Source: Corynebacterium jeikeium (GTDB lineage: Bacteria > Actinomycetota > Actinomycetes > Mycobacteriales > Mycobacteriaceae). Taken from it: a stretch of 64,000 bases of DNA. The position numbers and the translations under genes are program-made. Every line of letters starts with the position of its first letter. Within the stretch, counting starts at the first letter, position 1. Positions 1 to 64,000 of this stretch are shown piece after piece. Location of the stretch: assembly GCA_003955985.1 (NCBI GenBank), contig CP033784.1:1736001-1800000 (forward strand). Reading direction: 5' to 3'. The notes beneath the pieces were generated by a model. It saw nothing but the letters and a program-made list of their open reading frames with translations, was not told where the DNA came from and ran no database searches.

Positions 1-84
1 GGCCATACACCACTGCAAAAAGGGCCGAACCTCCCGCACGAGTAGAGTCGCACACTCTCCGCCCCAGTCTTATCGATGCAATAT

Positions 85-139
85 TCACTTGTCGATGCGC
101 TATAGCGTGGCCATAAGTGAACAGCGCATCGACAAGTGA
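85..139. repeat. 17-bp perfect inverted repeat
   Basis: TCACTTGTCGATGCGCT at 85-101 is exactly complementary to 123-139, with a 21-nt spacer that itself contains one ATAAGTG core. Each arm carries one copy of the repeat motif, so the palindrome is formed by two motif copies facing each other at the left edge of the array. Confidence 0.85.
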
Positions 140-163
140 CAGGGTGGGGAGGATACCGTGCGC

Positions 164-268
164 ATAAGTGCCGGACAGCCGTCGATAAGTGATGAAAAAT
201 CGTCGATGAGTGAAGGAAAATCATCGATAAGTGCCAGAAAAGTGGCCATAAGTGCGAGGGTGTCGCTA
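164..268. repeat. Five phased 21-bp direct repeats (ATAAGTG core)
   Basis: The heptamer ATAAGTG (once ATGAGTG) begins at 164, 185, 206, 227 and 248, exactly 21 bp apart, and is usually preceded by TCG or GCC. Related copies lie at 113 (ATAAGTG) and 132 (ACAAGTG), 19 bp apart. Inverted relatives CTTATCGATG (69-78) and CTTGTCGATG (88-97) are also 19 bp apart. Two helical turns per unit is the pattern of protein-binding iterons or operator arrays. Whether this is an iteron, a nucleoid-protein site or an expanded intergenic repeat cannot be told from the sequence. Confidence 0.85.
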
Positions 269-638
269 GGGACAACACGAGGGACGGATGCGAGGGACAC
301 CGCAAGGGGGGGGCGGACACCAAGAGCGGATGGGGCATGCTGCGAAGGTAGGATGCCAGGCAATCACGCCCGTTGAACCAGAAATGTGTCGCAACTTAAT
401 GACATGTGACAAAGTTCATAAACATTGATGCGTGGGAGGATAATTCACTCATCTGTAATCGTTCTCAAAAAGTATCAATTGTGCATGTCGAAGTAGTTAT
501 TACGGGCAACTTATTGACGGAAATTGGGCTCTGTCGCTGTGACCGTCGTAAAGCAGAAATGGCGTGCTGAAAACTGCGTAAACGCCCCCTACGCTGTGGT
601 TTTTCCGTATGGTGGTACGACATACCCCTCGGAAATGG

Positions 639-667
639 CGCCTCGAGAGCCCGCGCCGAGGCGTTTT
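639..667 (+). terminator. Terminator-like hairpin in leader
   Basis: CGCCTCG (639-645) pairs with CGAGGCG (657-663) and is followed by TTTT. It sits about 90 bp upstream of the first start codon. CCTCGG at 627-632 could pair instead with CCGAGG at 656-661, giving a competing fold, so the leader might work by attenuation. It could also simply end an unseen transcript. Confidence 0.45.
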
Positions 668-757
668 GATTGATTCTGGAGAGCATGCATCTGGAATAAC
701 TTAAGCCCAGCCGCCGCATAGGGTGGCCGATGAACATTAAGAAGGATTTGAGCATTC

Positions 758-1930
758 TTGACTAACGAAAACGCTGCCAACCCAGAAAACTCAACTCGCA
801 TTGATTTTCTCTACCTCAGCGAACCTGACATGGTTGAAGCTGGTGTCACGGATTTCGCCAAGTGTGTTGAGACCATGGAAGAAACCCTGATTCTGCTGGC
901 CGACGGCGACTACCGGATGGCCGGCGCTTCCGCTAACTCCCACGGTGCCCAGATCAACTTCCCGGATAACCCAATCCATGAGGGTATGCCGGCAAATGGC
1001 CCTGACCGTCGTTTCATGGCAATGCCCGCTTACCTCGGTGGTCGCTTCAACGGCGCAGGTGTGAAGTGGTACGGCTCCAATGCCGATAACCGCCAGAACG
1101 ACCTGCCACGTTCGATCCACCTGTTCATTCTCAACGATGCAATTACGGGTGCCCCGAAGGCTGTCATGTCGGCAAACCTCCTGTCGGCATACCGCACTGG
1201 CGCTGTTCCGGGTGTCGGCGTCAAGCACCTTGCCGTCGAAGACGCCGAGGTCGTTGGCATCATTGGCCCGGGTGTTATGAGCCGCACCATTCTCGGCTCT
1301 GCCATGTCGCAGCGTCCGGGCATTAAGAAGGTCAAGGTCAAGGGCCGCTCCCAGGCTTCGACTCAGAAGGCTGTCGATTGGATTAAGGACGAGTTCCCGC
1401 AGCTGGAAGAGGTCCGTATCGTCGAGACCGAAGAAGAGGCCATCCGCGACTCCGACATCCTCATCGCCGGCACCTCGACTTCCTCCGATGGTCCGGCCGG
1501 TTTCCCGTACTTCAAGAAGGAGTATCTGAAGCCCGGCGCGCTGCTGCTCATGCCGGCCGCTGCACGCCTCGACGACGACTTCGTGCGTTCCGACGACTGC
1601 AACCTCGTCGTTGACTACACCGGCCTGTACGAAGAGTGGTTCAACGAGAACGGCCCAGACGTGACCTATGAGCGCTTGCTCGGTATTCCGGGTAACCGCT
1701 GGTGGGACATGAAGGAAGAGGGCACTCTTCCCGCCGAGAAGCTTGTCAACATCGGCGATATCGCTTCCGGTAAGGCCCCGGGTCGCCAGAACGACGAGGA
1801 AATCTTCTGCTACTCCATCGGAGGCATGCCAGTCGAGGACGTCGCCTGGGCCACCGATGTCTACGACAACGCCCTGGCAAAGGGCATCGGCACCAAGCTG
1901 AACCTGTGGGATGTTCCGCTGCTGAAGTAG
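758..1930 (+). CDS. Ornithine cyclodeaminase / mu-crystallin family protein
   Basis: This 390-aa protein belongs to the ornithine cyclodeaminase/mu-crystallin family, NAD(P)-dependent enzymes acting on amino or imino acids. A Rossmann glycine motif GIIGPGVM lies at about residues 167-174, and the substrate-side segment LSAYRTGA at about 142-149 is typical. The start is TTG at 758, preceded by GAAGGA at 741-746. From memory, long members of this subgroup are labelled tyramine oxidase subunit B in databases, but neither that name nor ornithine as substrate can be proven here. It is followed after 72 bp by glnA on the same strand, which suggests a shared role in amine nitrogen assimilation, with freed ammonia captured as glutamine. 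Family assignment is firm; the substrate is not. Confidence 0.85.
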   Translation: MTNENAANPENSTRIDFLYLSEPDMVEAGVTDFAKCVETMEETLILLADGDYRMAGASANSHGAQINFPDNPIHEGMPANGPDRRFMAMPAYLGGRFNGAGVKWYGSNADNRQNDLPRSIHLFILNDAITGAPKAVMSANLLSAYRTGAVPGVGVKHLAVEDAEVVGIIGPGVMSRTILGSAMSQRPGIKKVKVKGRSQASTQKAVDWIKDEFPQLEEVRIVETEEEAIRDSDILIAGTSTSSDGPAGFPYFKKEYLKPGALLLMPAAARLDDDFVRSDDCNLVVDYTGLYEEWFNENGPDVTYERLLGIPGNRWWDMKEEGTLPAEKLVNIGDIASGKAPGRQNDEEIFCYSIGGMPVEDVAWATDVYDNALAKGIGTKLNLWDVPLLK

Positions 1931-2002
1931 TAGTGACCAGTAATTTCAACACCACGATTAGTAAGCTCAACAAGCTAGACGCGAAGTAGGCGAGTTTTAC
2001 CA

Positions 2003-3460
2003 ATGGGTAAGTTCAAACCCAGCAGTGACCAGACAACTCCGGAAGGAATCCAACGATACATCCGGGACAATGACATTCGCTGGGTAGACGTCCAGTTCAC
2101 CGACGTTCCCGGCATCGAACAGCACCTAACCGTTCCGGTATCCGAGTTTGATGAGGACTCAGCCTACGAAGGCCTCGCCTTCGACGGTTCATCCATTGCG
2201 GGTTACACCTCGGTGGATAATTCCGACATGATGCTGCTGCCAGACCTGGACACGGCTTTCATCGACCCGTTCCGTAAGTCGAAGACGCTGAACATGAAGT
2301 TCTTCGTCCATGACCCGCACACCCGCGAGCCGTTTAGTCGCGACCCGCGCAATATTGCCCGTAAGGCCGAGAACTACCTGAACGAACTGGGCTTCGCCGA
2401 TACCTGTAATTTTGGCGCTGAGGCAGAGTTCTACATCTTCGACTCCGTCCGCTACGACTCCAGTTCAAACAAGTCATTCCACGAGGTGGATTCGGTTGAG
2501 GGCTGGTGGAACTCCGGGGTGAAGGTAAACCCGGACGGATCGCGCAACCTCGGCCACAAGGTGCGCACCAAAGGCGGCTACTTCCCTACTGCTCCGTATG
2601 ACCACATGCAGGATCTTCGTGACGAAATCGGCGAGCACCTGCAGGATGTTGGCTTCCATGTTGAGCGCTCCCACCACGAGATGGGCTCCGGCGGTCAGCA
2701 GGAGATTAACTATCGTTTCAATACCCTGCTGCACGCCGCCGATGACATGCAGACTTTCAAGTACGTGGTGAAGAACACCGCCAAGTTCAACCAGAAGTCC
2801 GCTACCTTCATGCCGAAGCCGTTGGCCGGCGATGGCGGCTCTGGTATGCACATCCACCAGTCACTGTGGAAGGATGGCAAGCCACTATTCCACGATGAAA
2901 ACGGTTACGGCGGCCTGTCCGACATGGCGCGCTACTACATTGGCGGCATCTTGAAGCACGCCGGTGCAGTCCTGGCTTTCACCAACCCGACAATGAACAG
3001 CTACCACCGCCTGGTTCCGGGATTCGAGGCTCCCGTCAACTTGGTCTACAGCCAGGAGAACCGCTCGGCCGCCATCCGAATCCCGATTACCGGCGCAAAC
3101 CCGAAGGCCAAGCGCATCGAGTTCCGCGCTCCGGACCCGTCGGGCAACCCGTACTTGGCTTTCACCGCCGCAATGATGGCTGGTCTCGACGGCATCAAGA
3201 ACCGTATCGAGCCTGGCAAGCCGATTGACAAGGATCTCTACGAGCTGCCACCAGAGGAACTCAAGGACGTCCCTACCGTCCCGCATTCGCTGGAGGGTGC
3301 GCTGAAGGCGCTGGAGGAGGACCACGAGTTCCTGCTTGCCGGCGATGTCTTCACACAGGATCTCATCGACGCGCATATCCGCTACAAGTTCGATCAGGAG
3401 ATTATGCCGGCACGTCTGCGCCCGACGACGCAGGAGTTCGAGCTCTACTACGACTGCTAG
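2003..3460 (+). CDS. glnA: Glutamine synthetase type I (adenylylation-controlled)
   Basis: This is a 485-aa GSI enzyme that makes glutamine from glutamate, ammonia and ATP in the cytosol as a dodecamer. The beta-Grasp signature FDGSS is at residues 60-64, the metal-binding segment AEAEFYIFD follows, and the ATP-binding loop [12 protein letters not shown] is present. The adenylylation site [10 protein letters not shown] is intact, with the target Tyr at residue 413 (codon 3239-3241). This makes it the likely substrate of GlnE encoded at 22768-25950. The ATG at 2003 follows GCGAGTTTTACCA, a weak ribosome site, so coupling to the upstream gene is possible. No AmtR-like box was recognised upstream. 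A strong terminator follows at 3495-3536. Confidence 0.95.
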
Positions 3461-3494
3461 CATTCGCCCCGTAAAGCTCGCTTGACGACGCCCA

Positions 3495-3536
3495 CACCGC
3501 TACCCCACCTAACCGTCTTGGGGTAGCGGTGTTTTT
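3495..3536 (+). terminator. Rho-independent terminator after glnA
   Basis: A perfect 12-bp stem, CACCGCTACCCC (3495-3506) with GGGGTAGCGGTG (3520-3531), has a 13-nt loop and a TTTTT tail. Confidence 0.92.
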
Positions 3537-3621
3537 AGCTGGGACATGCTGTTTTAGTCGACACATTTAGTAGAGCTAGCACCACTGCGAACTAAACGAA
3601 TCGGGGCTAACCTTGATAAGT

Positions 3622-3816
3622 ATGAACAACAAGTCACTGACCCGTTCCACCAATAACAAAATGGTTGCAGGTGTGCTCGGTGGATTCGCTGAGTATTTCA
3701 ACTGGGATGCGACTTTGCTGCGCGTTATATTTGTCGCGTCTTTCCTGATGCCTGGTCCGCAGTTTCTTCTCTACCTCGCAGCATGGATTATCATGCCGAA
3801 GGAAACTTACGTATAA
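3622..3816 (+). CDS. Small PspC-domain membrane protein
   Basis: This 64-aa protein has the PspC-domain pattern: a basic N-terminus, the VAGVLGGFAEYF motif, then one long hydrophobic segment ending in AAWIIMP. PspC domains are found in envelope stress and membrane proteins; the role of such stand-alone units is not known. ATG 3622 is chosen because TAACCT at 3608-3613 would be a -10 box placing the start of the transcript at the ATG (leaderless). TTG 3613 is an in-frame alternative that would add three residues. It is followed by a second, diverged PspC gene, so the two are likely tandem paralogues. Confidence 0.8.
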   Translation: MNNKSLTRSTNNKMVAGVLGGFAEYFNWDATLLRVIFVASFLMPGPQFLLYLAAWIIMPKETYV

Positions 3817-3868
3817 GCGCGGTCGACCGAAAAATGCCTAAATAGCCATACCTTGGAGTTTTTATCTA

Positions 3869-4159
3869 ATGAGCGACGCCGCTCCCGAAAAGTCCACCAA
3901 GAAAATTTACCGCTCGCGTAATGACCGCCTCCTCGGTGGCGTCCTCGCAGGAATCGCGGAAAGCCAAGGCTGGGATATCACTTTCACACGAATGGTCTAC
4001 ATCATCCTTCCCTGCGTTGGATCGATGATTGGCTGGAAGATTGGCGCTGGATTCCTAGCTCTTTACCTCTTAGCCTGGTTCGTCCTGCCAGATGGCGAGT
4101 ACACGCTTGACGACGATGCCCGCGGCTCCAACCACGCAGAGAAAGAAAATAAGCAATAA
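3869..4159 (+). CDS. PspC-domain membrane protein, second copy
   Basis: A 96-aa protein with the PspC core: the basic segment IYRSRNDRLLGGVLAGIAES, then a hydrophobic region ending in LLAWFVLPDGEY. It has a charged hydrophilic tail of about 25 residues that the upstream paralogue lacks. GGAG at 3854-3857 serves the ATG at 3869. The 52-bp gap to the first PspC gene and the shared architecture suggest a tandem duplication expressed together. Function is unknown beyond probable membrane location. Confidence 0.8.
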   Translation: MSDAAPEKSTKKIYRSRNDRLLGGVLAGIAESQGWDITFTRMVYIILPCVGSMIGWKIGAGFLALYLLAWFVLPDGEYTLDDDARGSNHAEKENKQ

Positions 4160-4468
4160 ACGTCAAGCTTAATAAGATTGATACCTTTCCGTTACTCGCA
4201 ACGCCCTCACCAGCACTATTCCAATTTCGCAATCACGCAAATTCGGTAACAAATAGAGCATAGAGTGCACAGACTCGCGCCATTTGACTTGCGCAAGCCT
4301 CAGAATTACCTAGTGTTCTTTCTGTACGGCTTTGAAGCCACACCATCTTCGAATGTCCGATATTCAAAAGAATTGTCAATTTCTCTTTGAATTTAATTCG
4401 GACAAATAGTGGAAGATGCCAATAATTGAATAGGTAACTTAGTTAGCTCTCAAGAAAGTGGTTTTGAA
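4160..4468. other. Intergenic leader with nested inverted repeats
   Basis: There is no gene in this 309-bp gap. It contains the small palindrome CTTGCGCAAG and three nested complementary pairs at 4344-4418 (listed separately), followed by AT-rich sequence that probably includes the lipoprotein promoter. Confidence 0.6.
4344..4418. promoter_or_regulatory. Nested inverted repeat upstream of lipoprotein gene
   Basis: Three pairs nest around one centre: CATCTTC (4344-4350) with GAAGATG (4412-4418), GTCCGA (4355-4360) with TCGGAC (4398-4403), and TTCAAA (4363-4368) with TTTGAA (4386-4391). It could be a long interrupted hairpin in the mRNA leader or a set of symmetric protein-binding half sites. 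It ends 50 bp before the ATG at 4469. Confidence 0.5.
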
Positions 4469-5128
4469 ATGCAGAACAAGAAGATGACCCGTATCGCTAC
4501 CGCAATCGTTGGCTCCGCCGCCCTACTCGGCGGCCTGGCTGCATGTTCTTCCGATGATGCACAGGATGCTGCTAACAACGCCAAGGATCAGGCTGGCCAG
4601 GTAGCAACCGACGCCACTGATAAGGCTGGCGACGCTATGGACGGCGCTAAGGACAAGGCCGGCGAGGCTGCTGATGGCGCTAAGGACAAGGCTGGCGAGG
4701 CTGCTGATGGCGCTAAGGACAAGGCCGGCGAGGCTATGAACGGTCTGGGTCTGGGCGACGCTGCTGGCGAGGATGTGGCAGAGGCTGACCTGCCTGAGTC
4801 CATCACCGAGGCAGCTTCTTCCTTCACCTCCCCGTACGATTCTGAGGCTGGCGAGTTCAAGTCCGCTAAGAAGGTCGGCGACGCAGTTGCCGCTGAATAC
4901 GAGAACGTCACCTTCGTTGAGTCCCCGGAGACCAACGGTGCACAGCCGCTGATTGGTAAGATTCGCGAGACCTGGGTTGCCAACGGCGCACTGGAAAACG
5001 AGATTGGTCTGCCGACCGCTCCGGAGTCCGAGATTGAAAACGGCTGGGAGCAGCCGTTCACTAAGGACACCATGAAGTGGACCTCTGAGGCCGGCCAGAA
5101 CTACTCCGACTCCTACGAGAACAAGTAG
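4469..5128 (+). CDS. Lipoprotein with Ala/Lys/Asp repeats and LGFP-like C-terminus
   Basis: A 219-aa exported protein. The N-terminus is a lipoprotein signal peptide with lipobox LAAC, the Cys being residue 26. Residues 35-95 are low-complexity repeats of an 11-aa unit (DKAGEAADGAK), predicted helical and highly charged. The C-terminal third contains one LGFP-like repeat: LIGKIRETW, then GLPTAPESE and a GWEQPFTKDTMKW stretch. LGFP repeats occur in corynebacterial envelope proteins and are thought to bind the cell wall or mycolate layer. A tethered spacer with a wall-binding end is therefore likely. A terminator follows at 5152. Confidence 0.8.
   Translation: MQNKKMTRIATAIVGSAALLGGLAACSSDDAQDAANNAKDQAGQVATDATDKAGDAMDGAKDKAGEAADGAKDKAGEAADGAKDKAGEAMNGLGLGDAAGEDVAEADLPESITEAASSFTSPYDSEAGEFKSAKKVGDAVAAEYENVTFVESPETNGAQPLIGKIRETWVANGALENEIGLPTAPESEIENGWEQPFTKDTMKWTSEAGQNYSDSYENK
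4610..4741 (+). repeat. 33-bp in-frame tandem repeats
   Basis: Three near-identical 33-bp units start at 4643, 4676 and 4709, with a more diverged unit before them at 4610. They encode the 11-aa repeat of the lipoprotein. Differences are mostly third-position C/T changes, indicating recent duplication and probable copy-number variation. Confidence 0.85.
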
Positions 5129-5151
5129 TTCTACACGAACCGAAAGATTTT

Positions 5152-5180
5152 GAGCGTGCCGGGTGGCACGCTCTTTTCTT
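5152..5180 (+). terminator. Terminator after lipoprotein gene
   Basis: GAGCGTGCC (5152-5160) pairs perfectly with GGCACGCTC (5165-5173) around a 4-nt loop, followed by TTTTCTTT. It lies between convergent genes. Confidence 0.9.
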
Positions 5181-5210
5181 TCCCCCTAGCTAGTTAAATC
5201 CCCCTTTCCC

Positions 5211-5828
5211 CTAGCCAAAAACGCCAGAGGCACCGCGCCGATGTGCGCCAACAATGTTGATATCGACAATCCCCACGGCAGCCATTGATGCAAAGACCGT
5301 GGTGGGGCCTACGAACTTAAAACCAGCTTTCTTCAATGCCTTGGCAAGCGCCTTGGACTCCTCGGAGTAGCTGGGCACCTCTTCGATTGAACGTGGCTCG
5401 GGAGACTTCTCCGGTTTAAACGACCACATCAACTCGGCTAAGCCGCCGTTTTCACGCAGAGCAATCGTCGCCGCGGCGTTATTGATTACCGCGGTAATCT
5501 TCCTGTGATTCCGAATGATTCGTTCATCATTCATCAATCTTTCGACATCTTCGTCATCGAAATCAGCAACCGCATCGGGGTCGAAGTTCGCGAAGGCTTC
5601 CTGAAACGCGGGCCGCTTCTTCAGCACTGTCTCCCACGACAACCCCGCCTGAAATACCTCCAGGCTGAGCCGTTCGAATAGTCCTTGCTCATCGCGCACC
5701 GGCATCCCCCACTCGGTGTCGTAGTACTCTCTCAGCAGCTCACTGTGAGCAGCCCATGCCGGTCGAGCCAATCCATCCTCACCGATGATGAGCCCATTGT
5801 TTTCCGTGTAGTCCGATCCAATTTTCAT
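5211..5828 (-). CDS. tag: DNA-3-methyladenine glycosylase I family, zinc ligands missing
   Basis: A 205-aa protein that aligns along its whole length with Tag, a base-excision-repair glycosylase for 3-methyladenine. Conserved landmarks are EWGMPVRDE, LSLEVFQAGLSWETVLKKR (with the catalytic Glu), RLMNDERIIRNHRKI and GFKFVGPTTVFASM. The zinc snap of E. coli Tag (Cys4, His17, His175, Cys179) is absent: the matching positions read Pro, Tyr, Asn and Ala by eye alignment. All four are lost together, so this is a coherent zinc-free variant rather than a random mutation. The start ATG at 5828 has GGAAAG just upstream. The PanE-like gene lies 52 bp upstream on the same strand. The glycosylase fold is certain; activity without zinc is inferred. 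Confidence 0.88.
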   Translation of the reverse strand: MKIGSDYTENNGLIIGEDGLARPAWAAHSELLREYYDTEWGMPVRDEQGLFERLSLEVFQAGLSWETVLKKRPAFQEAFANFDPDAVADFDDEDVERLMNDERIIRNHRKITAVINNAAATIALRENGGLAELMWSFKPEKSPEPRSIEEVPSYSEESKALAKALKKAGFKFVGPTTVFASMAAVGIVDINIVGAHRRGASGVFG

Positions 5829-5880
5829 CAGTCTTTCCAATCCCCCAATTCCGGTTTGACTTAGCTGAGCACCGCAGCTC

Positions 5881-6798
5881 TTAATTCTTATGCTTGTGTT
5901 GACGCCCAACCAGAGCGCCATACACCAGATCCAGCGTCGGCGTTTCCACTTTCGCCTTCTGCCCCATCCGGCGGATTGCGCCAATCTGGGCATCGAGCTC
6001 ATTGGTAAGTCCCGCGGTGTAGTCGCGCTGCATCGACGAGGTGTTGTCGTACCCTTGAGCATCAGTAAAGGCCAAGGTCCGCGACACGATGTCCTCTGGC
6101 AGCGCAACGCCGCAGGCTCGACCGACTGCCTCGGTTTCTTCAAACATCCGCGTCAAGCTGTCGCGCATTTCCGAACGCAAGTAACCAATCGGACTATCAG
6201 CCAGGGCACCTAGGGCACCGAGGTTAGCCACGAACATCGCTTTTGCCCAGATATCGACCCAGATATCCGGGAGCTGTTCGCCACCGAGCCCAGCCATGTG
6301 CAATGCCTCGATAACTGCCCCGACCAGGTCATTAGTGGAGTCATCGAATGTGCCGATGTTCAGGCTCATCGGTCCTGGTCGGAAGGTGACTTCTGCCGGG
6401 CCAGTGTGGATAAAGAAACCGCGGATAACACCCGGGAACACCTTGTCCTCACCGAACCGCCCCGCTGCCAAATAAGGGATTTCCACCGAGTTATGGGTGG
6501 TCACCACTGCTGCACCAGCCGGAACTTGCGGGAAAGGATCGTTGCCCGGCAGCGCCTTGGTTGCTGCAATCACAACATCGACGTCGACGCCATCGGCAGT
6601 GAGTTCACCCCAATTGTCGGCTGCTTTGACGGGGATAATGCTGCGTTCCCCGTGCTCGTCGATAAGCGTGAGCCCCACCTCACGAAGACGTGTCAGGGTC
6701 TCGCCGCGGGCGAGAAAGACGACATCATAACCCGCTTGCACGAGGCGACCGCCAAACCAGCCGCCGACAGCTCCTACACCTAAAACTCCAATCCTCAT
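5881..6798 (-). CDS. 2-dehydropantoate 2-reductase (ApbA/PanE) family protein
   Basis: A 305-aa NADPH-dependent oxidoreductase of the PanE/ApbA family. The N-terminal Rossmann motif MRIGVLGVGAVGGWFGG is at residues 1-17, and the central and C-terminal helical parts match family length. True PanE reduces 2-dehydropantoate in pantothenate synthesis, and panB is present at 27476, but it is not adjacent, and many family members have other substrates. ATG 6798 is preferred over the GTG nine bases upstream because AAGGTGG sits five bases before it. It is probably cotranscribed with the tag-like gene downstream. Confidence 0.8.
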   Translation of the reverse strand: MRIGVLGVGAVGGWFGGRLVQAGYDVVFLARGETLTRLREVGLTLIDEHGERSIIPVKAADNWGELTADGVDVDVVIAATKALPGNDPFPQVPAGAAVVTTHNSVEIPYLAAGRFGEDKVFPGVIRGFFIHTGPAEVTFRPGPMSLNIGTFDDSTNDLVGAVIEALHMAGLGGEQLPDIWVDIWAKAMFVANLGALGALADSPIGYLRSEMRDSLTRMFEETEAVGRACGVALPEDIVSRTLAFTDAQGYDNTSSMQRDYTAGLTNELDAQIGAIRRMGQKAKVETPTLDLVYGALVGRQHKHKN

Positions 6799-6958
6799 AG
6801 CTGCCACCTTACGACTTCCGCACTGAGCGCGAAATAGGTTGCATGCGGTTGTCCACAGGCAATCCAGGCTATCCCCAAATGTGAAATTTGAGCTTGATTT
6901 ACTACCTTGTCAAAACTATGTAAAGCGGAGTAGGGTCGAAATTAATAGATATCAACCC

Positions 6959-6991
6959 AGGGTTGTTACTCTTTTGAGGCAAGACCTGAGG
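6959..6991 (+). promoter_or_regulatory. RAT site (ribonucleic antiterminator) of BglG/LicT type
   Basis: The leader contains GGGTTGTTACT (6960-6970) and GGCAAGACC (6978-6986), the two halves of the classic RAT imperfect hairpin bound by BglG/LicT/SacY proteins. Its 3' half overlaps the 5' arm of the terminator at 6981, as expected for mutually exclusive folding. The matching antiterminator is encoded downstream at 9246. Confidence 0.85.
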
Positions 6992-7021
6992 CCCACAGTT
7001 TGTGGCGCCTCGGGTCTTTTT
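6981..7021 (+). terminator. Leader terminator controlled by antitermination
   Basis: AAGACC-T-GAGGC (6981-6992) pairs with GCCTC-G-GGTCTT (7007-7018), with further inner pairing of CACA and TGTG, followed by a T run. It precedes the PTS gene by about 40 bp and overlaps the RAT element. Confidence 0.88.
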
Positions 7022-7059
7022 GCGTTTAACGGCCCTGCTTACTGTGAAGGAAGGTCACG

Positions 7060-9180
7060 ATGGGGTCGTCAAAAGATTCCAGCGCGAGGGCAATAGTTGA
7101 AAACCTCGGTGGACCCGGAAACATCACAAGCATGACGCACTGTGCGACGCGTCTGCGTTTTGAACTCGGTGATGTCTCCAAGATCAACGAGGACAAGATT
7201 GACAAGGTGCCGGGCGTACTCGGTGTCGTTCACCAGGGCGATAACCGCTACCAGGTCATCTGTGGCGGTGGCGTCGAATCGATGTACACGGCAATTAAGC
7301 ATCTACCGGAAATGAAGGGCGCCGGCGCAGTCGCCACTAAGTCCGACGCAGACGTTAAGGCAGAAGCTCGCTCGAAGGCACGCGGCAAGTACTCCTGGTT
7401 GGACAACTTCTTCGAGTACCTCTCCGATTCGTTCCGCCCAATCCTGGGCGTGCTGTTGGGCGCATCGCTGATTATCGCTATTGCCGCGGTTCTCGACGGT
7501 CTGAACATCGTCGACTTCCGCGCTGAGGATAAGTCCGCTACTTGGATCTTTGTTGACGCCATGTGGCGCAGCGTCTTCTACTTCCTGCCGATCATGGTCG
7601 CCTACAACGCAGCGAAGAAGCTGCGGGTAGATCCATGGCTGGGCGCAGCCATCATGGCTGCCCTAATGACGCCGGAGTTTATGAGTCTGCAGGATACCGA
7701 TCGCTTCTCGGACACCATCAAGACAGTCAACGAGGAACTCGGTACCGAAACTTTCACCGCCAACATCTTCGGCCTGCCAATGCAGCTCAATGACTACGGC
7801 GGACAGGTCTTTGTACCGCTGATCATGGTCGCCATTCTGGCAGTGGTCTACCACGGGTTGAAGAAAATCTTCCCGGAGAATGTCCAGATGGTCTTCGTAC
7901 CGTTTATCTCCATGCTGATCATGATTCCGCTGACGGCTTTCCTCATTGGCCCGCTGGGTATCTGGCTGGGTAACGGAATTGGCTCCGGCCTTGCATGGAT
8001 GAACTCGAACGCACCGTTTGTGTTCGCAATTCTCATCCCGATGCTCTACCCGTTCCTGGTACCGCTGGGTCTGCACTGGCCGCTGAATGCCTTGATGCTG
8101 GTCAATATCCAGACTCTCGGCTACGACTTCATCCAAGGCCCGATGGGTGCCTGGAACTTCGCCTGCTTCGGTGCAACTGCCGGTGTGCTGGTTCTTTCCA
8201 TGCGCGACCGCGACACACAGATGCGCCAGACGGCAACCGGTGCACTCGCCGCAGGTCTCTTCGGTGGTATCTCCGAGCCGTCCCTCTACGGTATTCACCT
8301 GCGCTTCAAGCGGATTTACCCGCGCATGCTGCTCGGCTGTTTCGCCGGCGGTCTGACTATCGCCATCCTGTCGGCTCCGTTCGGTGGTGTGACAACCAAC
8401 GCCTTCGTCTTCACCTCCCTCATCACCACTGTCGTGTTCAAACCGATGTGGGTCTACCTGATTTCCGTCGCCGTGGCATTCTTCGTCGCCATGTTCGCCA
8501 TCATTCTCACCGACTACCGCACGCCGGAAGAGAAGGCTGAGGCCGAGGCCGCACGCGCCGCAGAGCTTGACGACGAACCCAGCGACGCCACCCCACACGC
8601 TGCCACCAGTGGCTCCGATTCGGCTCCAGCTGAGGCTTCCGGTGACGCTGGTACCAACGCCGAGGCTGCCGCACCGGCTGCTGCGGCAGCTGGCGCCGGT
8701 GGTGTCGCAACTGCCGTTGATACCAAGCCTGTACAGGTGCAGGCCCCGGTTGCCGGTGAGGTTGTCAGCCTTGCTGAGGCCGGCGACGCGGTCTTTGCCT
8801 CCGGTGCTCTCGGTGACGGTGTCGGTATCAAGCCGACCAGTTCTACCGTGGTCGCACCCGTATCGGGCACGTTGATGACTGTGGCAAAGACCGGTCACGC
8901 CTTCGGTATTAAGACCGATGACGGTGTAGAGGTACTCGTCCACGTCGGTATCGACACGGTCAAGATGGCCGGTGAAGGCTTCGATGTCCAGGTTTCCAAG
9001 AAGCAGCACGTCGAGGCCGGCGATGTTCTTGCCGAAGTCGATTTCGACAAGGTCAAGGAAGCTGGCTACCCAACCACGACACTGATGACCATCACCAATA
9101 CCAAGAAGCTGACCAAGGTTTCCCCGGTCACCGGCATCTCCGTCCAAGCCGGCGACATGGTCATCGAAGTTCAGCCATAA
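7060..9180 (+). CDS. bglF: PTS beta-glucoside-type EIIBCA permease
   Basis: A 706-aa membrane permease of the glucose/glucoside PTS family, which phosphorylates its sugar during uptake. Domain order is IIB, IIC, IIA. The IIB phospho-Cys is residue 28 in SMTHCATRLRF. The IIC domain spans about 105-485 with around ten membrane segments and the GISEPSLYG loop. IIA has His613 (HAFGIKTDDG) and the active His628 (VLVHVGIDTV). An Ala/Glu/Asp-rich linker of about 60 residues joins IIC to IIA. AAGGAAGG precedes the ATG at 7060. The RAT-terminator in front and the antiterminator behind point to a beta-glucoside-like substrate, although sucrose or glucose cannot be excluded. The bglF symbol is by family similarity only. 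Confidence 0.88.
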   Translation: MGSSKDSSARAIVENLGGPGNITSMTHCATRLRFELGDVSKINEDKIDKVPGVLGVVHQGDNRYQVICGGGVESMYTAIKHLPEMKGAGAVATKSDADVKAEARSKARGKYSWLDNFFEYLSDSFRPILGVLLGASLIIAIAAVLDGLNIVDFRAEDKSATWIFVDAMWRSVFYFLPIMVAYNAAKKLRVDPWLGAAIMAALMTPEFMSLQDTDRFSDTIKTVNEELGTETFTANIFGLPMQLNDYGGQVFVPLIMVAILAVVYHGLKKIFPENVQMVFVPFISMLIMIPLTAFLIGPLGIWLGNGIGSGLAWMNSNAPFVFAILIPMLYPFLVPLGLHWPLNALMLVNIQTLGYDFIQGPMGAWNFACFGATAGVLVLSMRDRDTQMRQTATGALAAGLFGGISEPSLYGIHLRFKRIYPRMLLGCFAGGLTIAILSAPFGGVTTNAFVFTSLITTVVFKPMWVYLISVAVAFFVAMFAIILTDYRTPEEKAEAEAARAAELDDEPSDATPHAATSGSDSAPAEASGDAGTNAEAAAPAAAAAGAGGVATAVDTKPVQVQAPVAGEVVSLAEAGDAVFASGALGDGVGIKPTSSTVVAPVSGTLMTVAKTGHAFGIKTDDGVEVLVHVGIDTVKMAGEGFDVQVSKKQHVEAGDVLAEVDFDKVKEAGYPTTTLMTITNTKKLTKVSPVTGISVQAGDMVIEVQP

Positions 9181-9245
9181 TTGATTTCTAGAAGGCATAC
9201 CGGCCTGAAATCCCTCAACTTATGGAGGAGTTCACGGTTACCGAC

Positions 9246-10505
9246 ATGGAAATCCTGAGAGTATTCAATAACAACGTGGTCCTGGCCAAGGACGCGACCG
9301 GCGAGAAAATCATCACCGGCCGCGGCATTGGCTTCAAGGCCCGCCCGGGGCAGCCGGTTGATTCGAGCAAAGTTGTTCGCATCTTTGTCCCAGCGGAAGG
9401 CCGCGATCCGGACCATATTGCCACGATGCTCACAGAAATTCCGCTGGCTCACATGACTCTTGTGACCGATGCGGTAACCGCAGCCGGCCTGCCGGAATCG
9501 ATGACGAAGAACGCTTCCCTCCTTGTGGCGTTAGCCGATCACATTGGTTTCGCCATCATGAGGGCAGCTAACGGGCAGCGAGCAGATTACCCGCTGCTCG
9601 CGGAAGTCAGCCAACTTTATAGTGAAGAATACGCGCAGGCGCAGGCGATTTTGTCGCATATCAATCGCGCTCTCAATGACCGTCGTATAGCGCCATTACC
9701 CCGCTCAGAAGCGGTGGCGATTACGTTACACCTAGTCAATGCTGGTTTTTCTACGGGTGATTTGAGCTTCACCTACACCATGACGGGCGTCCTGCAGCAG
9801 CTGCTCACAATCATTGAAAGTGATTTTGGCATCACGCTGGAGCCAGAGACTGTCAATGTGGGGCGCTTCATCACACACCTGCGCTACCTGTTCGTCCGGA
9901 TTGCCAAGCATGAGCAGTTGAAAGATCACTCCTCCGCTATTGGCCAGGCCATCCGTGACTCCGCCCCAGAGGCGTTTCGCTGCGCACAGCGTATCTCCGC
10001 AGTCATTGAACTGCGTCTGGGGTCGGGGTTGACGGAAGACGAAGTTTCCTACCTCACCCTGCACATTGCACGCATTGTGCAGGCAGCGGCTGTATCTCCC
10101 ACCGCCTCCAGGGTTTCCCGGAGCGTGCGCGACGTTGATGCTAAGCAAGCACCAGCGGGCGGCGCACCCGCGGTGGGATGTACAGGCACTGTGCCTGAGT
10201 CAGAAAATTTCACATATTCGCCCCGAAAGGATTCAACCATGATTACTCGTACCGCTACCATCGGTTCCTCCGTAGGCCTGCACGCTCGCCCGGCTTCCCT
10301 GTTCACTCAGGCTGCTGCTGAGTACGACTACGACATTGTCATTTCCCTTGACGACGAAGAGGCCGATGCCGCCTCGATCCTGGAGGTCATGACCCTCGGC
10401 GCTAAGCACGGCGACGAAGTCACGCTGAGCTGCGAGGACGACTCCGCAGCTGCAGCTCTGGACGAGCTTGCAGCCATGCTCGAGCGCGACCTGGATGCCG
10501 AGTAA
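9246..10505 (+). CDS. BglG/LicT-type antiterminator fused in frame to HPr
   Basis: One open frame of 419 aa carries an RNA-binding CAT domain (residues 1-60, MEILRVFNNNVVLAKD), PRD1 (about 65-170, conserved His99 and His162), PRD2 (about 175-285, His211 and His273), an unstructured Ala/Pro/Gly-rich linker (about 285-331), and a complete HPr domain (332-419) with GLHARPA. There is no stop codon between regulator and HPr. CAT domains bind RAT RNA; PRDs are controlled by HPr and EII phosphorylation, so a fused HPr could act in cis. ATG 9246 fits the CAT-domain start; GGAGGAG at 9224-9230 is 15 bases away, rather far, and ATG 9222 is in frame but lacks its own site. HPr also has an internal start at 10239. 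Confidence 0.85.
   Translation: MEILRVFNNNVVLAKDATGEKIITGRGIGFKARPGQPVDSSKVVRIFVPAEGRDPDHIATMLTEIPLAHMTLVTDAVTAAGLPESMTKNASLLVALADHIGFAIMRAANGQRADYPLLAEVSQLYSEEYAQAQAILSHINRALNDRRIAPLPRSEAVAITLHLVNAGFSTGDLSFTYTMTGVLQQLLTIIESDFGITLEPETVNVGRFITHLRYLFVRIAKHEQLKDHSSAIGQAIRDSAPEAFRCAQRISAVIELRLGSGLTEDEVSYLTLHIARIVQAAAVSPTASRVSRSVRDVDAKQAPAGGAPAVGCTGTVPESENFTYSPRKDSTMITRTATIGSSVGLHARPASLFTQAAAEYDYDIVISLDDEEADAASILEVMTLGAKHGDEVTLSCEDDSAAAALDELAAMLERDLDAE
10239..10505 (+). CDS. ptsH: Phosphocarrier HPr, internal start within the fusion
   Basis: Read from ATG 10239, this is an 88-aa canonical HPr with the phosphorylation site His15 (SVGLHARPAS) and regulatory Ser46 (ADAASILEVM) at exactly the classical positions. 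GAAAGG at 10225-10230 lies nine bases before this ATG, a good ribosome site, so free HPr is likely made from the same mRNA that encodes the fusion. HPr accepts phosphate from enzyme I (encoded next) and passes it to EIIA domains. The residue numbering argues that this was once a separate ptsH gene whose upstream neighbour lost its stop. Confidence 0.85.
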   Translation: MITRTATIGSSVGLHARPASLFTQAAAEYDYDIVISLDDEEADAASILEVMTLGAKHGDEVTLSCEDDSAAAALDELAAMLERDLDAE

Positions 10506-10593
10506 GCCCAGCTAAAACACTCCTGGATAACACCACGGCACACCACGACCGACGAGTATCCCCGCAGAGGTCCCGAAAAGGAGATCGGAAGCA

Positions 10594-12285
10594 ATGAACG
10601 AGCAGCACACTGTCATCTATGGCATCGGTGTCTCGACCGGTACGGCCAGCGCTGAAGTAGTAAAGGTACTCCCCGCCCCGGGAGTTGATACTCAAGAACC
10701 GTCGTCGACCGATCCCGTCGCCGATGGTGAGCGCGTCCGCGCGGCGATGGCCAACGTCGCAGAGTCGCTGAAGAAGCAGGCTGAGCACTCCAGCCCGCAG
10801 GCACGCCCGATTCTGGAGGCCACTGCGCAACTGGCTTCCGATAGGGCGCTCGCCAGGGCCGTGGTGAAGAAACTCAAGGCAGGCTCCGGCATCACCCAGG
10901 CCGTTCACGATGCCGTTGAGGACTACGCGCAGCTCCTAACCAGTCTCGGTGGCTACATGGCTGAACGTGTCACCGACCTCTACGATGTTCGCGACCGCAC
11001 AATTTGCGAGCTGCGTGGCCTGCCAAAACCGGGCGTCCCGGATGTTTCCACCCCAACTATCCTGCTTGCCGACGATCTCGCGCCCGCTGAAACCGTGGGT
11101 CTTGACCCCGAGTTGGTCGTAGGCATTGCCACCGCTGGAGGCGGGCCGACCAGTCACACGGCTATCCTCGCAGCACAGCTGGGCATTCCAGCCGTCGTTA
11201 AGGCGAAGGGCATCATGGAACTCGAGGCCGGTACCTTCGTCGCCATTGACGGCGGCGCCGGTGAGGTAATTGCGAATCCGACCGCCGATGAGGTCGCCGC
11301 GTTGGAAGAGCGTGCTCGACGCCGGGAAGCAGCCCTGGCGCAGTCTGTGGGCGCAGGCAAGACCGCTGATGGGTACCCCGTGAATCTGCTGGCCAACATT
11401 GGTACGGCGGAAGATGGTGAGTCTGCAGCAGCGCAGGATAATGAGGGCACCGGCCTGTTCCGTACTGAGTTCCTTTTCCTCGACCGCGACAAGGCTCCGA
11501 GTTTGGAAGAACAAACGGAAACCTACACTCGTGTGCTGAAGGCATTCGGTGAGCGACGCGTGGTTGTGCGCACACTGGATGCGGGTGCGGATAAGCCGCT
11601 GAGCTTTGCCGACCTAGGCGAGGAAGAAAACCCGGCGCTGGGTCGCCGCGGACTGCGCCTGTCGCAGGCTCGGGAAGATTTGCTGGATACGCAGCTGGAT
11701 GCACTCGCCGCTGCGTTTGATGCCACCGGCCGCAAGGCTGACCTGCGGGTTATGGCTCCGATGATAGCAACGGTCGAAGAAACAAAGTGGTTTGCGGACA
11801 GGGCGCGTGAGCGTGGCCTGCCGAAGGTCGGCATCATGATTGAGGTCCCCGCAGCAGCAATTCGCGCGAAGCAGCTGCTGTCCATTGTGGACTTTGCCTC
11901 CATTGGTACTAACGACTTGTCGCAGTACACTATGGCGGCCGACCGCATGCAGGGGGCTCTGGCGGATCTGCTTTCTCCGTGGCAACCAGCGGTACTGCAA
12001 ATGATTAAGTCCGCATGCAAGGGCGGCAATGCTACCGGCAAGCCCATTAGTGTCTGCGGTGAAGCCGGCGGTGACCCGCTGCTGGCACTGGTCCTGGTGG
12101 GTCTCGGCGTGAGCTCGCTGTCCATGGCTTCCAAGAAGGTACCGGCCGTCCGCGCCGCTCTCCGCCTCCACGACCGCGCTACCTGCCAGCAGATGGCAGC
12201 GTACGCTGTCGATGCCGAGACTGCGGCCGATGCGAAGGCCGCAGTGACCGCGCTTGTGGATCCGAAGGTGAAGGATCTGCTGTAG
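10594..12285 (+). CDS. ptsI: PTS enzyme I (phosphoenolpyruvate-protein phosphotransferase)
   Basis: A 563-aa enzyme I, which transfers phosphate from PEP to HPr in the cytosol. The active His is residue 188 in GGGPTSHTAILA; PEP-binding motifs GLFRTEFLFLDRD, MIEVPAAAI and GTNDLSQYTMAADR follow, as does the C-terminal SVCGEAGGDP. Length matches the family (about 560-575). AAAAGGAGATC precedes the ATG. It is the last gene of the PTS operon, 88 bp after the antiterminator-HPr gene, so a general PTS enzyme appears to depend on a RAT-controlled promoter. A terminator follows. Confidence 0.95.
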   Translation: MNEQHTVIYGIGVSTGTASAEVVKVLPAPGVDTQEPSSTDPVADGERVRAAMANVAESLKKQAEHSSPQARPILEATAQLASDRALARAVVKKLKAGSGITQAVHDAVEDYAQLLTSLGGYMAERVTDLYDVRDRTICELRGLPKPGVPDVSTPTILLADDLAPAETVGLDPELVVGIATAGGGPTSHTAILAAQLGIPAVVKAKGIMELEAGTFVAIDGGAGEVIANPTADEVAALEERARRREAALAQSVGAGKTADGYPVNLLANIGTAEDGESAAAQDNEGTGLFRTEFLFLDRDKAPSLEEQTETYTRVLKAFGERRVVVRTLDAGADKPLSFADLGEEENPALGRRGLRLSQAREDLLDTQLDALAAAFDATGRKADLRVMAPMIATVEETKWFADRARERGLPKVGIMIEVPAAAIRAKQLLSIVDFASIGTNDLSQYTMAADRMQGALADLLSPWQPAVLQMIKSACKGGNATGKPISVCGEAGGDPLLALVLVGLGVSSLSMASKKVPAVRAALRLHDRATCQQMAAYAVDAETAADAKAAVTALVDPKVKDLL

Positions 12286-12303
12286 AGCGACGGAATTATT
12301 ACT

Positions 12304-12353
12304 GAGCCCGGCGCACACACGGTCAGCGTAAAAGTGTGTGCCAGGCTCTTTCT
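12304..12353 (+). terminator. Terminator after ptsI
   Basis: GAGCC and GCACACAC (12304-12320) pair with GTGTGTGC and GGCTC (12334-12348), with a T-rich tail. Confidence 0.85.
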
Positions 12354-12751
12354 TTATTGGCGCATCGATCGATCACGAGCAGCAAACTTTCTGGGAATTT
12401 TCTTGATTTTCCCTCTCTCGAACGCCCCATTAGGATAAATAGAGTGCCTTCGTCGGCACCACCAACGCCGTCGAAGCCCCTTAATAGTTCAAATAAAGAC
12501 GGCTCATACAAGCCGCAACTTAATTCACGCATCAGGCTCCACCCAGCCCGTGACAATTCACAATTTCACATTAAAGTGTCAGTTTTTCGGCATCGTGGCC
12601 TGTCATCTACATGGGCACACGAACTGCAATTGCGCTGCTGTAACGGGCGTTTGCGCCACCGCAGCACCAGCGACAACGGCGTCGCCACAGCAGCATGCAG
12701 CATCGCCCTTGACCTTACGGGCGACACTAATTTAGAAAGAACACAATTCTC
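12354..12751. other. Intergenic region upstream of brnQ
   Basis: No gene is supported in these 398 bp. A 10-codon frame at 12611-12643 reads MGTRTAIALL and is followed by GC-rich sequence with a small hairpin (TCGCCC at 12692-12697 with GGGCGA at 12719-12724). This could be an attenuation leader for branched-chain amino acid control, but there is no good ribosome site. Confidence 0.35.
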
Positions 12752-14155
12752 ATGACCAAGTCGAGCGGAGTGGAGTCCCCGAAGTCTTTCGCTTCCATAA
12801 TCGTTGTTACAGCGCTCATGCTGTTTTCGATGTTCTTCGGCGCGGGCAACCTCATCTTCCCGCCGAAGCTCGGAGTGGATTCCGGTACCAACTTTGGCCC
12901 CTCAATCACCGGCTTCCTGCTCACCGGTGTGGCGTTGCCAGTTCTGGCCATCATCGCCATCGCCATTTCAGGCAGCAATTTACGTGACCTAGCGTTCCGC
13001 GCGGGCCGCATCTTTTCCCTGAGCTTCCCGGTAATCGCATACCTTTCCATCGGTGCTTTCTACGCTCTGCCGCGTACCGGTGCCGTGTCATACGAAACCG
13101 GTGTCCAGCCGGTTTTCGGCAGTGATTCGCTGGCCGCCGCTGCGGCCTTCTACTTTGTTTTCTTCGGTATCGCCTTGGCATTGGCGTGGAATCCGAATGA
13201 AATTGTGTCCAAACTGGGCAAGATTCTCACCCCGGCTCTGCTGATTCTCTTGGTTGTATTGGTTGGAATGTCGGCATTCAAATTCGATGCCGCTCCGGCT
13301 GCGCCAATTGAAAAGTACTCCTCTACCCCATTTGCCTCCGGCCTAGTCGAGGGCTACCTCACCATGGACTCCATCGCCGGCCTTGCATTCGGCATCATTG
13401 TCATTTCTGCCCTCCGCGTCAGCGGTGTCCCAGAGGGCAAGCGTATGGTTCGCGGCACAATGATCTCAGGCCTGTTCGCCGGCATTTTGCTGGCCATCAT
13501 CTACTTGGGATTGGGCTATGTCGGCCAGGTGCTGCCGAATGCTGCCTCCTTCGATAACGGCTCGGGCATCCTCGCAGAGGCTTCCAAACAGGCCATGGGT
13601 CAGGGCGGTCAGATTGTCTTCGGTCTCATCGTTCTGCTGGCATGCATGACCACAGCCGTCGGTCTGATTGCCGCAACCAGTGAGTTCTTCAATCTGCTGC
13701 TTCCGGGTATCAGTTACAAGGCCTGGGCGATTGTCTTCACGGTCATGTCCTTCGTAATGGCAACACAGGGGCTGTCTCAGGTACTGGCGATTGCCGCGCC
13801 GATTATCACCTTTATTTACCCGCCGGCAATCACGCTGATTGCACTGACACTTCTCGACCCAGTCATTTCTTACTCCTTCAAGCTGTATTACACCTACCGC
13901 CTGGGCGTCTGGGTTGCCACCATCTGGTCGGGTATCTCAGTACTCTCCGGTTTGGGTGTCGGTGGTTCTGCTTTGGCGGACTTCCTTAGTCTCGTGCCTG
14001 GTCAGACCATCGAGTTCGGATGGTTCCTGCCGACTCTGGCAGCGGTGGTGATTGGTTACGCAATTGACGTCGTCACGCGAAAGCAGCGCGCAAACCGCCC
14101 GGCGAGTGTGCTTGCCGACGAGGCCGTTACAGAAGAGGTAGCCGAAAAGGCGTAA
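12752..14155 (+). CDS. brnQ: Branched-chain amino acid carrier BrnQ
   Basis: A 467-aa, 12-TM LIV carrier (LIVCS family) importing leucine, isoleucine and valine with Na+ or H+. The family N-terminus is clear: TALMLFSMFFGAGNLIFPPKLG, with NLIFPP the hallmark; SYKAW and TATSEFF-like segments also fit. AGAAAG precedes the ATG at 12752. A hydrophilic Arg/Glu-rich tail ends the protein. It is followed on the same strand by a DAACS symporter after 80 bp, forming a two-gene transporter group. Confidence 0.93.
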   Translation: MTKSSGVESPKSFASIIVVTALMLFSMFFGAGNLIFPPKLGVDSGTNFGPSITGFLLTGVALPVLAIIAIAISGSNLRDLAFRAGRIFSLSFPVIAYLSIGAFYALPRTGAVSYETGVQPVFGSDSLAAAAAFYFVFFGIALALAWNPNEIVSKLGKILTPALLILLVVLVGMSAFKFDAAPAAPIEKYSSTPFASGLVEGYLTMDSIAGLAFGIIVISALRVSGVPEGKRMVRGTMISGLFAGILLAIIYLGLGYVGQVLPNAASFDNGSGILAEASKQAMGQGGQIVFGLIVLLACMTTAVGLIAATSEFFNLLLPGISYKAWAIVFTVMSFVMATQGLSQVLAIAAPIITFIYPPAITLIALTLLDPVISYSFKLYYTYRLGVWVATIWSGISVLSGLGVGGSALADFLSLVPGQTIEFGWFLPTLAAVVIGYAIDVVTRKQRANRPASVLADEAVTEEVAEKA

Positions 14156-14235
14156 AACCACACCCGGTCATTTGCGTTGCTTAACGTAAATACCGCACGC
14201 TAGAGAAGTAAATTCCATCCGAACAAGGATTGACT

Positions 14236-15480
14236 ATGAGTACCCGAATGCGTTTTACGCAAACGCTCCTATTCCGCGTTATTGTCGCGATTATTCTGGG
14301 CATTGTCTGCAGCTTTTTCTTCCCGGAATGGCTGGCTCGAATTTTTGTCACTTTCAATGGCCTCTTTGGTAACTTTCTGGGCTTCTTTATTCCGGTGCTG
14401 ATTTTTGCCCTCATCACGCCGGCGATTGCCAGCCTGGGCCGTGGTGCCGGAAAGTGGTTGGGTATTACCACTGCTATTGCCTACGGCTCGACGGTGTTTT
14501 CGGGCCTATTGGCCTACGCCGCTACCCAGGGGCTCTACCCTTGGCTGCTCGGCGCTGATCAGGCCGGTGCATCGGTGGATATTGATGAGGGCGCGCTGGA
14601 GAGCTTCTTCAATGTAGAGATGCCACCGCCGTTTGACGTCATGACCGCCCTGCTACTGGCTTTCACGGTCGGTGTGGCGATGACCACCGTGAAGTCGGAC
14701 TCGCTCTACCGCGGTGCGACACAGCTGCGCGATGTGATTATGAAGATCATCTCGGCGTTTATCATCCCGCTGCTGCCGATTTACATCTTCGGCATGTTCC
14801 TGTCTATGGGCATGAACGGCAACCTGACCACGACGCTGTCGATGTTCTTCAAGGTGCTCGTTCTGGCAGTCATCGGCACCGTGCTTCTGTTGGCAATCCA
14901 GTTCTCCATCGCGGGTGCCATCGCTGGCCGCAGCCCGTGGCAATCCCTGAAGAACATGCTGCCGGCCTACGCCACCGCGCTCGGCACCTCGTCCTCGGCC
15001 GCCACCATTCCGGTGACTTACAAGGCCGCGCTGAAGAATGGTGTCTCGGAGAAGGTCGCTGGCTTTACCGTGCCGCTGTGCGCGACCATTCACCTGGCCG
15101 GTTCGATGATGAAGATCATCCTGTTCGCGTTTGCGGTGATGTTCATGGCGGACAAGCCGGTTTCGCCGGGTATGGCCATCGGCTTCATTCTCACTTTGGG
15201 TATCACCATGATTGCGGCTCCGGGCGTTCCGGGTGGCGCAATTATGGCCGCGGTCGGTGTGCTGCAGTCCATGCTCGGCTTCGATCAGGAGCAGGTCGCT
15301 TTGATGATTGCCGCCTACATCGCCATCGACTCCTTCGGTACCGCATGCAATGTCACTGGTGACGGCGCAATTGCCATGATCGTTAACCGCTTCGCCAAGG
15401 ATGACGTCGTCGACCGTTCCGAAGAGCTCAGCTTCGACGCTGAAGAGGCCAATTCCGTATCTTCCGCAGCCGAGGCCTGA
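14236..15480 (+). CDS. Dicarboxylate/amino acid:cation symporter (DAACS)
   Basis: A 414-aa membrane protein of the glutamate transporter fold (SstT/GltP class). The serine-rich re-entrant loop appears as ALGTSSSAATIPVTYK, the substrate-binding segment as AGFTVPLCATIHLAGS, and the second loop as ITMIAAPGVPGGAIMAA; TACNVTGDG near the end is also diagnostic. The SstT branch carries serine/threonine, which would fit thrC downstream, but specificity is not fixed by sequence. ATG 14236 is preferred over TTG 14230 because AAGGA at 14225 is well spaced. Confidence 0.88.
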   Translation: MSTRMRFTQTLLFRVIVAIILGIVCSFFFPEWLARIFVTFNGLFGNFLGFFIPVLIFALITPAIASLGRGAGKWLGITTAIAYGSTVFSGLLAYAATQGLYPWLLGADQAGASVDIDEGALESFFNVEMPPPFDVMTALLLAFTVGVAMTTVKSDSLYRGATQLRDVIMKIISAFIIPLLPIYIFGMFLSMGMNGNLTTTLSMFFKVLVLAVIGTVLLLAIQFSIAGAIAGRSPWQSLKNMLPAYATALGTSSSAATIPVTYKAALKNGVSEKVAGFTVPLCATIHLAGSMMKIILFAFAVMFMADKPVSPGMAIGFILTLGITMIAAPGVPGGAIMAAVGVLQSMLGFDQEQVALMIAAYIAIDSFGTACNVTGDGAIAMIVNRFAKDDVVDRSEELSFDAEEANSVSSAAEA

Positions 15481-15529
15481 CTGGCTTCAGTGCATATGTA
15501 AAAATTAAAGAAAACATCCACCGGTCAAC

Positions 15530-15576
15530 CCCGTCGCAATCTTTCACAAGGCCTTCTTATAGGCCGATGCGGCGGG
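15530..15576 (+). promoter_or_regulatory. Hairpin in leader of thrC
   Basis: CCCGTCGCA (15530-15538) can pair with TGCGGCGGG (15568-15576) with one G-U pair, and AGGCC-like repeats inside give a second small stem. There is no T tail, so it is not a standard terminator. It ends 27 bp before the TTG start and may affect thrC translation or mark the end of the upstream transcript. Confidence 0.35.
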
Positions 15577-15603
15577 TGTTGGCATACATGTAAGGGGCCC
15601 GCC

Positions 15604-17052
15604 TTGGACTTCATTTCGACTCGCGACCCAGAGCGCACGCCGCACAAGTTCTCAGACATTCTCCTGGGAGGTCTCGCTAACGACGGCGGCCTCTACCTGC
15701 CGGTCGAGTACCCACAGGTTGACGATGCCACTTTGACGCGTTGGCGCTCCGTGCTTGTCGACGACGGTTACGCAGCCTTGGCTGCAGAGGTCGTCAGCCT
15801 TTTTGTGGACGACATTCCGCTGGAGGATTTGCGCGGTATCTGTACACGGGCGTACACCTACCCGAAGTTTTCCGATCCGGATATTGTGCCGGTGACGAAG
15901 CTGGAAGATCAGCTCTACATCGGTCACTTGTCCATGGGCCCCACAGCGGCATTCAAGGATATGGCGATGCAGCTGCTCGGTGAGTTCTTCGAGTATGAGC
16001 TGGCTCGTCGTGGCGAGACCCTGAATATCCTCGGCGCCACCTCTGGTGACACGGGTTCCTCGGCCGAGTACGCAATGCGTGGCCGTGAGGGAATCAGCGT
16101 GTTCATGCTAACGCCAGCTGGTCGAATGACCGCTTTCCAGCAGGCTCAGATGTTTGGTCTGCAGGATGCCAACATTCACAACGTCGCCCTCGACGGTGTC
16201 TTCGATGATTGCCAGGACATCGTTAAGGCTGTCTCCGGTGACTTGGATTACAAGGCCAACCGCCACATTGGCGCAGTTAACTCCATCAACTGGGCTCGCC
16301 TGATGGCTCAGATTGTGTACTACGTCTCCTCGTGGATTCGCGTCACTGGCGGCAACGGTGCTGAGGCCGATAACTCGCAGAAGGTCAGCTTCAGTGTGCC
16401 GACCGGCAATTTCGGTGATATCTGCGCTGGTCATATTGCACGTCAGATGGGTGTGCCAATTGACCGCCTGATTGTGGCTACCAATGAAAACGATGTCTTG
16501 GATGAGTTCTTCCACACGGGCGCCTACCGCGTGCGCAGCGCTGCGGAGACACAGGCGACCTCTTCCCCATCGATGGATATCTCCCGCGCGTCTAACTTCG
16601 AGCGTTTCATCTTCGATCTGCTGGGGCGCGATGCTGAGCGGACTGCAGACCTCTTTGGTGTCAAGGTCAAGGAGGGCGGCTTCTCTCTTACTGCTGATCC
16701 AATCTTCCCGGAGGCTTCTGCCCAGTACGGGTTCCTCTCCGGTCGTTCCACCCACGCTGACCGCGTCGAGACCATCAAGGACTGCTGGGAGCGCCTGGAG
16801 GTCATGGTCGATCCGCACACCGCTGACGGTATCCACGTCGCCCGCGGCCTGGTAGACCAGGTGTCCACCCCAATTGTCTGCCTGGAGACCGCCCTGCCGG
16901 TGAAATTCTCGGAGACCATCCTGGAAGCCACCGGCCGCGAGCCGGACTGCCCGGAGCGTTTCGCGGACATCATGAATGCCCCACGCCGCGTTACCGAGCT
17001 TCCGAACGATGTCGATGTGGTGAAGAAGTTCATCGACGACAACGTGGCTTAA
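15604..17052 (+). CDS. thrC: Threonine synthase
   Basis: A 482-aa PLP enzyme converting O-phosphohomoserine to threonine. It is of the long type (about 480 aa) found in corynebacteria and E. coli. The PLP lysine is residue 118 in MGPTAAFKDMAMQ; the phosphate loop LGATSGDTGSSAE and SVPTGNFGDICAG are present. The start is TTG at 15604, six bases after AAGGGG; no in-frame ATG precedes it. It appears to stand alone rather than with hom-thrB. Confidence 0.95.
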   Translation: MDFISTRDPERTPHKFSDILLGGLANDGGLYLPVEYPQVDDATLTRWRSVLVDDGYAALAAEVVSLFVDDIPLEDLRGICTRAYTYPKFSDPDIVPVTKLEDQLYIGHLSMGPTAAFKDMAMQLLGEFFEYELARRGETLNILGATSGDTGSSAEYAMRGREGISVFMLTPAGRMTAFQQAQMFGLQDANIHNVALDGVFDDCQDIVKAVSGDLDYKANRHIGAVNSINWARLMAQIVYYVSSWIRVTGGNGAEADNSQKVSFSVPTGNFGDICAGHIARQMGVPIDRLIVATNENDVLDEFFHTGAYRVRSAAETQATSSPSMDISRASNFERFIFDLLGRDAERTADLFGVKVKEGGFSLTADPIFPEASAQYGFLSGRSTHADRVETIKDCWERLEVMVDPHTADGIHVARGLVDQVSTPIVCLETALPVKFSETILEATGREPDCPERFADIMNAPRRVTELPNDVDVVKKFIDDNVA

Positions 17053-17187
17053 AACCTGGCAAAGCCCAACGTCACCCCCATCCGCGCAGCGGCAATGTGG
17101 AATAGTGCCCTCTTTTTTAAGGGCAAACAGCATTATCTTGGACTATAGGGCTGTTATTACCCCCGTGATTACCTCACAATTGTTCAC

Positions 17188-18921
17188 ATGAGTTTCACTC
17201 GAGTTAATAGCCGTCCTATGCCCCACGCGCCCGCGTCTTCCCCGCAGGAAGGTTCCCAAAAGACCACAACGGTCTCGCGGGCGCTGGCCGACACACTGGC
17301 CCAACACTGCGACCACTGCTTCGGTCTCGTCGGCAATGCGAACTCCCACTTCACATCAGCCCTTACTGAATCGGGATTCGGCTACTCCTCCGTCCGACAC
17401 GAATCGGCTGCTGTTGGGGCCGCCGATGCCTTCCACCGCGCAGGCGGAGGGCTTGCTATCGCGACCGCCACTTGTGGCGCAGGATTCACCAATGCGCTAA
17501 CCACTCTGGCGGAGGCTCGCGTAGCCCGTATCCCGCTTATTTTTGTCGTCGGCACGCACCCGGAACGCCCCCGCCCCTTTGACCTCAATCAGGCGGCGCT
17601 CCTCGACGCCCTCGACGTCTGCCATCGCACTGTTACTCCCGAGTCCGCGCTTGACGACGCAAACTTTGCAGTCCAGCACGCGCTGAGCTCTCGGCAGCCT
17701 GTCGTGCTGCTGCTCCCCTATGACCTCCAAGAAGCACCGATAACGGCATCTGCGTCTGAAACACAGTCAGCTAACCAGGAGCATCTACACACCAGCAGAC
17801 CAGAATGGTTAGAGTCAACTGTCACGTCGCTGGCAGAGGAACTGCAGGCTGCCCGCCGCCCTCTCATTATTGCTGGTAGAGGTGTGCTACTCTCCGATAC
17901 CGCCGAGCTAGTCCGCCGCATCGGGGACAGTGTAGGGGCACTGTTTATGCACTCAGCGATGGCTCGTCATGTGCTTTCCAGCCCGTGGCAGATTGGTACC
18001 GTGGGCGGTTTTGCGCATGCGTGGCAGGTAGAACTAGCTCGACAGGCCGATGTGGTGCTGTTCCTGGGAGCAAGCTTTAACGCTTTCCAAAACCGTGGCG
18101 GCAACATGTTTGCACCGGACGCGAAGATTATCCAGGTTGTCGACGAGCCCCATCCCGCCGCTCAGCCGTCCGTGACACCGCTATTGGCTAAGTTGGAGGA
18201 ACTTCTGCCCGTACTGGCAGAGCAGCTGGAGAAGCCCCGGGCGTCGTCAAGCACATGGCGTGCGGAGTTGAAGACACTGCCGACGACAGCGGAGGTCGAG
18301 TCGCTGACGTGCGCGGATGGCCGGTTGGATCCGCGGGCGTGCCTGCAGTATCTGAATCGTATCCTGCCCAATCAGCGCGCTGTGTGTACTGACGGTGGCC
18401 ATTTCCTGGGGTGGGTACCGAAGTATCTCGATGTGCCTGGTCCGCAGCAGCAAGTGATTGTGGGCACGGCGATTCAGTCAATTGGTTTGGGGATGGGGTC
18501 GCTTGTCGGCCTCGCGGCAGCGCGGCCCGAGGACTATTGCGTGCTAGTCGCCGGTGACGGTGGCGGCACGATGGGTATTGCGGATTTACCTGCGGCGATT
18601 GAGCAGCTGCGACGTGGTCGTGGCGGTTGCGTGGTGTTCATTAACGATGCTGCCTACGGCGCGGAGCTGCACCAGTTTGGCGATGTCGGGTTGGACACCT
18701 CGTCCATGGAGATTGCCGACTACGACTTCGCCGCAGTCGGACGTGCCTATGGCGCTCACGGTTTCAGTGTCGGCACACCTGAGGACTTTGCCCAGCTCGA
18801 CGCCTATTTCCATGACGTTTCCAACTCCGATGAGGCCTCCGTTGCCGTAATTGATTTCAAGGTCTCACGGCTGGTGGTTGCGGACTTCGTGAAGGAAGTT
18901 CTGGCTAAGGCACAAAGGTAG
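17188..18921 (+). CDS. Thiamine diphosphate enzyme, acetolactate-synthase-like
   Basis: A 577-aa member of the AHAS/pyruvate oxidase-like ThDP superfamily. The Pyr domain has the catalytic Glu72 in RHESAAVGAADAF; the central domain has IIAGRGV; the PP domain has the ThDP/Mg motif GDGGGTMGIADLP and FINDAAYGAELHQFG. No ilvN regulatory subunit is adjacent, so it is unlikely to be the biosynthetic acetolactate synthase. Similar actinobacterial proteins act on diverse 2-oxo acids. The start is ATG 17188, without a clear ribosome site; ATG 17218 is an alternative. Superfamily assignment is certain; substrate is unknown. Confidence 0.82.
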   Translation: MSFTRVNSRPMPHAPASSPQEGSQKTTTVSRALADTLAQHCDHCFGLVGNANSHFTSALTESGFGYSSVRHESAAVGAADAFHRAGGGLAIATATCGAGFTNALTTLAEARVARIPLIFVVGTHPERPRPFDLNQAALLDALDVCHRTVTPESALDDANFAVQHALSSRQPVVLLLPYDLQEAPITASASETQSANQEHLHTSRPEWLESTVTSLAEELQAARRPLIIAGRGVLLSDTAELVRRIGDSVGALFMHSAMARHVLSSPWQIGTVGGFAHAWQVELARQADVVLFLGASFNAFQNRGGNMFAPDAKIIQVVDEPHPAAQPSVTPLLAKLEELLPVLAEQLEKPRASSSTWRAELKTLPTTAEVESLTCADGRLDPRACLQYLNRILPNQRAVCTDGGHFLGWVPKYLDVPGPQQQVIVGTAIQSIGLGMGSLVGLAAARPEDYCVLVAGDGGGTMGIADLPAAIEQLRRGRGGCVVFINDAAYGAELHQFGDVGLDTSSMEIADYDFAAVGRAYGAHGFSVGTPEDFAQLDAYFHDVSNSDEASVAVIDFKVSRLVVADFVKEVLAKAQR

Positions 18922-18986
18922 TTTGCCGCAGGCATAATCGGGCTGCCTAGAACCCCGGTGCGACCCAACTTCAGGCCGGTTGGTTG

Positions 18987-20426
18987 ATGGGGTCTACAAT
19001 GTGGCGAGTGGTAAAGCAGCGTAACGGTAAAGATCAAATTTCATCAACAGATCAGCCCGCCACAGCGGTGGCAAAGGACCCGCGCGAGCACGTCACTGGC
19101 CGCGCGATTGCCGTCTGGCTGGCGGCGCTGATTACCTACATCGTTGCCATCGTCGGCCGCACCTCCATGGGTGTCGCTGGCGTCGAGGCGCTCGATCGCT
19201 TCCATATCAACGCCTCCCAACTCGCGCTGTTCACCGCCGTGCAGGTTGGCGTCTACGCCCTGGCGCAGATTCCGACGGGCATCATCATTGACCGCGTCGG
19301 CGCCAAGAAAACGATGGTCGTGGGCGCACTGATCATGGCGCTGGGCCAGGTCATCATCGCGTTTACGACATCGTATCCGCTGGCTGTCATCGCTCGTGTG
19401 TTCATCGGCGCCGGCGATGCCACCGCATTCCTCGGTGCGATGCGACTGCTTCCCGCGTGGTTCCCACTGCGCGTCACTCCGCTGTTCACGCAGCTCACGG
19501 CTGGTCTTGGCCAGCTCGGCCAGTTCATCTCTGCGGTCCCGTTCCTCGCGATTCTGCACGCCGCGGGGTGGGTGCCCGCGTTCTTGTCGCTGAGCACCGC
19601 GGGTCTTCTCATCGCTATCGTAGGCATGATCGCGCTTGCCGACGTCCCGGAGAACTCCTCCACAGCCAAGATGTCACTTCGTAAACGCCGCGCCGCCAAG
19701 AAGGCCGCGAAAACGGCTGCCGATGGCGGAGCCTCTGCCGCAGCCGATGAGAAACTAACTATCGGCCAGACTCTGAAGATTGTGACCACTCACCCGGTGT
19801 GCTGGCAGGGTTTCTTCACTCACTGGACTGGTTTGATGCATCAGTGCATCTTCACATTGCTGTGGGGCATGCCTCTGATGATGCTGGGTATGGGTCTTAA
19901 GCCCTCCGAGGCCAGTGTGGTGCTGGTCGTTAACACGCTGTCAGTAATTATCGCCGGGCCGTTGATGGGCATGGTCTCGGCACGCACCGGCCGCGACCGT
20001 ATCAAGGTTGTTGTCGCAATCGCGTTTATCAACATGGCCGTCTGGATTGTGTTCCTGGCACCGAGCAACCCACCAGCGTACTGGGCAATTATTGTAGTCA
20101 ACATCCTAATGGCCGGTCTTGGTGCAATGTCCAACTTCGGCTTTGACTCAGTGCGCGAAGAGGTCGATCGCAAGGTACTCGCCACCGGCACTGGGTTGGC
20201 GAATATGGGCGGTTTTGTGGCCACCATGCTCGCTGCACAAGGTGTCGGCTTCCTGCTGGATATTGCAGCTCCCGATGGAAATTACACCTGGGAGACCTTC
20301 CGCATTGGCTGGTTGGCTGTCGTCGGTGTGTGGGTGATTGGTTTCGTTGGCCTGCTGGTGGCAAAGCGTGCGGCGGCACGCTTTGCCGCCCAGCAGAGCC
20401 GTTTTGAGCTGGAACCTACGGAGTAG
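18987..20426 (+). CDS. MFS transporter
   Basis: A 479-aa major facilitator protein with 12 predicted membrane segments. The signature loop between TM2 and TM3 reads DRVGAKKTM, and RVFIGAGDATAFLGAMRLLP resembles TM4 of the ACS/NarK-type groups. The central cytoplasmic loop is Lys/Arg/Ala-rich (about residues 225-255). The substrate is not evident. The start is uncertain among TTG 18984, ATG 18987 and ATG 18999, none with a strong ribosome site. It follows the ThDP enzyme by 65 bp and may transport its substrate or product. Confidence 0.82.
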   Translation: MGSTMWRVVKQRNGKDQISSTDQPATAVAKDPREHVTGRAIAVWLAALITYIVAIVGRTSMGVAGVEALDRFHINASQLALFTAVQVGVYALAQIPTGIIIDRVGAKKTMVVGALIMALGQVIIAFTTSYPLAVIARVFIGAGDATAFLGAMRLLPAWFPLRVTPLFTQLTAGLGQLGQFISAVPFLAILHAAGWVPAFLSLSTAGLLIAIVGMIALADVPENSSTAKMSLRKRRAAKKAAKTAADGGASAAADEKLTIGQTLKIVTTHPVCWQGFFTHWTGLMHQCIFTLLWGMPLMMLGMGLKPSEASVVLVVNTLSVIIAGPLMGMVSARTGRDRIKVVVAIAFINMAVWIVFLAPSNPPAYWAIIVVNILMAGLGAMSNFGFDSVREEVDRKVLATGTGLANMGGFVATMLAAQGVGFLLDIAAPDGNYTWETFRIGWLAVVGVWVIGFVGLLVAKRAAARFAAQQSRFELEPTE

Positions 20427-20455
20427 GAACTACAGGAAGTCGAGAGACGGAGCGG

Positions 20456-22669
20456 CTAGAACAGCGAAAGCTGCTCTGGTCCTTCCAGTCCCTCCGAGTC
20501 ATCCGAGTCCTCCGCTTGCTCGGAGGAGTCTGCGTGGCCGCTATCCTCCGTGCGTTCGCTGCCATCAGTCTGAGCACCATGGGAAACGCGCTCACCGGTG
20601 TCAGTTTCGGGGGCTGAGTTCTCCGGGACGTCGTCAAGCGAAGGCGTTGCTGCTACGGCCTCACGCTCATACATTTCCTGCAGCTTCTCGGTCTTGGTAA
20701 TACGGACTAGCTCGGCGTAGATGACCAGCTTCATAGAACTATTGACCAGTGGCCCCAGCTGGGAAAACAGGACATCGACGTCGCCGTCAACCGCGAGGCA
20801 AGCGCGACGCAGGCTCTCCTCGGAAATAATCCAGCGAGAAGTTTCCGCGCAGGTTTCGCGGTCGCCGATGAAGTCCAACGCGAGGGCAACCTGGTTGCTG
20901 GCGACGCCATCCAATGTGGCAGCCAGGCGCTCGTTAGGTGCGGCATCCTTGAACAGGCGGGCAATCTGGACTGCCTCCGCCGTCGGCACCTGGCCAGCGG
21001 CATACTCAGCGATGAGTTCGGCCATGCGCTGAGCACCGACGTGCTGATCAGTCAGCCAGATGTCGTGCAAGGCATACATGATGGCCATGGCTTGCCAGGA
21101 GGCGTGCCCATGATAGAGAATGCCCAAGATGCCGGCCTGCTCCAGCAGCCAACCGACCATCGCTTCCCCATCGGCGCCATTGCGAGCGCAGAGGTTGTCG
21201 ACATTCCAAGCCATATGCCCTTCGACGCAGCAGCCATAGAACTTCTGATCTTCCTCCAGCTGCGCGGCCAGTGACACTACTTCACGCGCGGCATACGGGT
21301 AGCCGTAGGCAAGGGTGGCATGCGACAGATCATCGACCCCCATGGTCACCCACGGAAACTCGCCGTGCCACGGACCGCGACCAACGAGGAAACCCGCCGC
21401 GAGATACGCCCATCGGGTCGAAGCATCGGCGTTGTACCAGTACTGCAGTGCGCGCGGCGTCGGATGCCCGCTGTCAGCGTGAATCAATCCCGCGTTGACC
21501 AGCATCTCCACAATCCAGGGTGCTGCGAAAGCACTCGCCCCTATTGACGCTGCGAAGTCCTGAATCCACAGCAGGCTCGATTCCTCATACATGTGCAACG
21601 GATCCTTCAGGCGCCCGTCGCCGCTGCCCGCAGCATCCATAAACGCCGAAGCAAACGCCACCGCAGCCACCGAAGCTTCGGTCAATTCCTTTGACTCCAG
21701 CGTTGCCGGGAAAGACTCCGTCGGATGCGGCTTACGAATCGACCACATGTCGCCCTTGAGCGCCAACGCGACTGCGCCCACCAGGCGGGCAACCACTGTC
21801 GATTCGTTGCGTGCTTCCGATTCTTGCTCAAATGTCGGCATCGCCGGTTCTTCTAGCACAGTCAGCAGCAGACGCTCTTCGGCCCAGCGCACCGCGTCGG
21901 CACGTAGTTCAGACCACATATAGGAGGGCAAGTACTTCTCGTCGGTTGCCATCCAGCGCAGCTCATTGCGAATATCCACCGGAGCTGTCATCACCAGAGC
22001 CCGCACCTTCACCGGATCGCAGAGGAAGCCTGCAATGTGCTCCACCTGGCGAGCCTGCAAATTTCGCACCGTTAAATCGCTGGCGTTCAGAGCTCGCGAT
22101 GTGCCCTCTCCCGGCGCGTTATCCGGCTCCAGCCCCATGCGCTCCATACGGCGACTCAGCACATCCGCTGGCATATTCGCCACCAAGTCGGCGACGCGGA
22201 AGCTGAGGCTCGGTTCCGCCGGGAACACCTCCGAAATATGTGGCGGCACATGCCACACGCCCGCCGGTTCCTCCCACACGAGCCCCTGGCGCTGGCCACG
22301 GCGTAGCACATGCTCAAGCTGCTGCTTGCCGACGCGACGACGCTTGCGGTCAACACCCTTCGGCGTATCGTGCGCCATCACGTCCGCATCCGATGCCCAA
22401 TAAGCCACTTCTGTGAGGGTATCCAGCGATGCGGAATCCTCCAGAATATGAACTAAGTGGGCCACATCGAGAACATCGGGATCACAAAAAGACAGCGCTG
22501 TATGCGCTGAATCCTGTGACATCAGCAATTCCACCGCCTCTTGCCCAGCAGCTGAGGTATCAGCGGCTGGGCACGTGCGGCTCAATAAAAAACGCAGGTC
22601 GGTGCCATCGAGGTTGAGAATGAAATCCTCATACCTAGGGCGTACCGAGTAATCGACGTTGCGTTCCAT
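20456..22669 (-). CDS. Unrecognised 737-aa protein with clamp-binding-like C-terminus
   Basis: I do not recognise a domain in this large soluble protein. It has no signal peptide or membrane segment. The N-terminal ~150 residues are helical and charged; residues 110-135 are basic (KGVDRKRRRVGKQQ), suggesting nucleic acid contact; the middle is a mixed Trp/Ala-rich helical region; residues ~670-730 are an acidic Ser/Glu/Asp tail. The protein ends in GPEQLSLF. QLSLF matches the QL(S/D)LF motif by which bacterial replication and repair proteins bind the beta sliding clamp, here at the end of a flexible tail. It lies about 100 bp downstream of glnE on the same strand. A DNA-maintenance role is inferred from the motif only. 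Confidence 0.75.
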   Translation of the reverse strand: MERNVDYSVRPRYEDFILNLDGTDLRFLLSRTCPAADTSAAGQEAVELLMSQDSAHTALSFCDPDVLDVAHLVHILEDSASLDTLTEVAYWASDADVMAHDTPKGVDRKRRRVGKQQLEHVLRRGQRQGLVWEEPAGVWHVPPHISEVFPAEPSLSFRVADLVANMPADVLSRRMERMGLEPDNAPGEGTSRALNASDLTVRNLQARQVEHIAGFLCDPVKVRALVMTAPVDIRNELRWMATDEKYLPSYMWSELRADAVRWAEERLLLTVLEEPAMPTFEQESEARNESTVVARLVGAVALALKGDMWSIRKPHPTESFPATLESKELTEASVAAVAFASAFMDAAGSGDGRLKDPLHMYEESSLLWIQDFAASIGASAFAAPWIVEMLVNAGLIHADSGHPTPRALQYWYNADASTRWAYLAAGFLVGRGPWHGEFPWVTMGVDDLSHATLAYGYPYAAREVVSLAAQLEEDQKFYGCCVEGHMAWNVDNLCARNGADGEAMVGWLLEQAGILGILYHGHASWQAMAIMYALHDIWLTDQHVGAQRMAELIAEYAAGQVPTAEAVQIARLFKDAAPNERLAATLDGVASNQVALALDFIGDRETCAETSRWIISEESLRRACLAVDGDVDVLFSQLGPLVNSSMKLVIYAELVRITKTEKLQEMYEREAVAATPSLDDVPENSAPETDTGERVSHGAQTDGSERTEDSGHADSSEQAEDSDDSEGLEGPEQLSLF

Positions 22670-22767
22670 AGCCCACCATTATGCCCGGTCGCCGTGCTAA
22701 GACAAAGGCTGCACCCCGCTGCCACATATTGAGCCTCGCAGCGAGGTTCGGCAGACCTCTGCCCGGT

Positions 22768-25700
22768 CTACTCGTGGTCGGGGTTCTCCTCACCCCAAAA
22801 CACACGATTGACGACACGGCTGGAGTGACGAGTTAGACGCAAATAGTGCTCAATAAAACCGTTGGAATCCGATGCCTCCCACCCCGCCGCACCGGCGACC
22901 TGAGTCAGCTGACGCCCCGGCTGGGGCAGCTGATCCGTGCGCTTACCACGGGTGAGCACCAGCGCGTTACGAGCATTCGTCGCCATCAGCCAGGCATCCC
23001 GAAGTGCGTCGGTATCCTCCGCATCTAGAATTCCGCGGTCTTTCAGCACTTCCAGACACTCCAACGTCGAAGTGTTGTGCAACTCCGGCACCTCGTGGGC
23101 ATGCAGCATGGTTAGCAGCTGCACAGTCCATTCAATATCGGTCAGTGCACCGGAACCGAGTTTGGTGTGGGTACGCCGATCAGCTCCGCGAGGCAGCCGC
23201 TCGGAATCAACACGCGCCTTCATACGACGGACATCGCGGACCATCTTGGCATCAGCTCCGCCCTGTGGGTACCTCAGCGGATCGATGGCCTTAAGGAAGC
23301 GGGTGCCCAGGTCTTTGTCGCCGGCAATCCAGGTAGCCCGTAGCAGTGCCTGAATCTCCCAGGTTTCACCCCAGCGCTCGTAGTAGGTCACATAGGAATC
23401 CAGGGTCCTGACAATCGGGCCCGAGCGTCCTTCTGGGCGCAGGTCCACGTCGACCTCCAATGGCGGGTCCTGGCTTGGCTTTGCCAGCCGACGACGCAAC
23501 GAGTCACAAATCCTGGTTGCCCACTTGACCGCCTCGGAATCGTCGACAAGCGGCGCTCCATCGGCGTCCTTGCGGGGTTCACAGATGAACATCACGTCGG
23601 CATCGGAGCCGTACCCCAGTTCAGCACCGCCGAGTCGCCCCATACCAATCACGGAGATAACGCCCGGGACCTCCGAGTCAGGATGCTCCAGCGACCATGC
23701 ACGGATTTCGGCGGCAAGGGCAGCTTCGAGCACGTTGTCCCACACCATCGACAGAGAGTGACAGACCTCTTGCACATCCATCAGTCCGAAGAGATCTGCG
23801 GAGGCAATGCGCGCGAGCTCTGCACGGCGCAACGCACGTGCCACACCAATGGCCTTAGCTGGACTGTTGTGTCGGGCAGCCGCTGCGACCAGCGCACGCC
23901 CGACTGCATCGGAGTCGGTATTCAGAAGCTTCGGCCCAGATGCACCGTCGCCGAACCGTTTAATTACGTCCGGCGCACTCATAATCAGATCAGACGCGTA
24001 CGGCGAAGAACCGAGCACACGCATCAGCCGTTGGCCGACGACGCCCTCATCGCGCAGCGTACGCAGGAACCACGTTTCGTCGTGGAGCTTCTCAGAGAGC
24101 TTGCGATAATTGAGCAGACCCGCGTCGGGGTCTGGCGTCGACGATAGCCACTCCATCAGCGTCGGTAGCAGCATCGCCTGAATACGCGACTTGCGCGAGG
24201 TGCCCGCCGCCAGCGCAGAAAGATGCTCGTAGGCGCGATCCGGGTACTGATAGCCCAGCGCGGCCAGCTGGCGCTTTGCCGCATCGGCCGAAAGCTGCAG
24301 GGTTCCAATGTCCTGCTCCACCACGGAGTTCAGCAGTGGACGGTAGAAAAGCTTGTTGTGCAGGGAGCGGATCTGTGAGCTGGCCAGTCGAACCTGCTTG
24401 GCCAGCGGTTTGCTGGCATCAGTGCCGCCCTCACCGACGATGCCAGAGGCGCGACCGAGCCACTGAAGAGCTTCGGTGTCGTCGTCGGCAGGCAACAAAT
24501 GCGTCCGCCGCATCTTTTGCAGCTGCAGGCGGTGCTCCAGCAGACGGACGAACTCGTAGGCGTTAATCAGCGCGGCACCGTCTTCGCGACCGATATAACC
24601 AGCCTCGACAAGTGCGTCGAGTGCCATCACAGTTGGCAGCACGCGGAGGCTATCGTCATAGCGACCGTGAACCAGCTGCAGCAGCTGCACCGCGAACTCG
24701 ACATCCCGCAGACCACCGCGACCGAGTTTGAGCTCTCGGTAGCGAAGCTCTTCGGGGACGTTTTGGACCACGCGGGCGCGCATGCGCTGAACATCATCGA
24801 CGAAGGATTCCCGCTGAGAGGCGGTCCACACCATCGGGGCCAGAGCATCGATGTATTCACGGCCCAGCTCGACATCGCCCGTCATCGGACGCGCCTTCAG
24901 TAACGCCTGGAACTCCCAAGTTTCGGCCCAACGCTTGTAGTAAGCGACGTGGGAATCCACGGTGCGTACAAGTGCACCCGACTTGCCCTCCGGGCGGAGA
25001 TTCGCGTCGACCTCAAAGAAGCAGTGACAAGAAATCCGGATAAATTCACTGGCCAAACGAGTCGCTCGGGCATCCGCCGGCTCTGCGACGAATATGACAT
25101 CCACATCGGAGATGTAGTTCAGCTCTTCCGCACCGCACTTACCCATGGCGATTACGGCCAGGCGTGTTGAGACCGGCGACGAAGGAAAGACCTGCTGAAC
25201 AGCCACAGACAGTGCAGCCGTCAACGCTGCATCAGCCAGATCACTGAGTGCCTCCGAGACCTGACGGAATGGGACTTGTGGCTGTCCCGGACGGCGAGGA
25301 CCCCGTGGGTACGTGCCAGCCAAGTCGTAGCACGCAATACGCATAATCAAGTCGCGGTAGGCGCACTGCATCGCAACTTCGGCCTCACGGCCGGTAAGCT
25401 TCGCACGGTACAAACCGGGGCCTTCAAGCGTGGCGGGCGCAACGACGGGCTTGCGATACTCCGGATCCTCCTTCTTTTCCAGACTGGCCTCATCAGTGAG
25501 TTCAATGACCTCTGGCACAGCCCCGACGCTGGAGAGCATCTCGCGGAACATGTCTGCCTCAGTTGGAAGCTCGGCTTGGAGCAAAACCCACTTTTTTGGG
25601 TGTGCGACCAGGTGATCGCCCAGTGCACTCGAGCCTCCGAGCAGCGCAAACATACGCGTACGCAGCGGCACCTGCTCGCGCATGGCCTCATCTAGACCGG

Positions 25701-25950
25701 ACCAGGTGGCCCAGTCCTCCAGCTTTCCCTGCTGCTCCAGCTCGTCGAGAGCGCCTTTCAGCCGCACTAGCGCCATGAGCGCCAGCTTGGGGTCGCTGGT
25801 TCCGGCAAGACCCCACAACAGATGTAGGGACTCCTCGTTGTACCACCCCAAATCTTCCAGGTCAGCCCGCGTCCGATCGTCGTTACGCAAGCCCAGCGCT
25901 GCGGGCCGCGGCACTGATTGGCGAGATGTGCGAGGTCGATTCATCACCAT
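22768..25950 (-). CDS. glnE: Glutamine synthetase adenylyltransferase/deadenylase
   Basis: A 1060-aa bifunctional GlnE that adds AMP to and removes it from the GlnA tyrosine according to nitrogen status. Two nucleotidyltransferase halves are visible: the N-terminal (deadenylylating) core MGKCGAEELNYISDVDVIF with LRPEGKSGALVR, and the C-terminal (adenylylating) core GMGRLGGAELGYGSDADVMF with LRPEGRSGPIVRT. Each is followed by a helical PII-uridylyltransferase-like domain (RMRARVV; KARVDSERLPRG). Length is typical of actinobacteria. The start ATG at 25950 has no obvious ribosome site. The gene lies 62 bp after glnA2, the conserved corynebacterial order. Its substrate GlnA is at 2003-3460 with its tyrosine intact. 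Confidence 0.96.
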   Translation of the reverse strand: MVMNRPRTSRQSVPRPAALGLRNDDRTRADLEDLGWYNEESLHLLWGLAGTSDPKLALMALVRLKGALDELEQQGKLEDWATWSGLDEAMREQVPLRTRMFALLGGSSALGDHLVAHPKKWVLLQAELPTEADMFREMLSSVGAVPEVIELTDEASLEKKEDPEYRKPVVAPATLEGPGLYRAKLTGREAEVAMQCAYRDLIMRIACYDLAGTYPRGPRRPGQPQVPFRQVSEALSDLADAALTAALSVAVQQVFPSSPVSTRLAVIAMGKCGAEELNYISDVDVIFVAEPADARATRLASEFIRISCHCFFEVDANLRPEGKSGALVRTVDSHVAYYKRWAETWEFQALLKARPMTGDVELGREYIDALAPMVWTASQRESFVDDVQRMRARVVQNVPEELRYRELKLGRGGLRDVEFAVQLLQLVHGRYDDSLRVLPTVMALDALVEAGYIGREDGAALINAYEFVRLLEHRLQLQKMRRTHLLPADDDTEALQWLGRASGIVGEGGTDASKPLAKQVRLASSQIRSLHNKLFYRPLLNSVVEQDIGTLQLSADAAKRQLAALGYQYPDRAYEHLSALAAGTSRKSRIQAMLLPTLMEWLSSTPDPDAGLLNYRKLSEKLHDETWFLRTLRDEGVVGQRLMRVLGSSPYASDLIMSAPDVIKRFGDGASGPKLLNTDSDAVGRALVAAAARHNSPAKAIGVARALRRAELARIASADLFGLMDVQEVCHSLSMVWDNVLEAALAAEIRAWSLEHPDSEVPGVISVIGMGRLGGAELGYGSDADVMFICEPRKDADGAPLVDDSEAVKWATRICDSLRRRLAKPSQDPPLEVDVDLRPEGRSGPIVRTLDSYVTYYERWGETWEIQALLRATWIAGDKDLGTRFLKAIDPLRYPQGGADAKMVRDVRRMKARVDSERLPRGADRRTHTKLGSGALTDIEWTVQLLTMLHAHEVPELHNTSTLECLEVLKDRGILDAEDTDALRDAWLMATNARNALVLTRGKRTDQLPQPGRQLTQVAGAAGWEASDSNGFIEHYLRLTRHSSRVVNRVFWGEENPDHE

Positions 25951-26012
25951 TGAAACTGGTCACCCAAAAAAACAAATTAAAGACGAAAAAGGAAGGGGGC
26001 GGTACGGGGAAA

Positions 26013-27353
26013 CTAGTAATCCAGAGTTGTGCGCAGCTCCCACTGCGTCACCTGACGCTGGAACTCGCGCCACTCGCGCCACTTATTGAGCAGGAAGAAC
26101 TCGTAGACATGGTCACCGAGAGCATCGGCCACCAGATCGGAGCGTTCCATCTCCTGCAGCGCCACCTCCAGGGATGTCGGCAAATCGCGGTAGCCCATCG
26201 CACGTCGTTCCCGCTTGGTCAACTCGGAGATGTTGTCCTCTGCCTGCTCCGGAAGCTGGTAACCCTCCTTAATTCCCTTCAAACCGGCGGCCAAAATCAC
26301 CGAGTAAGCAAGATACGGGTTACAGGCCGAGTCCAAGGAACGAATTTCCACCCGGCGCGAATGTGCCTTACCCGGTGAGTACATGGGCACACGCACGAGA
26401 GCCGAGCGGTTGGCCATGCCCCATGTCGCGGACGTCGGAGCCTCATCGCCAAATGCCGTGCGCTTGTAGGAGTTGACCCACTGATTGGTCACAGCGGAAA
26501 TTTCGCTGGCGTGGGTCAGAATGCCGGCAATGAAACCCTTTGCTGTGTCCGAGAGCTGGTTTTCATCATCCGGGTCATGGAATGCATTGGTGTCCCCTTC
26601 AAAAAGGGAAATGTGCGTGTGCATGCCGTTGCCCGGCAAGTCCTGGAAAGGTTTCGGCATGAATGTCGCCTGCACACCATTTTTCATTGCAATCTGCTTA
26701 ATGATGTAGCGGAAAGACATCACGTTATCCGCCATAGTCAGCGGGTCGGCGTAGCGCAGATCGATTTCCTGCTGGCCCGGCGCGTTTTCGTGATGGGAGA
26801 ACTCCACAGGGATTCCCATGTCTTCCAACACCGTGATCGCTTCTTGGCGAAAGCGCGGTGCGCGGTCGTAGACCGCCTGGTCAAAGTAACCGCCATTGTC
26901 CGTTGGCACCGGCGGCTTTCCATCAGTAGCCAGGCTCTCTACTAGGAAAAACTCAATCTCCGGGTGGATGAACGCGTGGAAGCCCTCGTCGGCAAGCGCC
27001 TTAATTTGGCGGCGCAGCACCTGGCGTGGATCTGCCCACGACGGCTGACCGTCGGGCATGACGATGTCGCAGAACATGCGCGCGGACGTGATTGTGTCTT
27101 CTTTATGCAGACGCGGCATGACCTGGAACGTCGAAGGATCCGGTTGCGCGATAGTGTCAGCCTCGGAGACGCGGGAAAAGCCCTCCACCGCGGAGCCATC
27201 GAAACCAATGCCCTCTTCAAAGGAGCCCTCGAGCTCAGCCGGTGCGACGGCAACGGACTTCAGATACCCCAAAATGTCGGTAAACCACAGACGGATATAA
27301 CGGATATCTTGCTCTTCGATTGCGCGGAGGACGAATTCCTGCTGACTGTTCAT
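26013..27353 (-). CDS. glnA2: Glutamine synthetase-like GlnA2
   Basis: A 446-aa GSI-alpha type protein, the expected length for corynebacterial GlnA2. GS motifs are present: FDGSAVEGFSR, HPEIEFFL and ATFMPKPFQDLPGNGMHTH. At the position of the adenylylation loop the sequence is SELTKRERRAMGYRDLP, lacking the KDLY site, so GlnE should not modify it. In actinobacteria GlnA2-type enzymes are not the main ammonia-assimilating GS, and some glutamylate amines. The start ATG 27353 has GAAAAG upstream and matches the family N-terminus; longer frames upstream are not supported. Confidence 0.92.
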   Translation of the reverse strand: MNSQQEFVLRAIEEQDIRYIRLWFTDILGYLKSVAVAPAELEGSFEEGIGFDGSAVEGFSRVSEADTIAQPDPSTFQVMPRLHKEDTITSARMFCDIVMPDGQPSWADPRQVLRRQIKALADEGFHAFIHPEIEFFLVESLATDGKPPVPTDNGGYFDQAVYDRAPRFRQEAITVLEDMGIPVEFSHHENAPGQQEIDLRYADPLTMADNVMSFRYIIKQIAMKNGVQATFMPKPFQDLPGNGMHTHISLFEGDTNAFHDPDDENQLSDTAKGFIAGILTHASEISAVTNQWVNSYKRTAFGDEAPTSATWGMANRSALVRVPMYSPGKAHSRRVEIRSLDSACNPYLAYSVILAAGLKGIKEGYQLPEQAEDNISELTKRERRAMGYRDLPTSLEVALQEMERSDLVADALGDHVYEFFLLNKWREWREFQRQVTQWELRTTLDY

Positions 27354-27475
27354 ACTTTTCAACGTTACCCAGGTGCCCGGATTCGCGGTACACATTTTGA
27401 CCATCCGGCGTGGCTAGCCAACTGCCGCACCCGTGCCATAACCGCTGCCCTCGTGGCCTCGAATTGCGGGTGACT

Positions 27476-28303
27476 ATGGCATGCTCTATTGACATGAGCG
27501 GAAAAAAGATTCGTCTGAATAATCTGGCCGAATGGAAGGCTGAGTCTCGCCCCTGGGCAATGCTGACTTGCTACGACTACTCCACCGCGCGCGCTTTTTC
27601 CGCCGCCGGTGTCGAGCTACTGTTGGTCGGCGACTCTGCAGCAAACGTTGTCTACGGCTACGACACCACCACCGAGATCTCGCTGGAAGAAATGATCCCG
27701 CTTGCGCGCGGTGTCGTCCGGGGCGCTGGCAACGCACTTGTTGTTGCCGATCTACCCTTCGGCACTTACGAGGCCTCCGATGAGCAGGCCGTGCTGTCCG
27801 CCGCGAAGATGATGCGCGAAACCGGCGCACACATGATTAAGATTGAAGGTGGCGTGCGCATCGCTCCGCGCATCCGTGCGCTGGTCAACGCCGGCATTCC
27901 GGTCATGGCGCACATCGGTTTCACCCCGCAGTCCGTCAACGCGCTGTCCGGTTTCAAGGTCCAGGGGCGCGGTGCGGGGGCGGACCAGCTGCGTGCCGAC
28001 GCCCATGCGGTAGCCGATGCTGGTGCCGCGGCCGTGGTCCTTGAGATGGTGCCTGCGGATCTGGCCACCGAGATTACCCGTGAGCTATCCATCCCAACCT
28101 GTGGCATTGGCGCTGGTAACCAGTGCGATGGCCAGGTTCTCGTCTGGCAGGATGCCTTTGCAGTTCCGGCCGATGGCCGCAGGCCGTCGTTTAGTTCGGT
28201 GTTCAAAGAGGTCGGCGAGATGCTGACCAAGGGAGCGAAGCAGTATGTCGACCAGGTGCACTCCCGCGAGTTCCCTACTGAGGCGCAGAACTTTTCGGGT
28301 TAG
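27476..28303 (+). CDS. panB: 3-methyl-2-oxobutanoate hydroxymethyltransferase
   Basis: A 275-aa PanB, the first step of pantothenate synthesis: transfer of a hydroxymethyl group from methylene-THF to 2-oxoisovalerate. Clear motifs are LTCYDYSTAR, LLVGDSAANVVYGYDTT (metal Asp), VADLPFGTYE, KIEGG, HIGFTPQS and CGIGAGNQCDGQVLVWQDAF. The start is ambiguous: ATG 27476 follows a weak GCGGGTG, while ATG 27494 gives MSGKKIRLNN, a form closer to known relatives. Divergent from glnA2 with about 120 bp between starts. panC is not adjacent. Confidence 0.93.
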   Translation: MACSIDMSGKKIRLNNLAEWKAESRPWAMLTCYDYSTARAFSAAGVELLLVGDSAANVVYGYDTTTEISLEEMIPLARGVVRGAGNALVVADLPFGTYEASDEQAVLSAAKMMRETGAHMIKIEGGVRIAPRIRALVNAGIPVMAHIGFTPQSVNALSGFKVQGRGAGADQLRADAHAVADAGAAAVVLEMVPADLATEITRELSIPTCGIGAGNQCDGQVLVWQDAFAVPADGRRPSFSSVFKEVGEMLTKGAKQYVDQVHSREFPTEAQNFSG

Positions 28304-28327
28304 CTCTTCGATTCGGGGGTAGAATTA

Positions 28328-30157
28328 GTGGTTATGGCATCTAAGTCTGGTTCTAAGTCCAAAACTCCAACTGCGGCGTTGGAGGTGGAATCTAAGTTCT
28401 CAGCTACCCCAGAAGTGGTAGCCCCATCGTTCGATTTCGTTCCACAGGTTGGCTCCACCACCACTGAGGTGCGAAATCTCTCCGCGATTTACCTGGACAC
28501 GGCGGACCTGCGTCTGACCCGGTCCAAGCACACTCTGCGTCGCCGAACGGGCGGCCCCGATGAGGGGTGGCATCTGAAGGCACCGGGTACCGGCGGTCGC
28601 CTCGAATATGGCGTTGGCCTGGAAGAGGGCTCTGTTAACGGTGAAGGCCGCGATGCTGACTACATCGTGCCTACCGAGTTGCTTGCCCCCGTCCGCGCAA
28701 TTGTGCGCAATCACCCGCTGCAACCAATCGCGCAGGTAGACAATGAGCGCCACGTCACCACGGTGTTTGCCCTCGATGGCACGCCCATGGCGGAGTTTGC
28801 GGATGATCACGTCACGGCGACTTCCTTCCTCGATGGCGGCGAAACCACTACTTGGCGTGAGTGGGAGATTGAGCTGCTCGGGGATTGGGCAAATCACCCG
28901 GACGGTAAGGCCGTAATGGCAGCGATGTCCAAGGTCGCTGAGGTGGCTGGCGCCGTGCCGTCGGAAAGCCCTTCGAAGTTGGCGACGGCGTTGGGTGACT
29001 CCATCGACTCCGCTCCCCTGCCGCCGGTTCCAGCGAAGCTGCCGAAGGGTACTCCGGGGCGCACTGTGGTCGATGCGCTGGCCGCTAACGTGGCCAAGAT
29101 GGTCGAGTACGACCCGAAGGTACGCCGCGATGAGTTTGACTCGGTGCATCAGATGCGCGTCGCCACTCGTGAGCTGCGCAGTCATATGCAGACCTTCCAC
29201 GGCATTGTTGTGGGCGATAAGGTCGCTGAACTGGAGGGCAACCTCAAGCAGCTGGCGGGTGTTCTCGGCGTGGCTCGTGACGCTGAGGTCGTCGCTATGC
29301 GCTGGGAGGAGCTGCTGGCCAATCGCGAAAGCGCCGCTTTGGGCGAGGAGCTGCGTGCGAATCTCGTCGAGGATGTCCAGAAGGACTACGACCGCGCTCA
29401 TCAGCGCGTCATTTTCGCACTCAATTCAAGCGAGTACCTGCAACTTCTCGACGATCTCGATGAGTTCCTCGCCAATCCGCCAATTGCCGCAAATGCGGAC
29501 GAGGCCGAGGCTGGGGAAAAGAAGTCTAAGAAGAAGGACGAATCGCTTGTCGACGGCGCGGAGAACGCAGCCGCAGAGGATTCTTCGGCAGCCGACTCCG
29601 AGGTCGCGGCTGAGGCTGATACTGCAGCCGCCGATGCAGCAGCTTCCACGACCTCAGACAAGGCCGCACCGGAGAAGGTAGCGGCACCGAAGGAACTCGA
29701 CACCACTGCGGTGCTGCTCGATCACCTGCGCAGCGCGTTTTCGAAGTTCCGTCGTCGCCACAACCTGGTACTCGATGGCCGCGAGGATGCTGACCTGCCA
29801 GAGGCAGATTTGGACGAGCGTTACCACGATGTCCGCAAGGCTGCGAAGAAGCTCCGCTACAGCGCGGAAGCTGCTCAGAACGCGGACCTGCCGACCGAGA
29901 AGCTCTATGCTGCCTGCAAGAACCTGCAGTCGGTTCTCGGTGACTTCCAGGACACCTGTACTGCGCGTGACTTCGTGCTGGCTCGCGCGAAGCGTGCCTC
30001 CCGTGCGGGCAGGGACACCTTCGGCTACGGCGTGCTTTACCAGATGGAGTACTACGACGGTCTGAAGGCCCTGACTGAGTACGACGATGCCGTGGCAAAG
30101 GTTTTCAAGGCCTTCCGCAAGATGGAAAAGAAGATTAAGAAGGGCAAGAAGGCCTAA
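28328..30157 (+). CDS. CYTH and CHAD domain protein
   Basis: A 609-aa cytosolic protein. The N-terminal CYTH domain (about residues 15-205) has the ExExK motif (EVESKF), YLDTADLRL and the basic strand KHTLRRR; this tunnel fold binds triphosphate or polyphosphate. The CHAD domain (about 240-600) has conserved histidine helices VHQMRVATRELRSHM and RYHDVRKAAKKLRYS and is associated with polyphosphate granules. Between the CHAD halves lies a ~75-residue Ala/Glu/Asp/Lys-rich, probably disordered insert (about 390-460). GTG 28328 is well spaced from GGGGG at 28314; ATG 28334 is the alternative. It is 24 bp after panB, so possibly cotranscribed. Confidence 0.88.
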   Translation: MVMASKSGSKSKTPTAALEVESKFSATPEVVAPSFDFVPQVGSTTTEVRNLSAIYLDTADLRLTRSKHTLRRRTGGPDEGWHLKAPGTGGRLEYGVGLEEGSVNGEGRDADYIVPTELLAPVRAIVRNHPLQPIAQVDNERHVTTVFALDGTPMAEFADDHVTATSFLDGGETTTWREWEIELLGDWANHPDGKAVMAAMSKVAEVAGAVPSESPSKLATALGDSIDSAPLPPVPAKLPKGTPGRTVVDALAANVAKMVEYDPKVRRDEFDSVHQMRVATRELRSHMQTFHGIVVGDKVAELEGNLKQLAGVLGVARDAEVVAMRWEELLANRESAALGEELRANLVEDVQKDYDRAHQRVIFALNSSEYLQLLDDLDEFLANPPIAANADEAEAGEKKSKKKDESLVDGAENAAAEDSSAADSEVAAEADTAAADAAASTTSDKAAPEKVAAPKELDTTAVLLDHLRSAFSKFRRRHNLVLDGREDADLPEADLDERYHDVRKAAKKLRYSAEAAQNADLPTEKLYAACKNLQSVLGDFQDTCTARDFVLARAKRASRAGRDTFGYGVLYQMEYYDGLKALTEYDDAVAKVFKAFRKMEKKIKKGKKA

Positions 30158-30167
30158 AGGCAAAGCC

Positions 30168-30371
30168 TTATTTCTCAGCTACGCCCCAGTCGTCATCTTC
30201 TTCATCCCAGTCGTCGGCCGCCTTGTTGCGCTCGGCGACTTTTTCCATGGCAGCGCGGGCTTCCTCCTCGGAATCGTAGGGGCCCATTCGGTCGTCCCAA
30301 CCGGTTTTCTTCCCCTGAAATACCGTGCCCGTCGACGGCTGGTAGTACCACTTACTGCTGTTGTCGCTCAC
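30168..30371 (-). CDS. Small SPOR-like conserved actinobacterial protein
   Basis: A 67-aa acidic soluble protein with an aromatic N-terminal core (SSKWYYQPSTGTVFQGKK, then GWDDRMGPYDSEEEARAA) and an Asp/Trp tail. The layout resembles short actinobacterial proteins annotated as SPOR-domain-like, a resemblance recalled from memory; no peptidoglycan function is shown. GTG 30371 is the start, since GAGGAG lies seven bases upstream. It is convergent with the CYTH-CHAD gene, 10 bp apart. Confidence 0.75.
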   Translation of the reverse strand: MSDNSSKWYYQPSTGTVFQGKKTGWDDRMGPYDSEEEARAAMEKVAERNKAADDWDEEDDDWGVAEK

Positions 30372-30634
30372 GATTTTTCTCCTCTTCCACATCGAGAACA
30401 TGTCGAGTTATCAAGCGGTTCTGCCACCGCCAACTCCACACATAAGCAAACTTGCAGAGAGGCAACCATTTGCCTGCCATGTGCGCTGCGGCGACATAAA
30501 ATCCCAGTATATAGGTTTGTCACTGTCCCCCGAGCCGGGTATTATCGACGGAATTGTTCACCTTAGAACACAAGCGTTGAACGCGAACACTGCACACCAG
30601 CACTATGAGTCCGATCTCTGGAGAGGTTTCACCC

Positions 30635-31798
30635 ATGCCCGCCGCACCCGCTGTCGTAAACGACGTCTTCGATGCCGTCGGTTCTAATGCTTCAGTTGCA
30701 TACGCCCCGGGTTCCATCAACCTGTTGGGTGAGGACTGCGCGTCCTCCGGCGGCATGCTCCTAGCCACCGCCATTCCGGCCTATGCTGCGGTCGGTATCG
30801 AGGAAATCGACGAGCAGCAGCTCATTGTCGTGTACAAGCGCGAAACTACCAAGATGGATTTCCCGGATAGCGTCCCCGCCGCTTTTTCCCAGGTGCCGAC
30901 CGCTGTCGCGGCTGCCATCGTCGCATTGCAGCACTCGCTGCATCTCGTTCCGCGCAATAGCAACGGCCTGAAAGTCACCATTGCCTCCACTATCGCGCCA
31001 GGTCGCGGTTTTGGAGAAATTCCGGCAATTCAGTGTGCCCTCGCACTGGCTCTCAATGCGCGTTTTGGCGACCGCGATGATGTGCCTACCCGCACGCGTA
31101 TTGCCACCGCTCTCCACGAGACCATGGTGCAGATTAAGGGACAGTCGTGGCCGCTGTACCCCTACACCACGGCACTGCGCAGCCGCCCGGACAGCCTGCT
31201 ATGCATCAACCACTCCGATGAGGCAGTCACGCAGACGGCGTTCCCGCAGTCGTTGGCACTGACCGTCGCTTACTCCCCCGATGTCACCGGCGGTTCGCCC
31301 GACGAGGAGCGCTACGAGTTCTTCCAGCAAGCCTGCGCCGCTTTTGGCGTGCCGACTCTCGCTAGCCTCCCCGACTCACAGGAGCGGGTCGCGGACTGGG
31401 TGCGTGCTCGTCACGAGGTGCACCCGGACGACGAAGACATCCCCACCATCGGCCGTGCCATTCAGTGGCTTGACGAAGCCGACGCATCCTCCGACCGTGC
31501 CCGCGCAGTTATCGGCCACATCCGTCACAGCGATATTCAAGCAGCCATCGCAGGGGTTTCGCGCGATGTCAGTGAGCGTGGCTCCGCGCCGTCGGCAAGC
31601 TCTGTGCTGGGGCAGATTTCCGAGCTGACCGACACCATCGACTGCGAGAAGATTGCCCGTTGTGCGCCATGCCCGGGTGCGTCGCTGGTGATGTGGTCCC
31701 ACGTCGACGACGCCGATCGGATTGCCTCCGCGCTTAACGACGGCGGTTCCGAGACCATCCGCGTGGAGAACACTGCGGCCGGCGCGGTGGTCGAGTAA
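30635..31798 (+). CDS. GHMP-kinase (galactokinase)-like protein with degenerate motifs
   Basis: A 387-aa protein with the galactokinase layout. The N-terminal substrate signature survives as APGSINLLGED but lacks the HxDY that binds galactose. The ATP loop that reads GLSSSA in kinases appears as APGRGFGEIPA, and the C-terminal GAGFGG motif is replaced by CPGASLVMW. Catalysis is therefore doubtful, and a non-catalytic or altered-substrate role is likely. No gal genes are nearby. GAGAGG at 30620-30626 favours ATG 30635 over ATG 30605. It is convergent with rnpB, whose 3' end is about 12 bp away. Confidence 0.75.
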   Translation: MPAAPAVVNDVFDAVGSNASVAYAPGSINLLGEDCASSGGMLLATAIPAYAAVGIEEIDEQQLIVVYKRETTKMDFPDSVPAAFSQVPTAVAAAIVALQHSLHLVPRNSNGLKVTIASTIAPGRGFGEIPAIQCALALALNARFGDRDDVPTRTRIATALHETMVQIKGQSWPLYPYTTALRSRPDSLLCINHSDEAVTQTAFPQSLALTVAYSPDVTGGSPDEERYEFFQQACAAFGVPTLASLPDSQERVADWVRARHEVHPDDEDIPTIGRAIQWLDEADASSDRARAVIGHIRHSDIQAAIAGVSRDVSERGSAPSASSVLGQISELTDTIDCEKIARCAPCPGASLVMWSHVDDADRIASALNDGGSETIRVENTAAGAVVE

Positions 31799-31810
31799 TA
31801 AAGCTTGTGT

Positions 31811-32278
31811 GAACGAGTCGGCCTATGAGCCGGATTCTGTCCCTCGGCGCTCCTTTCGGAAAGCGCCGGGTGGCGATCATCCATCTCGGTCTGCCATTGC
31901 TGACAGCCTGAAGCAGCACACCCGCGAGTATCGGACGGGCAGCCCTCAAACACTCGCGCACGCGCACGACGAAGCATGCGCGATTTTGCCTTGCTCCTGG
32001 TGGGGTTTACCTAGCCGGTGCAATCACTTGCCCCGCTGGTGCGCTCTTACCGCACCTTTTCACCCTCACCGGATCTCCACAGCTTTACGTCAAAGACATC
32101 GGCTGTGCGCCCGGCGGTCTATTTTCTGTGGCACTATTCCCGCAGGTCACCCTGGGTTGCTGTTAGCAACCACCATGCCCAGTGGAGTCCGGACTTTCCT
32201 CGACAGCGGCCTGGACACACTCTGTAAAAGAGGCGTCCGGTTCCGTTAACTGCCGCGATCACCCGGCCGGCTCGCTCG
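31811..32278 (-). ncRNA. rnpB: RNase P RNA
   Basis: On the minus strand this has the hallmarks of bacterial type A M1 RNA: GAGGAAAGTCCGGACTCC near the 5' end, the universally conserved ACAGAATCCGGCT near the 3' end, and P1 arms GAGCGAGCCGGC (32277-32266) and GCCGACTCGTTC (31822-31811) pairing almost perfectly. The ends given are those of P1; mature ends may differ by a few bases. It forms the catalytic RNA that trims tRNA 5' ends. Open frames across it are not genes. Confidence 0.95.
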
Positions 32279-32333
32279 AATGGTTAGTGTACCCGCCACA
32301 ACCGCAATTCAAATAACCCGCCGTGCTCGGCTG

Positions 32334-33023
32334 CTAACCACGCAGGTAGCTGGTGTCGTTAATCAGCCGCACTGATGTCGGCCCATCTGCGTAGAACTCC
32401 GCGATGGAGAGGCTGGCCAGGTCCAAGTGCAGGCGAGTGAAGATTTCAAAGCCGCAGCCGAGCCCCTGGCGCAGCAGCGACTTGATTGGCGTGACATGGC
32501 TGACTACCAGCACATCCGAGGCACCGAATTGTTGAGCGATGCGCTCACGCGCGGCGCTCACTCGGCTATCGACCGTGCGGAAATCCTCCCCCTCCGGTGG
32601 CGCCACGGCCGGATCCGCAAGCCAGGAACTGTGCAGCTCAGGGGTGGCGTTGTGAGCCTCGGAGAAAGTCATGCCCTCCCACTGCCCAAAGTCGGTCTCG
32701 CGCAGATCCTCTTCAACGTGGATGTCCAGCCCGAGCGCTTTGGCTGCCGCCTCTGCTGTCTGCTGTGCACGACGCTGTGGAGAGGCCACAATCGCCGAGA
32801 AACTCATGTTGCCGCTATCGACCAACGCCGCCAGGTGACGTGCTGCCGCTTCCGCTTGCTGTCTGCCCACCTCTGTCAGGTCGGGGTTCGAACGGCTTCC
32901 CGAGTACTCCCGGCGAATCGACATTGGCGACTGCCCATGGCGCAGCAGCACCAACCGCGTGGGATCTGTAGTCGCACCCGTCCAGCCCGGCGCGCTATCG
33001 CGCTTGTCTGCAGCCTGGCTCAT
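32334..33023 (-). CDS. Histidine phosphatase family protein
   Basis: A 229-aa phosphoglycerate-mutase-like phosphatase. The phospho-His motif LVLLRHGQS has catalytic His29; SPQRRAQQTAEA, the acid/base region LRETDFGQWEG and the second histidine VVSHVTPIK are present. In mycobacteria the orthologue is fused behind an RNase HI domain; here that N-terminal domain is missing and the protein begins about 20 residues before RHG. The ATG at 33023 directly abuts the TAA of the zinc-ribbon gene, so translation is coupled. A CobC-type (alpha-ribazole phosphatase) role is possible given the cobalamin-type genes nearby. Confidence 0.88.
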   Translation of the reverse strand: MSQAADKRDSAPGWTGATTDPTRLVLLRHGQSPMSIRREYSGSRSNPDLTEVGRQQAEAAARHLAALVDSGNMSFSAIVASPQRRAQQTAEAAAKALGLDIHVEEDLRETDFGQWEGMTFSEAHNATPELHSSWLADPAVAPPEGEDFRTVDSRVSAARERIAQQFGASDVLVVSHVTPIKSLLRQGLGCGFEIFTRLHLDLASLSIAEFYADGPTSVRLINDTSYLRG

Positions 33024-33767
33024 TTACGCGCCTTTCACCGCTCCCAGCGTTTCCGCACGCACAATCATCGCGCCACATTCAGGACAAAACGTCACTTCTT
33101 CCGGCGCAAGCGTGGTGAATTCATGCACGGTTCCTACATCGAGCTCCATGAAGCAGGAACCGCAGGTGCGTCCGTTTAAGCGGGCAACGGGGATGCCGTT
33201 AGCAAGCGCTAGACGACGGTACAGCTTGGCTGCCGAACCATCAATAAGTTTGTCAGCCTCTTCGATTCGGGTCTCAGCGATGGAAATGCGCGCAATGAGG
33301 TCAACCTCGGCGTCGTTAAGCCTTTGCTTGGCGGCGACGATGTCATCGTGCGCCTCGTCGGCGTCGTATTCGTGCTCAGCGTCGACCTGATAGGCCTCCT
33401 GCATGCGCTCGTACTGCTGGAGTTCCTGTTCAGCGCGTTCGCGGCGGCGCTTGGTGGAGCGCAGGTCGTGCTCGAGGTCACGGCGCGTGGATGCGTCTTC
33501 TGCGGCACCGAGCGACAGACGATCAGCCTTTTCGCGAGCCTTCAGCTTGTTGATGTCCGATTCCAGCTTGGCAATATCGCGGCCGATATCGGAGGCGCTG
33601 AGCTTGGAGCGCGCTGCCTCACTGGCCTGACGGCTGTGCTTTTTGCGCAGCTCCTGCAACTCGGCACGCTCGGGCAGAACGTTCTGGCGGGCGGTGAGCC
33701 CATCCAACAGAGTTTGGTTTTCCGCCTTTTCCAACATCGCAACTTGGATTTGTGGACTAAGCCTCAT
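33024..33767 (-). CDS. Zinc-ribbon coiled-coil protein (C4-type, CT398-like)
   Basis: A 247-aa protein of two parts: a long coiled coil (about residues 15-175, rich in Glu, Arg, Ala and Leu heptads) and a C-terminal zinc ribbon with CGSC and CPEC pairs (about 205-232). The family is widely conserved in actinobacteria next to Nif3 and RNase H/phosphatase genes, and its role is unclear, probably nucleic-acid or protein binding. ATG 33767 is preferred: AAGGAAG lies about eight bases upstream, whereas GTG 33776 (which overlaps the nif3-like stop as GTGA) sits directly on that site. Confidence 0.88.
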   Translation of the reverse strand: MRLSPQIQVAMLEKAENQTLLDGLTARQNVLPERAELQELRKKHSRQASEAARSKLSASDIGRDIAKLESDINKLKAREKADRLSLGAAEDASTRRDLEHDLRSTKRRRERAEQELQQYERMQEAYQVDAEHEYDADEAHDDIVAAKQRLNDAEVDLIARISIAETRIEEADKLIDGSAAKLYRRLALANGIPVARLNGRTCGSCFMELDVGTVHEFTTLAPEEVTFCPECGAMIVRAETLGAVKGA

Positions 33768-33772
33768 GGTCT

Positions 33773-34960
33773 TCACTTCCTTGCCTGTGTCGACGATTCT
33801 GCCACTGTCCAGGGATCGGTGCGCACCTCAAGGACCTCGGTCGCGACCCCGAGCCTCTCGGCCAGCATGTCTGCGGCCTGGTAGCACCAGGGGAACTCGC
33901 TGGCCCAGTGAGCCGTGTCCACCACGCAGAAGTCCGCGGTCCGCAGTGTCTCATCGACAGGATGATGCCGCAGGTCAGAGGTAACGAACGCATCGACGCC
34001 CATCTTTGCCACAGTGTCCAGGAAAGAGTCACCTGAACCCGATGCGACGGCAACCGTGCGAATCATCCGCTCCGGATCGCCTGCGCCACGCACGCCCCAT
34101 GCCGTTGCAGGCAGGCGCTCAGCCACACGGGCGACGAAGTCTTTAAATGGCATCGGCGTATCCAGCGTGCCCACTCGCCCAATGCCCACAGCCTGCTGCG
34201 GATCCAAGCCGGTAGCCTGATTGTCCACGATATCGAAGGCCGGCTCCTCATACGGATGCGCTGCAACGAGAGCCTTGACAATCGCCGCGCGCACGGACCG
34301 TGGCGCGACCATCTCCAGGCGCACTTCCTCGACATACTCAATCTGCCCCTCGGCACCGATGAAGGGATTCGCCCCGCTCAGCGGGCGGAACTGGCCGCGG
34401 CCGTTAATGCGAAACGCACAGCTGTCGTAGTCGCCGATAGTGCCCGCGCCCGCCTCAAACATGGCTTGCGCGACCTTATCGACGTGATCTGCCGGAACCT
34501 TCACCGTCCAGGTATCCAAGCCGGGAGCCGGCTGCGGAGCCAGCGGCGCACCCGGTTCAACTCCGAGCACCGTGGCCAACTGGTCGTTGACACCCGGTCG
34601 GGCGCTGTCAGCGTTGGTGTGCGCTGCAAAAAGAGCTACACCTGCCCGGATCAGCTTATGAATAATCCGACCCTTCGGTGTATCCGCCGCCACGGAATTC
34701 ACACCACGCAGAAGTAGCGGATGGTGCACAACAAGCATCTGAGCACCGGAGGCAATCGCGCGATCTGCAACCTCGTCAGTGCAGTCCAGCGCCAACGCGA
34801 TACGACGCACCTCATCCTGCGGGTCACCGCAAATCAGGCCAACTTTATCCCAGCTCTCCGCCAGTGCCGGCGGGTAGGCCGCATCCATCGCCGCGCGCAC
34901 GTCGGCAACGGTCACCACCGTGTTATTGCCCTCGGCACGGGTCTGCGCAGAGTCCGTCAT
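33773..34960 (-). CDS. Nif3-like dinuclear metal centre protein
   Basis: A 395-aa Nif3/YbgI family protein with an extra central domain, as in other Gram-positive members (about 370-400 aa). Metal-binding motifs are VVHHPLLLRG near residue 80, HTNADSARPGVND, and the C-terminal DFCVVDTAHWASE. The family is proposed to hydrolyse GTP-derived or cyclic substrates; biochemical function is unsettled. AAGGGATGG precedes the ATG at 34960. It heads a tightly packed set with the zinc-ribbon and phosphatase genes downstream. Confidence 0.9.
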   Translation of the reverse strand: MTDSAQTRAEGNNTVVTVADVRAAMDAAYPPALAESWDKVGLICGDPQDEVRRIALALDCTDEVADRAIASGAQMLVVHHPLLLRGVNSVAADTPKGRIIHKLIRAGVALFAAHTNADSARPGVNDQLATVLGVEPGAPLAPQPAPGLDTWTVKVPADHVDKVAQAMFEAGAGTIGDYDSCAFRINGRGQFRPLSGANPFIGAEGQIEYVEEVRLEMVAPRSVRAAIVKALVAAHPYEEPAFDIVDNQATGLDPQQAVGIGRVGTLDTPMPFKDFVARVAERLPATAWGVRGAGDPERMIRTVAVASGSGDSFLDTVAKMGVDAFVTSDLRHHPVDETLRTADFCVVDTAHWASEFPWCYQAADMLAERLGVATEVLEVRTDPWTVAESSTQARK

Positions 34961-35029
34961 ACATCCATCCCTTCAACATGCATTTCTCTCCAGCTTCTCT
35001 TCCAGCGTAGTGAACTCTGCCCCGCCCCA

Positions 35030-36163
35030 TCAGTTCTGCGACAGCAAATCCGATACTTCCGCAATAAGCCGCCGCACACTCGTCTCGTCCCGCACAGCCA
35101 GCCGCCACCACGAACCGTCCAAACCGGCGAAGGTGTCGCAACGCCGCACGGCTACTCCGCGCGCAGCGAGCCGCTGTCTCAGGCGCTCGTGCTTGACGAC
35201 GTCAACCTCCGCAGCGCCCGGACCATCATGCGTGCTCAGGGCAACCCCCGGGCGTGCCAGCACAAAGGGAGCCTTGGAATCCAACACCTGCCAGCCGGCG
35301 GCTACTAACAGCTGTGTCATAGCCTCGCGCTGCTGACCAATCTCAGCGCGGATTTGTGGCAACAGCTCTGCCTCGCGACACGCGATTGCCGCCATAGCGG
35401 TAAGTTGCAGCGTGCCCAGTGGCCAGTGCGGACGCAGTCGCCCCAACTTCGCCAGGAGCTCAGGGGTTCCCAGTGCGTAACCACAGCGCAGGCCTGCGAT
35501 TGCCCAGGTCTTAGTCATGCTGCGGAAAACGATGACATTATCGGGGATGCTGTTCGCTTCCCCCGGCCTGCAATCAGCTAGTGAGCACCGCCGAATAATC
35601 TCACCATCGGCGACGTCCATAAATGCCTCATCCACGACCAAGATCCCACAACGGCTGGCGAGCCCCCGCAGGTCATCCGCTGAATGAGCAACACCGGTGG
35701 GGTTAGTCGGATTGCCGATGATGACCATCCGACCGTCAAGCTGCTGGGAATGCGGGGAGGAGGCGTTCTCGTGGACGTCGGCAAGCGTAGGCGTGAGCGT
35801 GTACGGCGACGGCAGTACCAGCGAATCCACCCCGACTCCCGCGGCGTGGAACGCGGCTTCAGGTTCGGTGAACTGCGGCTGGACAATGGTGGCGGACAAG
35901 CCCAGGTGCGGCAAGAGCGAAAAGCCCTCGGCGACGCCGTGGAGAAGCAGTACCTCGTCGGCGCTGCGATTGTGGTTGGCGGCAATGGCAGCGCGGACGT
36001 CGGCATCGAGCTGCGCAGACGGATACGCGGCAAGTTCTCCGAGGGACGTGGCAAGCGAGTCCTGCAGCCACTGCGGTGTGGTGCCGTGAACATTGACGGC
36101 AAAGTCCAGGTCAGCGCCATGGGCGGCCTGATCGCCGTGATAGCGCAGCGGGTCGTCTAACAT
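35030..36163 (-). CDS. Aminotransferase class I/II, CobC (threonine-phosphate decarboxylase)-like
   Basis: A 377-aa fold-type I PLP enzyme. The PLP lysine is residue 218 in FRSMTKTWAIAGLRCGY; the NPTNPTGV loop (151-158) and VVDEAFMD (177-184) are conserved. It resembles both HisC and CobC; actinobacterial homologues beside Nif3 are usually called CobC-like. With cobD at 39273 it could make (R)-1-amino-2-propanol phosphate for cobalamin, but a histidinol-phosphate role is not excluded. Its start is only 35 bp from the divergent HAD gene, so their promoters overlap. Confidence 0.85.
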   Translation of the reverse strand: MLDDPLRYHGDQAAHGADLDFAVNVHGTTPQWLQDSLATSLGELAAYPSAQLDADVRAAIAANHNRSADEVLLLHGVAEGFSLLPHLGLSATIVQPQFTEPEAAFHAAGVGVDSLVLPSPYTLTPTLADVHENASSPHSQQLDGRMVIIGNPTNPTGVAHSADDLRGLASRCGILVVDEAFMDVADGEIIRRCSLADCRPGEANSIPDNVIVFRSMTKTWAIAGLRCGYALGTPELLAKLGRLRPHWPLGTLQLTAMAAIACREAELLPQIRAEIGQQREAMTQLLVAAGWQVLDSKAPFVLARPGVALSTHDGPGAAEVDVVKHERLRQRLAARGVAVRRCDTFAGLDGSWWRLAVRDETSVRRLIAEVSDLLSQN

Positions 36164-36198
36164 GCCATCCAGCCTAATGACCTTTTAGGATGAACAAT

Positions 36199-36879
36199 AT
36201 GTCCACTGGCCATCGCCCCACTGTCCTTATTGATGTCGACGGCACCATCGCCGATTCTCTCCCCGCAATCGCACATGGGTTCCGCCTTGCATTGAAGGCA
36301 ATTGACCACCCACTTCCGCCCGAGAGCTTTATCAACACGATCCCCGGCCCGCCAATGGTGGAGACACTCGCATCCCTCGGACTTTCCGACGAACAAGTCG
36401 ACCGAGCCTTCGCTGTGTACATGGAGCATCAACACGCCGGTGCTTGGCAGCGTGCCGAGATGTTCCCCGGCTGGCCGGAGCTCCTGCGCGATTGGCGGGC
36501 AGCTGGTGTCCAACTAGCCACTGCGACGTCCAAGGGCGAGTACTTCGCCCGTAAAACCTTGGACAATTTCGGAGTTCTCGACGCCCTTGACTTCATCGGC
36601 GCCGCCAGCGACGACGGCTCACGACAGACAAAGACTGAGGTCATTGAGTACACGCTCAAGGAGTTGGGCATTGAAACCGATGAAGCAGTGCGTCCGCACG
36701 GTTCGGTCGTAATGGTTGGCGATCGCATCCATGATTTTGAGGGCGCCGCACAGTTCGGCATCCCCGCCATCGCTGTTAAATGGGGCTACGGCTCGGAATC
36801 TGAGTGGGCATCGGCAGCGGCGGTGGCGTCCTCGCCTGAGGACCTGAATCGTGTTGTGCGGGAAATGTTGTATCTTTAA
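36199..36879 (+). CDS. HAD hydrolase, phosphoglycolate-phosphatase-like
   Basis: A 226-aa HAD phosphatase. The nucleophile motif is LIDVDGTIADS (Asp12, Asp14), motif II is ATATSKG, and the acidic motif is MVGDRIHDFEGA. The small helical cap between residues 20 and 85 places it with the Gph/PGP subgroup. TAGGAT (36186-36191) seven bases before ATG 36199 looks like a -10 box giving a leaderless mRNA; ATG 36190 falls inside that box and is less likely. The substrate is unknown. It is followed by a low-molecular-weight phosphatase in the same direction. Confidence 0.85.
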   Translation: MSTGHRPTVLIDVDGTIADSLPAIAHGFRLALKAIDHPLPPESFINTIPGPPMVETLASLGLSDEQVDRAFAVYMEHQHAGAWQRAEMFPGWPELLRDWRAAGVQLATATSKGEYFARKTLDNFGVLDALDFIGAASDDGSRQTKTEVIEYTLKELGIETDEAVRPHGSVVMVGDRIHDFEGAAQFGIPAIAVKWGYGSESEWASAAAVASSPEDLNRVVREMLYL

Positions 36880-36947
36880 GACTCGTCAACGATTAGTGAC
36901 AATCCTATTTTTATTTTCCGAGAAGTTTGGTTTTGCCTATTATGCTT

Positions 36948-37451
36948 ATGAACTCGTCGCATCGTACTGAGTCCGTGTACGTCGTGTTTGTCTGCTCCGG
37001 AAATATCTGCCGCTCCCCCATGGCTGAAATCATCGTCCGTGACGCGGTTGAAGCCAATGCGCTTGCCGACGATGTCCTGCTCGCCTCCTGCGGAATCGGC
37101 GGCTGGCATGTCGGCGAACCCGCCGACGAGCGAGCACAAGCCGAGCTGGAAAATGCTGGCTACGATCCGAACCACACCGCGGCACAGCTGGGCGATGAGC
37201 ACATGGATGCAACGCTTTTCATCGCCATGGATGAATCGCACATCAATGGTCTACTCCACGCTGGCGTGCCAAAAGAGAAGATTCGCCTGATGCGCTCCTT
37301 CGACCCGGCATCCCCGAAGGGGGCCGTCGTGGCCGATCCTTACTACGGAGGTCCGGAGGGATTCGTCCGCACTCGAAACGAAATTGAGGCCGCGACGCCG
37401 GGAATCATCGCATGGTTGCGTGAGACTCTGGCGCTGGCCTCTGAGCGCTAA
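36948..37451 (+). CDS. Low molecular weight protein-tyrosine phosphatase
   Basis: A 167-aa LMW-PTP. The P-loop CxxxxxR is VCSGNICRSP (Cys16, Arg22), and the general acid is in DPYYGG near the C-terminus, as in PtpA and Wzb. It dephosphorylates protein tyrosine; in mycobacteria PtpA is secreted, but no signal is seen here. Start choice is uncertain: TTG 36927, ATG 36942 and ATG 36948 are in frame, and none has a convincing ribosome site. Its stop overlaps the stop of the convergent GtrA gene by 4 bp. Confidence 0.9.
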   Translation: MNSSHRTESVYVVFVCSGNICRSPMAEIIVRDAVEANALADDVLLASCGIGGWHVGEPADERAQAELENAGYDPNHTAAQLGDEHMDATLFIAMDESHINGLLHAGVPKEKIRLMRSFDPASPKGAVVADPYYGGPEGFVRTRNEIEAATPGIIAWLRETLALASER

Positions 37452-38029
37452 GGTTTCAAAACAACCTTTTCTTTTGTTTTGCTGGCATTGCCCCGGTTTC
37501 GAAACGCCCAAATCTTATTCAAGATGAAGTTAGCGGGCGTGCCCAAAATAACGCCGATAAGGTTTGCCCAGTAGAGGCGGTTTCTAAAGCCGGTGGAGTC
37601 GTCGAAAATATCCACCGGCAGTGCCAGCGGCGAGGTGGGGTTAGTCAGCAGCGTGATGACTACCAGGTTCACAATCAGCGCTGAGATACCTGCAAATAAA
37701 AATGGGAAGAACTGCCTAAACCAGTTCGGGCGATTGTCAGTTCGGAAAGTCCAGGACCGGTTGAGCTGGAAGTTCCAGATGTTAGCCACGACAAACGCCA
37801 GAGTTGCATAGACGTGGGAGTAACGGATATTCCACCGCGTTCCGAACAAGTTCATAAACACGTCGTGCTCATTGGTGCCCAGACTGAGACCCAACTTGCG
37901 GGCAATAATCACGACAATCAGGTTGACAACCACACCTGTGCCGCCGACCAGACCGAACTTGATGAACTGGCGCGAGACTGTGCTGAAGCGGCGTGAAGGC
38001 GAAGATTTCGCTGTTTGCGTGCCCACCAC
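37448..38029 (-). CDS. GtrA-family membrane protein
   Basis: A 193-aa protein with four predicted membrane helices in the GtrA pattern: FIKFGLVGGTGVVVNLIVV, VANIWNFQLNRSWTF, and the closing FILNKIWAFRN. GtrA-like proteins are thought to flip prenyl-linked sugars or take part in cell-wall polysaccharide assembly. GTG 38029 is chosen because GAGAGG lies four to seven bases upstream (GTG 38026 is equally possible); the TTG at 38071 would add 14 residues without a ribosome site. Confidence 0.85.
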   Translation of the reverse strand: MVGTQTAKSSPSRRFSTVSRQFIKFGLVGGTGVVVNLIVVIIARKLGLSLGTNEHDVFMNLFGTRWNIRYSHVYATLAFVVANIWNFQLNRSWTFRTDNRPNWFRQFFPFLFAGISALIVNLVVITLLTNPTSPLALPVDIFDDSTGFRNRLYWANLIGVILGTPANFILNKIWAFRNRGNASKTKEKVVLKP

Positions 38030-38289
38030 GACACCTCTCTTTCCATCTATCCCGGGTAGATTCCCCGTCAAATACGCTCAAACAACTTTACCCGAAGTTC
38101 ACTCAATCTCCGCGCAGGTGAATCGTTGTGAAAGCGAGATTTCCCTCACGGCAATCAGCCTTTTCCTCCCCCTCATCGCCTCATCAGCACTGTGCTCATT
38201 TGGTATGCACTTTTAAAACAGGTGCCACTGCCCACCCGCCGCAACAGTGCCATCCGCTCTAGTGCCAGCCACAGCACCGGGTAAGCTCA

Positions 38290-39276
38290 ATGAATGTGTT
38301 TAAGAATGTGCGCCAGTTTCTGACCCCTGGATGGGTTCTCACTGCGATTGTCGCCATTGCGTTTTCCTATCTCGCATTTACTGTTCTGGCTCCGTGGCAG
38401 TTGGGTAAGAACACCGCGACGCAGCATCGCAATCAGCAGCTTGAGCACTCATTCGAGCTCGACCCCGTAGATGTCAATGAGCTAATGCCCAAGGGCAAAG
38501 GCTTCGTCGAGGGCAACGAATGGCGTCGCGTTACCGCCACCGGGTCCTTCCTGCCGGATACCCGCGTACTATTGCGTAACCGCCCAGTAAATGGCGCACC
38601 CGCTGTCCAGGTACTCGATGTCTTCGTCGCTAACAATGGCGAAAACTACCTGGTCAACCGTGGCTTTGTACGCCCTACAGACTCCAGCACCCCCAATGTT
38701 GAGCCAGCCCCGAAGGGCACCTTGACTATCTCGGCCTTTACCCGCCGAAACGAGATTCCCGCCGAGACCGCTCCAATCGCCGGCACCCCGCCGCAGGTCT
38801 ACGGAATCAATACCAAGGAAGTGTCCGAGCTAGTCGACACCGAACTCAACCCCGATTGGCTTCAGCTCTCGGACAAATCCGATGCCGTCATCGAGGCCAT
38901 TCCGCTGCCCACTCTGGAGTCCGGCCCCTACCTCTCCTACGGCATTCAATGGATTTTCTTCGGCGCTCTCGTGCCGCTTGCCGTCGTCTGGTTCATTCGC
39001 GCTGAAATCGTCGAGCGCAGACGAGACCGCGCGGAGCAGGAGGAGATGGCCAAGAACCTCCGCGACGCCGAAGCCGCGGAACCAGTAGATGACGCTGATG
39101 CCACCGAGGCCGCAACACCCGAATCGGACGACGACGCCACTCCGACGCCTCCGCCGGCTAAGTCCGACGAGGATCGCGCCGCCGAGCTGCACCGTCAGCG
39201 CATGGCGCAACGCTACGGCAACACTGGCCACCGCGCCGCAGGTTATCGCGATAACCGATACGACGAGCGTTTCTAA
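38290..39276 (+). CDS. SURF1-family cytochrome oxidase assembly protein
   Basis: A 328-aa SURF1 homologue with one TM helix near each end of the core (residues ~15-38 and ~210-230) and an extracytoplasmic domain between. Landmarks are LAPWQLGK, GSFLPDTRVLLRNRP, VNRGFVRP and YLSYGIQWIFFGALVP. SURF1 helps insert haem a into cytochrome oxidase. The C-terminal ~95 residues are a charged cytoplasmic tail typical of actinobacterial forms. ATG 38290 is listed, but TAAGCT (38282-38287) eight bases before GTG 38296 suggests a leaderless start there. The stop overlaps that of cobD. Confidence 0.88.
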   Translation: MNVFKNVRQFLTPGWVLTAIVAIAFSYLAFTVLAPWQLGKNTATQHRNQQLEHSFELDPVDVNELMPKGKGFVEGNEWRRVTATGSFLPDTRVLLRNRPVNGAPAVQVLDVFVANNGENYLVNRGFVRPTDSSTPNVEPAPKGTLTISAFTRRNEIPAETAPIAGTPPQVYGINTKEVSELVDTELNPDWLQLSDKSDAVIEAIPLPTLESGPYLSYGIQWIFFGALVPLAVVWFIRAEIVERRRDRAEQEEMAKNLRDAEAAEPVDDADATEAATPESDDDATPTPPPAKSDEDRAAELHRQRMAQRYGNTGHRAAGYRDNRYDERF

Positions 39277-40241
39277 CTCTCAGCTCGCGCTTTCACGCGT
39301 CGGATACATCCGGCAATTACTGCTGCTCCGGCGCAGCTGAGCGCAACAATGTTTTGCACTCGCTTGCTCAGCCCTGCGGCACGCCGCACATCGGCCACCG
39401 CAGGCCTCCGACCACTGCCAAGCACCGGGCGCATCTCCACTCCGCTGGGATACACCGTCGCGCCGCCCAGCTGCAGCCCCAGCGCGCCTGCAGCGCTTGC
39501 CTCCACGACGCCCGCGTTTGGACTTGGGTGGTTGCCGGCGTCTCGTCGCCACGCTACCAATGCTTGACGACGGTCCGGACCTGCAACCACAGTTGCGACA
39601 GCTGTAAGTCTCGCGGGGAAGAACCCGGCGACGTCGTCAAGCCGTGCACTGGCCCACCCGAACTGTCGATAGCGAGCGTTGCGGTACCCCACCATCGCGT
39701 CGAGGGTATTAGCCGCTCGATGAGCGACCACACCAGGAGCGCCTGCAATGGCACCCCACATGAGAGTGCCGGTGACTGCGTCGGAGGTATTTTCAGCGAG
39801 CGATTCGACGGTCGCTCGGGCGATGCCATCAGCGTCGAGAGCTTCCGGATCACGCGAACACAACCACGGCACAAGTTCGCGGGCGGCATCGATGTCGCCG
39901 GAGGTGAGTCGGTCAGTCATGCGCTCGCCAGTACGGCGGAGAGTGGTGCCGCCGAGCGAAGCCCACGTGGCGGCAGCCAGCGTGAGACTCGGTGCGACTG
40001 TGCTGACTGCGGCGGTAAGCGCTACCGGTGTGGCCACGGCGATTGCGGTGAACGCCACTCCGCGCGCTTTGGAGTCGGCGTAGATTCGGCGCTCAAGTTT
40101 GCTGACGGCCTGCCCGTAGAGGGCCACCGGATGGTGATTGGTGGGGTCTGCGAAAATGCGGTCAAGTGCATACCCCACTGCGATAGCCGCACCACGCCGC
40201 CAGAGGTGTCGACTTCTGGCATGTGTACGCAATCTAATCAA
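39273..40241 (-). CDS. cobD: Adenosylcobinamide-phosphate synthase CobD/CbiB
   Basis: A 322-aa membrane enzyme that attaches aminopropanol phosphate to adenosylcobyric acid. The family N-terminus GYALDRIFADPTNHHPVALYGQ is clear, as are LAENTSDAVTGTLMWGAIAG and YRNARYRQFGWASARLDD. AGGGA just before TTG 40241 supports this start; ATG 40268 would overlap the upstream peptidase gene by more. The coding region overlaps the upstream gene's stop, implying coupling. Together with the CobC-like gene it indicates late cobalamin steps, but no complete cob cluster is in the window. Confidence 0.88.
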   Translation of the reverse strand: MIRLRTHARSRHLWRRGAAIAVGYALDRIFADPTNHHPVALYGQAVSKLERRIYADSKARGVAFTAIAVATPVALTAAVSTVAPSLTLAAATWASLGGTTLRRTGERMTDRLTSGDIDAARELVPWLCSRDPEALDADGIARATVESLAENTSDAVTGTLMWGAIAGAPGVVAHRAANTLDAMVGYRNARYRQFGWASARLDDVAGFFPARLTAVATVVAGPDRRQALVAWRRDAGNHPSPNAGVVEASAAGALGLQLGGATVYPSGVEMRPVLGSGRRPAVADVRRAAGLSKRVQNIVALSCAGAAVIAGCIRRVKARAES

Positions 40242-40839
40242 ACTGTCCCTGCAGAACGGCTGCGACATCGAGCGGAGTGACATGCGCTGCCGGATGGCGG
40301 TGCTGCGATGCAGCCATCAAGGTGTAATCACAAGTGTGCCGGATACCGAGCAAGTGCCCAAACTCGTGGGCAAGAGTGCTGCGAATTGCATCGGGATAGA
40401 GAGTGGAAGTAACGAAAACCGTCATCTCCTTACTAATTTCCGATGCAGAAGCTAAGACTCGCGAGTCCGGCCTTGGCACATAGCGAACGTTCACAGTATC
40501 CGAATCAGCCTTGTCCTTGGTCACTTCCCGAAGCACTACCTTGCCACCGAGCTTTTCATTCCACTCTTGAGTAGCAGCATCTAGCTGTGCGCGGTACGGA
40601 AAATCCGGGGCAACAACGTAATCCAAAGTGCCGTCGGCAATGTAGGAAGGCATCTGATCCGAGAGATGGAGAATCGACGGATTATCCACCGGCTCTCCCG
40701 CATCTGCAGCCTTGACCATTGCTTTACAGGTGGCCGAATCGATTATCGGTTTACCATCCCCGCCGATTGCGTAGGCGGGAGCGCCCGCGAGCAGAGATCC
40801 GACAAAAACAATGGTGGCAAGCGATTTTGTAAAACGCAC
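40234..40839 (-). CDS. Secreted zinc metallopeptidase-like protein
   Basis: A 201-aa exported protein. The N-terminus is a Sec signal peptide (VRFTKSLATIVFVGSLLAG, cleavage probably after AYA). The zinc motif HEFGHLLGIRH (HExxHxxGxxH, metzincin type) is followed by an MAASQH Met-turn-like segment. The substrate is unknown. The frame runs far upstream through the tRNA-Val and its terminator, so a start after the terminator is required: GTG 40839 gives the cleanest signal peptide, GTG 40857 is possible. It ends overlapping cobD. Confidence 0.82.
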   Translation of the reverse strand: MRFTKSLATIVFVGSLLAGAPAYAIGGDGKPIIDSATCKAMVKAADAGEPVDNPSILHLSDQMPSYIADGTLDYVVAPDFPYRAQLDAATQEWNEKLGGKVVLREVTKDKADSDTVNVRYVPRPDSRVLASASEISKEMTVFVTSTLYPDAIRSTLAHEFGHLLGIRHTCDYTLMAASQHRHPAAHVTPLDVAAVLQGQFD

Positions 40840-40863
40840 AGACCGGAAGTTTAGCACAAACAA

Positions 40864-40903
40864 AATCCGCCCGGATTCTCCATTACAAGAATCCGGGCGG
40901 ATT
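40864..40903 (-). terminator. Terminator of tRNA-Val
   Basis: A perfect 15-bp inverted repeat (40889-40903 with 40864-40878) has a 10-nt loop and, reading along the minus strand, a TTTTGTTT tail. It lies 7 bp beyond the tRNA 3' end. Confidence 0.9.
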
Positions 40904-40910
40904 ATGTCTG

Positions 40911-40982
40911 TGCGGCGAGAGGGTTTCGAACCCCCGACCGCTGGTGTGTAAAACCAGAGCTCTACCGCTGAGCTATCGCCGC
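40911..40982 (-). tRNA. tRNA-Val (UAC anticodon)
   Basis: A 72-nt cloverleaf on the minus strand: acceptor GCGGCGA/TCGCCGC, D arm GCTC/GAGC, anticodon stem CTGGT/ACCAG with loop TTTACAC (anticodon TAC), T loop TTCGAAA, discriminator A. CCA is not encoded. Confidence 0.95.
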
Positions 40983-41105
40983 GCTGCTGCGAAACTCTAA
41001 CACACGGCAAACATAGATTGCCAATTGCGCACTACAAACAGCGTTTATGTAGATTGTTTCAACAGCTCAGCTAGTAGCCGATTCAAACGAGACAGCTAAA
41101 GCCGG

Positions 41106-41516
41106 CTAACTAGAGCGCTGCACCAGGCAATTGCCCTGCCAATCCCCCAGCCGGAGCGCCGAGGTGTTGGAGAAACCTGCCAGCTGTGCGGACTCGTCAA
41201 TCACGCCAGGATCAATGGCACCCGGCTGACCAGCGCCCGGCGTGAGTAGCCAAACGCGACCTTCATCCTCCAAAGGGCGGGAAGCATCCACAAGACCATC
41301 GACCAAGTCGCCGTCTTCTTCACGCCACCACAGCAATACGACGTCGACAACTTCATCCGTGTCTTCGTCGAGCAGGTCTGCATCCAGGAAATTCTCGACC
41401 GACTCACTGATTGCTGAGTCACAGTCTGTATCCCAGCCAACCTCCTGGACTAGCTGACCTTCCTTGATGCCGAGCCTGCTCGCATATTCATGAGCAGCGC
41501 CTGTGGCGTTGACCAC
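41106..41516 (-). CDS. DUF3052 family protein
   Basis: A 136-aa acidic cytosolic protein of the actinobacterial DUF3052 family, commonly found divergent from aceE as here. Visible landmarks are YASRLGIKEGQLVQEVGWD, a strongly acidic middle, VVLLWWREEDGDL and VWLLTPGAGQPG. Molecular function is not known. The start is GTG at 41516 with GGAGGAAAAGGGAA upstream. The conserved pairing with aceE suggests a link to pyruvate metabolism or just shared regulation. Confidence 0.85.
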   Translation of the reverse strand: MVNATGAAHEYASRLGIKEGQLVQEVGWDTDCDSAISESVENFLDADLLDEDTDEVVDVVLLWWREEDGDLVDGLVDASRPLEDEGRVWLLTPGAGQPGAIDPGVIDESAQLAGFSNTSALRLGDWQGNCLVQRSS

Positions 41517-41792
41517 TTCCCTTTTCCTCCTCTAGAAAAACTATTCAGCTCGATTTTTCGAACTATGTGCAGGAATTTTACCGCTCAAATACATTTTTCA
41601 CAGCTGCAAAATAAGAATTTCCCCAAAAAGGTGCAGTTTTCGCAGTGTTCTTCGCAATGTTCGTCGTAAAGCCAAGCGGATTATTCAGTGAAAGCGTGTG
41701 TAAGAAACGGCTGGGGGCACAACAAACGATTCAGAAGTAGAGTGGAGAAAAATAACCTTTGCCTTTCCTTCAGGGACTGAAAGGAGCTCACA

Positions 41793-44549
41793 ATGTCCGA
41801 TACATCGTCAGGTACGCCACAAGCCCACTCTGATGAGTCAAATTTTGCCCTTATCCGTGATGGGGTCGCCTCCTATCTCACGGATGCAGATCCTGAAGAG
41901 ACCAAGGAGTGGCTTGAGTCTCTCGACGGCCTGCTGGAAGAGGCAGGTCCGGAACGCGCACGCTTCCTCATGCTGCGGCTGCTGGAACGTGCCACGGCAA
42001 AGCGCGTGGCCCTACCGCCGCTGACCTCGACAGACCTCGTCAACACCATCCCGACTGAGATGGAGCCAGAATTCCCAGGCGATGAGGACATTGAGCGCCG
42101 CTACCGCAAGTGGATCCGCTGGAATGCGGCAATTATGGTCCATCGCGCACAGCGTCCAGGTATCGGCGTGGGCGGACATATCTCCACCTATGCGGGTGCC
42201 GCACCGCTTTACGAGGTCGGCTTTAACCACTTCTTCCGCGGCAAGGACCACCCAGGCGGCGGTGACCACGTCTTCTTCCAGGGCCACGCTTCGCCGGGCA
42301 TGTACGCCCGTGCATTCCTAGAGGGGCGCCTGACCGAAGAGGACCTCGACGGTTTCCGTCAGGAAGTCTCCCTCGGTGAGGGCAATGGCCTTCCCTCCTA
42401 CCCGCACCCGCATGGCATGCCGGAGTTCTGGGAGTTCCCGACGGTGTCTATGGGGCTGGGACCAATTAACGCTATCTACCAGGCCCGTTTTAACCGCTAT
42501 CTCCACGACCGCGGCATCAAGGACACTTCCCAGCAGCACGTTTGGGCCTTCCTCGGTGACGGCGAAATGGACGAGCCGGAATCCCGTGGTGCCATTCAGC
42601 ATGCGGCGCTGAACAACCTGGACAACCTGACATTCGTCATTAACTGCAACCTGCAACGTCTCGACGGTCCGGTGCGCGGTAACACCAGCATCATCCAAGA
42701 GTTGGAGTCGTTCTTCCGCGGCGCTGGTTGGAATGTCATCAAGGTCGTTTGGGGCCGCGAATGGGACGAGCTCTTCGCCAAGGACAAGGACGGCGCACTA
42801 GTCGACCTGATGAATAAGTTCTGCGATGGCGATTACCAGACGCTGAAGGCTAACAACGGCGCTTGGGTGCGAGAGCACTTCTTCGGCCGTGACCCGCGCA
42901 CTGCCAAGCTGGTCGAGGACATGACCGACGAGGAGATTTGGAACCTCCGTCGCGGTGGCCACGACTACCGCAAGATTTACGCTGCCTACAAGAAGGCCTT
43001 GGAGACCAAGGATCAGCCGACTGTCATCCTGGCGCACACGGTTAAGGGCTATGGCCTTGGCCACAACTTCGAGGGCCGCAACGCGACCCACCAGATGAAG
43101 AAGCTAGCACTCGACGACCTGAAGCTTTTCCGCGATAACCAGCGCATTCCAATCTCCGACGAGGAGCTGGAGAAGGATCCCTACCTGCCGCCGTACTACA
43201 ACCCGGGCCCGGAGTCCGAGGAAGTGCAGTACATGCTGGAGCGGCGTAAGGAGCTCGGCGGTTTCGTGCCGGAGCGCCGCACTAGCTACGAGCCTCTGAC
43301 AGTGCCAAAGCCTGAGAGCCTGAAGAACCTGCTCAAGGGATCAGGTAAGCAGAAGGTTGCCACCACTATGGCGACGGTGCGTGTTTTCAGGGACCTGATG
43401 CGCGATAAAGAACTCAAGGACCGCTTCGTGCCCATCATCCCTGATGAGGCCCGTACTTTCGGCATGGACTCCTGGTTCCCGACGCTGAAGATTTACAACC
43501 CGCACGGCCAGAATTACACTCCGGTCGACCATGAGCTGATGCTGTCCTACAAGGAAGCGAAGGACGGCCAGATTCTGCACGAGGGCATCTCCGAGGCGGG
43601 CTCTGTGGGCTCGTTTACCGCTGTCGGCTCAGCGTACGCCACCCATGGCGTGGCCATGATTCCGCTCTACATCTTCTACTCGATGTTCGGTTTCCAGCGC
43701 ACGGCTGACTCCATTTGGGCCGCTGGTGACCAGATGTCCCGTGGCTTCCTGCTCGGCGCTACAGCTGGTCGCACGACGCTGACCGGTGAAGGCCTGCAGC
43801 ACATGGACGGTCACTCCCAGCTGCTGGCGGCTACGAACCCGTCTGTGGTCTCCTACGACCCGGCGTTTGCCTACGAGATTGCCTACATCGTCTGCGACGG
43901 TATCGACCGCATGTACGGGCCAGAGCGCGGCGAAGATATCATCTACTACCTGACTATCTACAATGAGCCGACTTCGCAGCCGGCCGTCCCGGAAGACCTC
44001 GATGTCGAGGGGCTGCTTGGCGGTATCTACCGCTTCCGCAAGGCTGAGGGCGACAAGCATGTCAACCTGCTGGCTTCCGGCATTGGCATGCAGGAGGCGC
44101 TGCGCGCCGCGGACATCCTGGAAGACTACGGCGTGGCTTCCTCGATTTACTCGGTGACATCGTGGAATGAGCTGGCCCGCGATGGGCACGAGCGTGACAC
44201 TGAGCGTCTACACAACCCGACTGAAGAGGTCGACGACGCCTTCGTTACCCGCCAGCTGTCCGACACCGATGGGCCGTTCATCGCAGTGACCGACTTCCAG
44301 CGTGCGGTCCCGGAGCAGATTCGCAAGTGGGTTCCGGGTGACTACACCGTCCTCGGCACCGACGGCTACGGCTTCTCGGATACCCGTCCGGCCGCTCGCC
44401 GCTACTTCAACTCCGACGGCGAGTCAGTCGCTGTTGCGGCCCTGTCCGCACTGGCACGCGCTGGCAAGCTCGACATGGATGTCGCCCAGGAAGCCGCTGA
44501 AGAGCTGCAGATTACCGACCCAACTGCAACCATCCAGGACGCTGAATAA
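41793..44549 (+). CDS. aceE: Pyruvate dehydrogenase E1 component (homodimeric)
   Basis: A 918-aa AceE, the ThDP-dependent E1 that decarboxylates pyruvate in the pyruvate dehydrogenase complex. ThDP motif [14 protein letters not shown] with [11 protein letters not shown] is near residues 255-295; [22 protein letters not shown] and the C-terminal transketolase-like region [11 protein letters not shown] are conserved. GAAAGGAG precedes the ATG at 41793. The 275-bp upstream region is AT-rich with several CTGCAAA/TTCGCA-type elements that resemble RamB half sites only loosely. The stop codon overlaps the next start (TAATG). Confidence 0.96.
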
Positions 44550-44914
44550 TGACCTCAAGCCTTGGAGATCAGCTCAGCGCCCTACTGGGCACACAGGTCA
44601 CCGGCGCCGGTGACGCTGGCGATGCCTCACCTAATGCAGCGAACGGGGGCCCGAAGAAGAGTTCCGCCGACGCTGACCTGCCCGCAGGTCTTCACGGCGA
44701 GGTCGCGGCAATCGTCAAAAAGATGGCTAACGACGAGGTGGAGTCCTTAGAGCTCTCCACCCCGCTGACCGACTACGGTTTTGACCGCCTAAGCGTCGTA
44801 GAGTTGGCCGTCCGTTGCGAAGAAGAGCTGGGAGCCCGCGTTGAGGACGAGGACATTTCCTCGTTTAAGACCCTCGGCGATGTAGTTGACTACATCGCCG
44901 CCCGGCGCGGGTAG
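44549..44914 (+). CDS. Acyl-carrier-protein-like protein lacking the pantetheine serine
   Basis: A 121-aa protein whose C-terminal 75 residues have the four-helix ACP pattern, ending in DEDISSFKTLGDVVDYIAARRG. At the phosphopantetheine site, normally DSL, the sequence is GFDRLSVVELAV: Arg80 (codon CGC, 44786-44788) replaces the essential serine. The N-terminal 45 residues are a Gly/Ala/Pro-rich extension, as in AcpM-like proteins. The start overlaps the aceE stop by one base, so it is translationally coupled. Without the serine it cannot carry an acyl chain; a protein-interaction role or a recent inactivation (one base change from AGC) are both possible. Confidence 0.8.
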   Translation: MTSSLGDQLSALLGTQVTGAGDAGDASPNAANGGPKKSSADADLPAGLHGEVAAIVKKMANDEVESLELSTPLTDYGFDRLSVVELAVRCEEELGARVEDEDISSFKTLGDVVDYIAARRG

Positions 44915-45513
44915 AGCTGCAGCACGTTAGCTGCCTCTACCCCACCAAGGTCTGCGTTGCCAGCGGTCGAGTTGCCGCTGGCACTGTCGGTCCCGGCAGG
45001 GGTGGACGTCGTAAAGCAGTCTTCGGGGGCGTAGCCTGCCGTCATCATGCGCATCGGCTCTAACACGCGGTCCCACGGCCCACCGATGGCCGCGTCGAGG
45101 GCACCTTTGATATCGCCGCCGCGCGCCATGATGGAACGCAGTGCGTCTTCGTTGACCACGATGTTTCCGGCGGCATCGGTCTGTCCGGCGAAAGTCCCCA
45201 GCTGCGGGGTATGGCAGTAGCGCATACCGTCGATGGCGTAGCCGTCATCATCCACGGCTGGGTCTTGCGCCAGCTCGAAATAGAGGCGCGGCCACCTAGC
45301 CAGGTTGTCCACCAGTGTGGCGATGGTGTCAGCACTTGCAGTGAAAGGCACCTCGGCGCACAAAGTGGCATCCTGGTCGGTCGCACGCCAAATATCCCGG
45401 CCTGGCTTAGTGCCATCGGGCATGCTGAGTCGGGCCAGCGCCCACGTGATGTGTGGTTGCAGCGGCCCTGGCATGCTGTGAATCCACAGAACGCCTGAAA
45501 GTTGGGTGCGCAT
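44890..45513 (-). CDS. DUF3145 family protein
   Basis: A 207-aa protein of the actinobacterial DUF3145 family: GVLWIHSMPGPLQPHITWAL at the N-terminus, WPRLYFELAQDP in the middle, YCHTPQLGTF, and GPWDRVLEPMR before a variable Gly/Ser/Thr tail. Members often lie near fatty-acid synthesis or acyl carrier genes, consistent with the ACP-like neighbour, but no function is established. Its 3' end overlaps that gene by 25 bp on the opposite strand. ATG 45513 has GAGGA about ten bases upstream. Confidence 0.82.
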   Translation of the reverse strand: MRTQLSGVLWIHSMPGPLQPHITWALARLSMPDGTKPGRDIWRATDQDATLCAEVPFTASADTIATLVDNLARWPRLYFELAQDPAVDDDGYAIDGMRYCHTPQLGTFAGQTDAAGNIVVNEDALRSIMARGGDIKGALDAAIGGPWDRVLEPMRMMTAGYAPEDCFTTSTPAGTDSASGNSTAGNADLGGVEAANVLQLYPRRAAM

Positions 45514-45742
45514 AGACGAAGGTCCTCGGAAAAGTTGCGGTCAATTGGTGTAAGACGAGATTCGTCTTCCCCTACGAACTCATCCAACGACACTTGCCAC
45601 ACTGCAGAAAAAGCACTGCGGTAAAACAACACTTCTGAGGTTTGCGTTGCACGTGTTTATGATTGTTATTTCCGAGACGGCTGCTGGCAACCCTCAAGTT
45701 GTCCTTAATCCCCCAGATGTGATTTAGCGCTGAGACGAAAAA

Positions 45743-45764
45743 TCGGCGCCGCAAGCGACGCCGA
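45743..45764 (-). terminator. Terminator after serine hydrolase gene
   Basis: Reading the minus strand, TCGGCG (45764-45759) pairs with CGCCGA (45748-45743), extendable inward, followed by TTTTT. It lies 17 bp past the stop at 45781. Confidence 0.8.
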
Positions 45765-45780
45765 CTTAGCTCATATCCCC

Positions 45781-46635
45781 TTAATCTTCAGCGTGTTCTT
45801 CCAGCTCACGCCAGAGTTCATCATTGAAATCCGTCCACAGCGGCTTAGCCCACTCGCCGAAATCTCGGTCGGTCAGCGCGATCGCCGCCCGTCCGGTTGG
45901 ACGATGCAGCCACAGGAACGTGCCCGCCTGCCCGAAGTGGCCTGCGACATCCTTGGGCATCGAGGCGCCAAACCACAGCCCCTGCTTGGAATCGGGGTGT
46001 CCGAAGATCTCAAAACCCAGGCCCCAATCGGCCGGACGTTGCATACCATAGCCAGGCACAACACCATTCAGCCCCGGGAACTGCACCGTCAACGCCTCAG
46101 TCACGGTATCGGGATGCAGAAGAGTCGGGGCGAGAATCTCATCGACGAAGGCCATGAGATTAGCGACGCTGCTACGCGCGCCATGCCCTGCCGATCCATC
46201 CAGCACGGAATCCGCCATCCCTAGCGGCTCAAACACAGCCTGGCGCAGGTATTCACTAAACGGCATGTCTGCCTCCGCGGCGATTACATCGGCGATGATG
46301 TCAAAACCCGCGGAGGAGTAAATACGCCGCTCCCCTGGCTCTTTTTCCAGCTCACGGCTGGCAAACCCCACCCCGCCGGCGTGCGCCAGTAGGTGACGCA
46401 CAGTCGCGCCGTGACCGGGTGGGGTGAGCTCTTGGGCGAGCTCCACCGCGCCCTCTTCGACGGCCACAAGCATACCCACGGCGGCTAGCAACTTGGTCAC
46501 ACTGGCGAGCTCAAAAACGCGACCGCTATCTCCGTGGGTGTGCCAACTGCCATCATCGGCACGCACGGCAGCCGCGACCGTGTCAACTGGCCACTGATCA
46601 ACTTGCGCAAGAACAGAGGGCTTCCAAGAAGTCAT
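45781..46635 (-). CDS. Beta-lactamase-fold serine hydrolase
   Basis: A 284-aa class C beta-lactamase/DD-peptidase family protein (EstB-like). The nucleophile motif SxxK is ASVTKLL (Ser45, Lys48); the second motif is YSSAGFD in place of YxN; HFGQAGTFLW near the C-terminus plays the HxG-type role. No signal peptide is present, so it is probably a cytosolic esterase or amidase rather than a resistance enzyme. ATG 46635 is preferred; the longer frame upstream only reads through the neighbouring symporter gene. It is 10 bp after the symporter stop, so cotranscribed. Confidence 0.85.
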   Translation of the reverse strand: MTSWKPSVLAQVDQWPVDTVAAAVRADDGSWHTHGDSGRVFELASVTKLLAAVGMLVAVEEGAVELAQELTPPGHGATVRHLLAHAGGVGFASRELEKEPGERRIYSSAGFDIIADVIAAEADMPFSEYLRQAVFEPLGMADSVLDGSAGHGARSSVANLMAFVDEILAPTLLHPDTVTEALTVQFPGLNGVVPGYGMQRPADWGLGFEIFGHPDSKQGLWFGASMPKDVAGHFGQAGTFLWLHRPTGRAAIALTDRDFGEWAKPLWTDFNDELWRELEEHAED

Positions 46636-46645
46636 GTCCTCAAGA

Positions 46646-48028
46646 CTACGCAAGCGTGGCGGACTCGGACTTTTCGGCGGACTCGGACTTCTCAGCAGGC
46701 GCGTCTGCAGACTCGTCGTCCGACTCGTCGGCTGGCGACAGGTCGGCGTTGGCGCTGGCGTCCCACTCGTCCTTGTCCCAGATTCCCGCACGCTTTGCGA
46801 CGACCAACGGGACCACAGCCTGACCGGTGACGTTCACCGCAGTGCGGCCCATATCCACGATCGGCTCGACAGCCAGCAGGAGACCGACGCCGGCGAGTGG
46901 CAGGCCAAGGGTCGACAGAGTCAGGGTCAGCATGACAGTAGCGCCGGTGGTGCCAGCAGTTGCTGCCGAACCGATGACGGAGACGAAGATGATGAGCAGG
47001 TAGTCCGTGAAGTCCAACGGCACACCGTAGAACTGCGAGACGAAGATAGCCGCGATAGCCGGGTAAATGGCGGCGCAACCATCCATCTTCGTGGTGGCGC
47101 CCAGCGGCACGGCGAAGGAGGCGTACTCATCCGGTACTGCCAGACGACGGGAGACAACGCGCTCAGTGACCGGCATGACGCCCATAGACGAACGGGTGAA
47201 GAAGCCGAGCGAGGTCACTGGCCAGACGCGACGGAAGAAGTCGATTGGGCTAATGCCATGAATCTTCAGCACAACTGGGTAGACAACTGCGATGACCAGG
47301 AACAGGCCAATGTAGATGGCAATGGCGAACTTGCCGAGGCTGCCGAGGGCCTCCCAGCCGTACTCAGCGACAGCGTGGCCGATCAGAGCCGCGGTACCGA
47401 TCGGTGCCAGGCGGATGACCCACCACAGGACCTTCTGCACGATAGTCAGAAGCGAGCCGGAAAACTCGATGAATGGCTCGGCCTTCGGGCCAACCTTCAC
47501 TGCAGCGATACCGAATACAATCGCGATGACCAGCAGCTGCAGGACGTTGAAGTTCAGCGAGCCGGATACAGCACCGTCAGATTCGCTGATCTTCACGCCA
47601 AGGCCGAGGAAGTTCTGCGGGACGATGCTCTGCAGGAATCCCCACCAGGAGCCCACGGAACTCGGCTCCTGAGCTGCCGAGGCATCCACGCCAGAGTTAA
47701 CGCCTGGCTTGATGACCAAGCCCAGCACGATGGCGATAACCACCGATACAAAGGATGTAATGGCAAACCAAATCAGCGTCGAAACAGCCAGCTTGGCTGC
47801 ACCTGCGACCTGACGCAGGTTGGCAATCGACACTACGACTGCGGTGACCACCAGCGGTGGGATGAGCAGCTTCAACAGCGTGACGTAGGTACTGCCGACC
47901 TCGTCGAGCGCTGTGCGCAACGAGGAGTCATCGCCAGTACTGCGGGCCATGAAGCCCAAAATGAGACCAATAATCAGGCCATAGACAACTTGGGCACCGA
48001 AGCCGGTCGCCCATTTAAATTTATTCAC
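46646..48028 (-). CDS. Dicarboxylate/amino acid:cation symporter (second DAACS)
   Basis: A 460-aa glutamate-transporter-fold protein: KLLIPPLVVTAVVVSIANL in the N-terminal half, the serine loop TRSSMGVMPVTERV, FAVPLGATTKMDGCAA, VIGSAATAGTTGATV and VDMGRTAVNVTGQAV. The Lys in PLGATTKMDG and the Asp/Asn pattern fit glutamate/dicarboxylate transporters, though substrate is open. The last ~45 residues are an acidic Ser/Glu/Asp tail with short ESAEKSE repeats. GGAGG precedes the ATG at 48028. Only the fold is shared with the symporter at 14236; the two are not close copies. Confidence 0.88.
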   Translation of the reverse strand: MNKFKWATGFGAQVVYGLIIGLILGFMARSTGDDSSLRTALDEVGSTYVTLLKLLIPPLVVTAVVVSIANLRQVAGAAKLAVSTLIWFAITSFVSVVIAIVLGLVIKPGVNSGVDASAAQEPSSVGSWWGFLQSIVPQNFLGLGVKISESDGAVSGSLNFNVLQLLVIAIVFGIAAVKVGPKAEPFIEFSGSLLTIVQKVLWWVIRLAPIGTAALIGHAVAEYGWEALGSLGKFAIAIYIGLFLVIAVVYPVVLKIHGISPIDFFRRVWPVTSLGFFTRSSMGVMPVTERVVSRRLAVPDEYASFAVPLGATTKMDGCAAIYPAIAAIFVSQFYGVPLDFTDYLLIIFVSVIGSAATAGTTGATVMLTLTLSTLGLPLAGVGLLLAVEPIVDMGRTAVNVTGQAVVPLVVAKRAGIWDKDEWDASANADLSPADESDDESADAPAEKSESAEKSESATLA

Positions 48029-48345
48029 TTTTCCTCCTGGATATTTCTTTCTCTGAAAACACTTGTGCCGCGCCTTATGCCGTCTGACAAATGCGCGCGA
48101 CGGGATCCGAGGCCGCTGAGCTCAGCCTCGAAGAGACAGGCGCAGCGAGGCGGAAGCTCCGAAGTGTTTAGCGACAGGAGGAAGTGGAGATTCGGCCGTA
48201 ATCGAGCCAACGCCGCTTTGTGAGCATTTTCATGTTGGTCATTTCTATCTAGCAAGTCCGGTTAAGAGACAAACGATAAGACTGCCACGATTGATGTTGT
48301 GACACCAATTTCCAACACGGCCCCTCACCCGAATATTCCACATCG
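48029..48345. other. Intergenic region between two minus-strand genes
   Basis: Nothing convincing is coded in these 317 bp. They must contain the promoter of the symporter gene. Short frames have no family resemblance, and no clear terminator for the exporter gene was seen on inspection. Confidence 0.5.
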
Positions 48346-49989
48346 CTAATTCGATTTCTCAGCCTGCCTGCGCAACTGCAGTACCTTCAGCGAGCAGAGG
48401 AAGCCAATAGTCAACGCGCCGACAGCGGAATACAGCGCAAACTGCGTGGCATGTGCAAACGCATTTGTCAGCGGCACCAACACACCGTCGGGAGCACCCT
48501 GCGCACGCAGACCAATCAGCATCGAGCCAGCGGAATCCTTCAGCCCCTGCCCCATCTGCTCCAGGCCCGGCGACAGCTTCGCGATCTCACGATCCAGCCC
48601 AATCGTCAGCGCCATACCACCGAGCGCAGCACCGAGCGCCGAACCAATCTGCCGAATCGTCGACTGCGTTGCCGATGCCTGCCCCGACAGCCGCACCGGA
48701 ATATCACCAAGCACCAACGAGGTCAGCTGCGCCGATGCCAGACCAAGACCCAGACCGTAGACAATCAATGCAAACACAACCAGCCACAGCGGCAGGTCAA
48801 CGCGCTCTTCGGCCGCCAACTGCAGCGAACCAAAGACCTCGAGACCAAGGCCCACAATCACCACACCGGCCGGGGTAATCCGAGCTGCCAGATGACGCGC
48901 CATGGCACCTGCGAAGAACGCACCGAGAGCCATTGCTGCCAGGACCAGGCCGGTTGCGATCGTCGATAAGCCAATCGCCGACACCAGGTAGAGCGGCAGC
49001 ACGAAGACCAGCGCGAACTCACCCACCGCGACAAGCATCGCCGTGGTATTCCCCCAGCTGAACGTGGCGTAGGAGAACATCGACACGTCCAACAGCGCAG
49101 GATCCGCGTTCTTCCGACGACTGTTTTCCCACAGCACGAAAGCGACAAGCACCACCGCACCAACTAAGAGCGTGACGACGGGTGCGGAGGGAAAAGCAAA
49201 CCCTATCTTGGCGCCTTGAATGATGCCGAAGACCACGGCACCAAAGCCAATTCCAGACAACACCAGGCCAAGGACATCGAAGCGACCCGCGCCATTGGTA
49301 TCGCCTGCGGTGTTCGGCACCCAGCGCAGCGCAAGGACGAAAAGCACGACGGCGATGGGCACGTTGACCCAGAAGATAGCTTCCCAACCAGCAAACTGCG
49401 TAAGCACGCCACCCAGGAGTGGGCCGACTGCTGCAGCACCAGACATGACCGCACCCCAGATGCCGAATGCGGTGGCACGATCTTTATCACGGAATAGTGC
49501 GTTCACGCTGGACAGTGTTGATGGCAGAATGCACGCGCCACCAATGCCTTGGATGACGCGGGCAATGACCAGTGGCGCCAAGGCTGTGGAAAGTGCGGCC
49601 ACGACGGAGCCGACCGTGAAGATGACCAGACCGACGAGAAAAAGCGTTCGACGGCCGAAGCGGTCGCCAGCTCGGCCAGAGGTCAGGAGTAGTGCGGCGA
49701 AAACGACCGAGTAGATCGTGGTAATCCACTGCGCGCCCACGATGTCAAGGCCCAGCTCCGAAATGATGGTCGGCAATGAAACACCAACGATGGTGCCGTC
49801 CAGGACAATCATGCCGAGGCCAACCGCGAGCACGAGCAACCCCCACCACCGCTGTGGCGAGGCCCCGAACTCAGCAATCTGATCCTCGTTGGCGATTGCC
49901 ATGACGGGGGTGCCCTTCGCTTTCGCTGTGGCACCGGTTTGTGCGTCGACTGAGACGTCGGCGCTGCTCAAGGAAGGTTTTGTACTCAT
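48346..49989 (-). CDS. MFS drug exporter, DHA2 (EmrB/QacA) family
   Basis: A 547-aa, 14-TM proton-coupled exporter. Motif A is GRAGDRFGRRTLFLVG, motif C-like GPLLGGVLTQFAGWEAIFWVNVP, and the first helix carries VLDGTIVGVSLPTI, all typical of DHA2 multidrug efflux. The substrate is unknown. The upstream TAGCAT seven bases before ATG 49989 suggests a leaderless mRNA and favours this start; the ATG at 50025 and the frame further upstream lack support. No regulator gene is adjacent. Confidence 0.88.
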   Translation of the reverse strand: MSTKPSLSSADVSVDAQTGATAKAKGTPVMAIANEDQIAEFGASPQRWWGLLVLAVGLGMIVLDGTIVGVSLPTIISELGLDIVGAQWITTIYSVVFAALLLTSGRAGDRFGRRTLFLVGLVIFTVGSVVAALSTALAPLVIARVIQGIGGACILPSTLSSVNALFRDKDRATAFGIWGAVMSGAAAVGPLLGGVLTQFAGWEAIFWVNVPIAVVLFVLALRWVPNTAGDTNGAGRFDVLGLVLSGIGFGAVVFGIIQGAKIGFAFPSAPVVTLLVGAVVLVAFVLWENSRRKNADPALLDVSMFSYATFSWGNTTAMLVAVGEFALVFVLPLYLVSAIGLSTIATGLVLAAMALGAFFAGAMARHLAARITPAGVVIVGLGLEVFGSLQLAAEERVDLPLWLVVFALIVYGLGLGLASAQLTSLVLGDIPVRLSGQASATQSTIRQIGSALGAALGGMALTIGLDREIAKLSPGLEQMGQGLKDSAGSMLIGLRAQGAPDGVLVPLTNAFAHATQFALYSAVGALTIGFLCSLKVLQLRRQAEKSN

Positions 49990-50270
49990 AGGATTAATGC
50001 TAGAAGTGTCCAAGCACTGATTCATCAACCGAAAGTCGTAACTTTGCGGGGGCTTTGGTTCGTTGAGGATGGGGAGGCAGCTTGCTTCATCCCGCCCGGG
50101 AGATGAGGTCATTGAGAACGAGGGACAGATTCATTGGGCCTGTGTAACTGCTCCCAGAGTCGCTGGCTATAGGGCTTTTATCACCGCACGGTGGCAGATT
50201 GCTATGATGCTATGAGGTTTTGGGCATTGGTTCATAGTGCTTAATTACCACTTCACAGTGCCAAATCCTT

Positions 50271-50344
50271 GCCCCTATAGCTCAGTCGGTTAGAGCAGAG
50301 GACTCATAATCCTTTTGTCGCAGGTTCGAGCCCTGCTGGGGGCA
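50271..50344 (+). tRNA. tRNA with CAU anticodon (Met elongator or Ile2)
   Basis: A 74-nt cloverleaf: acceptor GCCCCTA/TGGGGGC, D arm GCTC/GAGC, anticodon stem GAGGA/TCCTT (one G-T pair) with loop CTCATAA (anticodon CAT), T arm GCAGG/CCTGC, discriminator A, no encoded CCA. Elongator Met and lysidine-modified Ile2 tRNAs share this loop, so the identity is left open. Confidence 0.92.
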
Positions 50345-50648
50345 CGATGTGAAGTCTCGCAGCATTCTTGACAGTGTGCTGTGGGACGTTTCCGCTTCCC
50401 AGCGCCGATTTTGGGGGCTGCTGTCTCGCAACCTGCTTGCCAAGATGTCTCATGACATTGTTGACACTTTTAGGCGGTGGGGTTACTCCGGCAGGTGGGT
50501 GGTGAGCGGCGTGGGGCGAAGTGCTCTATGTTGGTTTTCTTTTGGTAGTTGGCCGTTGGGTCGATGATGTGTCGAGCCCTGGAAGACCGCTCGGTCCCCC
50601 ATTGCGGGCGTTCGGCACGCCTGACTTGGGTTACCGAGTTAGCTATCA
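50345..50648. other. Gene-free stretch after the tRNA
   Basis: About 300 bp with no supported gene or recognisable insertion-sequence end. Short frames on both strands resemble nothing known to me. It borders the GC-rich transporter pair and may be the edge of acquired DNA. Confidence 0.4.
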
Positions 50649-52343
50649 CTATCGAGCCCACAGCCGGGCATAGGCCGGCGACGAATCTAGCAAATCCTCA
50701 TGCGTCCCCGCTGCGGCCACGCGCCCGCCGTCCAACATAACGACCTGATCGGCAGCCGCCAACGTGTGCTCCTGATGCGCGATTACTAGCACTGTCGCCA
50801 ATCCGCTGAGTTCGCGCAGTGCCTCCTGCACAGCCACGGCGGCGGACGCGTCGAGCGATGAGGTCGCCTCATCCAGCAGTAACACAGGCGCTCGCTTCAA
50901 CACAGCGCGGGCCACTGACACACGCTGCCGCTCGCCGCCCGAGAGCAGTCTGCCACCTTCACCGACGCGGGTCGCCCACCCTTGTGGCAAGCGATCGACG
51001 ATCTCGTCGACCCGAGCTATTTTCGCGGCGGCGTTCACCTCGGCGTCCGTGGCTTCTGGACGACCGAGCAACACGTTCGCGCGCAGGGTGTCGTCAAGGA
51101 GATAGACGTCCTGGAACACCAACGACGTTGCCCCGAGGACATCGGCACTGGCCATGTCGCGAACATCCACGCCGTCGAGCCGCACGGCCCCTGCGTCCAC
51201 GTCATGGAAGCGGGCGATCAAGCGAGTGAGCGTGGTCTTGCCCGACCCGGATGGCCCGACGATGGCAGTAACTGATCCCGGCGCAACAGTCAGATTGAGA
51301 TCATCAAACACCATCGCGTCTCCGTAGCCGAAGCGCACTGCGTCAATCGCAATCTCCGGCGGATGCGTCGGTGCTGGGACTGGCTGCTCGGGTTCCGGTA
51401 GCCCCGGCTCGTCTAGCAAATTGACCACCTGGTCGAGTTCACGATCCATGCGGCGCAGCGCCGTGCCGAGTTCAGAAAGTGTGCGGAGGGGGCCCATTAC
51501 CTGGGTGACGATCAGGATAAGACCGATCATCACGAGCGGGTCCACACCGCCGAGACTGCGCCATACGGCCACGGTGACCACAGCGCCAAAGACCGTCTGT
51601 ACCACGACACTCTGGACAATCATCGATGCGGCGGAGGCCAGCTGGGCCGACATACCGAGGCGACGTTGTCGGTCAAGTGAAGATGCCAGGGGTGCATAGC
51701 CAGAACCTGCCACTCGCGCCCCGCGCAGCGCCGTCTGGTGCTTGGCCAGGTCGAGCAGCGCGGCATCCGTGCGGTGTTCCGCGGTGGTGAGTCGGGCGTC
51801 GGCCCGGGCACTCCAGGAGCGAGCCAGCACAGTCGAGGCGTACACGAGCGGGACCCCGACGGCGAGCGAGAGTCCCAGCCGCCAGTCAAGGAAGAAGGTC
51901 ACGAGCACTAGAGTCAACGGAGTCGCCACGTAACCGATGAGCGGAGCAAGCACGTCGCCGATCGCGGTGGCGACGAACATTGTGCCGCGGACCGAGAGCC
52001 GTGAGGCGTTGGCTGCGGACCCGCCATCGAACCACCCCATCGGCAGACGCATGAGCTGCCGCGCCAGTTGGCGATGCATCGACGACATCAGAGACATGGT
52101 CAAATCGACGCTCCCGCGCGTGACCCACACCGTGAGTAGGGCATGGACGCCGGCGCAAACCACCATTGCGATCAACCACCAGAGCGTCGAGCTGAAAGTC
52201 TCCTGGGCCAGGTGGGCCAGTACTGGGACCAGACATGCCAGTGACAGTCCCTGTGCGACTCCGGCCGCCACAGCCACTGCTGTGAATCGCTGGAGTGTTG
52301 AGCGTCCTTCTTGTCCAGCGATCCGTTCAATCTGCGTGATCAT
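50649..52343 (-). CDS. ABC half-transporter (TMD-NBD), second of pair
   Basis: A 564-aa exporter-fold ABC protein with an N-terminal six-helix domain (about 1-310) and C-terminal ATPase. Walker A is GPSGSGKTTL, the signature is LLSGGERQR, Walker B is VLLLDEATSSLDAS. In iron-regulated pairs of this type (IrtB, YbtQ) the two half-transporters form a heterodimer that imports ferric siderophores. ATG 52343 with GGAGGTG upstream overlaps the stop of the partner (ATGA), giving strict coupling. GC is visibly higher than in most of the window. Confidence 0.88.
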   Translation of the reverse strand: MITQIERIAGQEGRSTLQRFTAVAVAAGVAQGLSLACLVPVLAHLAQETFSSTLWWLIAMVVCAGVHALLTVWVTRGSVDLTMSLMSSMHRQLARQLMRLPMGWFDGGSAANASRLSVRGTMFVATAIGDVLAPLIGYVATPLTLVLVTFFLDWRLGLSLAVGVPLVYASTVLARSWSARADARLTTAEHRTDAALLDLAKHQTALRGARVAGSGYAPLASSLDRQRRLGMSAQLASAASMIVQSVVVQTVFGAVVTVAVWRSLGGVDPLVMIGLILIVTQVMGPLRTLSELGTALRRMDRELDQVVNLLDEPGLPEPEQPVPAPTHPPEIAIDAVRFGYGDAMVFDDLNLTVAPGSVTAIVGPSGSGKTTLTRLIARFHDVDAGAVRLDGVDVRDMASADVLGATSLVFQDVYLLDDTLRANVLLGRPEATDAEVNAAAKIARVDEIVDRLPQGWATRVGEGGRLLSGGERQRVSVARAVLKRAPVLLLDEATSSLDASAAVAVQEALRELSGLATVLVIAHQEHTLAAADQVVMLDGGRVAAAGTHEDLLDSSPAYARLWAR

Positions 52344-54136
52344 CGAGCACCTCCCGTGACGGCGGCCTGGTTGCGCCATAGCGCGGCGTACTGCCCATCG
52401 GCGGCGAGCAGGGATTCGTGTTCGCCTTGTTCGACGATTCGCCCTTGGTCGAGGACGACGATCTGGTCTGCGTGGGTGATCGTGCCAAGGCGGTGGGCGA
52501 TCATGATGACCGTGCGTCCCCGGGTCAGTTCGGCGAGGGCCTGCCCGATCGCGGCCTCATTCTCGGGGTCGATCGCGGAGGTGGCCTCGTCGAGTATGAG
52601 CACGTGAGGGTCGGCGAGGATGGCCCGCGCGATGGCCACGCGCTGGGTCTCACCGCCGGAGAGCCGAGCGTCTTCTCCGACAACGCTGCCGTATCCGCGG
52701 GGTAGTTCGCGGATCCGCGCGTCGATCGCCGCTAGGGAGGCGGCGTGCTGGATGTCCTCGTCGGTCGCGCCCGGACGCCCGAGCGCGATGTTGTCGCGGA
52801 TGCTCATGGAAGGCAGGCTCGGGCTTTGCAGCAGGATGCCGACGTGTTGATGGAGCACGTGCGGGTCGATGTCGCGCACGTCGACGTTGCCGATCCGGAT
52901 CGCACCGGCGTCAACGTCACGGAAGCGGGCGATGAGAGATGCGAGGGTCGATTTGCCCGAGCCAGAGGCCCCGACCAACGCGGTGACCGATCCTTCTCGT
53001 GCGGTGAGCGACACCCCATGCAGCACCGGCTCATCTGGCGCGTACCCGAAGGTCACGTTCTCGATCGAGACATCGGTCCCGGCGGGCTCGAGGGGATGTT
53101 CAGCCACGAGGAGTTCGGGCTCGTCGAGAAGGGTGATGAGTCGTCCGGCGGCTTCTAGCCCGTCGTTGATGTGTTGTTGCCCGGCCCCGACCGTGAGCAG
53201 CGTGGCGGGCAGCGACAGAGCGATCATGGTGACCACGACGACGTCGGCGACATCGCTCCACCCGGCGGCGACCATGGCAGCACCGGGAACGACGACAGTC
53301 AGCGCGACGACCGGCAACCCCAGGGCCGTGAGAGCGATGGCGTGGGCACGCATCTGGGGTGTGACAAGCGTGCGGAACTCCGAGGTGAAGTCGTCTGACG
53401 CCCTGGTGAAGCGCGCCGAGCCAGTCTCCTCAGCCCCGAACACGCGCAGCACTGCGATCCCATCGACGAACTCGATTACCGCGGCGGAGACCTCGGAGAG
53501 CGACTCGGCAATCCGGGCCATGACAGAGCGCATGTCTCCGGGCGCGAGCACGGAGAACAGGACCATGTAGGCCACCGGACTGATCACGCAGCACAGCCCG
53601 AGTCGCCAGTCGATGGTCAGTGCGACGATGACGCCGACCACCGGTGTCAGAACCGCCGCGGTGATCTCGACCAGCGCGTGGGCGACAAGGTGGTGGAGGC
53701 TCGCGACATCGTCTTGGATTATGCGGCGGACGCGTCCGGAGGAGCTCTGATCGAACCATCCCAGTGGGAGTCGGCTCAGCTTGTCGGCCAGTTGCACGCG
53801 CAACTCGGCCTGTAGCCGCAGGTCGACCAGATGGGTGATGAGCAGCGCCAGCGACCCCAGGGCGAGTGCGCCACCGAGTCCACCGATGAACCACCATACT
53901 GCTGGCCACACCTTGTCAGTGCCTAGGAGTAGTTCATTGACGATCCGGACCAACGCCAGCAGTGGAATGGCACTGGCCAAGCTCCCGAGCACCTGCAGCA
54001 AAAGGGCGACGGCGATGGGGGCGGACACCGGGCGGAGAATGCGCCAGGCGGGTTTCCCCGTGTTCGCACTATCCTCCGTCGGCTGACTTGTCGGCCCCTT
54101 GGGCGCCGTGGTGGGTTCGTCAGTCGCGTCCGACAC
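52340..54136 (-). CDS. ABC half-transporter (TMD-NBD), first of pair
   Basis: A 598-aa exporter-fold ABC protein: hydrophilic N-terminus of about 30 residues, six TM helices, then an ATPase with Walker A GASGSGKSTL, signature RLSGGETQR and Walker B VLILDEATSAIDPE. LPLGWFDQSSSGRVRRII is the typical coupling-helix region. The start is GTG 54136, with GGAGG eight bases upstream. A DtxR-like box lies 40 bp upstream, so the operon should be iron-repressed; a siderophore importer (IrtAB/YbtPQ-like) is likely, a siderophore exporter less so. No siderophore-interacting domain is fused at the N-terminus. Confidence 0.88.
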   Translation of the reverse strand: MSDATDEPTTAPKGPTSQPTEDSANTGKPAWRILRPVSAPIAVALLLQVLGSLASAIPLLALVRIVNELLLGTDKVWPAVWWFIGGLGGALALGSLALLITHLVDLRLQAELRVQLADKLSRLPLGWFDQSSSGRVRRIIQDDVASLHHLVAHALVEITAAVLTPVVGVIVALTIDWRLGLCCVISPVAYMVLFSVLAPGDMRSVMARIAESLSEVSAAVIEFVDGIAVLRVFGAEETGSARFTRASDDFTSEFRTLVTPQMRAHAIALTALGLPVVALTVVVPGAAMVAAGWSDVADVVVVTMIALSLPATLLTVGAGQQHINDGLEAAGRLITLLDEPELLVAEHPLEPAGTDVSIENVTFGYAPDEPVLHGVSLTAREGSVTALVGASGSGKSTLASLIARFRDVDAGAIRIGNVDVRDIDPHVLHQHVGILLQSPSLPSMSIRDNIALGRPGATDEDIQHAASLAAIDARIRELPRGYGSVVGEDARLSGGETQRVAIARAILADPHVLILDEATSAIDPENEAAIGQALAELTRGRTVIMIAHRLGTITHADQIVVLDQGRIVEQGEHESLLAADGQYAALWRNQAAVTGGAR

Positions 54137-54175
54137 TGCGTTACCTCCTCAGTAGACAACCACTCTTGTTTTATA

Positions 54176-54194
54176 TAAGGCTATCCTAACCTAA
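54176..54194 (-). promoter_or_regulatory. DtxR-like iron box
   Basis: On the minus strand TTAGGTTAGGATAGCCTTA matches 16 of 19 positions of the DtxR consensus dyad (TTAGGTTAGSCTAACCTAA). It is followed by TATATAAAA, a plausible -10 region, and sits 40 bp before the GTG of the ABC pair. Confidence 0.82.
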
Positions 54195-54525
54195 CTAGTA
54201 ACGCGTCTGTAAGTACGTCGGTGATTCCGAGGCACCCACAGCCATGAGCGGTGGACAGCCGGTACCGCCGAGGACATCGCGGTGTGACTGAAGAAGCTCA
54301 GGTGTCCGTAGAGGTCAAGCCCCGTGTAGGCGCTTTGTGTTTAGAGCACGTATTTGACGACACCATGGTGAGTTTCGAGTAACACCCGAAGCGTTCGGTC
54401 TTTGGGCAGGGTTGGAGGTTAAGGGGGCTAGTTCATCGACTGCCGGGGCTATTCCCTTTTTGTCCCTTTTCCTCTTCGCCCGTTTTCTTGTCCCACTCCT
54501 AGCTCCCGGGACTACCCTAGGCAGC
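54195..54525. other. Gene-free stretch between ABC pair and tdk
   Basis: No supported gene in about 330 bp. A 32-codon frame at 54284-54382 (GTG start) reads as plausible protein but has no recognised relatives. It may be a remnant of displaced DNA at the right edge of the GC-rich block. Confidence 0.4.
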
Positions 54526-55092
54526 TCACGCCCACTTCCCCGACATCCGGTTGTAACAGCTGGCGCACAGGGAGATGTACTTCGGCGCTTCGAGTGCCTC
54601 AATTTCCACGGTTTCGCCGTCGAGGATAATGCTGCCGTCCGGATTCAACCGTGCAGTAAAGATGGCCTTCTGCCCACAAGTGCAGATTGTCTTAATTTCC
54701 TCAATGGTGTGGGCAACTTCGAGCAATCGCTGGGAGCCTGGAAAGGCATGGGTGCGAAAGTCGGTACGCAGGCCGTAGCAGAGCACCGGGGTACCGCGAA
54801 GGGTAATGCCCAGCAACTGATCGACCTGGTCAGGGGTAAGAAACTGTGCTTCATCGATGATAAGGCAATCGTGGCCGTCGGCAAGCGAGGAGAGGTCATC
54901 GCCGTCGTGGATGAGGTGCGCGCGTTCCGCGATTCCGATGCGGGAGTGCACGTCACCATCAGCCAAAGTATCCACGGCCGGCTTGGCGATCAACGGTCGC
55001 ATGTCGCGCTCGCGGTAGTTGTGGGCGACGCGGAGGACCTCGATGGATTTTCCGCTGTTCATGGTTCCGTAGCGGAAGTACAGTTTTGCCAT
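54526..55092 (-). CDS. tdk: Thymidine kinase
   Basis: A 188-aa type II thymidine kinase of the salvage pathway. The P-loop is GTMNSGKS (residues 9-16), the DEAQFL motif marks Walker B, and the C-terminal lasso/zinc parts are CTCGQKA and CASCYNRMSGKW (Cys pairs for the structural zinc). ATG 55092 is chosen because TACAAT eight bases upstream would be a -10 box for a leaderless mRNA; ATG 55098 adds two residues. It is divergent from the PfkB kinase, 94 bp apart. Confidence 0.92.
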   Translation of the reverse strand: MAKLYFRYGTMNSGKSIEVLRVAHNYRERDMRPLIAKPAVDTLADGDVHSRIGIAERAHLIHDGDDLSSLADGHDCLIIDEAQFLTPDQVDQLLGITLRGTPVLCYGLRTDFRTHAFPGSQRLLEVAHTIEEIKTICTCGQKAIFTARLNPDGSIILDGETVEIEALEAPKYISLCASCYNRMSGKWA

Positions 55093-55186
55093 AGCCATCG
55101 ATTGTAGGGCATCGATTCGCGGGCTCTGACGGCTGTAAACTCGGGCCGCCAACACGGATTTGAATTCCCGACTATCCTATATTTTT

Positions 55187-56191
55187 ATGCAGCCGATTCC
55201 TGACCTGAATGAGAATCCAACAGTTGTTGTATGTGGATCTATCCACCTAGATACCCTGGTACAGGTCGATAGCGTACCCGCAGAAGGTGGCACGCTCATC
55301 GTTGATGACGGCACGAATATGCTGGGCGGCAAGGGCGCCAACCAGGCCGTTGCTATCGCTTATAACGGTGTCCGTGCGATCATGGCCGGAACTGTTGGCG
55401 AGGACCGCGCAGCGGATTTCGTGGTCGAGGAACTCAACGCACACGGCGTAGATGTCCACTCCATTCAGACTTCCTGGGATTTGCCGACCGGCAGCGCTTT
55501 CGTCGCAACGAACCGCAAGGGTCGCCCGGTGATTTTTGTCCAGCGCGGTGCCGATGCGCTAACCGACCCCACCGATTTCGTCGACGAGTTCGCATCAGCG
55601 GATGTCGTGCTCGCGCAAGGCGAGCTACTTCCGGAAGCAACTGAGGCCATCGCGTCCGTCGCATCCATGTACAGCGCGCGTCTGGTACTGAACCTCAATC
55701 CGGTCGTAACCGTTACACCTGCGCTGATTGACCATGCAGATCCGCTGATCGTCAACATGAAGGGCGCCTGGGAAACAATCCGTCGCCTGGACATCGCCGA
55801 GGGCATCCGCGCTACCGACTACCGCGCACAGCTCGAGGCACTTCTGCAGTACTGCCCCAGTGTCGTCATGCTCCGGGGCGACCACGGCTGTCTCTTCGCA
55901 CAGCACTCCGACGGTCTCGACGACGAGCCGACAATCTACGAGCACCCCGCGCTCAAGCTGCCAGAGGAGAAGATTGTCGACGGCACTGGCTCCGGTGATG
56001 CGTTCGTCGGCACGCTCACCGCGGAACTGGCTAAGGGCACCTCGCTTTACGACGCCGTCCCCCTGGCCACCGCAGCAGGCGCAGCAGCTGTACAGGCGGT
56101 CGGCGCATGCTCCGCTTTTGCACGTCGCGAAAAACTGCTGGAGATGGTCGAGGCGGAGGATTTTCCCTCTGTGAAAGAGTACGCGGGCTAA
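55187..56191 (+). CDS. PfkB-family carbohydrate kinase (ribokinase-like)
   Basis: A 334-aa sugar or nucleoside kinase. The N-terminal PfkB segment GGKGANQAVA (49-58) and the C-terminal signature DGTGSGDAFVGTL with the catalytic Asp are both intact. Overall it resembles ribokinase most, but substrate cannot be assigned. TATCCT (55173-55178) eight bases before ATG 55187 suggests a leaderless start; the longer frame from 55160 is unlikely. No transporter or regulator is adjacent on its strand. Confidence 0.88.
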   Translation: MQPIPDLNENPTVVVCGSIHLDTLVQVDSVPAEGGTLIVDDGTNMLGGKGANQAVAIAYNGVRAIMAGTVGEDRAADFVVEELNAHGVDVHSIQTSWDLPTGSAFVATNRKGRPVIFVQRGADALTDPTDFVDEFASADVVLAQGELLPEATEAIASVASMYSARLVLNLNPVVTVTPALIDHADPLIVNMKGAWETIRRLDIAEGIRATDYRAQLEALLQYCPSVVMLRGDHGCLFAQHSDGLDDEPTIYEHPALKLPEEKIVDGTGSGDAFVGTLTAELAKGTSLYDAVPLATAAGAAAVQAVGACSAFARREKLLEMVEAEDFPSVKEYAG

Positions 56192-56269
56192 GAATTGTCA
56201 ACAGCCTGGTGTGCGAGCTGGCACCGATTAAGTCAGTGCCAGCCGGGCCAGTGGGGCCAGCGGGAGAAC

Positions 56270-56902
56270 CTACCCAGCATTGTCTGGCAGAACGGGCTCA
56301 AGCGCCAGCATCACCAAGTACCAACTCAACGCGTACCCGATGAGGAAGACATAGGTAGCAATCGCGTAGATTTTCGCCGGGAAAAAGAATATGGCCGCGG
56401 GCACGATGAGAAGCGCCAAAACTGCGAGCGCAGTCCGCGGCAGGTTTTTGACGGTCATGCTGGTGGCCGTTGCCAGGGTTCGGCGTAGCGACGACTGACC
56501 GTCGGAAAGCGAGCACAGCGAGTAGACCCACGCGGTAATTCCCAGCAGGATTAGCGCCCCGGAGGTAACTCCTGCGGCGAAGATCAGGCCGACAGTGCCG
56601 AGGTCCGCGCGGGAGATAACGTAAAACTCATAGCCAATGCCACTGGCGAGAACCAAGGTGAATAGCCACCACACGGTTGGTGTGCGCCAATTGTCCAACA
56701 GTGCGCGCAAGAAGCGCCGTACGGGCCTTGAGCCTTCGTCACGGACCATGTCGCGAGCGACCACTACCCCAGCGCGAGTTGCGGCGCCTGCAGTGACTAT
56801 CGGGATGGATGCGACGATCATCAGCAGGTTGATGATTACAAGGTCTGCTAACAGCGACCAGGCTGCGTAGAACTTTGTATCGGTGCTGAAAAATCTATCC
56901 AC
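56270..56902 (-). CDS. musI: DUF624 (YesL-like) membrane protein, MusI-like
   Basis: A 210-aa membrane protein with five to six predicted helices and the DUF624 pattern (FFSTDTKFYAAWSLLADLVIIN, then a GAATRAG loop). In C. glutamicum a protein of this type, MusI, is required for maltose uptake by the MusEFGK2 transporter; the same gene order here supports that role. GTG 56902, with AGGA nine bases upstream, is chosen. The TTG at 56947 would place the start inside the terminator hairpin at 56941, so it is unlikely. Confidence 0.78.
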   Translation of the reverse strand: MDRFFSTDTKFYAAWSLLADLVIINLLMIVASIPIVTAGAATRAGVVVARDMVRDEGSRPVRRFLRALLDNWRTPTVWWLFTLVLASGIGYEFYVISRADLGTVGLIFAAGVTSGALILLGITAWVYSLCSLSDGQSSLRRTLATATSMTVKNLPRTALAVLALLIVPAAIFFFPAKIYAIATYVFLIGYALSWYLVMLALEPVLPDNAG

Positions 56903-56940
56903 GGGTTCATATCCTAATAAAGGCTGATTAACAGACGAAA

Positions 56941-56963
56941 GCCTCAACCTACGCGGTTGAGGC
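56941..56963. terminator. Perfect hairpin between musG and musI
   Basis: GCCTCAACC (56941-56949) pairs perfectly with GGTTGAGGC (56955-56963) around five bases, with T-rich sequence on both sides. It would end or reduce the minus-strand transcript coming from the permease genes. Confidence 0.75.
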
Positions 56964-57017
56964 TTTCGCTTTCGTAAAACGCGGTGCTTGGCGTCCTATG
57001 CGCTAACGCTTAGGCAG

Positions 57018-57932
57018 CTATCCCTTAACGGCACCCGCAGCAACACCCTCGATAATGTGCTTCTGGGTGGCGACGTAGAAAATCACAATCGGAATGATTG
57101 CGAGCACCAGCATTGCCATCATCGCGCCAAGGTCACGGTTACCGTTGGAGCCAACGAAGCTCTGCACGACAACCGGGATGGTCTTGTACTTAGTAGACAG
57201 GCCAATGACCAGGTACGGCAGCAGGTAGTCGTTCCATACCCACATAGCGTTCAGAATGGCGACAGTCACTGCAGTCGGCTTGAGCATGGGCAAAACGATG
57301 CGGAAGTAGTTCTGCATCGGAGATGCGCCATCAATCATCGCGGCTTCCTCGATGTCAATCGGGATGGACTTGATGAAGCCGGCAAACATGAAGACCGACA
57401 AGCCGGAGCCAAAGCCCAAGTAGAGAACCACGATGCCGATTGGGTTGTTCAAATGCAGCATGTCGGCGATCTTGACGGTCGGGAACATCACCATCTGGAA
57501 CGGGATGACCATCGAGAACACAAACAGGTAATACAGCAGCGAGGTCCACCACGTCTTCACTCGCGTGATGTAGTAAGCCGTCATCGCAGAGAAGAACACA
57601 ATCGCAATAACCGAGAGGATCGTGATGACAAAGGACCACACGATCGCCCAGCCGAAGCCCTCCTTCATCAGGCCGACGGCGTAGTTTTCGAACCCGACCC
57701 ACATGTCACCTAGTGGCAGCTGGAAGGGGTTATCTGAAATTGCGAACTTGGACTTGAACGAGTTGAAGATAATGAACGCGATTGGCCCCAAGAACACGAC
57801 GGTCAAAAACACCAGAATCGCGTAGATGATGACCTTAGATACACCTCCCACCTTGGCCTCGTCCTGCTTAGCGGGCTTGGCCTTGGGGAGCTTGGTGGCC
57901 GTTTCAGTGGTCATTGCAGCGTCGACAGACAT
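57018..57932 (-). CDS. musG: Carbohydrate ABC permease, MalG type
   Basis: A 304-aa permease with six TM helices. The EAA loop that contacts the ATPase is EEAAMIDGASPMQNYFRIVLP. It forms the translocation channel with the MusF-like partner. The start ATG directly abuts the musF stop (TAAATG), with GGAGG just upstream, so translation is coupled. The long Lys/Ala-rich cytoplasmic N-terminus is typical of MalG proteins. Substrate assignment to maltose rests on synteny with musEFGK2I. Confidence 0.86.
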   Translation of the reverse strand: MSVDAAMTTETATKLPKAKPAKQDEAKVGGVSKVIIYAILVFLTVVFLGPIAFIIFNSFKSKFAISDNPFQLPLGDMWVGFENYAVGLMKEGFGWAIVWSFVITILSVIAIVFFSAMTAYYITRVKTWWTSLLYYLFVFSMVIPFQMVMFPTVKIADMLHLNNPIGIVVLYLGFGSGLSVFMFAGFIKSIPIDIEEAAMIDGASPMQNYFRIVLPMLKPTAVTVAILNAMWVWNDYLLPYLVIGLSTKYKTIPVVVQSFVGSNGNRDLGAMMAMLVLAIIPIVIFYVATQKHIIEGVAAGAVKG

Positions 57933-58778
57933 TTATGCCTCCACTTCCTTGCTGCGAGTAGCACGCAGCTGCAGCATCGCGATCGCTACGACCACGACGA
58001 CGAATATTACTGCCTTGGCTTGACCAACGCCCTCCACACCAATTCGGTTGAACATGGTGTTGACGATGTTCAGAGCAACCATTTCTGTCTCTGAACCCGG
58101 CGCACCATTGGTCAGGGCCAAGTTTTGATCGAAGAGTTTGAAAGTGTTCGACAGAGTCAAGAAGAGGCAAATGGTAATCGATGGCATGACCATCGGGATA
58201 GTAACGTGCCGCAGAATCTCCCAGCGTCCGGCGCCATCAATCTCCGCAGCTTCGATGAGCTCCGGTGGGACATTCTGCAGACCGGCAATATAGATAATCA
58301 TCATGTAACCGACCAGCTGCCAGTTGATGAGGATGATCAGACCGGCGTAACCGAACTTCCAGTCGGACACAATCGTCGTACCGTACGATGCCAGCACGGC
58401 GTTAATCATCGACTGCCAGGTATAACCGAGCACGATGCCACCGATAAGGTTCGGCATGAAGAAGACTGTGCGGAAGAAGTTCGTGCCCTTCAGCTTGCGC
58501 GTCAGAATCCATGCGATCCAGAACGCGAACAAGTTCACAGTAATGATGGAAACAACAACCACCATGAGAGTGAATCCGAAGGAGGCGACGAAGCCCTCGC
58601 GCTCACTAAAGGCCTTCTGGTAGTTCTCGATACCAACCCACTGCGCATTAGTGATGGTTGTGAAGTCAGTAAATGATAGGAAGAAACCGATAACGAACGG
58701 CACCAGGAACGCGATTGCAAAGGCAATCAGCGTGGGTAGCACGAAAACTGGGAAATACTTTTTCAATGTTGCTTGCAT
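57933..58778 (-). CDS. musF: Carbohydrate ABC permease, MalF type
   Basis: A 281-aa, six-TM permease. The EAA loop reads LIEAAEIDGAGRWEILRHVTIP. It lacks the long periplasmic insertion of E. coli MalF, as in other Gram-positive systems. It is separated from musE by 180 bp containing a large hairpin, so it may be expressed less than the binding protein. Confidence 0.87.
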   Translation of the reverse strand: MQATLKKYFPVFVLPTLIAFAIAFLVPFVIGFFLSFTDFTTITNAQWVGIENYQKAFSEREGFVASFGFTLMVVVVSIITVNLFAFWIAWILTRKLKGTNFFRTVFFMPNLIGGIVLGYTWQSMINAVLASYGTTIVSDWKFGYAGLIILINWQLVGYMMIIYIAGLQNVPPELIEAAEIDGAGRWEILRHVTIPMVMPSITICLFLTLSNTFKLFDQNLALTNGAPGSETEMVALNIVNTMFNRIGVEGVGQAKAVIFVVVVVAIAMLQLRATRSKEVEA

Positions 58779-58803
58779 CTACAACACCGCTCCTAAAGCT
58801 AAA

Positions 58804-58860
58804 GGCGGAGCCCGGTGCCTCGAGACCGGTTTAACAGGTCACCGAGCCCCGAGCTCCGCC
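58804..58860 (-). promoter_or_regulatory. Large hairpin between musE and musF
   Basis: GGCGGAGC (58804-58811) pairs with GCTCCGCC (58853-58860), with an inner CGGTG/CACCG helix. There is no long T tail. Such structures commonly protect the binding-protein mRNA and lower permease expression. Confidence 0.7.
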
Positions 58861-58957
58861 TTGCCATTGGATGAACTCATTCCGTCGGTTGTTCATGCGC
58901 GAGAAGCTTTCGCTTCACACTCACCGATGGAATGGATCACCATTGATTTGCTGGTAT

Positions 58958-60283
58958 TTAATTGTTCGGAGATTCCGCATTCCAGCTGTCGGCGAAAGTC
59001 TCGACAACCTTGTCCCACGGCATCTTTCCGGAAGCGTACTGCGCCAGCGCTGCGCCAAAATCATCCTTGAACTGCTGCGACGGGAAGTACTGGAAGTCCC
59101 ACGGGATGGTGGTCAGGTCCTCGTTCTCAATTGCTGCGGCCACTTCCTTGGCCAGCGGGTCATTCGGAGTGTCGGCTTCAGTGAAGTTCTGGAACGGAGC
59201 GATGAATCCGAGATCCTCGACGACGTACTTCTTGCCCTCATCGGTGTTGAACAGCCAATTGACGAAGTCCTTCGTTGCCTTTTGGGAAGCCTCCGAAGCC
59301 TTGGAGTTGACCGTCAGGTAGTTCTCAGTACCAACCGAGATGCCGGTCTTATCCTCGTCCTTCAGGCCCATGTACATAGGCATGAACTTAATCTTGTCCT
59401 GCTTGACCACGTTGCCGGAGACATCGTTGATCTGGGACCATGCCCAGTTGCCATTCTGAACCATAGCGGCCTTGCCCTGGGCGAATTCCGCCATCGAGTC
59501 GGACACAGCCTTCGACGGGGCCAGAGTCTTTTCGACAGTGGAGTTATTCAGGTACAGATCAAAGAGGTTCTTGAACTCCTTGTTGTACTTGAACTTCACA
59601 TCAGCGGTTTCCTTGGTGCCAAGGTCCTCGAATTCATAATGAACCGGTCCGTTGGCCAAGTGTGTCTGCCAGCGCCAATCCTCACCGGATGCAAGCGAGG
59701 TGGAAGCGAAGGTGCCGGAAATCCCCAGCTTGTCCTTCTTGGCCTGCATGTCCTCAGCAACTTCCTTCAGCTTTCCGAAGGCCTTAATCTCGTCGATGCT
59801 CTTGGCCTTGGCATCGGGCAGCGCGAAGTACTTGTCCATGATCTCTTCGTTATAGATCAGGCCAAACCCCTCGACTGCAAACGGGACGCCGTATACCTTG
59901 CCGTCCTCGCCCTTCAGCGGCTCGATGCCCTCGTTGAGGTTTTGTGCGATCTCAGTGTCAGACATGTCTGCCATGTATTCCTGCCAAGTACGCAGGCCCG
60001 CCGGACCATTGACTTGGAACAGTGTTGGCGCGTCCTTTTTACCAATCTCGGCCTTCAGAGTTTGCTCATAGGAATTCGAAGCAGCAGTAACGACCTTGAC
60101 CTGGACACCAGTCTTGTCAGTGTATGCCTTCGCAATCTTCTGATATGCGGCATCCTGCTCCGGCTTGAAGTTAAGGAAGTAGACACCACCATCTGCAACC
60201 GCATCATCACTCGAGCACGCAACCAAACCAGCGGTTGCCATCAGGCCTGCTGCACACAGAGCTGAAAGGCGCTTGAAGTTCTT
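58958..60283 (-). CDS. musE: Sugar ABC solute-binding lipoprotein, MusE-like
   Basis: A 441-aa extracellular solute-binding protein (family 1, MalE-like). The signal peptide ends in a lipobox LVAC, so it is anchored to the membrane outside. Conserved binding-protein features include FLNFKPEQDAAYQKIAKAY, a VPFAVEGFGLIYN segment and FAQGKAAMVQNGNWAW. GTG 60283 follows GGGAGAA at good distance and gives a regular signal peptide; the longer frame to 60316 does not. It heads the musEFG(I) order known in C. glutamicum as a maltose importer. Confidence 0.88.
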   Translation of the reverse strand, partial: KNFKRLSALCAAGLMATAGLVACSSDDAVADGGVYFLNFKPEQDAAYQKIAKAYTDKTGVQVKVVTAASNSYEQTLKAEIGKKDAPTLFQVNGPAGLRTWQEYMADMSDTEIAQNLNEGIEPLKGEDGKVYGVPFAVEGFGLIYNEEIMDKYFALPDAKAKSIDEIKAFGKLKEVAEDMQAKKDKLGISGTFASTSLASGEDWRWQTHLANGPVHYEFEDLGTKETADVKFKYNKEFKNLFDLYLNNSTVEKTLAPSKAVSDSMAEFAQGKAAMVQNGNWAWSQINDVSGNVVKQDKIKFMPMYMGLKDEDKTGISVGTENYLTVNSKASEASQKATKDFVNWLFNTDEGKKYVVEDLGFIAPFQNFTEADTPNDPLAKEVAAAIENEDLTTIPWDFQYFPSQQFKDDFGAALAQYASGKMPWDKVVETFADSWNAESPNN

Positions 60284-60766
60284 CACTATATTTTCTCCCT
60301 TGAGAAGAAAGGCCACTTCAATGGCATCCTCCGAGCAATTCGGACGAATATTTGCCAGCAGCCGTGGCCTAATTGGATTATCCCGCCCTGCGGCTAGAAG
60401 TAGCCTTTCATGCGAACTTCGACGCCACCCACGCGGGTATTCGGTCTCACCAAAATCTTACTTGACCAAAACCAATTTAGGTTGGCCTTCAGCCAGCTGT
60501 GAACAAATGCAAAGGAGAAAAATAGCAAAAGCTCTCGAAAGCACACCTAGAATTTGAGCTGTTTTCGAGCTGTTTTCGCTGAACAGAGCCGCCTACCGGC
60601 ACCAAAGTAAGCACCTGGCCGCGACAATCACACGCAGACCCGACAACCACCCGACCACCAAAAGCACCCCTGTTTGGCGTGAATGTATATTTTTATAATA
60701 TCCTGGCGAGTCGTTTACTTGTCACTTTTGAAATAATCGTACGCTCGACAGTCTGCTTCTAGAGAG
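60284..60766. other. Intergenic region upstream of musE
   Basis: No gene is supported in about 480 bp. It contains an 11-bp tandem repeat, GAGCTGTTTTC at 60556-60566 and 60567-60577, and an AT-rich stretch around 60688-60740. These are candidate regulatory sites for the sugar operon. No exact GlxR dyad was found. Confidence 0.45.
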
Positions 60767-61990
60767 CTACTCGACCTCATCGCTCGCGGGAAGACATACG
60801 GACTCGTCGCGATGCCCGGGCAACACTCGATCCACGTAGCTCTGCACCGCTTCTTGAAGCGGCACATCCGCACGGCGTTTTTCTGCCATGTACCAGCGAT
60901 GCTCCAAGACCTCGTGGAAAACCTGCGCATCCTGCAGCCTTCCACGCAGCCCCTCGGGCACAGCCAGAATTGTGGCCTCGAAAACTTCACGCAGCCATCG
61001 GTGCGCAACCTGCTCTAGCGGAACCCCTTCAAGACCTTCCGCCAACCGAAAGGTCTGCATACTATTGAGCATCCGCCTCGCTTGCCGTTCTTGAACATCC
61101 AACCCCGTCAGTCGCATTAACTGCCGATGGTGATGCCCTGCGTCAACCACTCGTGGTCGGAACACAACACGGCCACCATCACTGGTGACTTTCAGCTCGC
61201 CAACATCGAAACCGAGGTCGTTGAGCCTGCGAATCCGCTCATCGACAAGCCAAGGCTCCTCAACACCAATAGATTCTTCCCCCGTCAGCTCTTGCCACAA
61301 GTCCTCATAACGCTCAATAATGCGCCTACCCACCGCAATTACGTCCAACTCAGGATCGAGGAATCCGCCGGCCTGCAGATCCATGAGCTCTCCGATGATG
61401 TTGGTATGGGCAACGTCAACGTCGTAAAGCCTGCGGGAATCTGAGAGTGTGCCTTGCAAATCTCCCGTTTCCGCGTCGACAAGGTAGGCGGAGAAAGCGT
61501 CTGCGTCACGACGAAACAATGTGTTCGACAGTGACACGTCGCCCCAGTAAAAACCAAGGAGATGTAACCGAACTAGCAGGACTACCAGCGAGTCAATCAG
61601 GCGGACCACAGTTTCGCGGGTGACCTGTTGAGAAAAAACTGCACGATACGGCAGCGAATACTCGAGATGTTCTGTGACGAGTGCGGCAGTTAACGGTTCG
61701 CCATCTGGATCCTTCCGGCCGGTGATTACCGCGAGCGGGCGAACCGATGGAGCACCGAGCCTGACCAGGTCACGCAGCATTCGATACTCATGATGAGCAG
61801 TGAACTCACCAATTTCTTTCACTGCAATGACGCGGTCATCTAAGTTGACGAATCGAACAATGTGTCGCGAAATTCCCTGAGGCAAGGCGGCTAACAAATC
61901 ATCTGGCCACTGTTCCAGAGGTATATGCCAAGGAAGGCGCAAAAGCTTTGAAGCCACCGTTGTCGCGGCTATTTTCATAGTTTCCGACAC
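60767..61990 (-). CDS. DUF4032 protein with lipopolysaccharide-kinase-like core
   Basis: A 407-aa cytosolic protein of the DUF4032 family. The N-terminal half has kinase-like traits: VIAVKEIGE (possible Lys), HEYRMLRDL, LVRLHLLGFYWGDVSLSNTLF (like the HxDxxxxN loop of Rio/WaaP kinases, with WGD in place of HGD) and YLVDAETGDL (a DxD/DFG-like site). The C-terminal half is DUF4032-specific. Its position between musE and the ATPase gene is unusual for a transport operon and suggests a regulatory or modifying role in sugar uptake; this is inference. Confidence 0.8.
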   Translation of the reverse strand: MSETMKIAATTVASKLLRLPWHIPLEQWPDDLLAALPQGISRHIVRFVNLDDRVIAVKEIGEFTAHHEYRMLRDLVRLGAPSVRPLAVITGRKDPDGEPLTAALVTEHLEYSLPYRAVFSQQVTRETVVRLIDSLVVLLVRLHLLGFYWGDVSLSNTLFRRDADAFSAYLVDAETGDLQGTLSDSRRLYDVDVAHTNIIGELMDLQAGGFLDPELDVIAVGRRIIERYEDLWQELTGEESIGVEEPWLVDERIRRLNDLGFDVGELKVTSDGGRVVFRPRVVDAGHHHRQLMRLTGLDVQERQARRMLNSMQTFRLAEGLEGVPLEQVAHRWLREVFEATILAVPEGLRGRLQDAQVFHEVLEHRWYMAEKRRADVPLQEAVQSYVDRVLPGHRDESVCLPASDEVE

Positions 61991-62059
61991 GGTGGCTCCT
62001 AAAACTGTCTTACTGTCCCACTGCCCTACCAGCTACTCATTTCATCTAAACGAAAGATT

Positions 62060-63196
62060 TTAGGCCGGAAGGCGCATACCAGTCGACTTCGAGAACAGGT
62101 GCAGCATGCCCGGACGAATCTTGCCGTAAACTACCGAGCCCAACTTCGGCGCGGTGCGCGGGGCGGTACGAATAACCACCTGACCGTGTTCCTCTTCGTC
62201 CGGGTTAGAGGAAGATCCGGAGCTCAGTGCTCCGCCACCGACGAGGTCTCCATACATGAATGCATCGGAGCCCAACTCCTCGACCAAGTTAACCTGCACC
62301 GGAATGACGTCATCGCCCGGACCCTCGACCAGGTCGAATGCCTCCGGACGGAAGCCCACGATAATCTGGTTCTGATCCTCCGGCGTGATTGCAGCAAGTG
62401 TGGCTTCCGGCAGCTTAATCTTGGCCTCGCCCAACGTGGCGTAACCATTAGAGACGTTGAACGTGCCCAGGTTCATCGCAGGCGAACCAATGAAGCCCGC
62501 GACGAATTCGTTTGCCGGGGTTTCGTAGAGTTCCCGCGGGGTACCGACCTGCTGCAGAACACCGAAGTTAATGACCGCGATGCGGTCGCCCATGGTCAGC
62601 GCCTCAGTCTGGTCGTGGGTGACATACATGGTGGTCACACCCATCCGACGCTGCATGGCCGCAATCTGAGTACGGGTTTGAACACGCAGCTTCGCGTCCA
62701 GGTTCGACAACGGCTCGTCCATCAGGAACACCTGCGGCTTGCGCACAATCGCACGCCCCATTGCCACACGCTGACGCTGACCACCGGATAGAGCCTTAGG
62801 CTTACGATCCAGGAACTGAGTTAGATCCAGGGTCTTCGCAGCTTCTTCGACACGACGGTCAATCTCGTCCTTGTCCACACCAGCAATCTTGAGCGCGAAG
62901 CCCATGTTCTCGCGCACCGTCATATGCGGGTACAGGGCGTAGTTCTGGAAGACCATCGCAATATCGCGATCCTTGGGCGAGACATTGGTCACATCACGAT
63001 CTCCAATGAAAATCTTGCCCTCATTGACCTCTTCCAGACCGGCAAGCATGCGCAGTGTTGTGGACTTACCACAACCGGAGGGGCCCACCAGAACCAGGAA
63101 CTCGCCATCGGCAATTTCCAAGTTGAACTTGTCCACAGAAGGCTTCGTCGCACCAGGGTAAATGCGAGTGGCATCAGCAAAAGTCACAGTAGCCAT
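62060..63196 (-). CDS. musK: Sugar ABC transporter ATPase (MsiK/MusK-like)
   Basis: A 378-aa ATPase that energises sugar importers. Walker A is GPSGCGKSTT (38-47), the signature LSGGQRQRV, Walker B VFLMDEPLSNLD, and the switch His in VTHDQTEA. The C-terminal TOBE/OB region (about 240-378) is the MalK-type regulatory domain. MsiK-type ATPases can serve several importers; here it lies in the same direction as musE, with one gene between. ATG 63196. Confidence 0.9.
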   Translation of the reverse strand: MATVTFADATRIYPGATKPSVDKFNLEIADGEFLVLVGPSGCGKSTTLRMLAGLEEVNEGKIFIGDRDVTNVSPKDRDIAMVFQNYALYPHMTVRENMGFALKIAGVDKDEIDRRVEEAAKTLDLTQFLDRKPKALSGGQRQRVAMGRAIVRKPQVFLMDEPLSNLDAKLRVQTRTQIAAMQRRMGVTTMYVTHDQTEALTMGDRIAVINFGVLQQVGTPRELYETPANEFVAGFIGSPAMNLGTFNVSNGYATLGEAKIKLPEATLAAITPEDQNQIIVGFRPEAFDLVEGPGDDVIPVQVNLVEELGSDAFMYGDLVGGGALSSGSSSNPDEEEHGQVVIRTAPRTAPKLGSVVYGKIRPGMLHLFSKSTGMRLPA

Positions 63197-63293
63197 GTGA
63201 ATACAAACCTTTCATCAGCAGGTACGTGCCGAACGATCCGAGTGAAAGTAATCGCAGGAACAGCTCCTACGTAGCTGCCTCACAAGCTTACTC

Positions 63294-64000
63294 TTAATCG
63301 AGCAGCCCCGTCACGAGCTCCGCAATCTTCGAGCGCTCCGAGCGCTTCAGCGTGATGTGTGCAAAAAGCTCGTTGCCCTTGAGTTTTTCAATCACCGCCT
63401 GCACACCGTCATGGCGGCCGACGCGCAGGTTGTCACGCTGCGCCACGTCGTGCGTAAGGATGACCCGGGAATTGCTACCAAGACGCGACAGCACCGTCAG
63501 CAGTACGTTGCGCTCCAGCGACTGTGCCTCATCGACAATCACGAAGCTGTCATGCAGGCTACGACCGCGAATGTGTGTCAGTGGCAGTACCTCCAGCATG
63601 TCGCGCGAGGCAATCTCATCCATCACGTTGTCTGAAACCAATCCCTCCAGGGTGTCGTAAACAGCCTGCGCCCACGGGTTCATCTTTTCGTCCTCACTAC
63701 CTGGCAGGTAGCCAAGGTTCTGACCACCTACCGCGTAGAGCGGACGGAACACCACAATCCGGCGATGCAGTCCGCGCTCCAGCACCGACTCCAGTCCCGC
63801 GCACAGCGCAAGCGCCGACTTACCCGTACCGGCTCGGCCGCCGAGGGACACAATCCCTACCGAGTCATCCAACAGCAGGTCAAGCGCCACACGCTGCTCC
63901 GCCGACCGCCCCTTCAGGCCAAACGCCTCCGTATCGCCCCGCACAAGCTTGACGACGCCCGGGGCGCTCACCCGTGCCAGCGCAGACTGGCTACCAGCGC
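63294..64000 (-). CDS. PhoH-family ATPase, 5' end beyond the window
   Basis: The PhoH ATPase domain is complete: Walker [29 protein letters not shown], Walker [11 protein letters not shown], and the NSRVILTHD segment. The frame stays open upstream of GTG 63971 to the window edge, so the true start lies outside; the family (PhoH2) usually has an N-terminal PIN ribonuclease domain of about 150 residues, probably encoded beyond 64000. PhoH2 proteins are RNA helicase-nucleases. Only the 3' part is annotated here. Confidence 0.88.

Follow-up and report, generated by a model that had tools for sequence, protein, structure and literature searches.

A BglG/LicT-type antiterminator joined to the phosphocarrier HPr in a PTS operon of Corynebacterium jeikeium

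We describe a gene of Corynebacterium jeikeium whose product, by the family tests applied to its sequence, is a BglG-type antiterminator and an HPr within one chain. Comparison across the genus indicates that this is a real fusion and that it has been kept in evolution. The preliminary description of this DNA knew of no comparable example, and we likewise found no description of an antiterminator-HPr fusion in searches of the open-access literature.

Results

Domain structure of the fused protein

The features discussed below are listed with their positions in the window, by which we mean the whole stretch of 64,000 nucleotides that was analysed.

6958..6988, + strand: RAT-like RNA antiterminator hairpin, GGGTTGTTACTC-TTTT-GAGGCAAGACC (fold -10.3 kcal/mol, z only -1.56)
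6981..7022, + strand: intrinsic terminator overlapping the 3' arm of the RAT and ending in TTTTT (-29.0 kcal/mol, z -7.13)
7060..9180, + strand: PTS enzyme II (EIIB-EIIC-EIIA), nearest to the beta-glucoside subfamily
9246..10505, + strand: fused BglG/LicT-type antiterminator-HPr gene, 419 aa (translation, Pfam, NCBIfam)
9246..9392, + strand: CAT RNA-binding domain, residues 1-49 (PF03123, 61.4 bits)
9501..9743, + strand: PRD1 with H99 and H162 (both invariant in 31 aligned fused proteins)
9795..10073, + strand: PRD2 with H211 and H273 (both invariant in the same 31 proteins)
10080..10238, + strand: linker, fast-evolving, open in frame, predicted to be disordered and probably a former intergenic spacer
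10225..10231, + strand: internal ribosome site GAAAGGA, 7 nt 5' of the ATG at 10239 (in 11 of 14 fused Corynebacterium genomes)
10239..10505, + strand: HPr domain, possibly also a free HPr of 88 aa (TIGR01003, 88 bits against a cut-off of 47.9)
10594..12285, + strand: PTS enzyme I (ptsI), the only enzyme I found in the genome

The preliminary description saw a BglG/LicT regulator with four PRD histidines and, in the same uninterrupted frame, a complete HPr that has His15 and Ser46 at their canonical positions and a ribosome site and ATG of its own. All of this was borne out. Positions 9246-10505 of the forward strand hold a single reading frame, 419 codons long and closed by a stop, on which Pfam places CAT_RBD at residues 1-49, PRD in two stretches and PTS-HPr at 334-413, all above their cut-offs; His15 of HPr is H346 (10281-10283) and Ser46 is S377, and the ribosome site stands 7 nt ahead of the ATG. 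The fusion has a calculated mass of 44.9 kDa and HPr alone one of 9.3 kDa, compared with the values of about 46 and 9 kDa given earlier.

With its N-terminal CAT domain and two PRDs, the four conserved histidines and a RAT overlapping a terminator ahead of the target operon (by sequence and fold), the protein belongs with the BglG/SacY antiterminators, and its C-terminal part is a whole HPr domain above the family cut-off (TIGR01003/PF00381) with the active histidine in GLHARPA. The four PRD histidines are invariant, and the active-site histidine of HPr is retained in 30, among 31 aligned fused proteins chosen from 56 available. H211 and H273 align with positions of LicT, which we take to be H207 and H269, that hold His in chain 1tlv and Asp in chain 1h99. 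Scores against the LicT equivalog (NF046042, 218.7 bits, cut-off 300) and the GlcT equivalog (NF047357, 182.4 bits, cut-off 320) place the protein outside both. Nor is it a multiphosphoryl transfer protein, as Pfam finds no EI or IIA domain and NCBIfam matches to such models fall far below their cut-offs. Activators of the MtlR/LicR/LevR type, by a definition taken in part from the accessible text of PMC6148471, have a DNA-binding N-terminus and EIIA/EIIB-like domains; this protein has CAT_RBD at its N-terminus and no EIIA or EIIB domain by Pfam.

Retention of the fusion across Corynebacterium

An open fused frame occurs in at least 14 of 242 Corynebacterium genomes. With the fused protein as query, at least seven genomes match over residues 1-419 in one open frame and at least six more match as two pieces of one open frame; G264 was counted as fused on the ground that its HPr domain match lies on the same frame as its antiterminator. 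As such a query may favour fused genomes, the same 242 genomes were searched with HPr alone, which gave matches in 133 at E 1e-20 or better. Thirteen genomes match at 66-100% identity, every one on an open frame of 395-442 aa, and the remaining matches listed are at 60% identity or below, on frames of 89-299 aa; no unfused copy of the HPr type with at least 66% identity is present among the matches at E 1e-20 in the 242 genomes. The fourteenth fused genome is G264, whose fused HPr is too divergent for this listing, the match listed being its free HPr.

The linkers of the 14 fused genomes range from 3 to 58 codons, with 11 distinct lengths, and contain no stops. A rough chance estimate over these 11 lengths gives a log10 of -3.7 for the lack of stops and of -8.9 when the frame is included, a figure that treats the lengths as independent although the genomes are related. 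In the window genome alone, the 53-codon linker is free of stops in 27% of dinucleotide shuffles. We considered a chance open frame, which the comparative data rule out even though these single-genome odds are unremarkable, and an assembly or sequencing error, which we reject because many independent genomes concur. A search of related Corynebacterium genomes had been proposed in the preliminary description, with a stop or frameshift between the domains in all close relatives as the outcome that would count against it; this did not occur, though stops are present in one Trueperella genome.

In G264 (locus L126; compare P0059) the active histidine of HPr is replaced by Gln (GLQARAA), and enzyme I and a free HPr are located elsewhere in the genome. 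The HPr domain of this member is either decaying or purely structural.

Operon and genome context

The gene stands in a PTS operon, as had been proposed: behind the RAT and terminator, the order is EIIBCA, the antiterminator-HPr fusion and enzyme I. Beta-glucoside transporters are only the nearest relatives of the EII, which reaches 505.5 bits against a TIGR01995 cut-off of 614.7, and no substrate is assigned. Equal stability to that of the terminator at 6981-7022 was reached in none of 200 shuffles. The RAT at 6958-6988 was identified by reading the sequence, and a RAT pattern precedes the EII gene in 12 of the 14 fused Corynebacterium genomes, counting loci L056, L057, L058 and L060 for G034, G223, G184 and G001, with no match in G120 and G257; a shorter form of the pattern has one match in the window's own genome and none in the control. 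The third pair of the upper stem, read by eye, is C-G in the window, G-C in G080 and T-A in G264, and these pair changes support a real hairpin. A long RAT consensus gave no match in the window, and the short motif CAGGCAAAAC occurs at chance level (55 matches, 58 expected). An Rfam scan of 6000-12500 returned nothing close to a gathering score, and a promoter scan of 6000-13000 found three candidates where 2.5 are expected, so that no internal promoter could be called. We also considered a second RAT within the linker, where ACAGGC presumably resembles the right arm of RAT motifs, and rejected it: a left arm is missing, and in predicted folding stability the linker RNA does not surpass its shuffles (z +1.13).

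The fusion is the sole PRD protein found in its own genome, which also has a second HPr behind a fructose-type EII. This is the ptsF-ptsH arrangement of C. glutamicum (PMC2222622; papers are cited by PMC number for the accessible parts of their text). Enzyme I lies directly 3' of the fusion in 13 of the 14 fused Corynebacterium genomes. Another HPr is encoded elsewhere in 12, and no HPr besides the fused one was found in G184 and G154.

Three further Corynebacterium loci, L128 (G162), L129 (G117) and L130 (G068), hold EII-bglG-ptsI operons with no HPr between, and the sole HPr found in these genomes sits elsewhere. At L060 (11325-13005, C. lactis S064) two frames share the match to enzyme I, with the split near residue 82 reflecting either a true break or a sequencing error.

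The linker and the internal start

Of the 14 fused Corynebacterium genomes, 11 retain GAAAGGA-N7-ATG within a linker that otherwise changes freely, so that the linker resembles a spacer constrained at its ribosome site. The linkers of loci L001 and L002 differ at 11 first, 5 second and 5 third codon positions, and 14 of the 17 changed codons are non-synonymous; this lack of a third-position excess is as expected of an unconstrained linker or of untranslated DNA. The HPr parts of the same two loci differ by 16 synonymous and no amino-acid changes. The internal start is absent from the direct fusions G074 and G245, which have a linker of three codons, and from G264; in the direct fusions HPr would thus be obtainable only as part of the fusion. 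Where ribosome site and start are conserved two products are likely, and going by sequence we hold it very probable of each, the fusion and the free HPr, that it is translated. This supports the earlier proposal that one cistron could give both products.

Among the residues that are identical in seven genomes, the codons are identical too in 14 of 22 cases at residues 281-340 and in about 62 of 251 elsewhere (back-calculated). We discarded this as evidence on the linker, since in a fast-evolving stretch the residues that remain identical are those never hit. A link between loss of the start and possession of a second HPr was discarded as well: all three start-less genomes have another HPr, but so do 12 of the 14 overall.

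A DNA island, TACAGGC (10181-10187 in the window), is present in the linkers of nine of the 14 fused genomes (G000, G064, G065, G034, G223, G138, G001, G184 and G154), in several of them preceded by GGTGGG (10170-10187 region). It might belong to a ptsHI promoter or to a regulator site. Public entries for the gene are inconsistent, P0139, P0150 and P0152 being an 88-aa HPr from the internal Met and P0002 and P0036 the fusion.

Relatives outside Corynebacterium and the origin of the fusion

Four of nine genomes in the genus of G655 match, three with open-frame fusions and one, G1016, with stops; the genus is taken as Trueperella because the fusion of G655 is 98% identical to P0053 of T. pecoris. 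The linker of G1016 contains two TAG codons, and the ribosome site and ATG of HPr are retained. These stops and the kept start indicate that the fusion is dispensable in G1016, where HPr would have to come from the internal start. The four matching genomes (loci L176-L183) also have a second antiterminator (a 278-aa frame) and a second HPr; in G655, G1013 and G1016 these are within 8 to 15 kb of the first gene, be it fused or split, and in G1012 they are on another contig.

In a database of 5.8 billion proteins, PRD and HPr occur together in 55 of 120 listed relatives, and the cluster P0002 represents 186 member sequences. A query with the HPr part, which reaches fairly close HPr relatives only, found 68 HPr-containing proteins of about 230-733 aa; 52 have a PRD, all of the same family by similarity, and the other 16 hold HPr with other or no named domains. 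Two further odd HPr fusions were seen, P0126 with PF00107/PF08240, which we take to be alcohol dehydrogenase-type domains, and P0131 with PF02378 (EIIC) and PF02302, presumably an EIIB type.

One order of relatives gave matches in 68 of 396 genomes; 30 loci were examined together with 1.5-kb flanks. HPr and enzyme I follow the antiterminator in five of the 30, fused in the T. pecoris-like L142 and as separate genes in L141, L155, L158 and L161; in L141 the antiterminator and HPr genes are in the same frame and the first is closed by TGA. That unfused relatives have this operon with its genes kept apart suggests that the linker is an old spacer. A search for such ancestral neighbours in the order around G293, which covered five genomes only, found nothing; at class level it gave four of 394.

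All 35 fused rows of our second tree (75 rows) fall within one starred group of 39, the others in the group being L173, P0060, P0057 and P0058. In the first tree (70 rows) the fused rows G257, G120 and P0052 lie outside the main clade, very long branches are present, and six of 35 unfused loci are without a row; for the second, eight long unfused rows were removed and 13 others added, and L153 is not included. Both trees were built by a quick method only. P0057 (280 aa) and P0058 (286 aa) lie inside the fused clade and lack HPr, the contig of P0058 being only 957 bases long, so that this protein may be cut. The simplest story, in which we infer the direction of change, is one stop loss between adjacent genes, with transfer between Corynebacterium and Trueperella, and with later reversal of the fusion in G1016 and possibly P0057 and P0058.

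Structure models

In the predicted monomer of the window protein the linker (residues 284-330) has a pLDDT below 50, the pTM is 0.42 and no fixed docking of the domains is predicted. In the model of a direct fusion two residues separate the H273 helix (264-281) from the first strand of HPr, which comes after it, at a pLDDT of about 90; this too is a monomer, and with a pTM of 0.52 the placement of its domains is unsure. By these models, transfer of phosphate in cis is possible.

Discussion

The Corynebacterium protein shares with the antiterminators LicT of B. subtilis and BglG of E. coli the CAT domain, two PRDs, four histidines, the RAT-terminator overlap and the adjoining EII gene. Those proteins end after PRD2 and receive phosphate from a separate HPr, whereas here HPr forms the C-terminus. 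In the ptsGHI region of B. subtilis, too, ptsH and ptsI come after an EII gene under RAT control; the region differs in that glcT lies upstream, unfused and with its own promoter, and that ptsHI has a separate promoter (PMC12445079, in the text available). HPr is one domain of a longer protein in the multiphosphoryl transfer proteins FPr/FruB, IIA-HPr and EI-HPr (PMC2405797, accessible part), but its partners there are the phosphorelay domains IIA and EI and not an RNA-binding regulator. In MtlR and the AtxA/Mga-type PCVRs a PTS-derived domain is fused to PRDs (PMC6148471 and PMC8560693, in their accessible portions); these domains are EIIA- or EIIB-like, whereas the Corynebacterium fusion carries the phosphate donor HPr.

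We propose the following model. Within an EII-bglG-ptsH-ptsI operon, loss of the bglG stop codon would have fused the antiterminator in frame to the downstream ptsH. The operon would be controlled through the antiterminator's own terminator and RAT, the latter of which the fusion is expected to bind. One cistron would have two products: translation from the bglG start would give the fusion, and the ptsH ribosome site, which has been retained, would give free HPr. The free HPr would supply the sugar PTS. Enzyme I, encoded next door, would charge the fused HPr at His15, and this would pass its phosphate to PRD2 (H211/H273) of the same chain or of a dimer partner, while EII would still phosphorylate PRD1 and so turn the regulator off when its sugar is absent. 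With a tethered donor, activation would follow the phosphate state of enzyme I and not encounters with the pool of free HPr. Taken as a whole, from the fusion and the RAT-controlled operon to the dual output and the tethered donor for PRD2, we give this account an even chance of being right; transfer in cis from the tethered HPr to PRD2, as judged from sequence, is the likeliest mechanism and falls just short of an even chance.

The regulatory part of the model draws on other members of the family, in which phosphorylation of PRD1 by EII inactivates and that of PRD2 by HPr activates (PMC7430163 and PMC6148471, accessible parts). GlcT of B. subtilis is active when unphosphorylated (PMC12445079, accessible text), and activation of PRD2 by HPr is thus not necessary in every member. 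Were such behaviour, together with a separate ptsHI promoter, to hold here, the simple donor picture would be weakened. A donor mechanism is impossible in G264, where Gln stands in place of the HPr histidine, and in 12 of the 14 fused genomes another HPr could act in trans. A route through Ser46 is unlikely. The C-terminal domain of HPr kinase was found in none of the 14 fused genomes, a weak result, as B. subtilis, which has an HPr kinase gene, also gave no match as the control; in C. glutamicum, HPr kinase activity was reported as not detected (PMC2222622, accessible part), and it is on these two points that the judgement rests.

The same observations can be read with less of a role for the tether. 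The stop may have been lost and the read-through tolerated, the HPr tail having no function in cis and most HPr coming from the internal start. The kept ribosome site, the fast evolution of the linker without amino-acid constraint, the absence of the fusion from G1016 and, inside the clade, from P0057 and P0058, and a long disordered linker with no predicted docking are all in keeping with this. A tolerated accident is harder to reconcile with the finding that all 13 Corynebacterium genomes with the HPr type of at least 66% identity have it fused, that the fused state persists over 11 different linker lengths in 14 genomes, and that the direct fusions have dropped the internal start yet kept the fusion; we consider it unlikely, if a serious competitor. 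If the tether does matter, its main use could be to target the regulator to EIIA/EII or enzyme I, or to shield PRD2 from foreign HPr. The second HPr of 12 fused genomes is one against which the regulator might need insulation, and one member holds an HPr-like domain without the active histidine; retention of that histidine in 30 of 31 aligned proteins speaks against such a use, as does the lack of predicted docking in the monomer models, and we regard it as improbable.

A further reading is that little or no fusion protein is made, the linker being open because a ptsHI promoter and ribosome site happen to hold few stops, and HPr coming from a transcript of its own. A strong separate promoter upstream of ptsH serves ptsHI in B. 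subtilis (PMC12445079, accessible text), the TACAGGC island is common to nine of the 14 linkers, and some public entries give the 88-aa HPr from the internal Met (P0139, P0150 and P0152). Yet a promoter needs no reading frame, and the frame is kept in all 13 genomes; G074 and G245 have no internal start from which a separate HPr could be made, and the promoter scan of 6000-13000 did no better than chance. We judge this reading very improbable. Returning to the tethered donor, we tentatively carry it one step further, to a self-charging antiterminator in which the fused HPr would be a dedicated cis donor to PRD2 and the internal start would provide general HPr; this is possible, and we hold it with some doubt.

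If the self-charging reading is true, the regulator would read the phosphate of enzyme I directly and would control both its own donor and the genome's only enzyme I. Derived lineages would then have split these roles, with a regulatory HPr only in the direct fusions and, in the one dead HPr, a pure regulatory module. The locus itself is treated inconsistently by public gene entries. PRD regulators are a standard case of regulation by reversible histidine phosphorylation from HPr and EII, in which the partners are pictured as meeting as separate proteins. A regulator joined by nature to its donor, retained across many species and present both with a second start and without one, offers a ready test of whether the concentration or the identity of the donor sets the switch, and it suggests that a single stop-codon loss can make an operon neighbour into a domain of the regulator.
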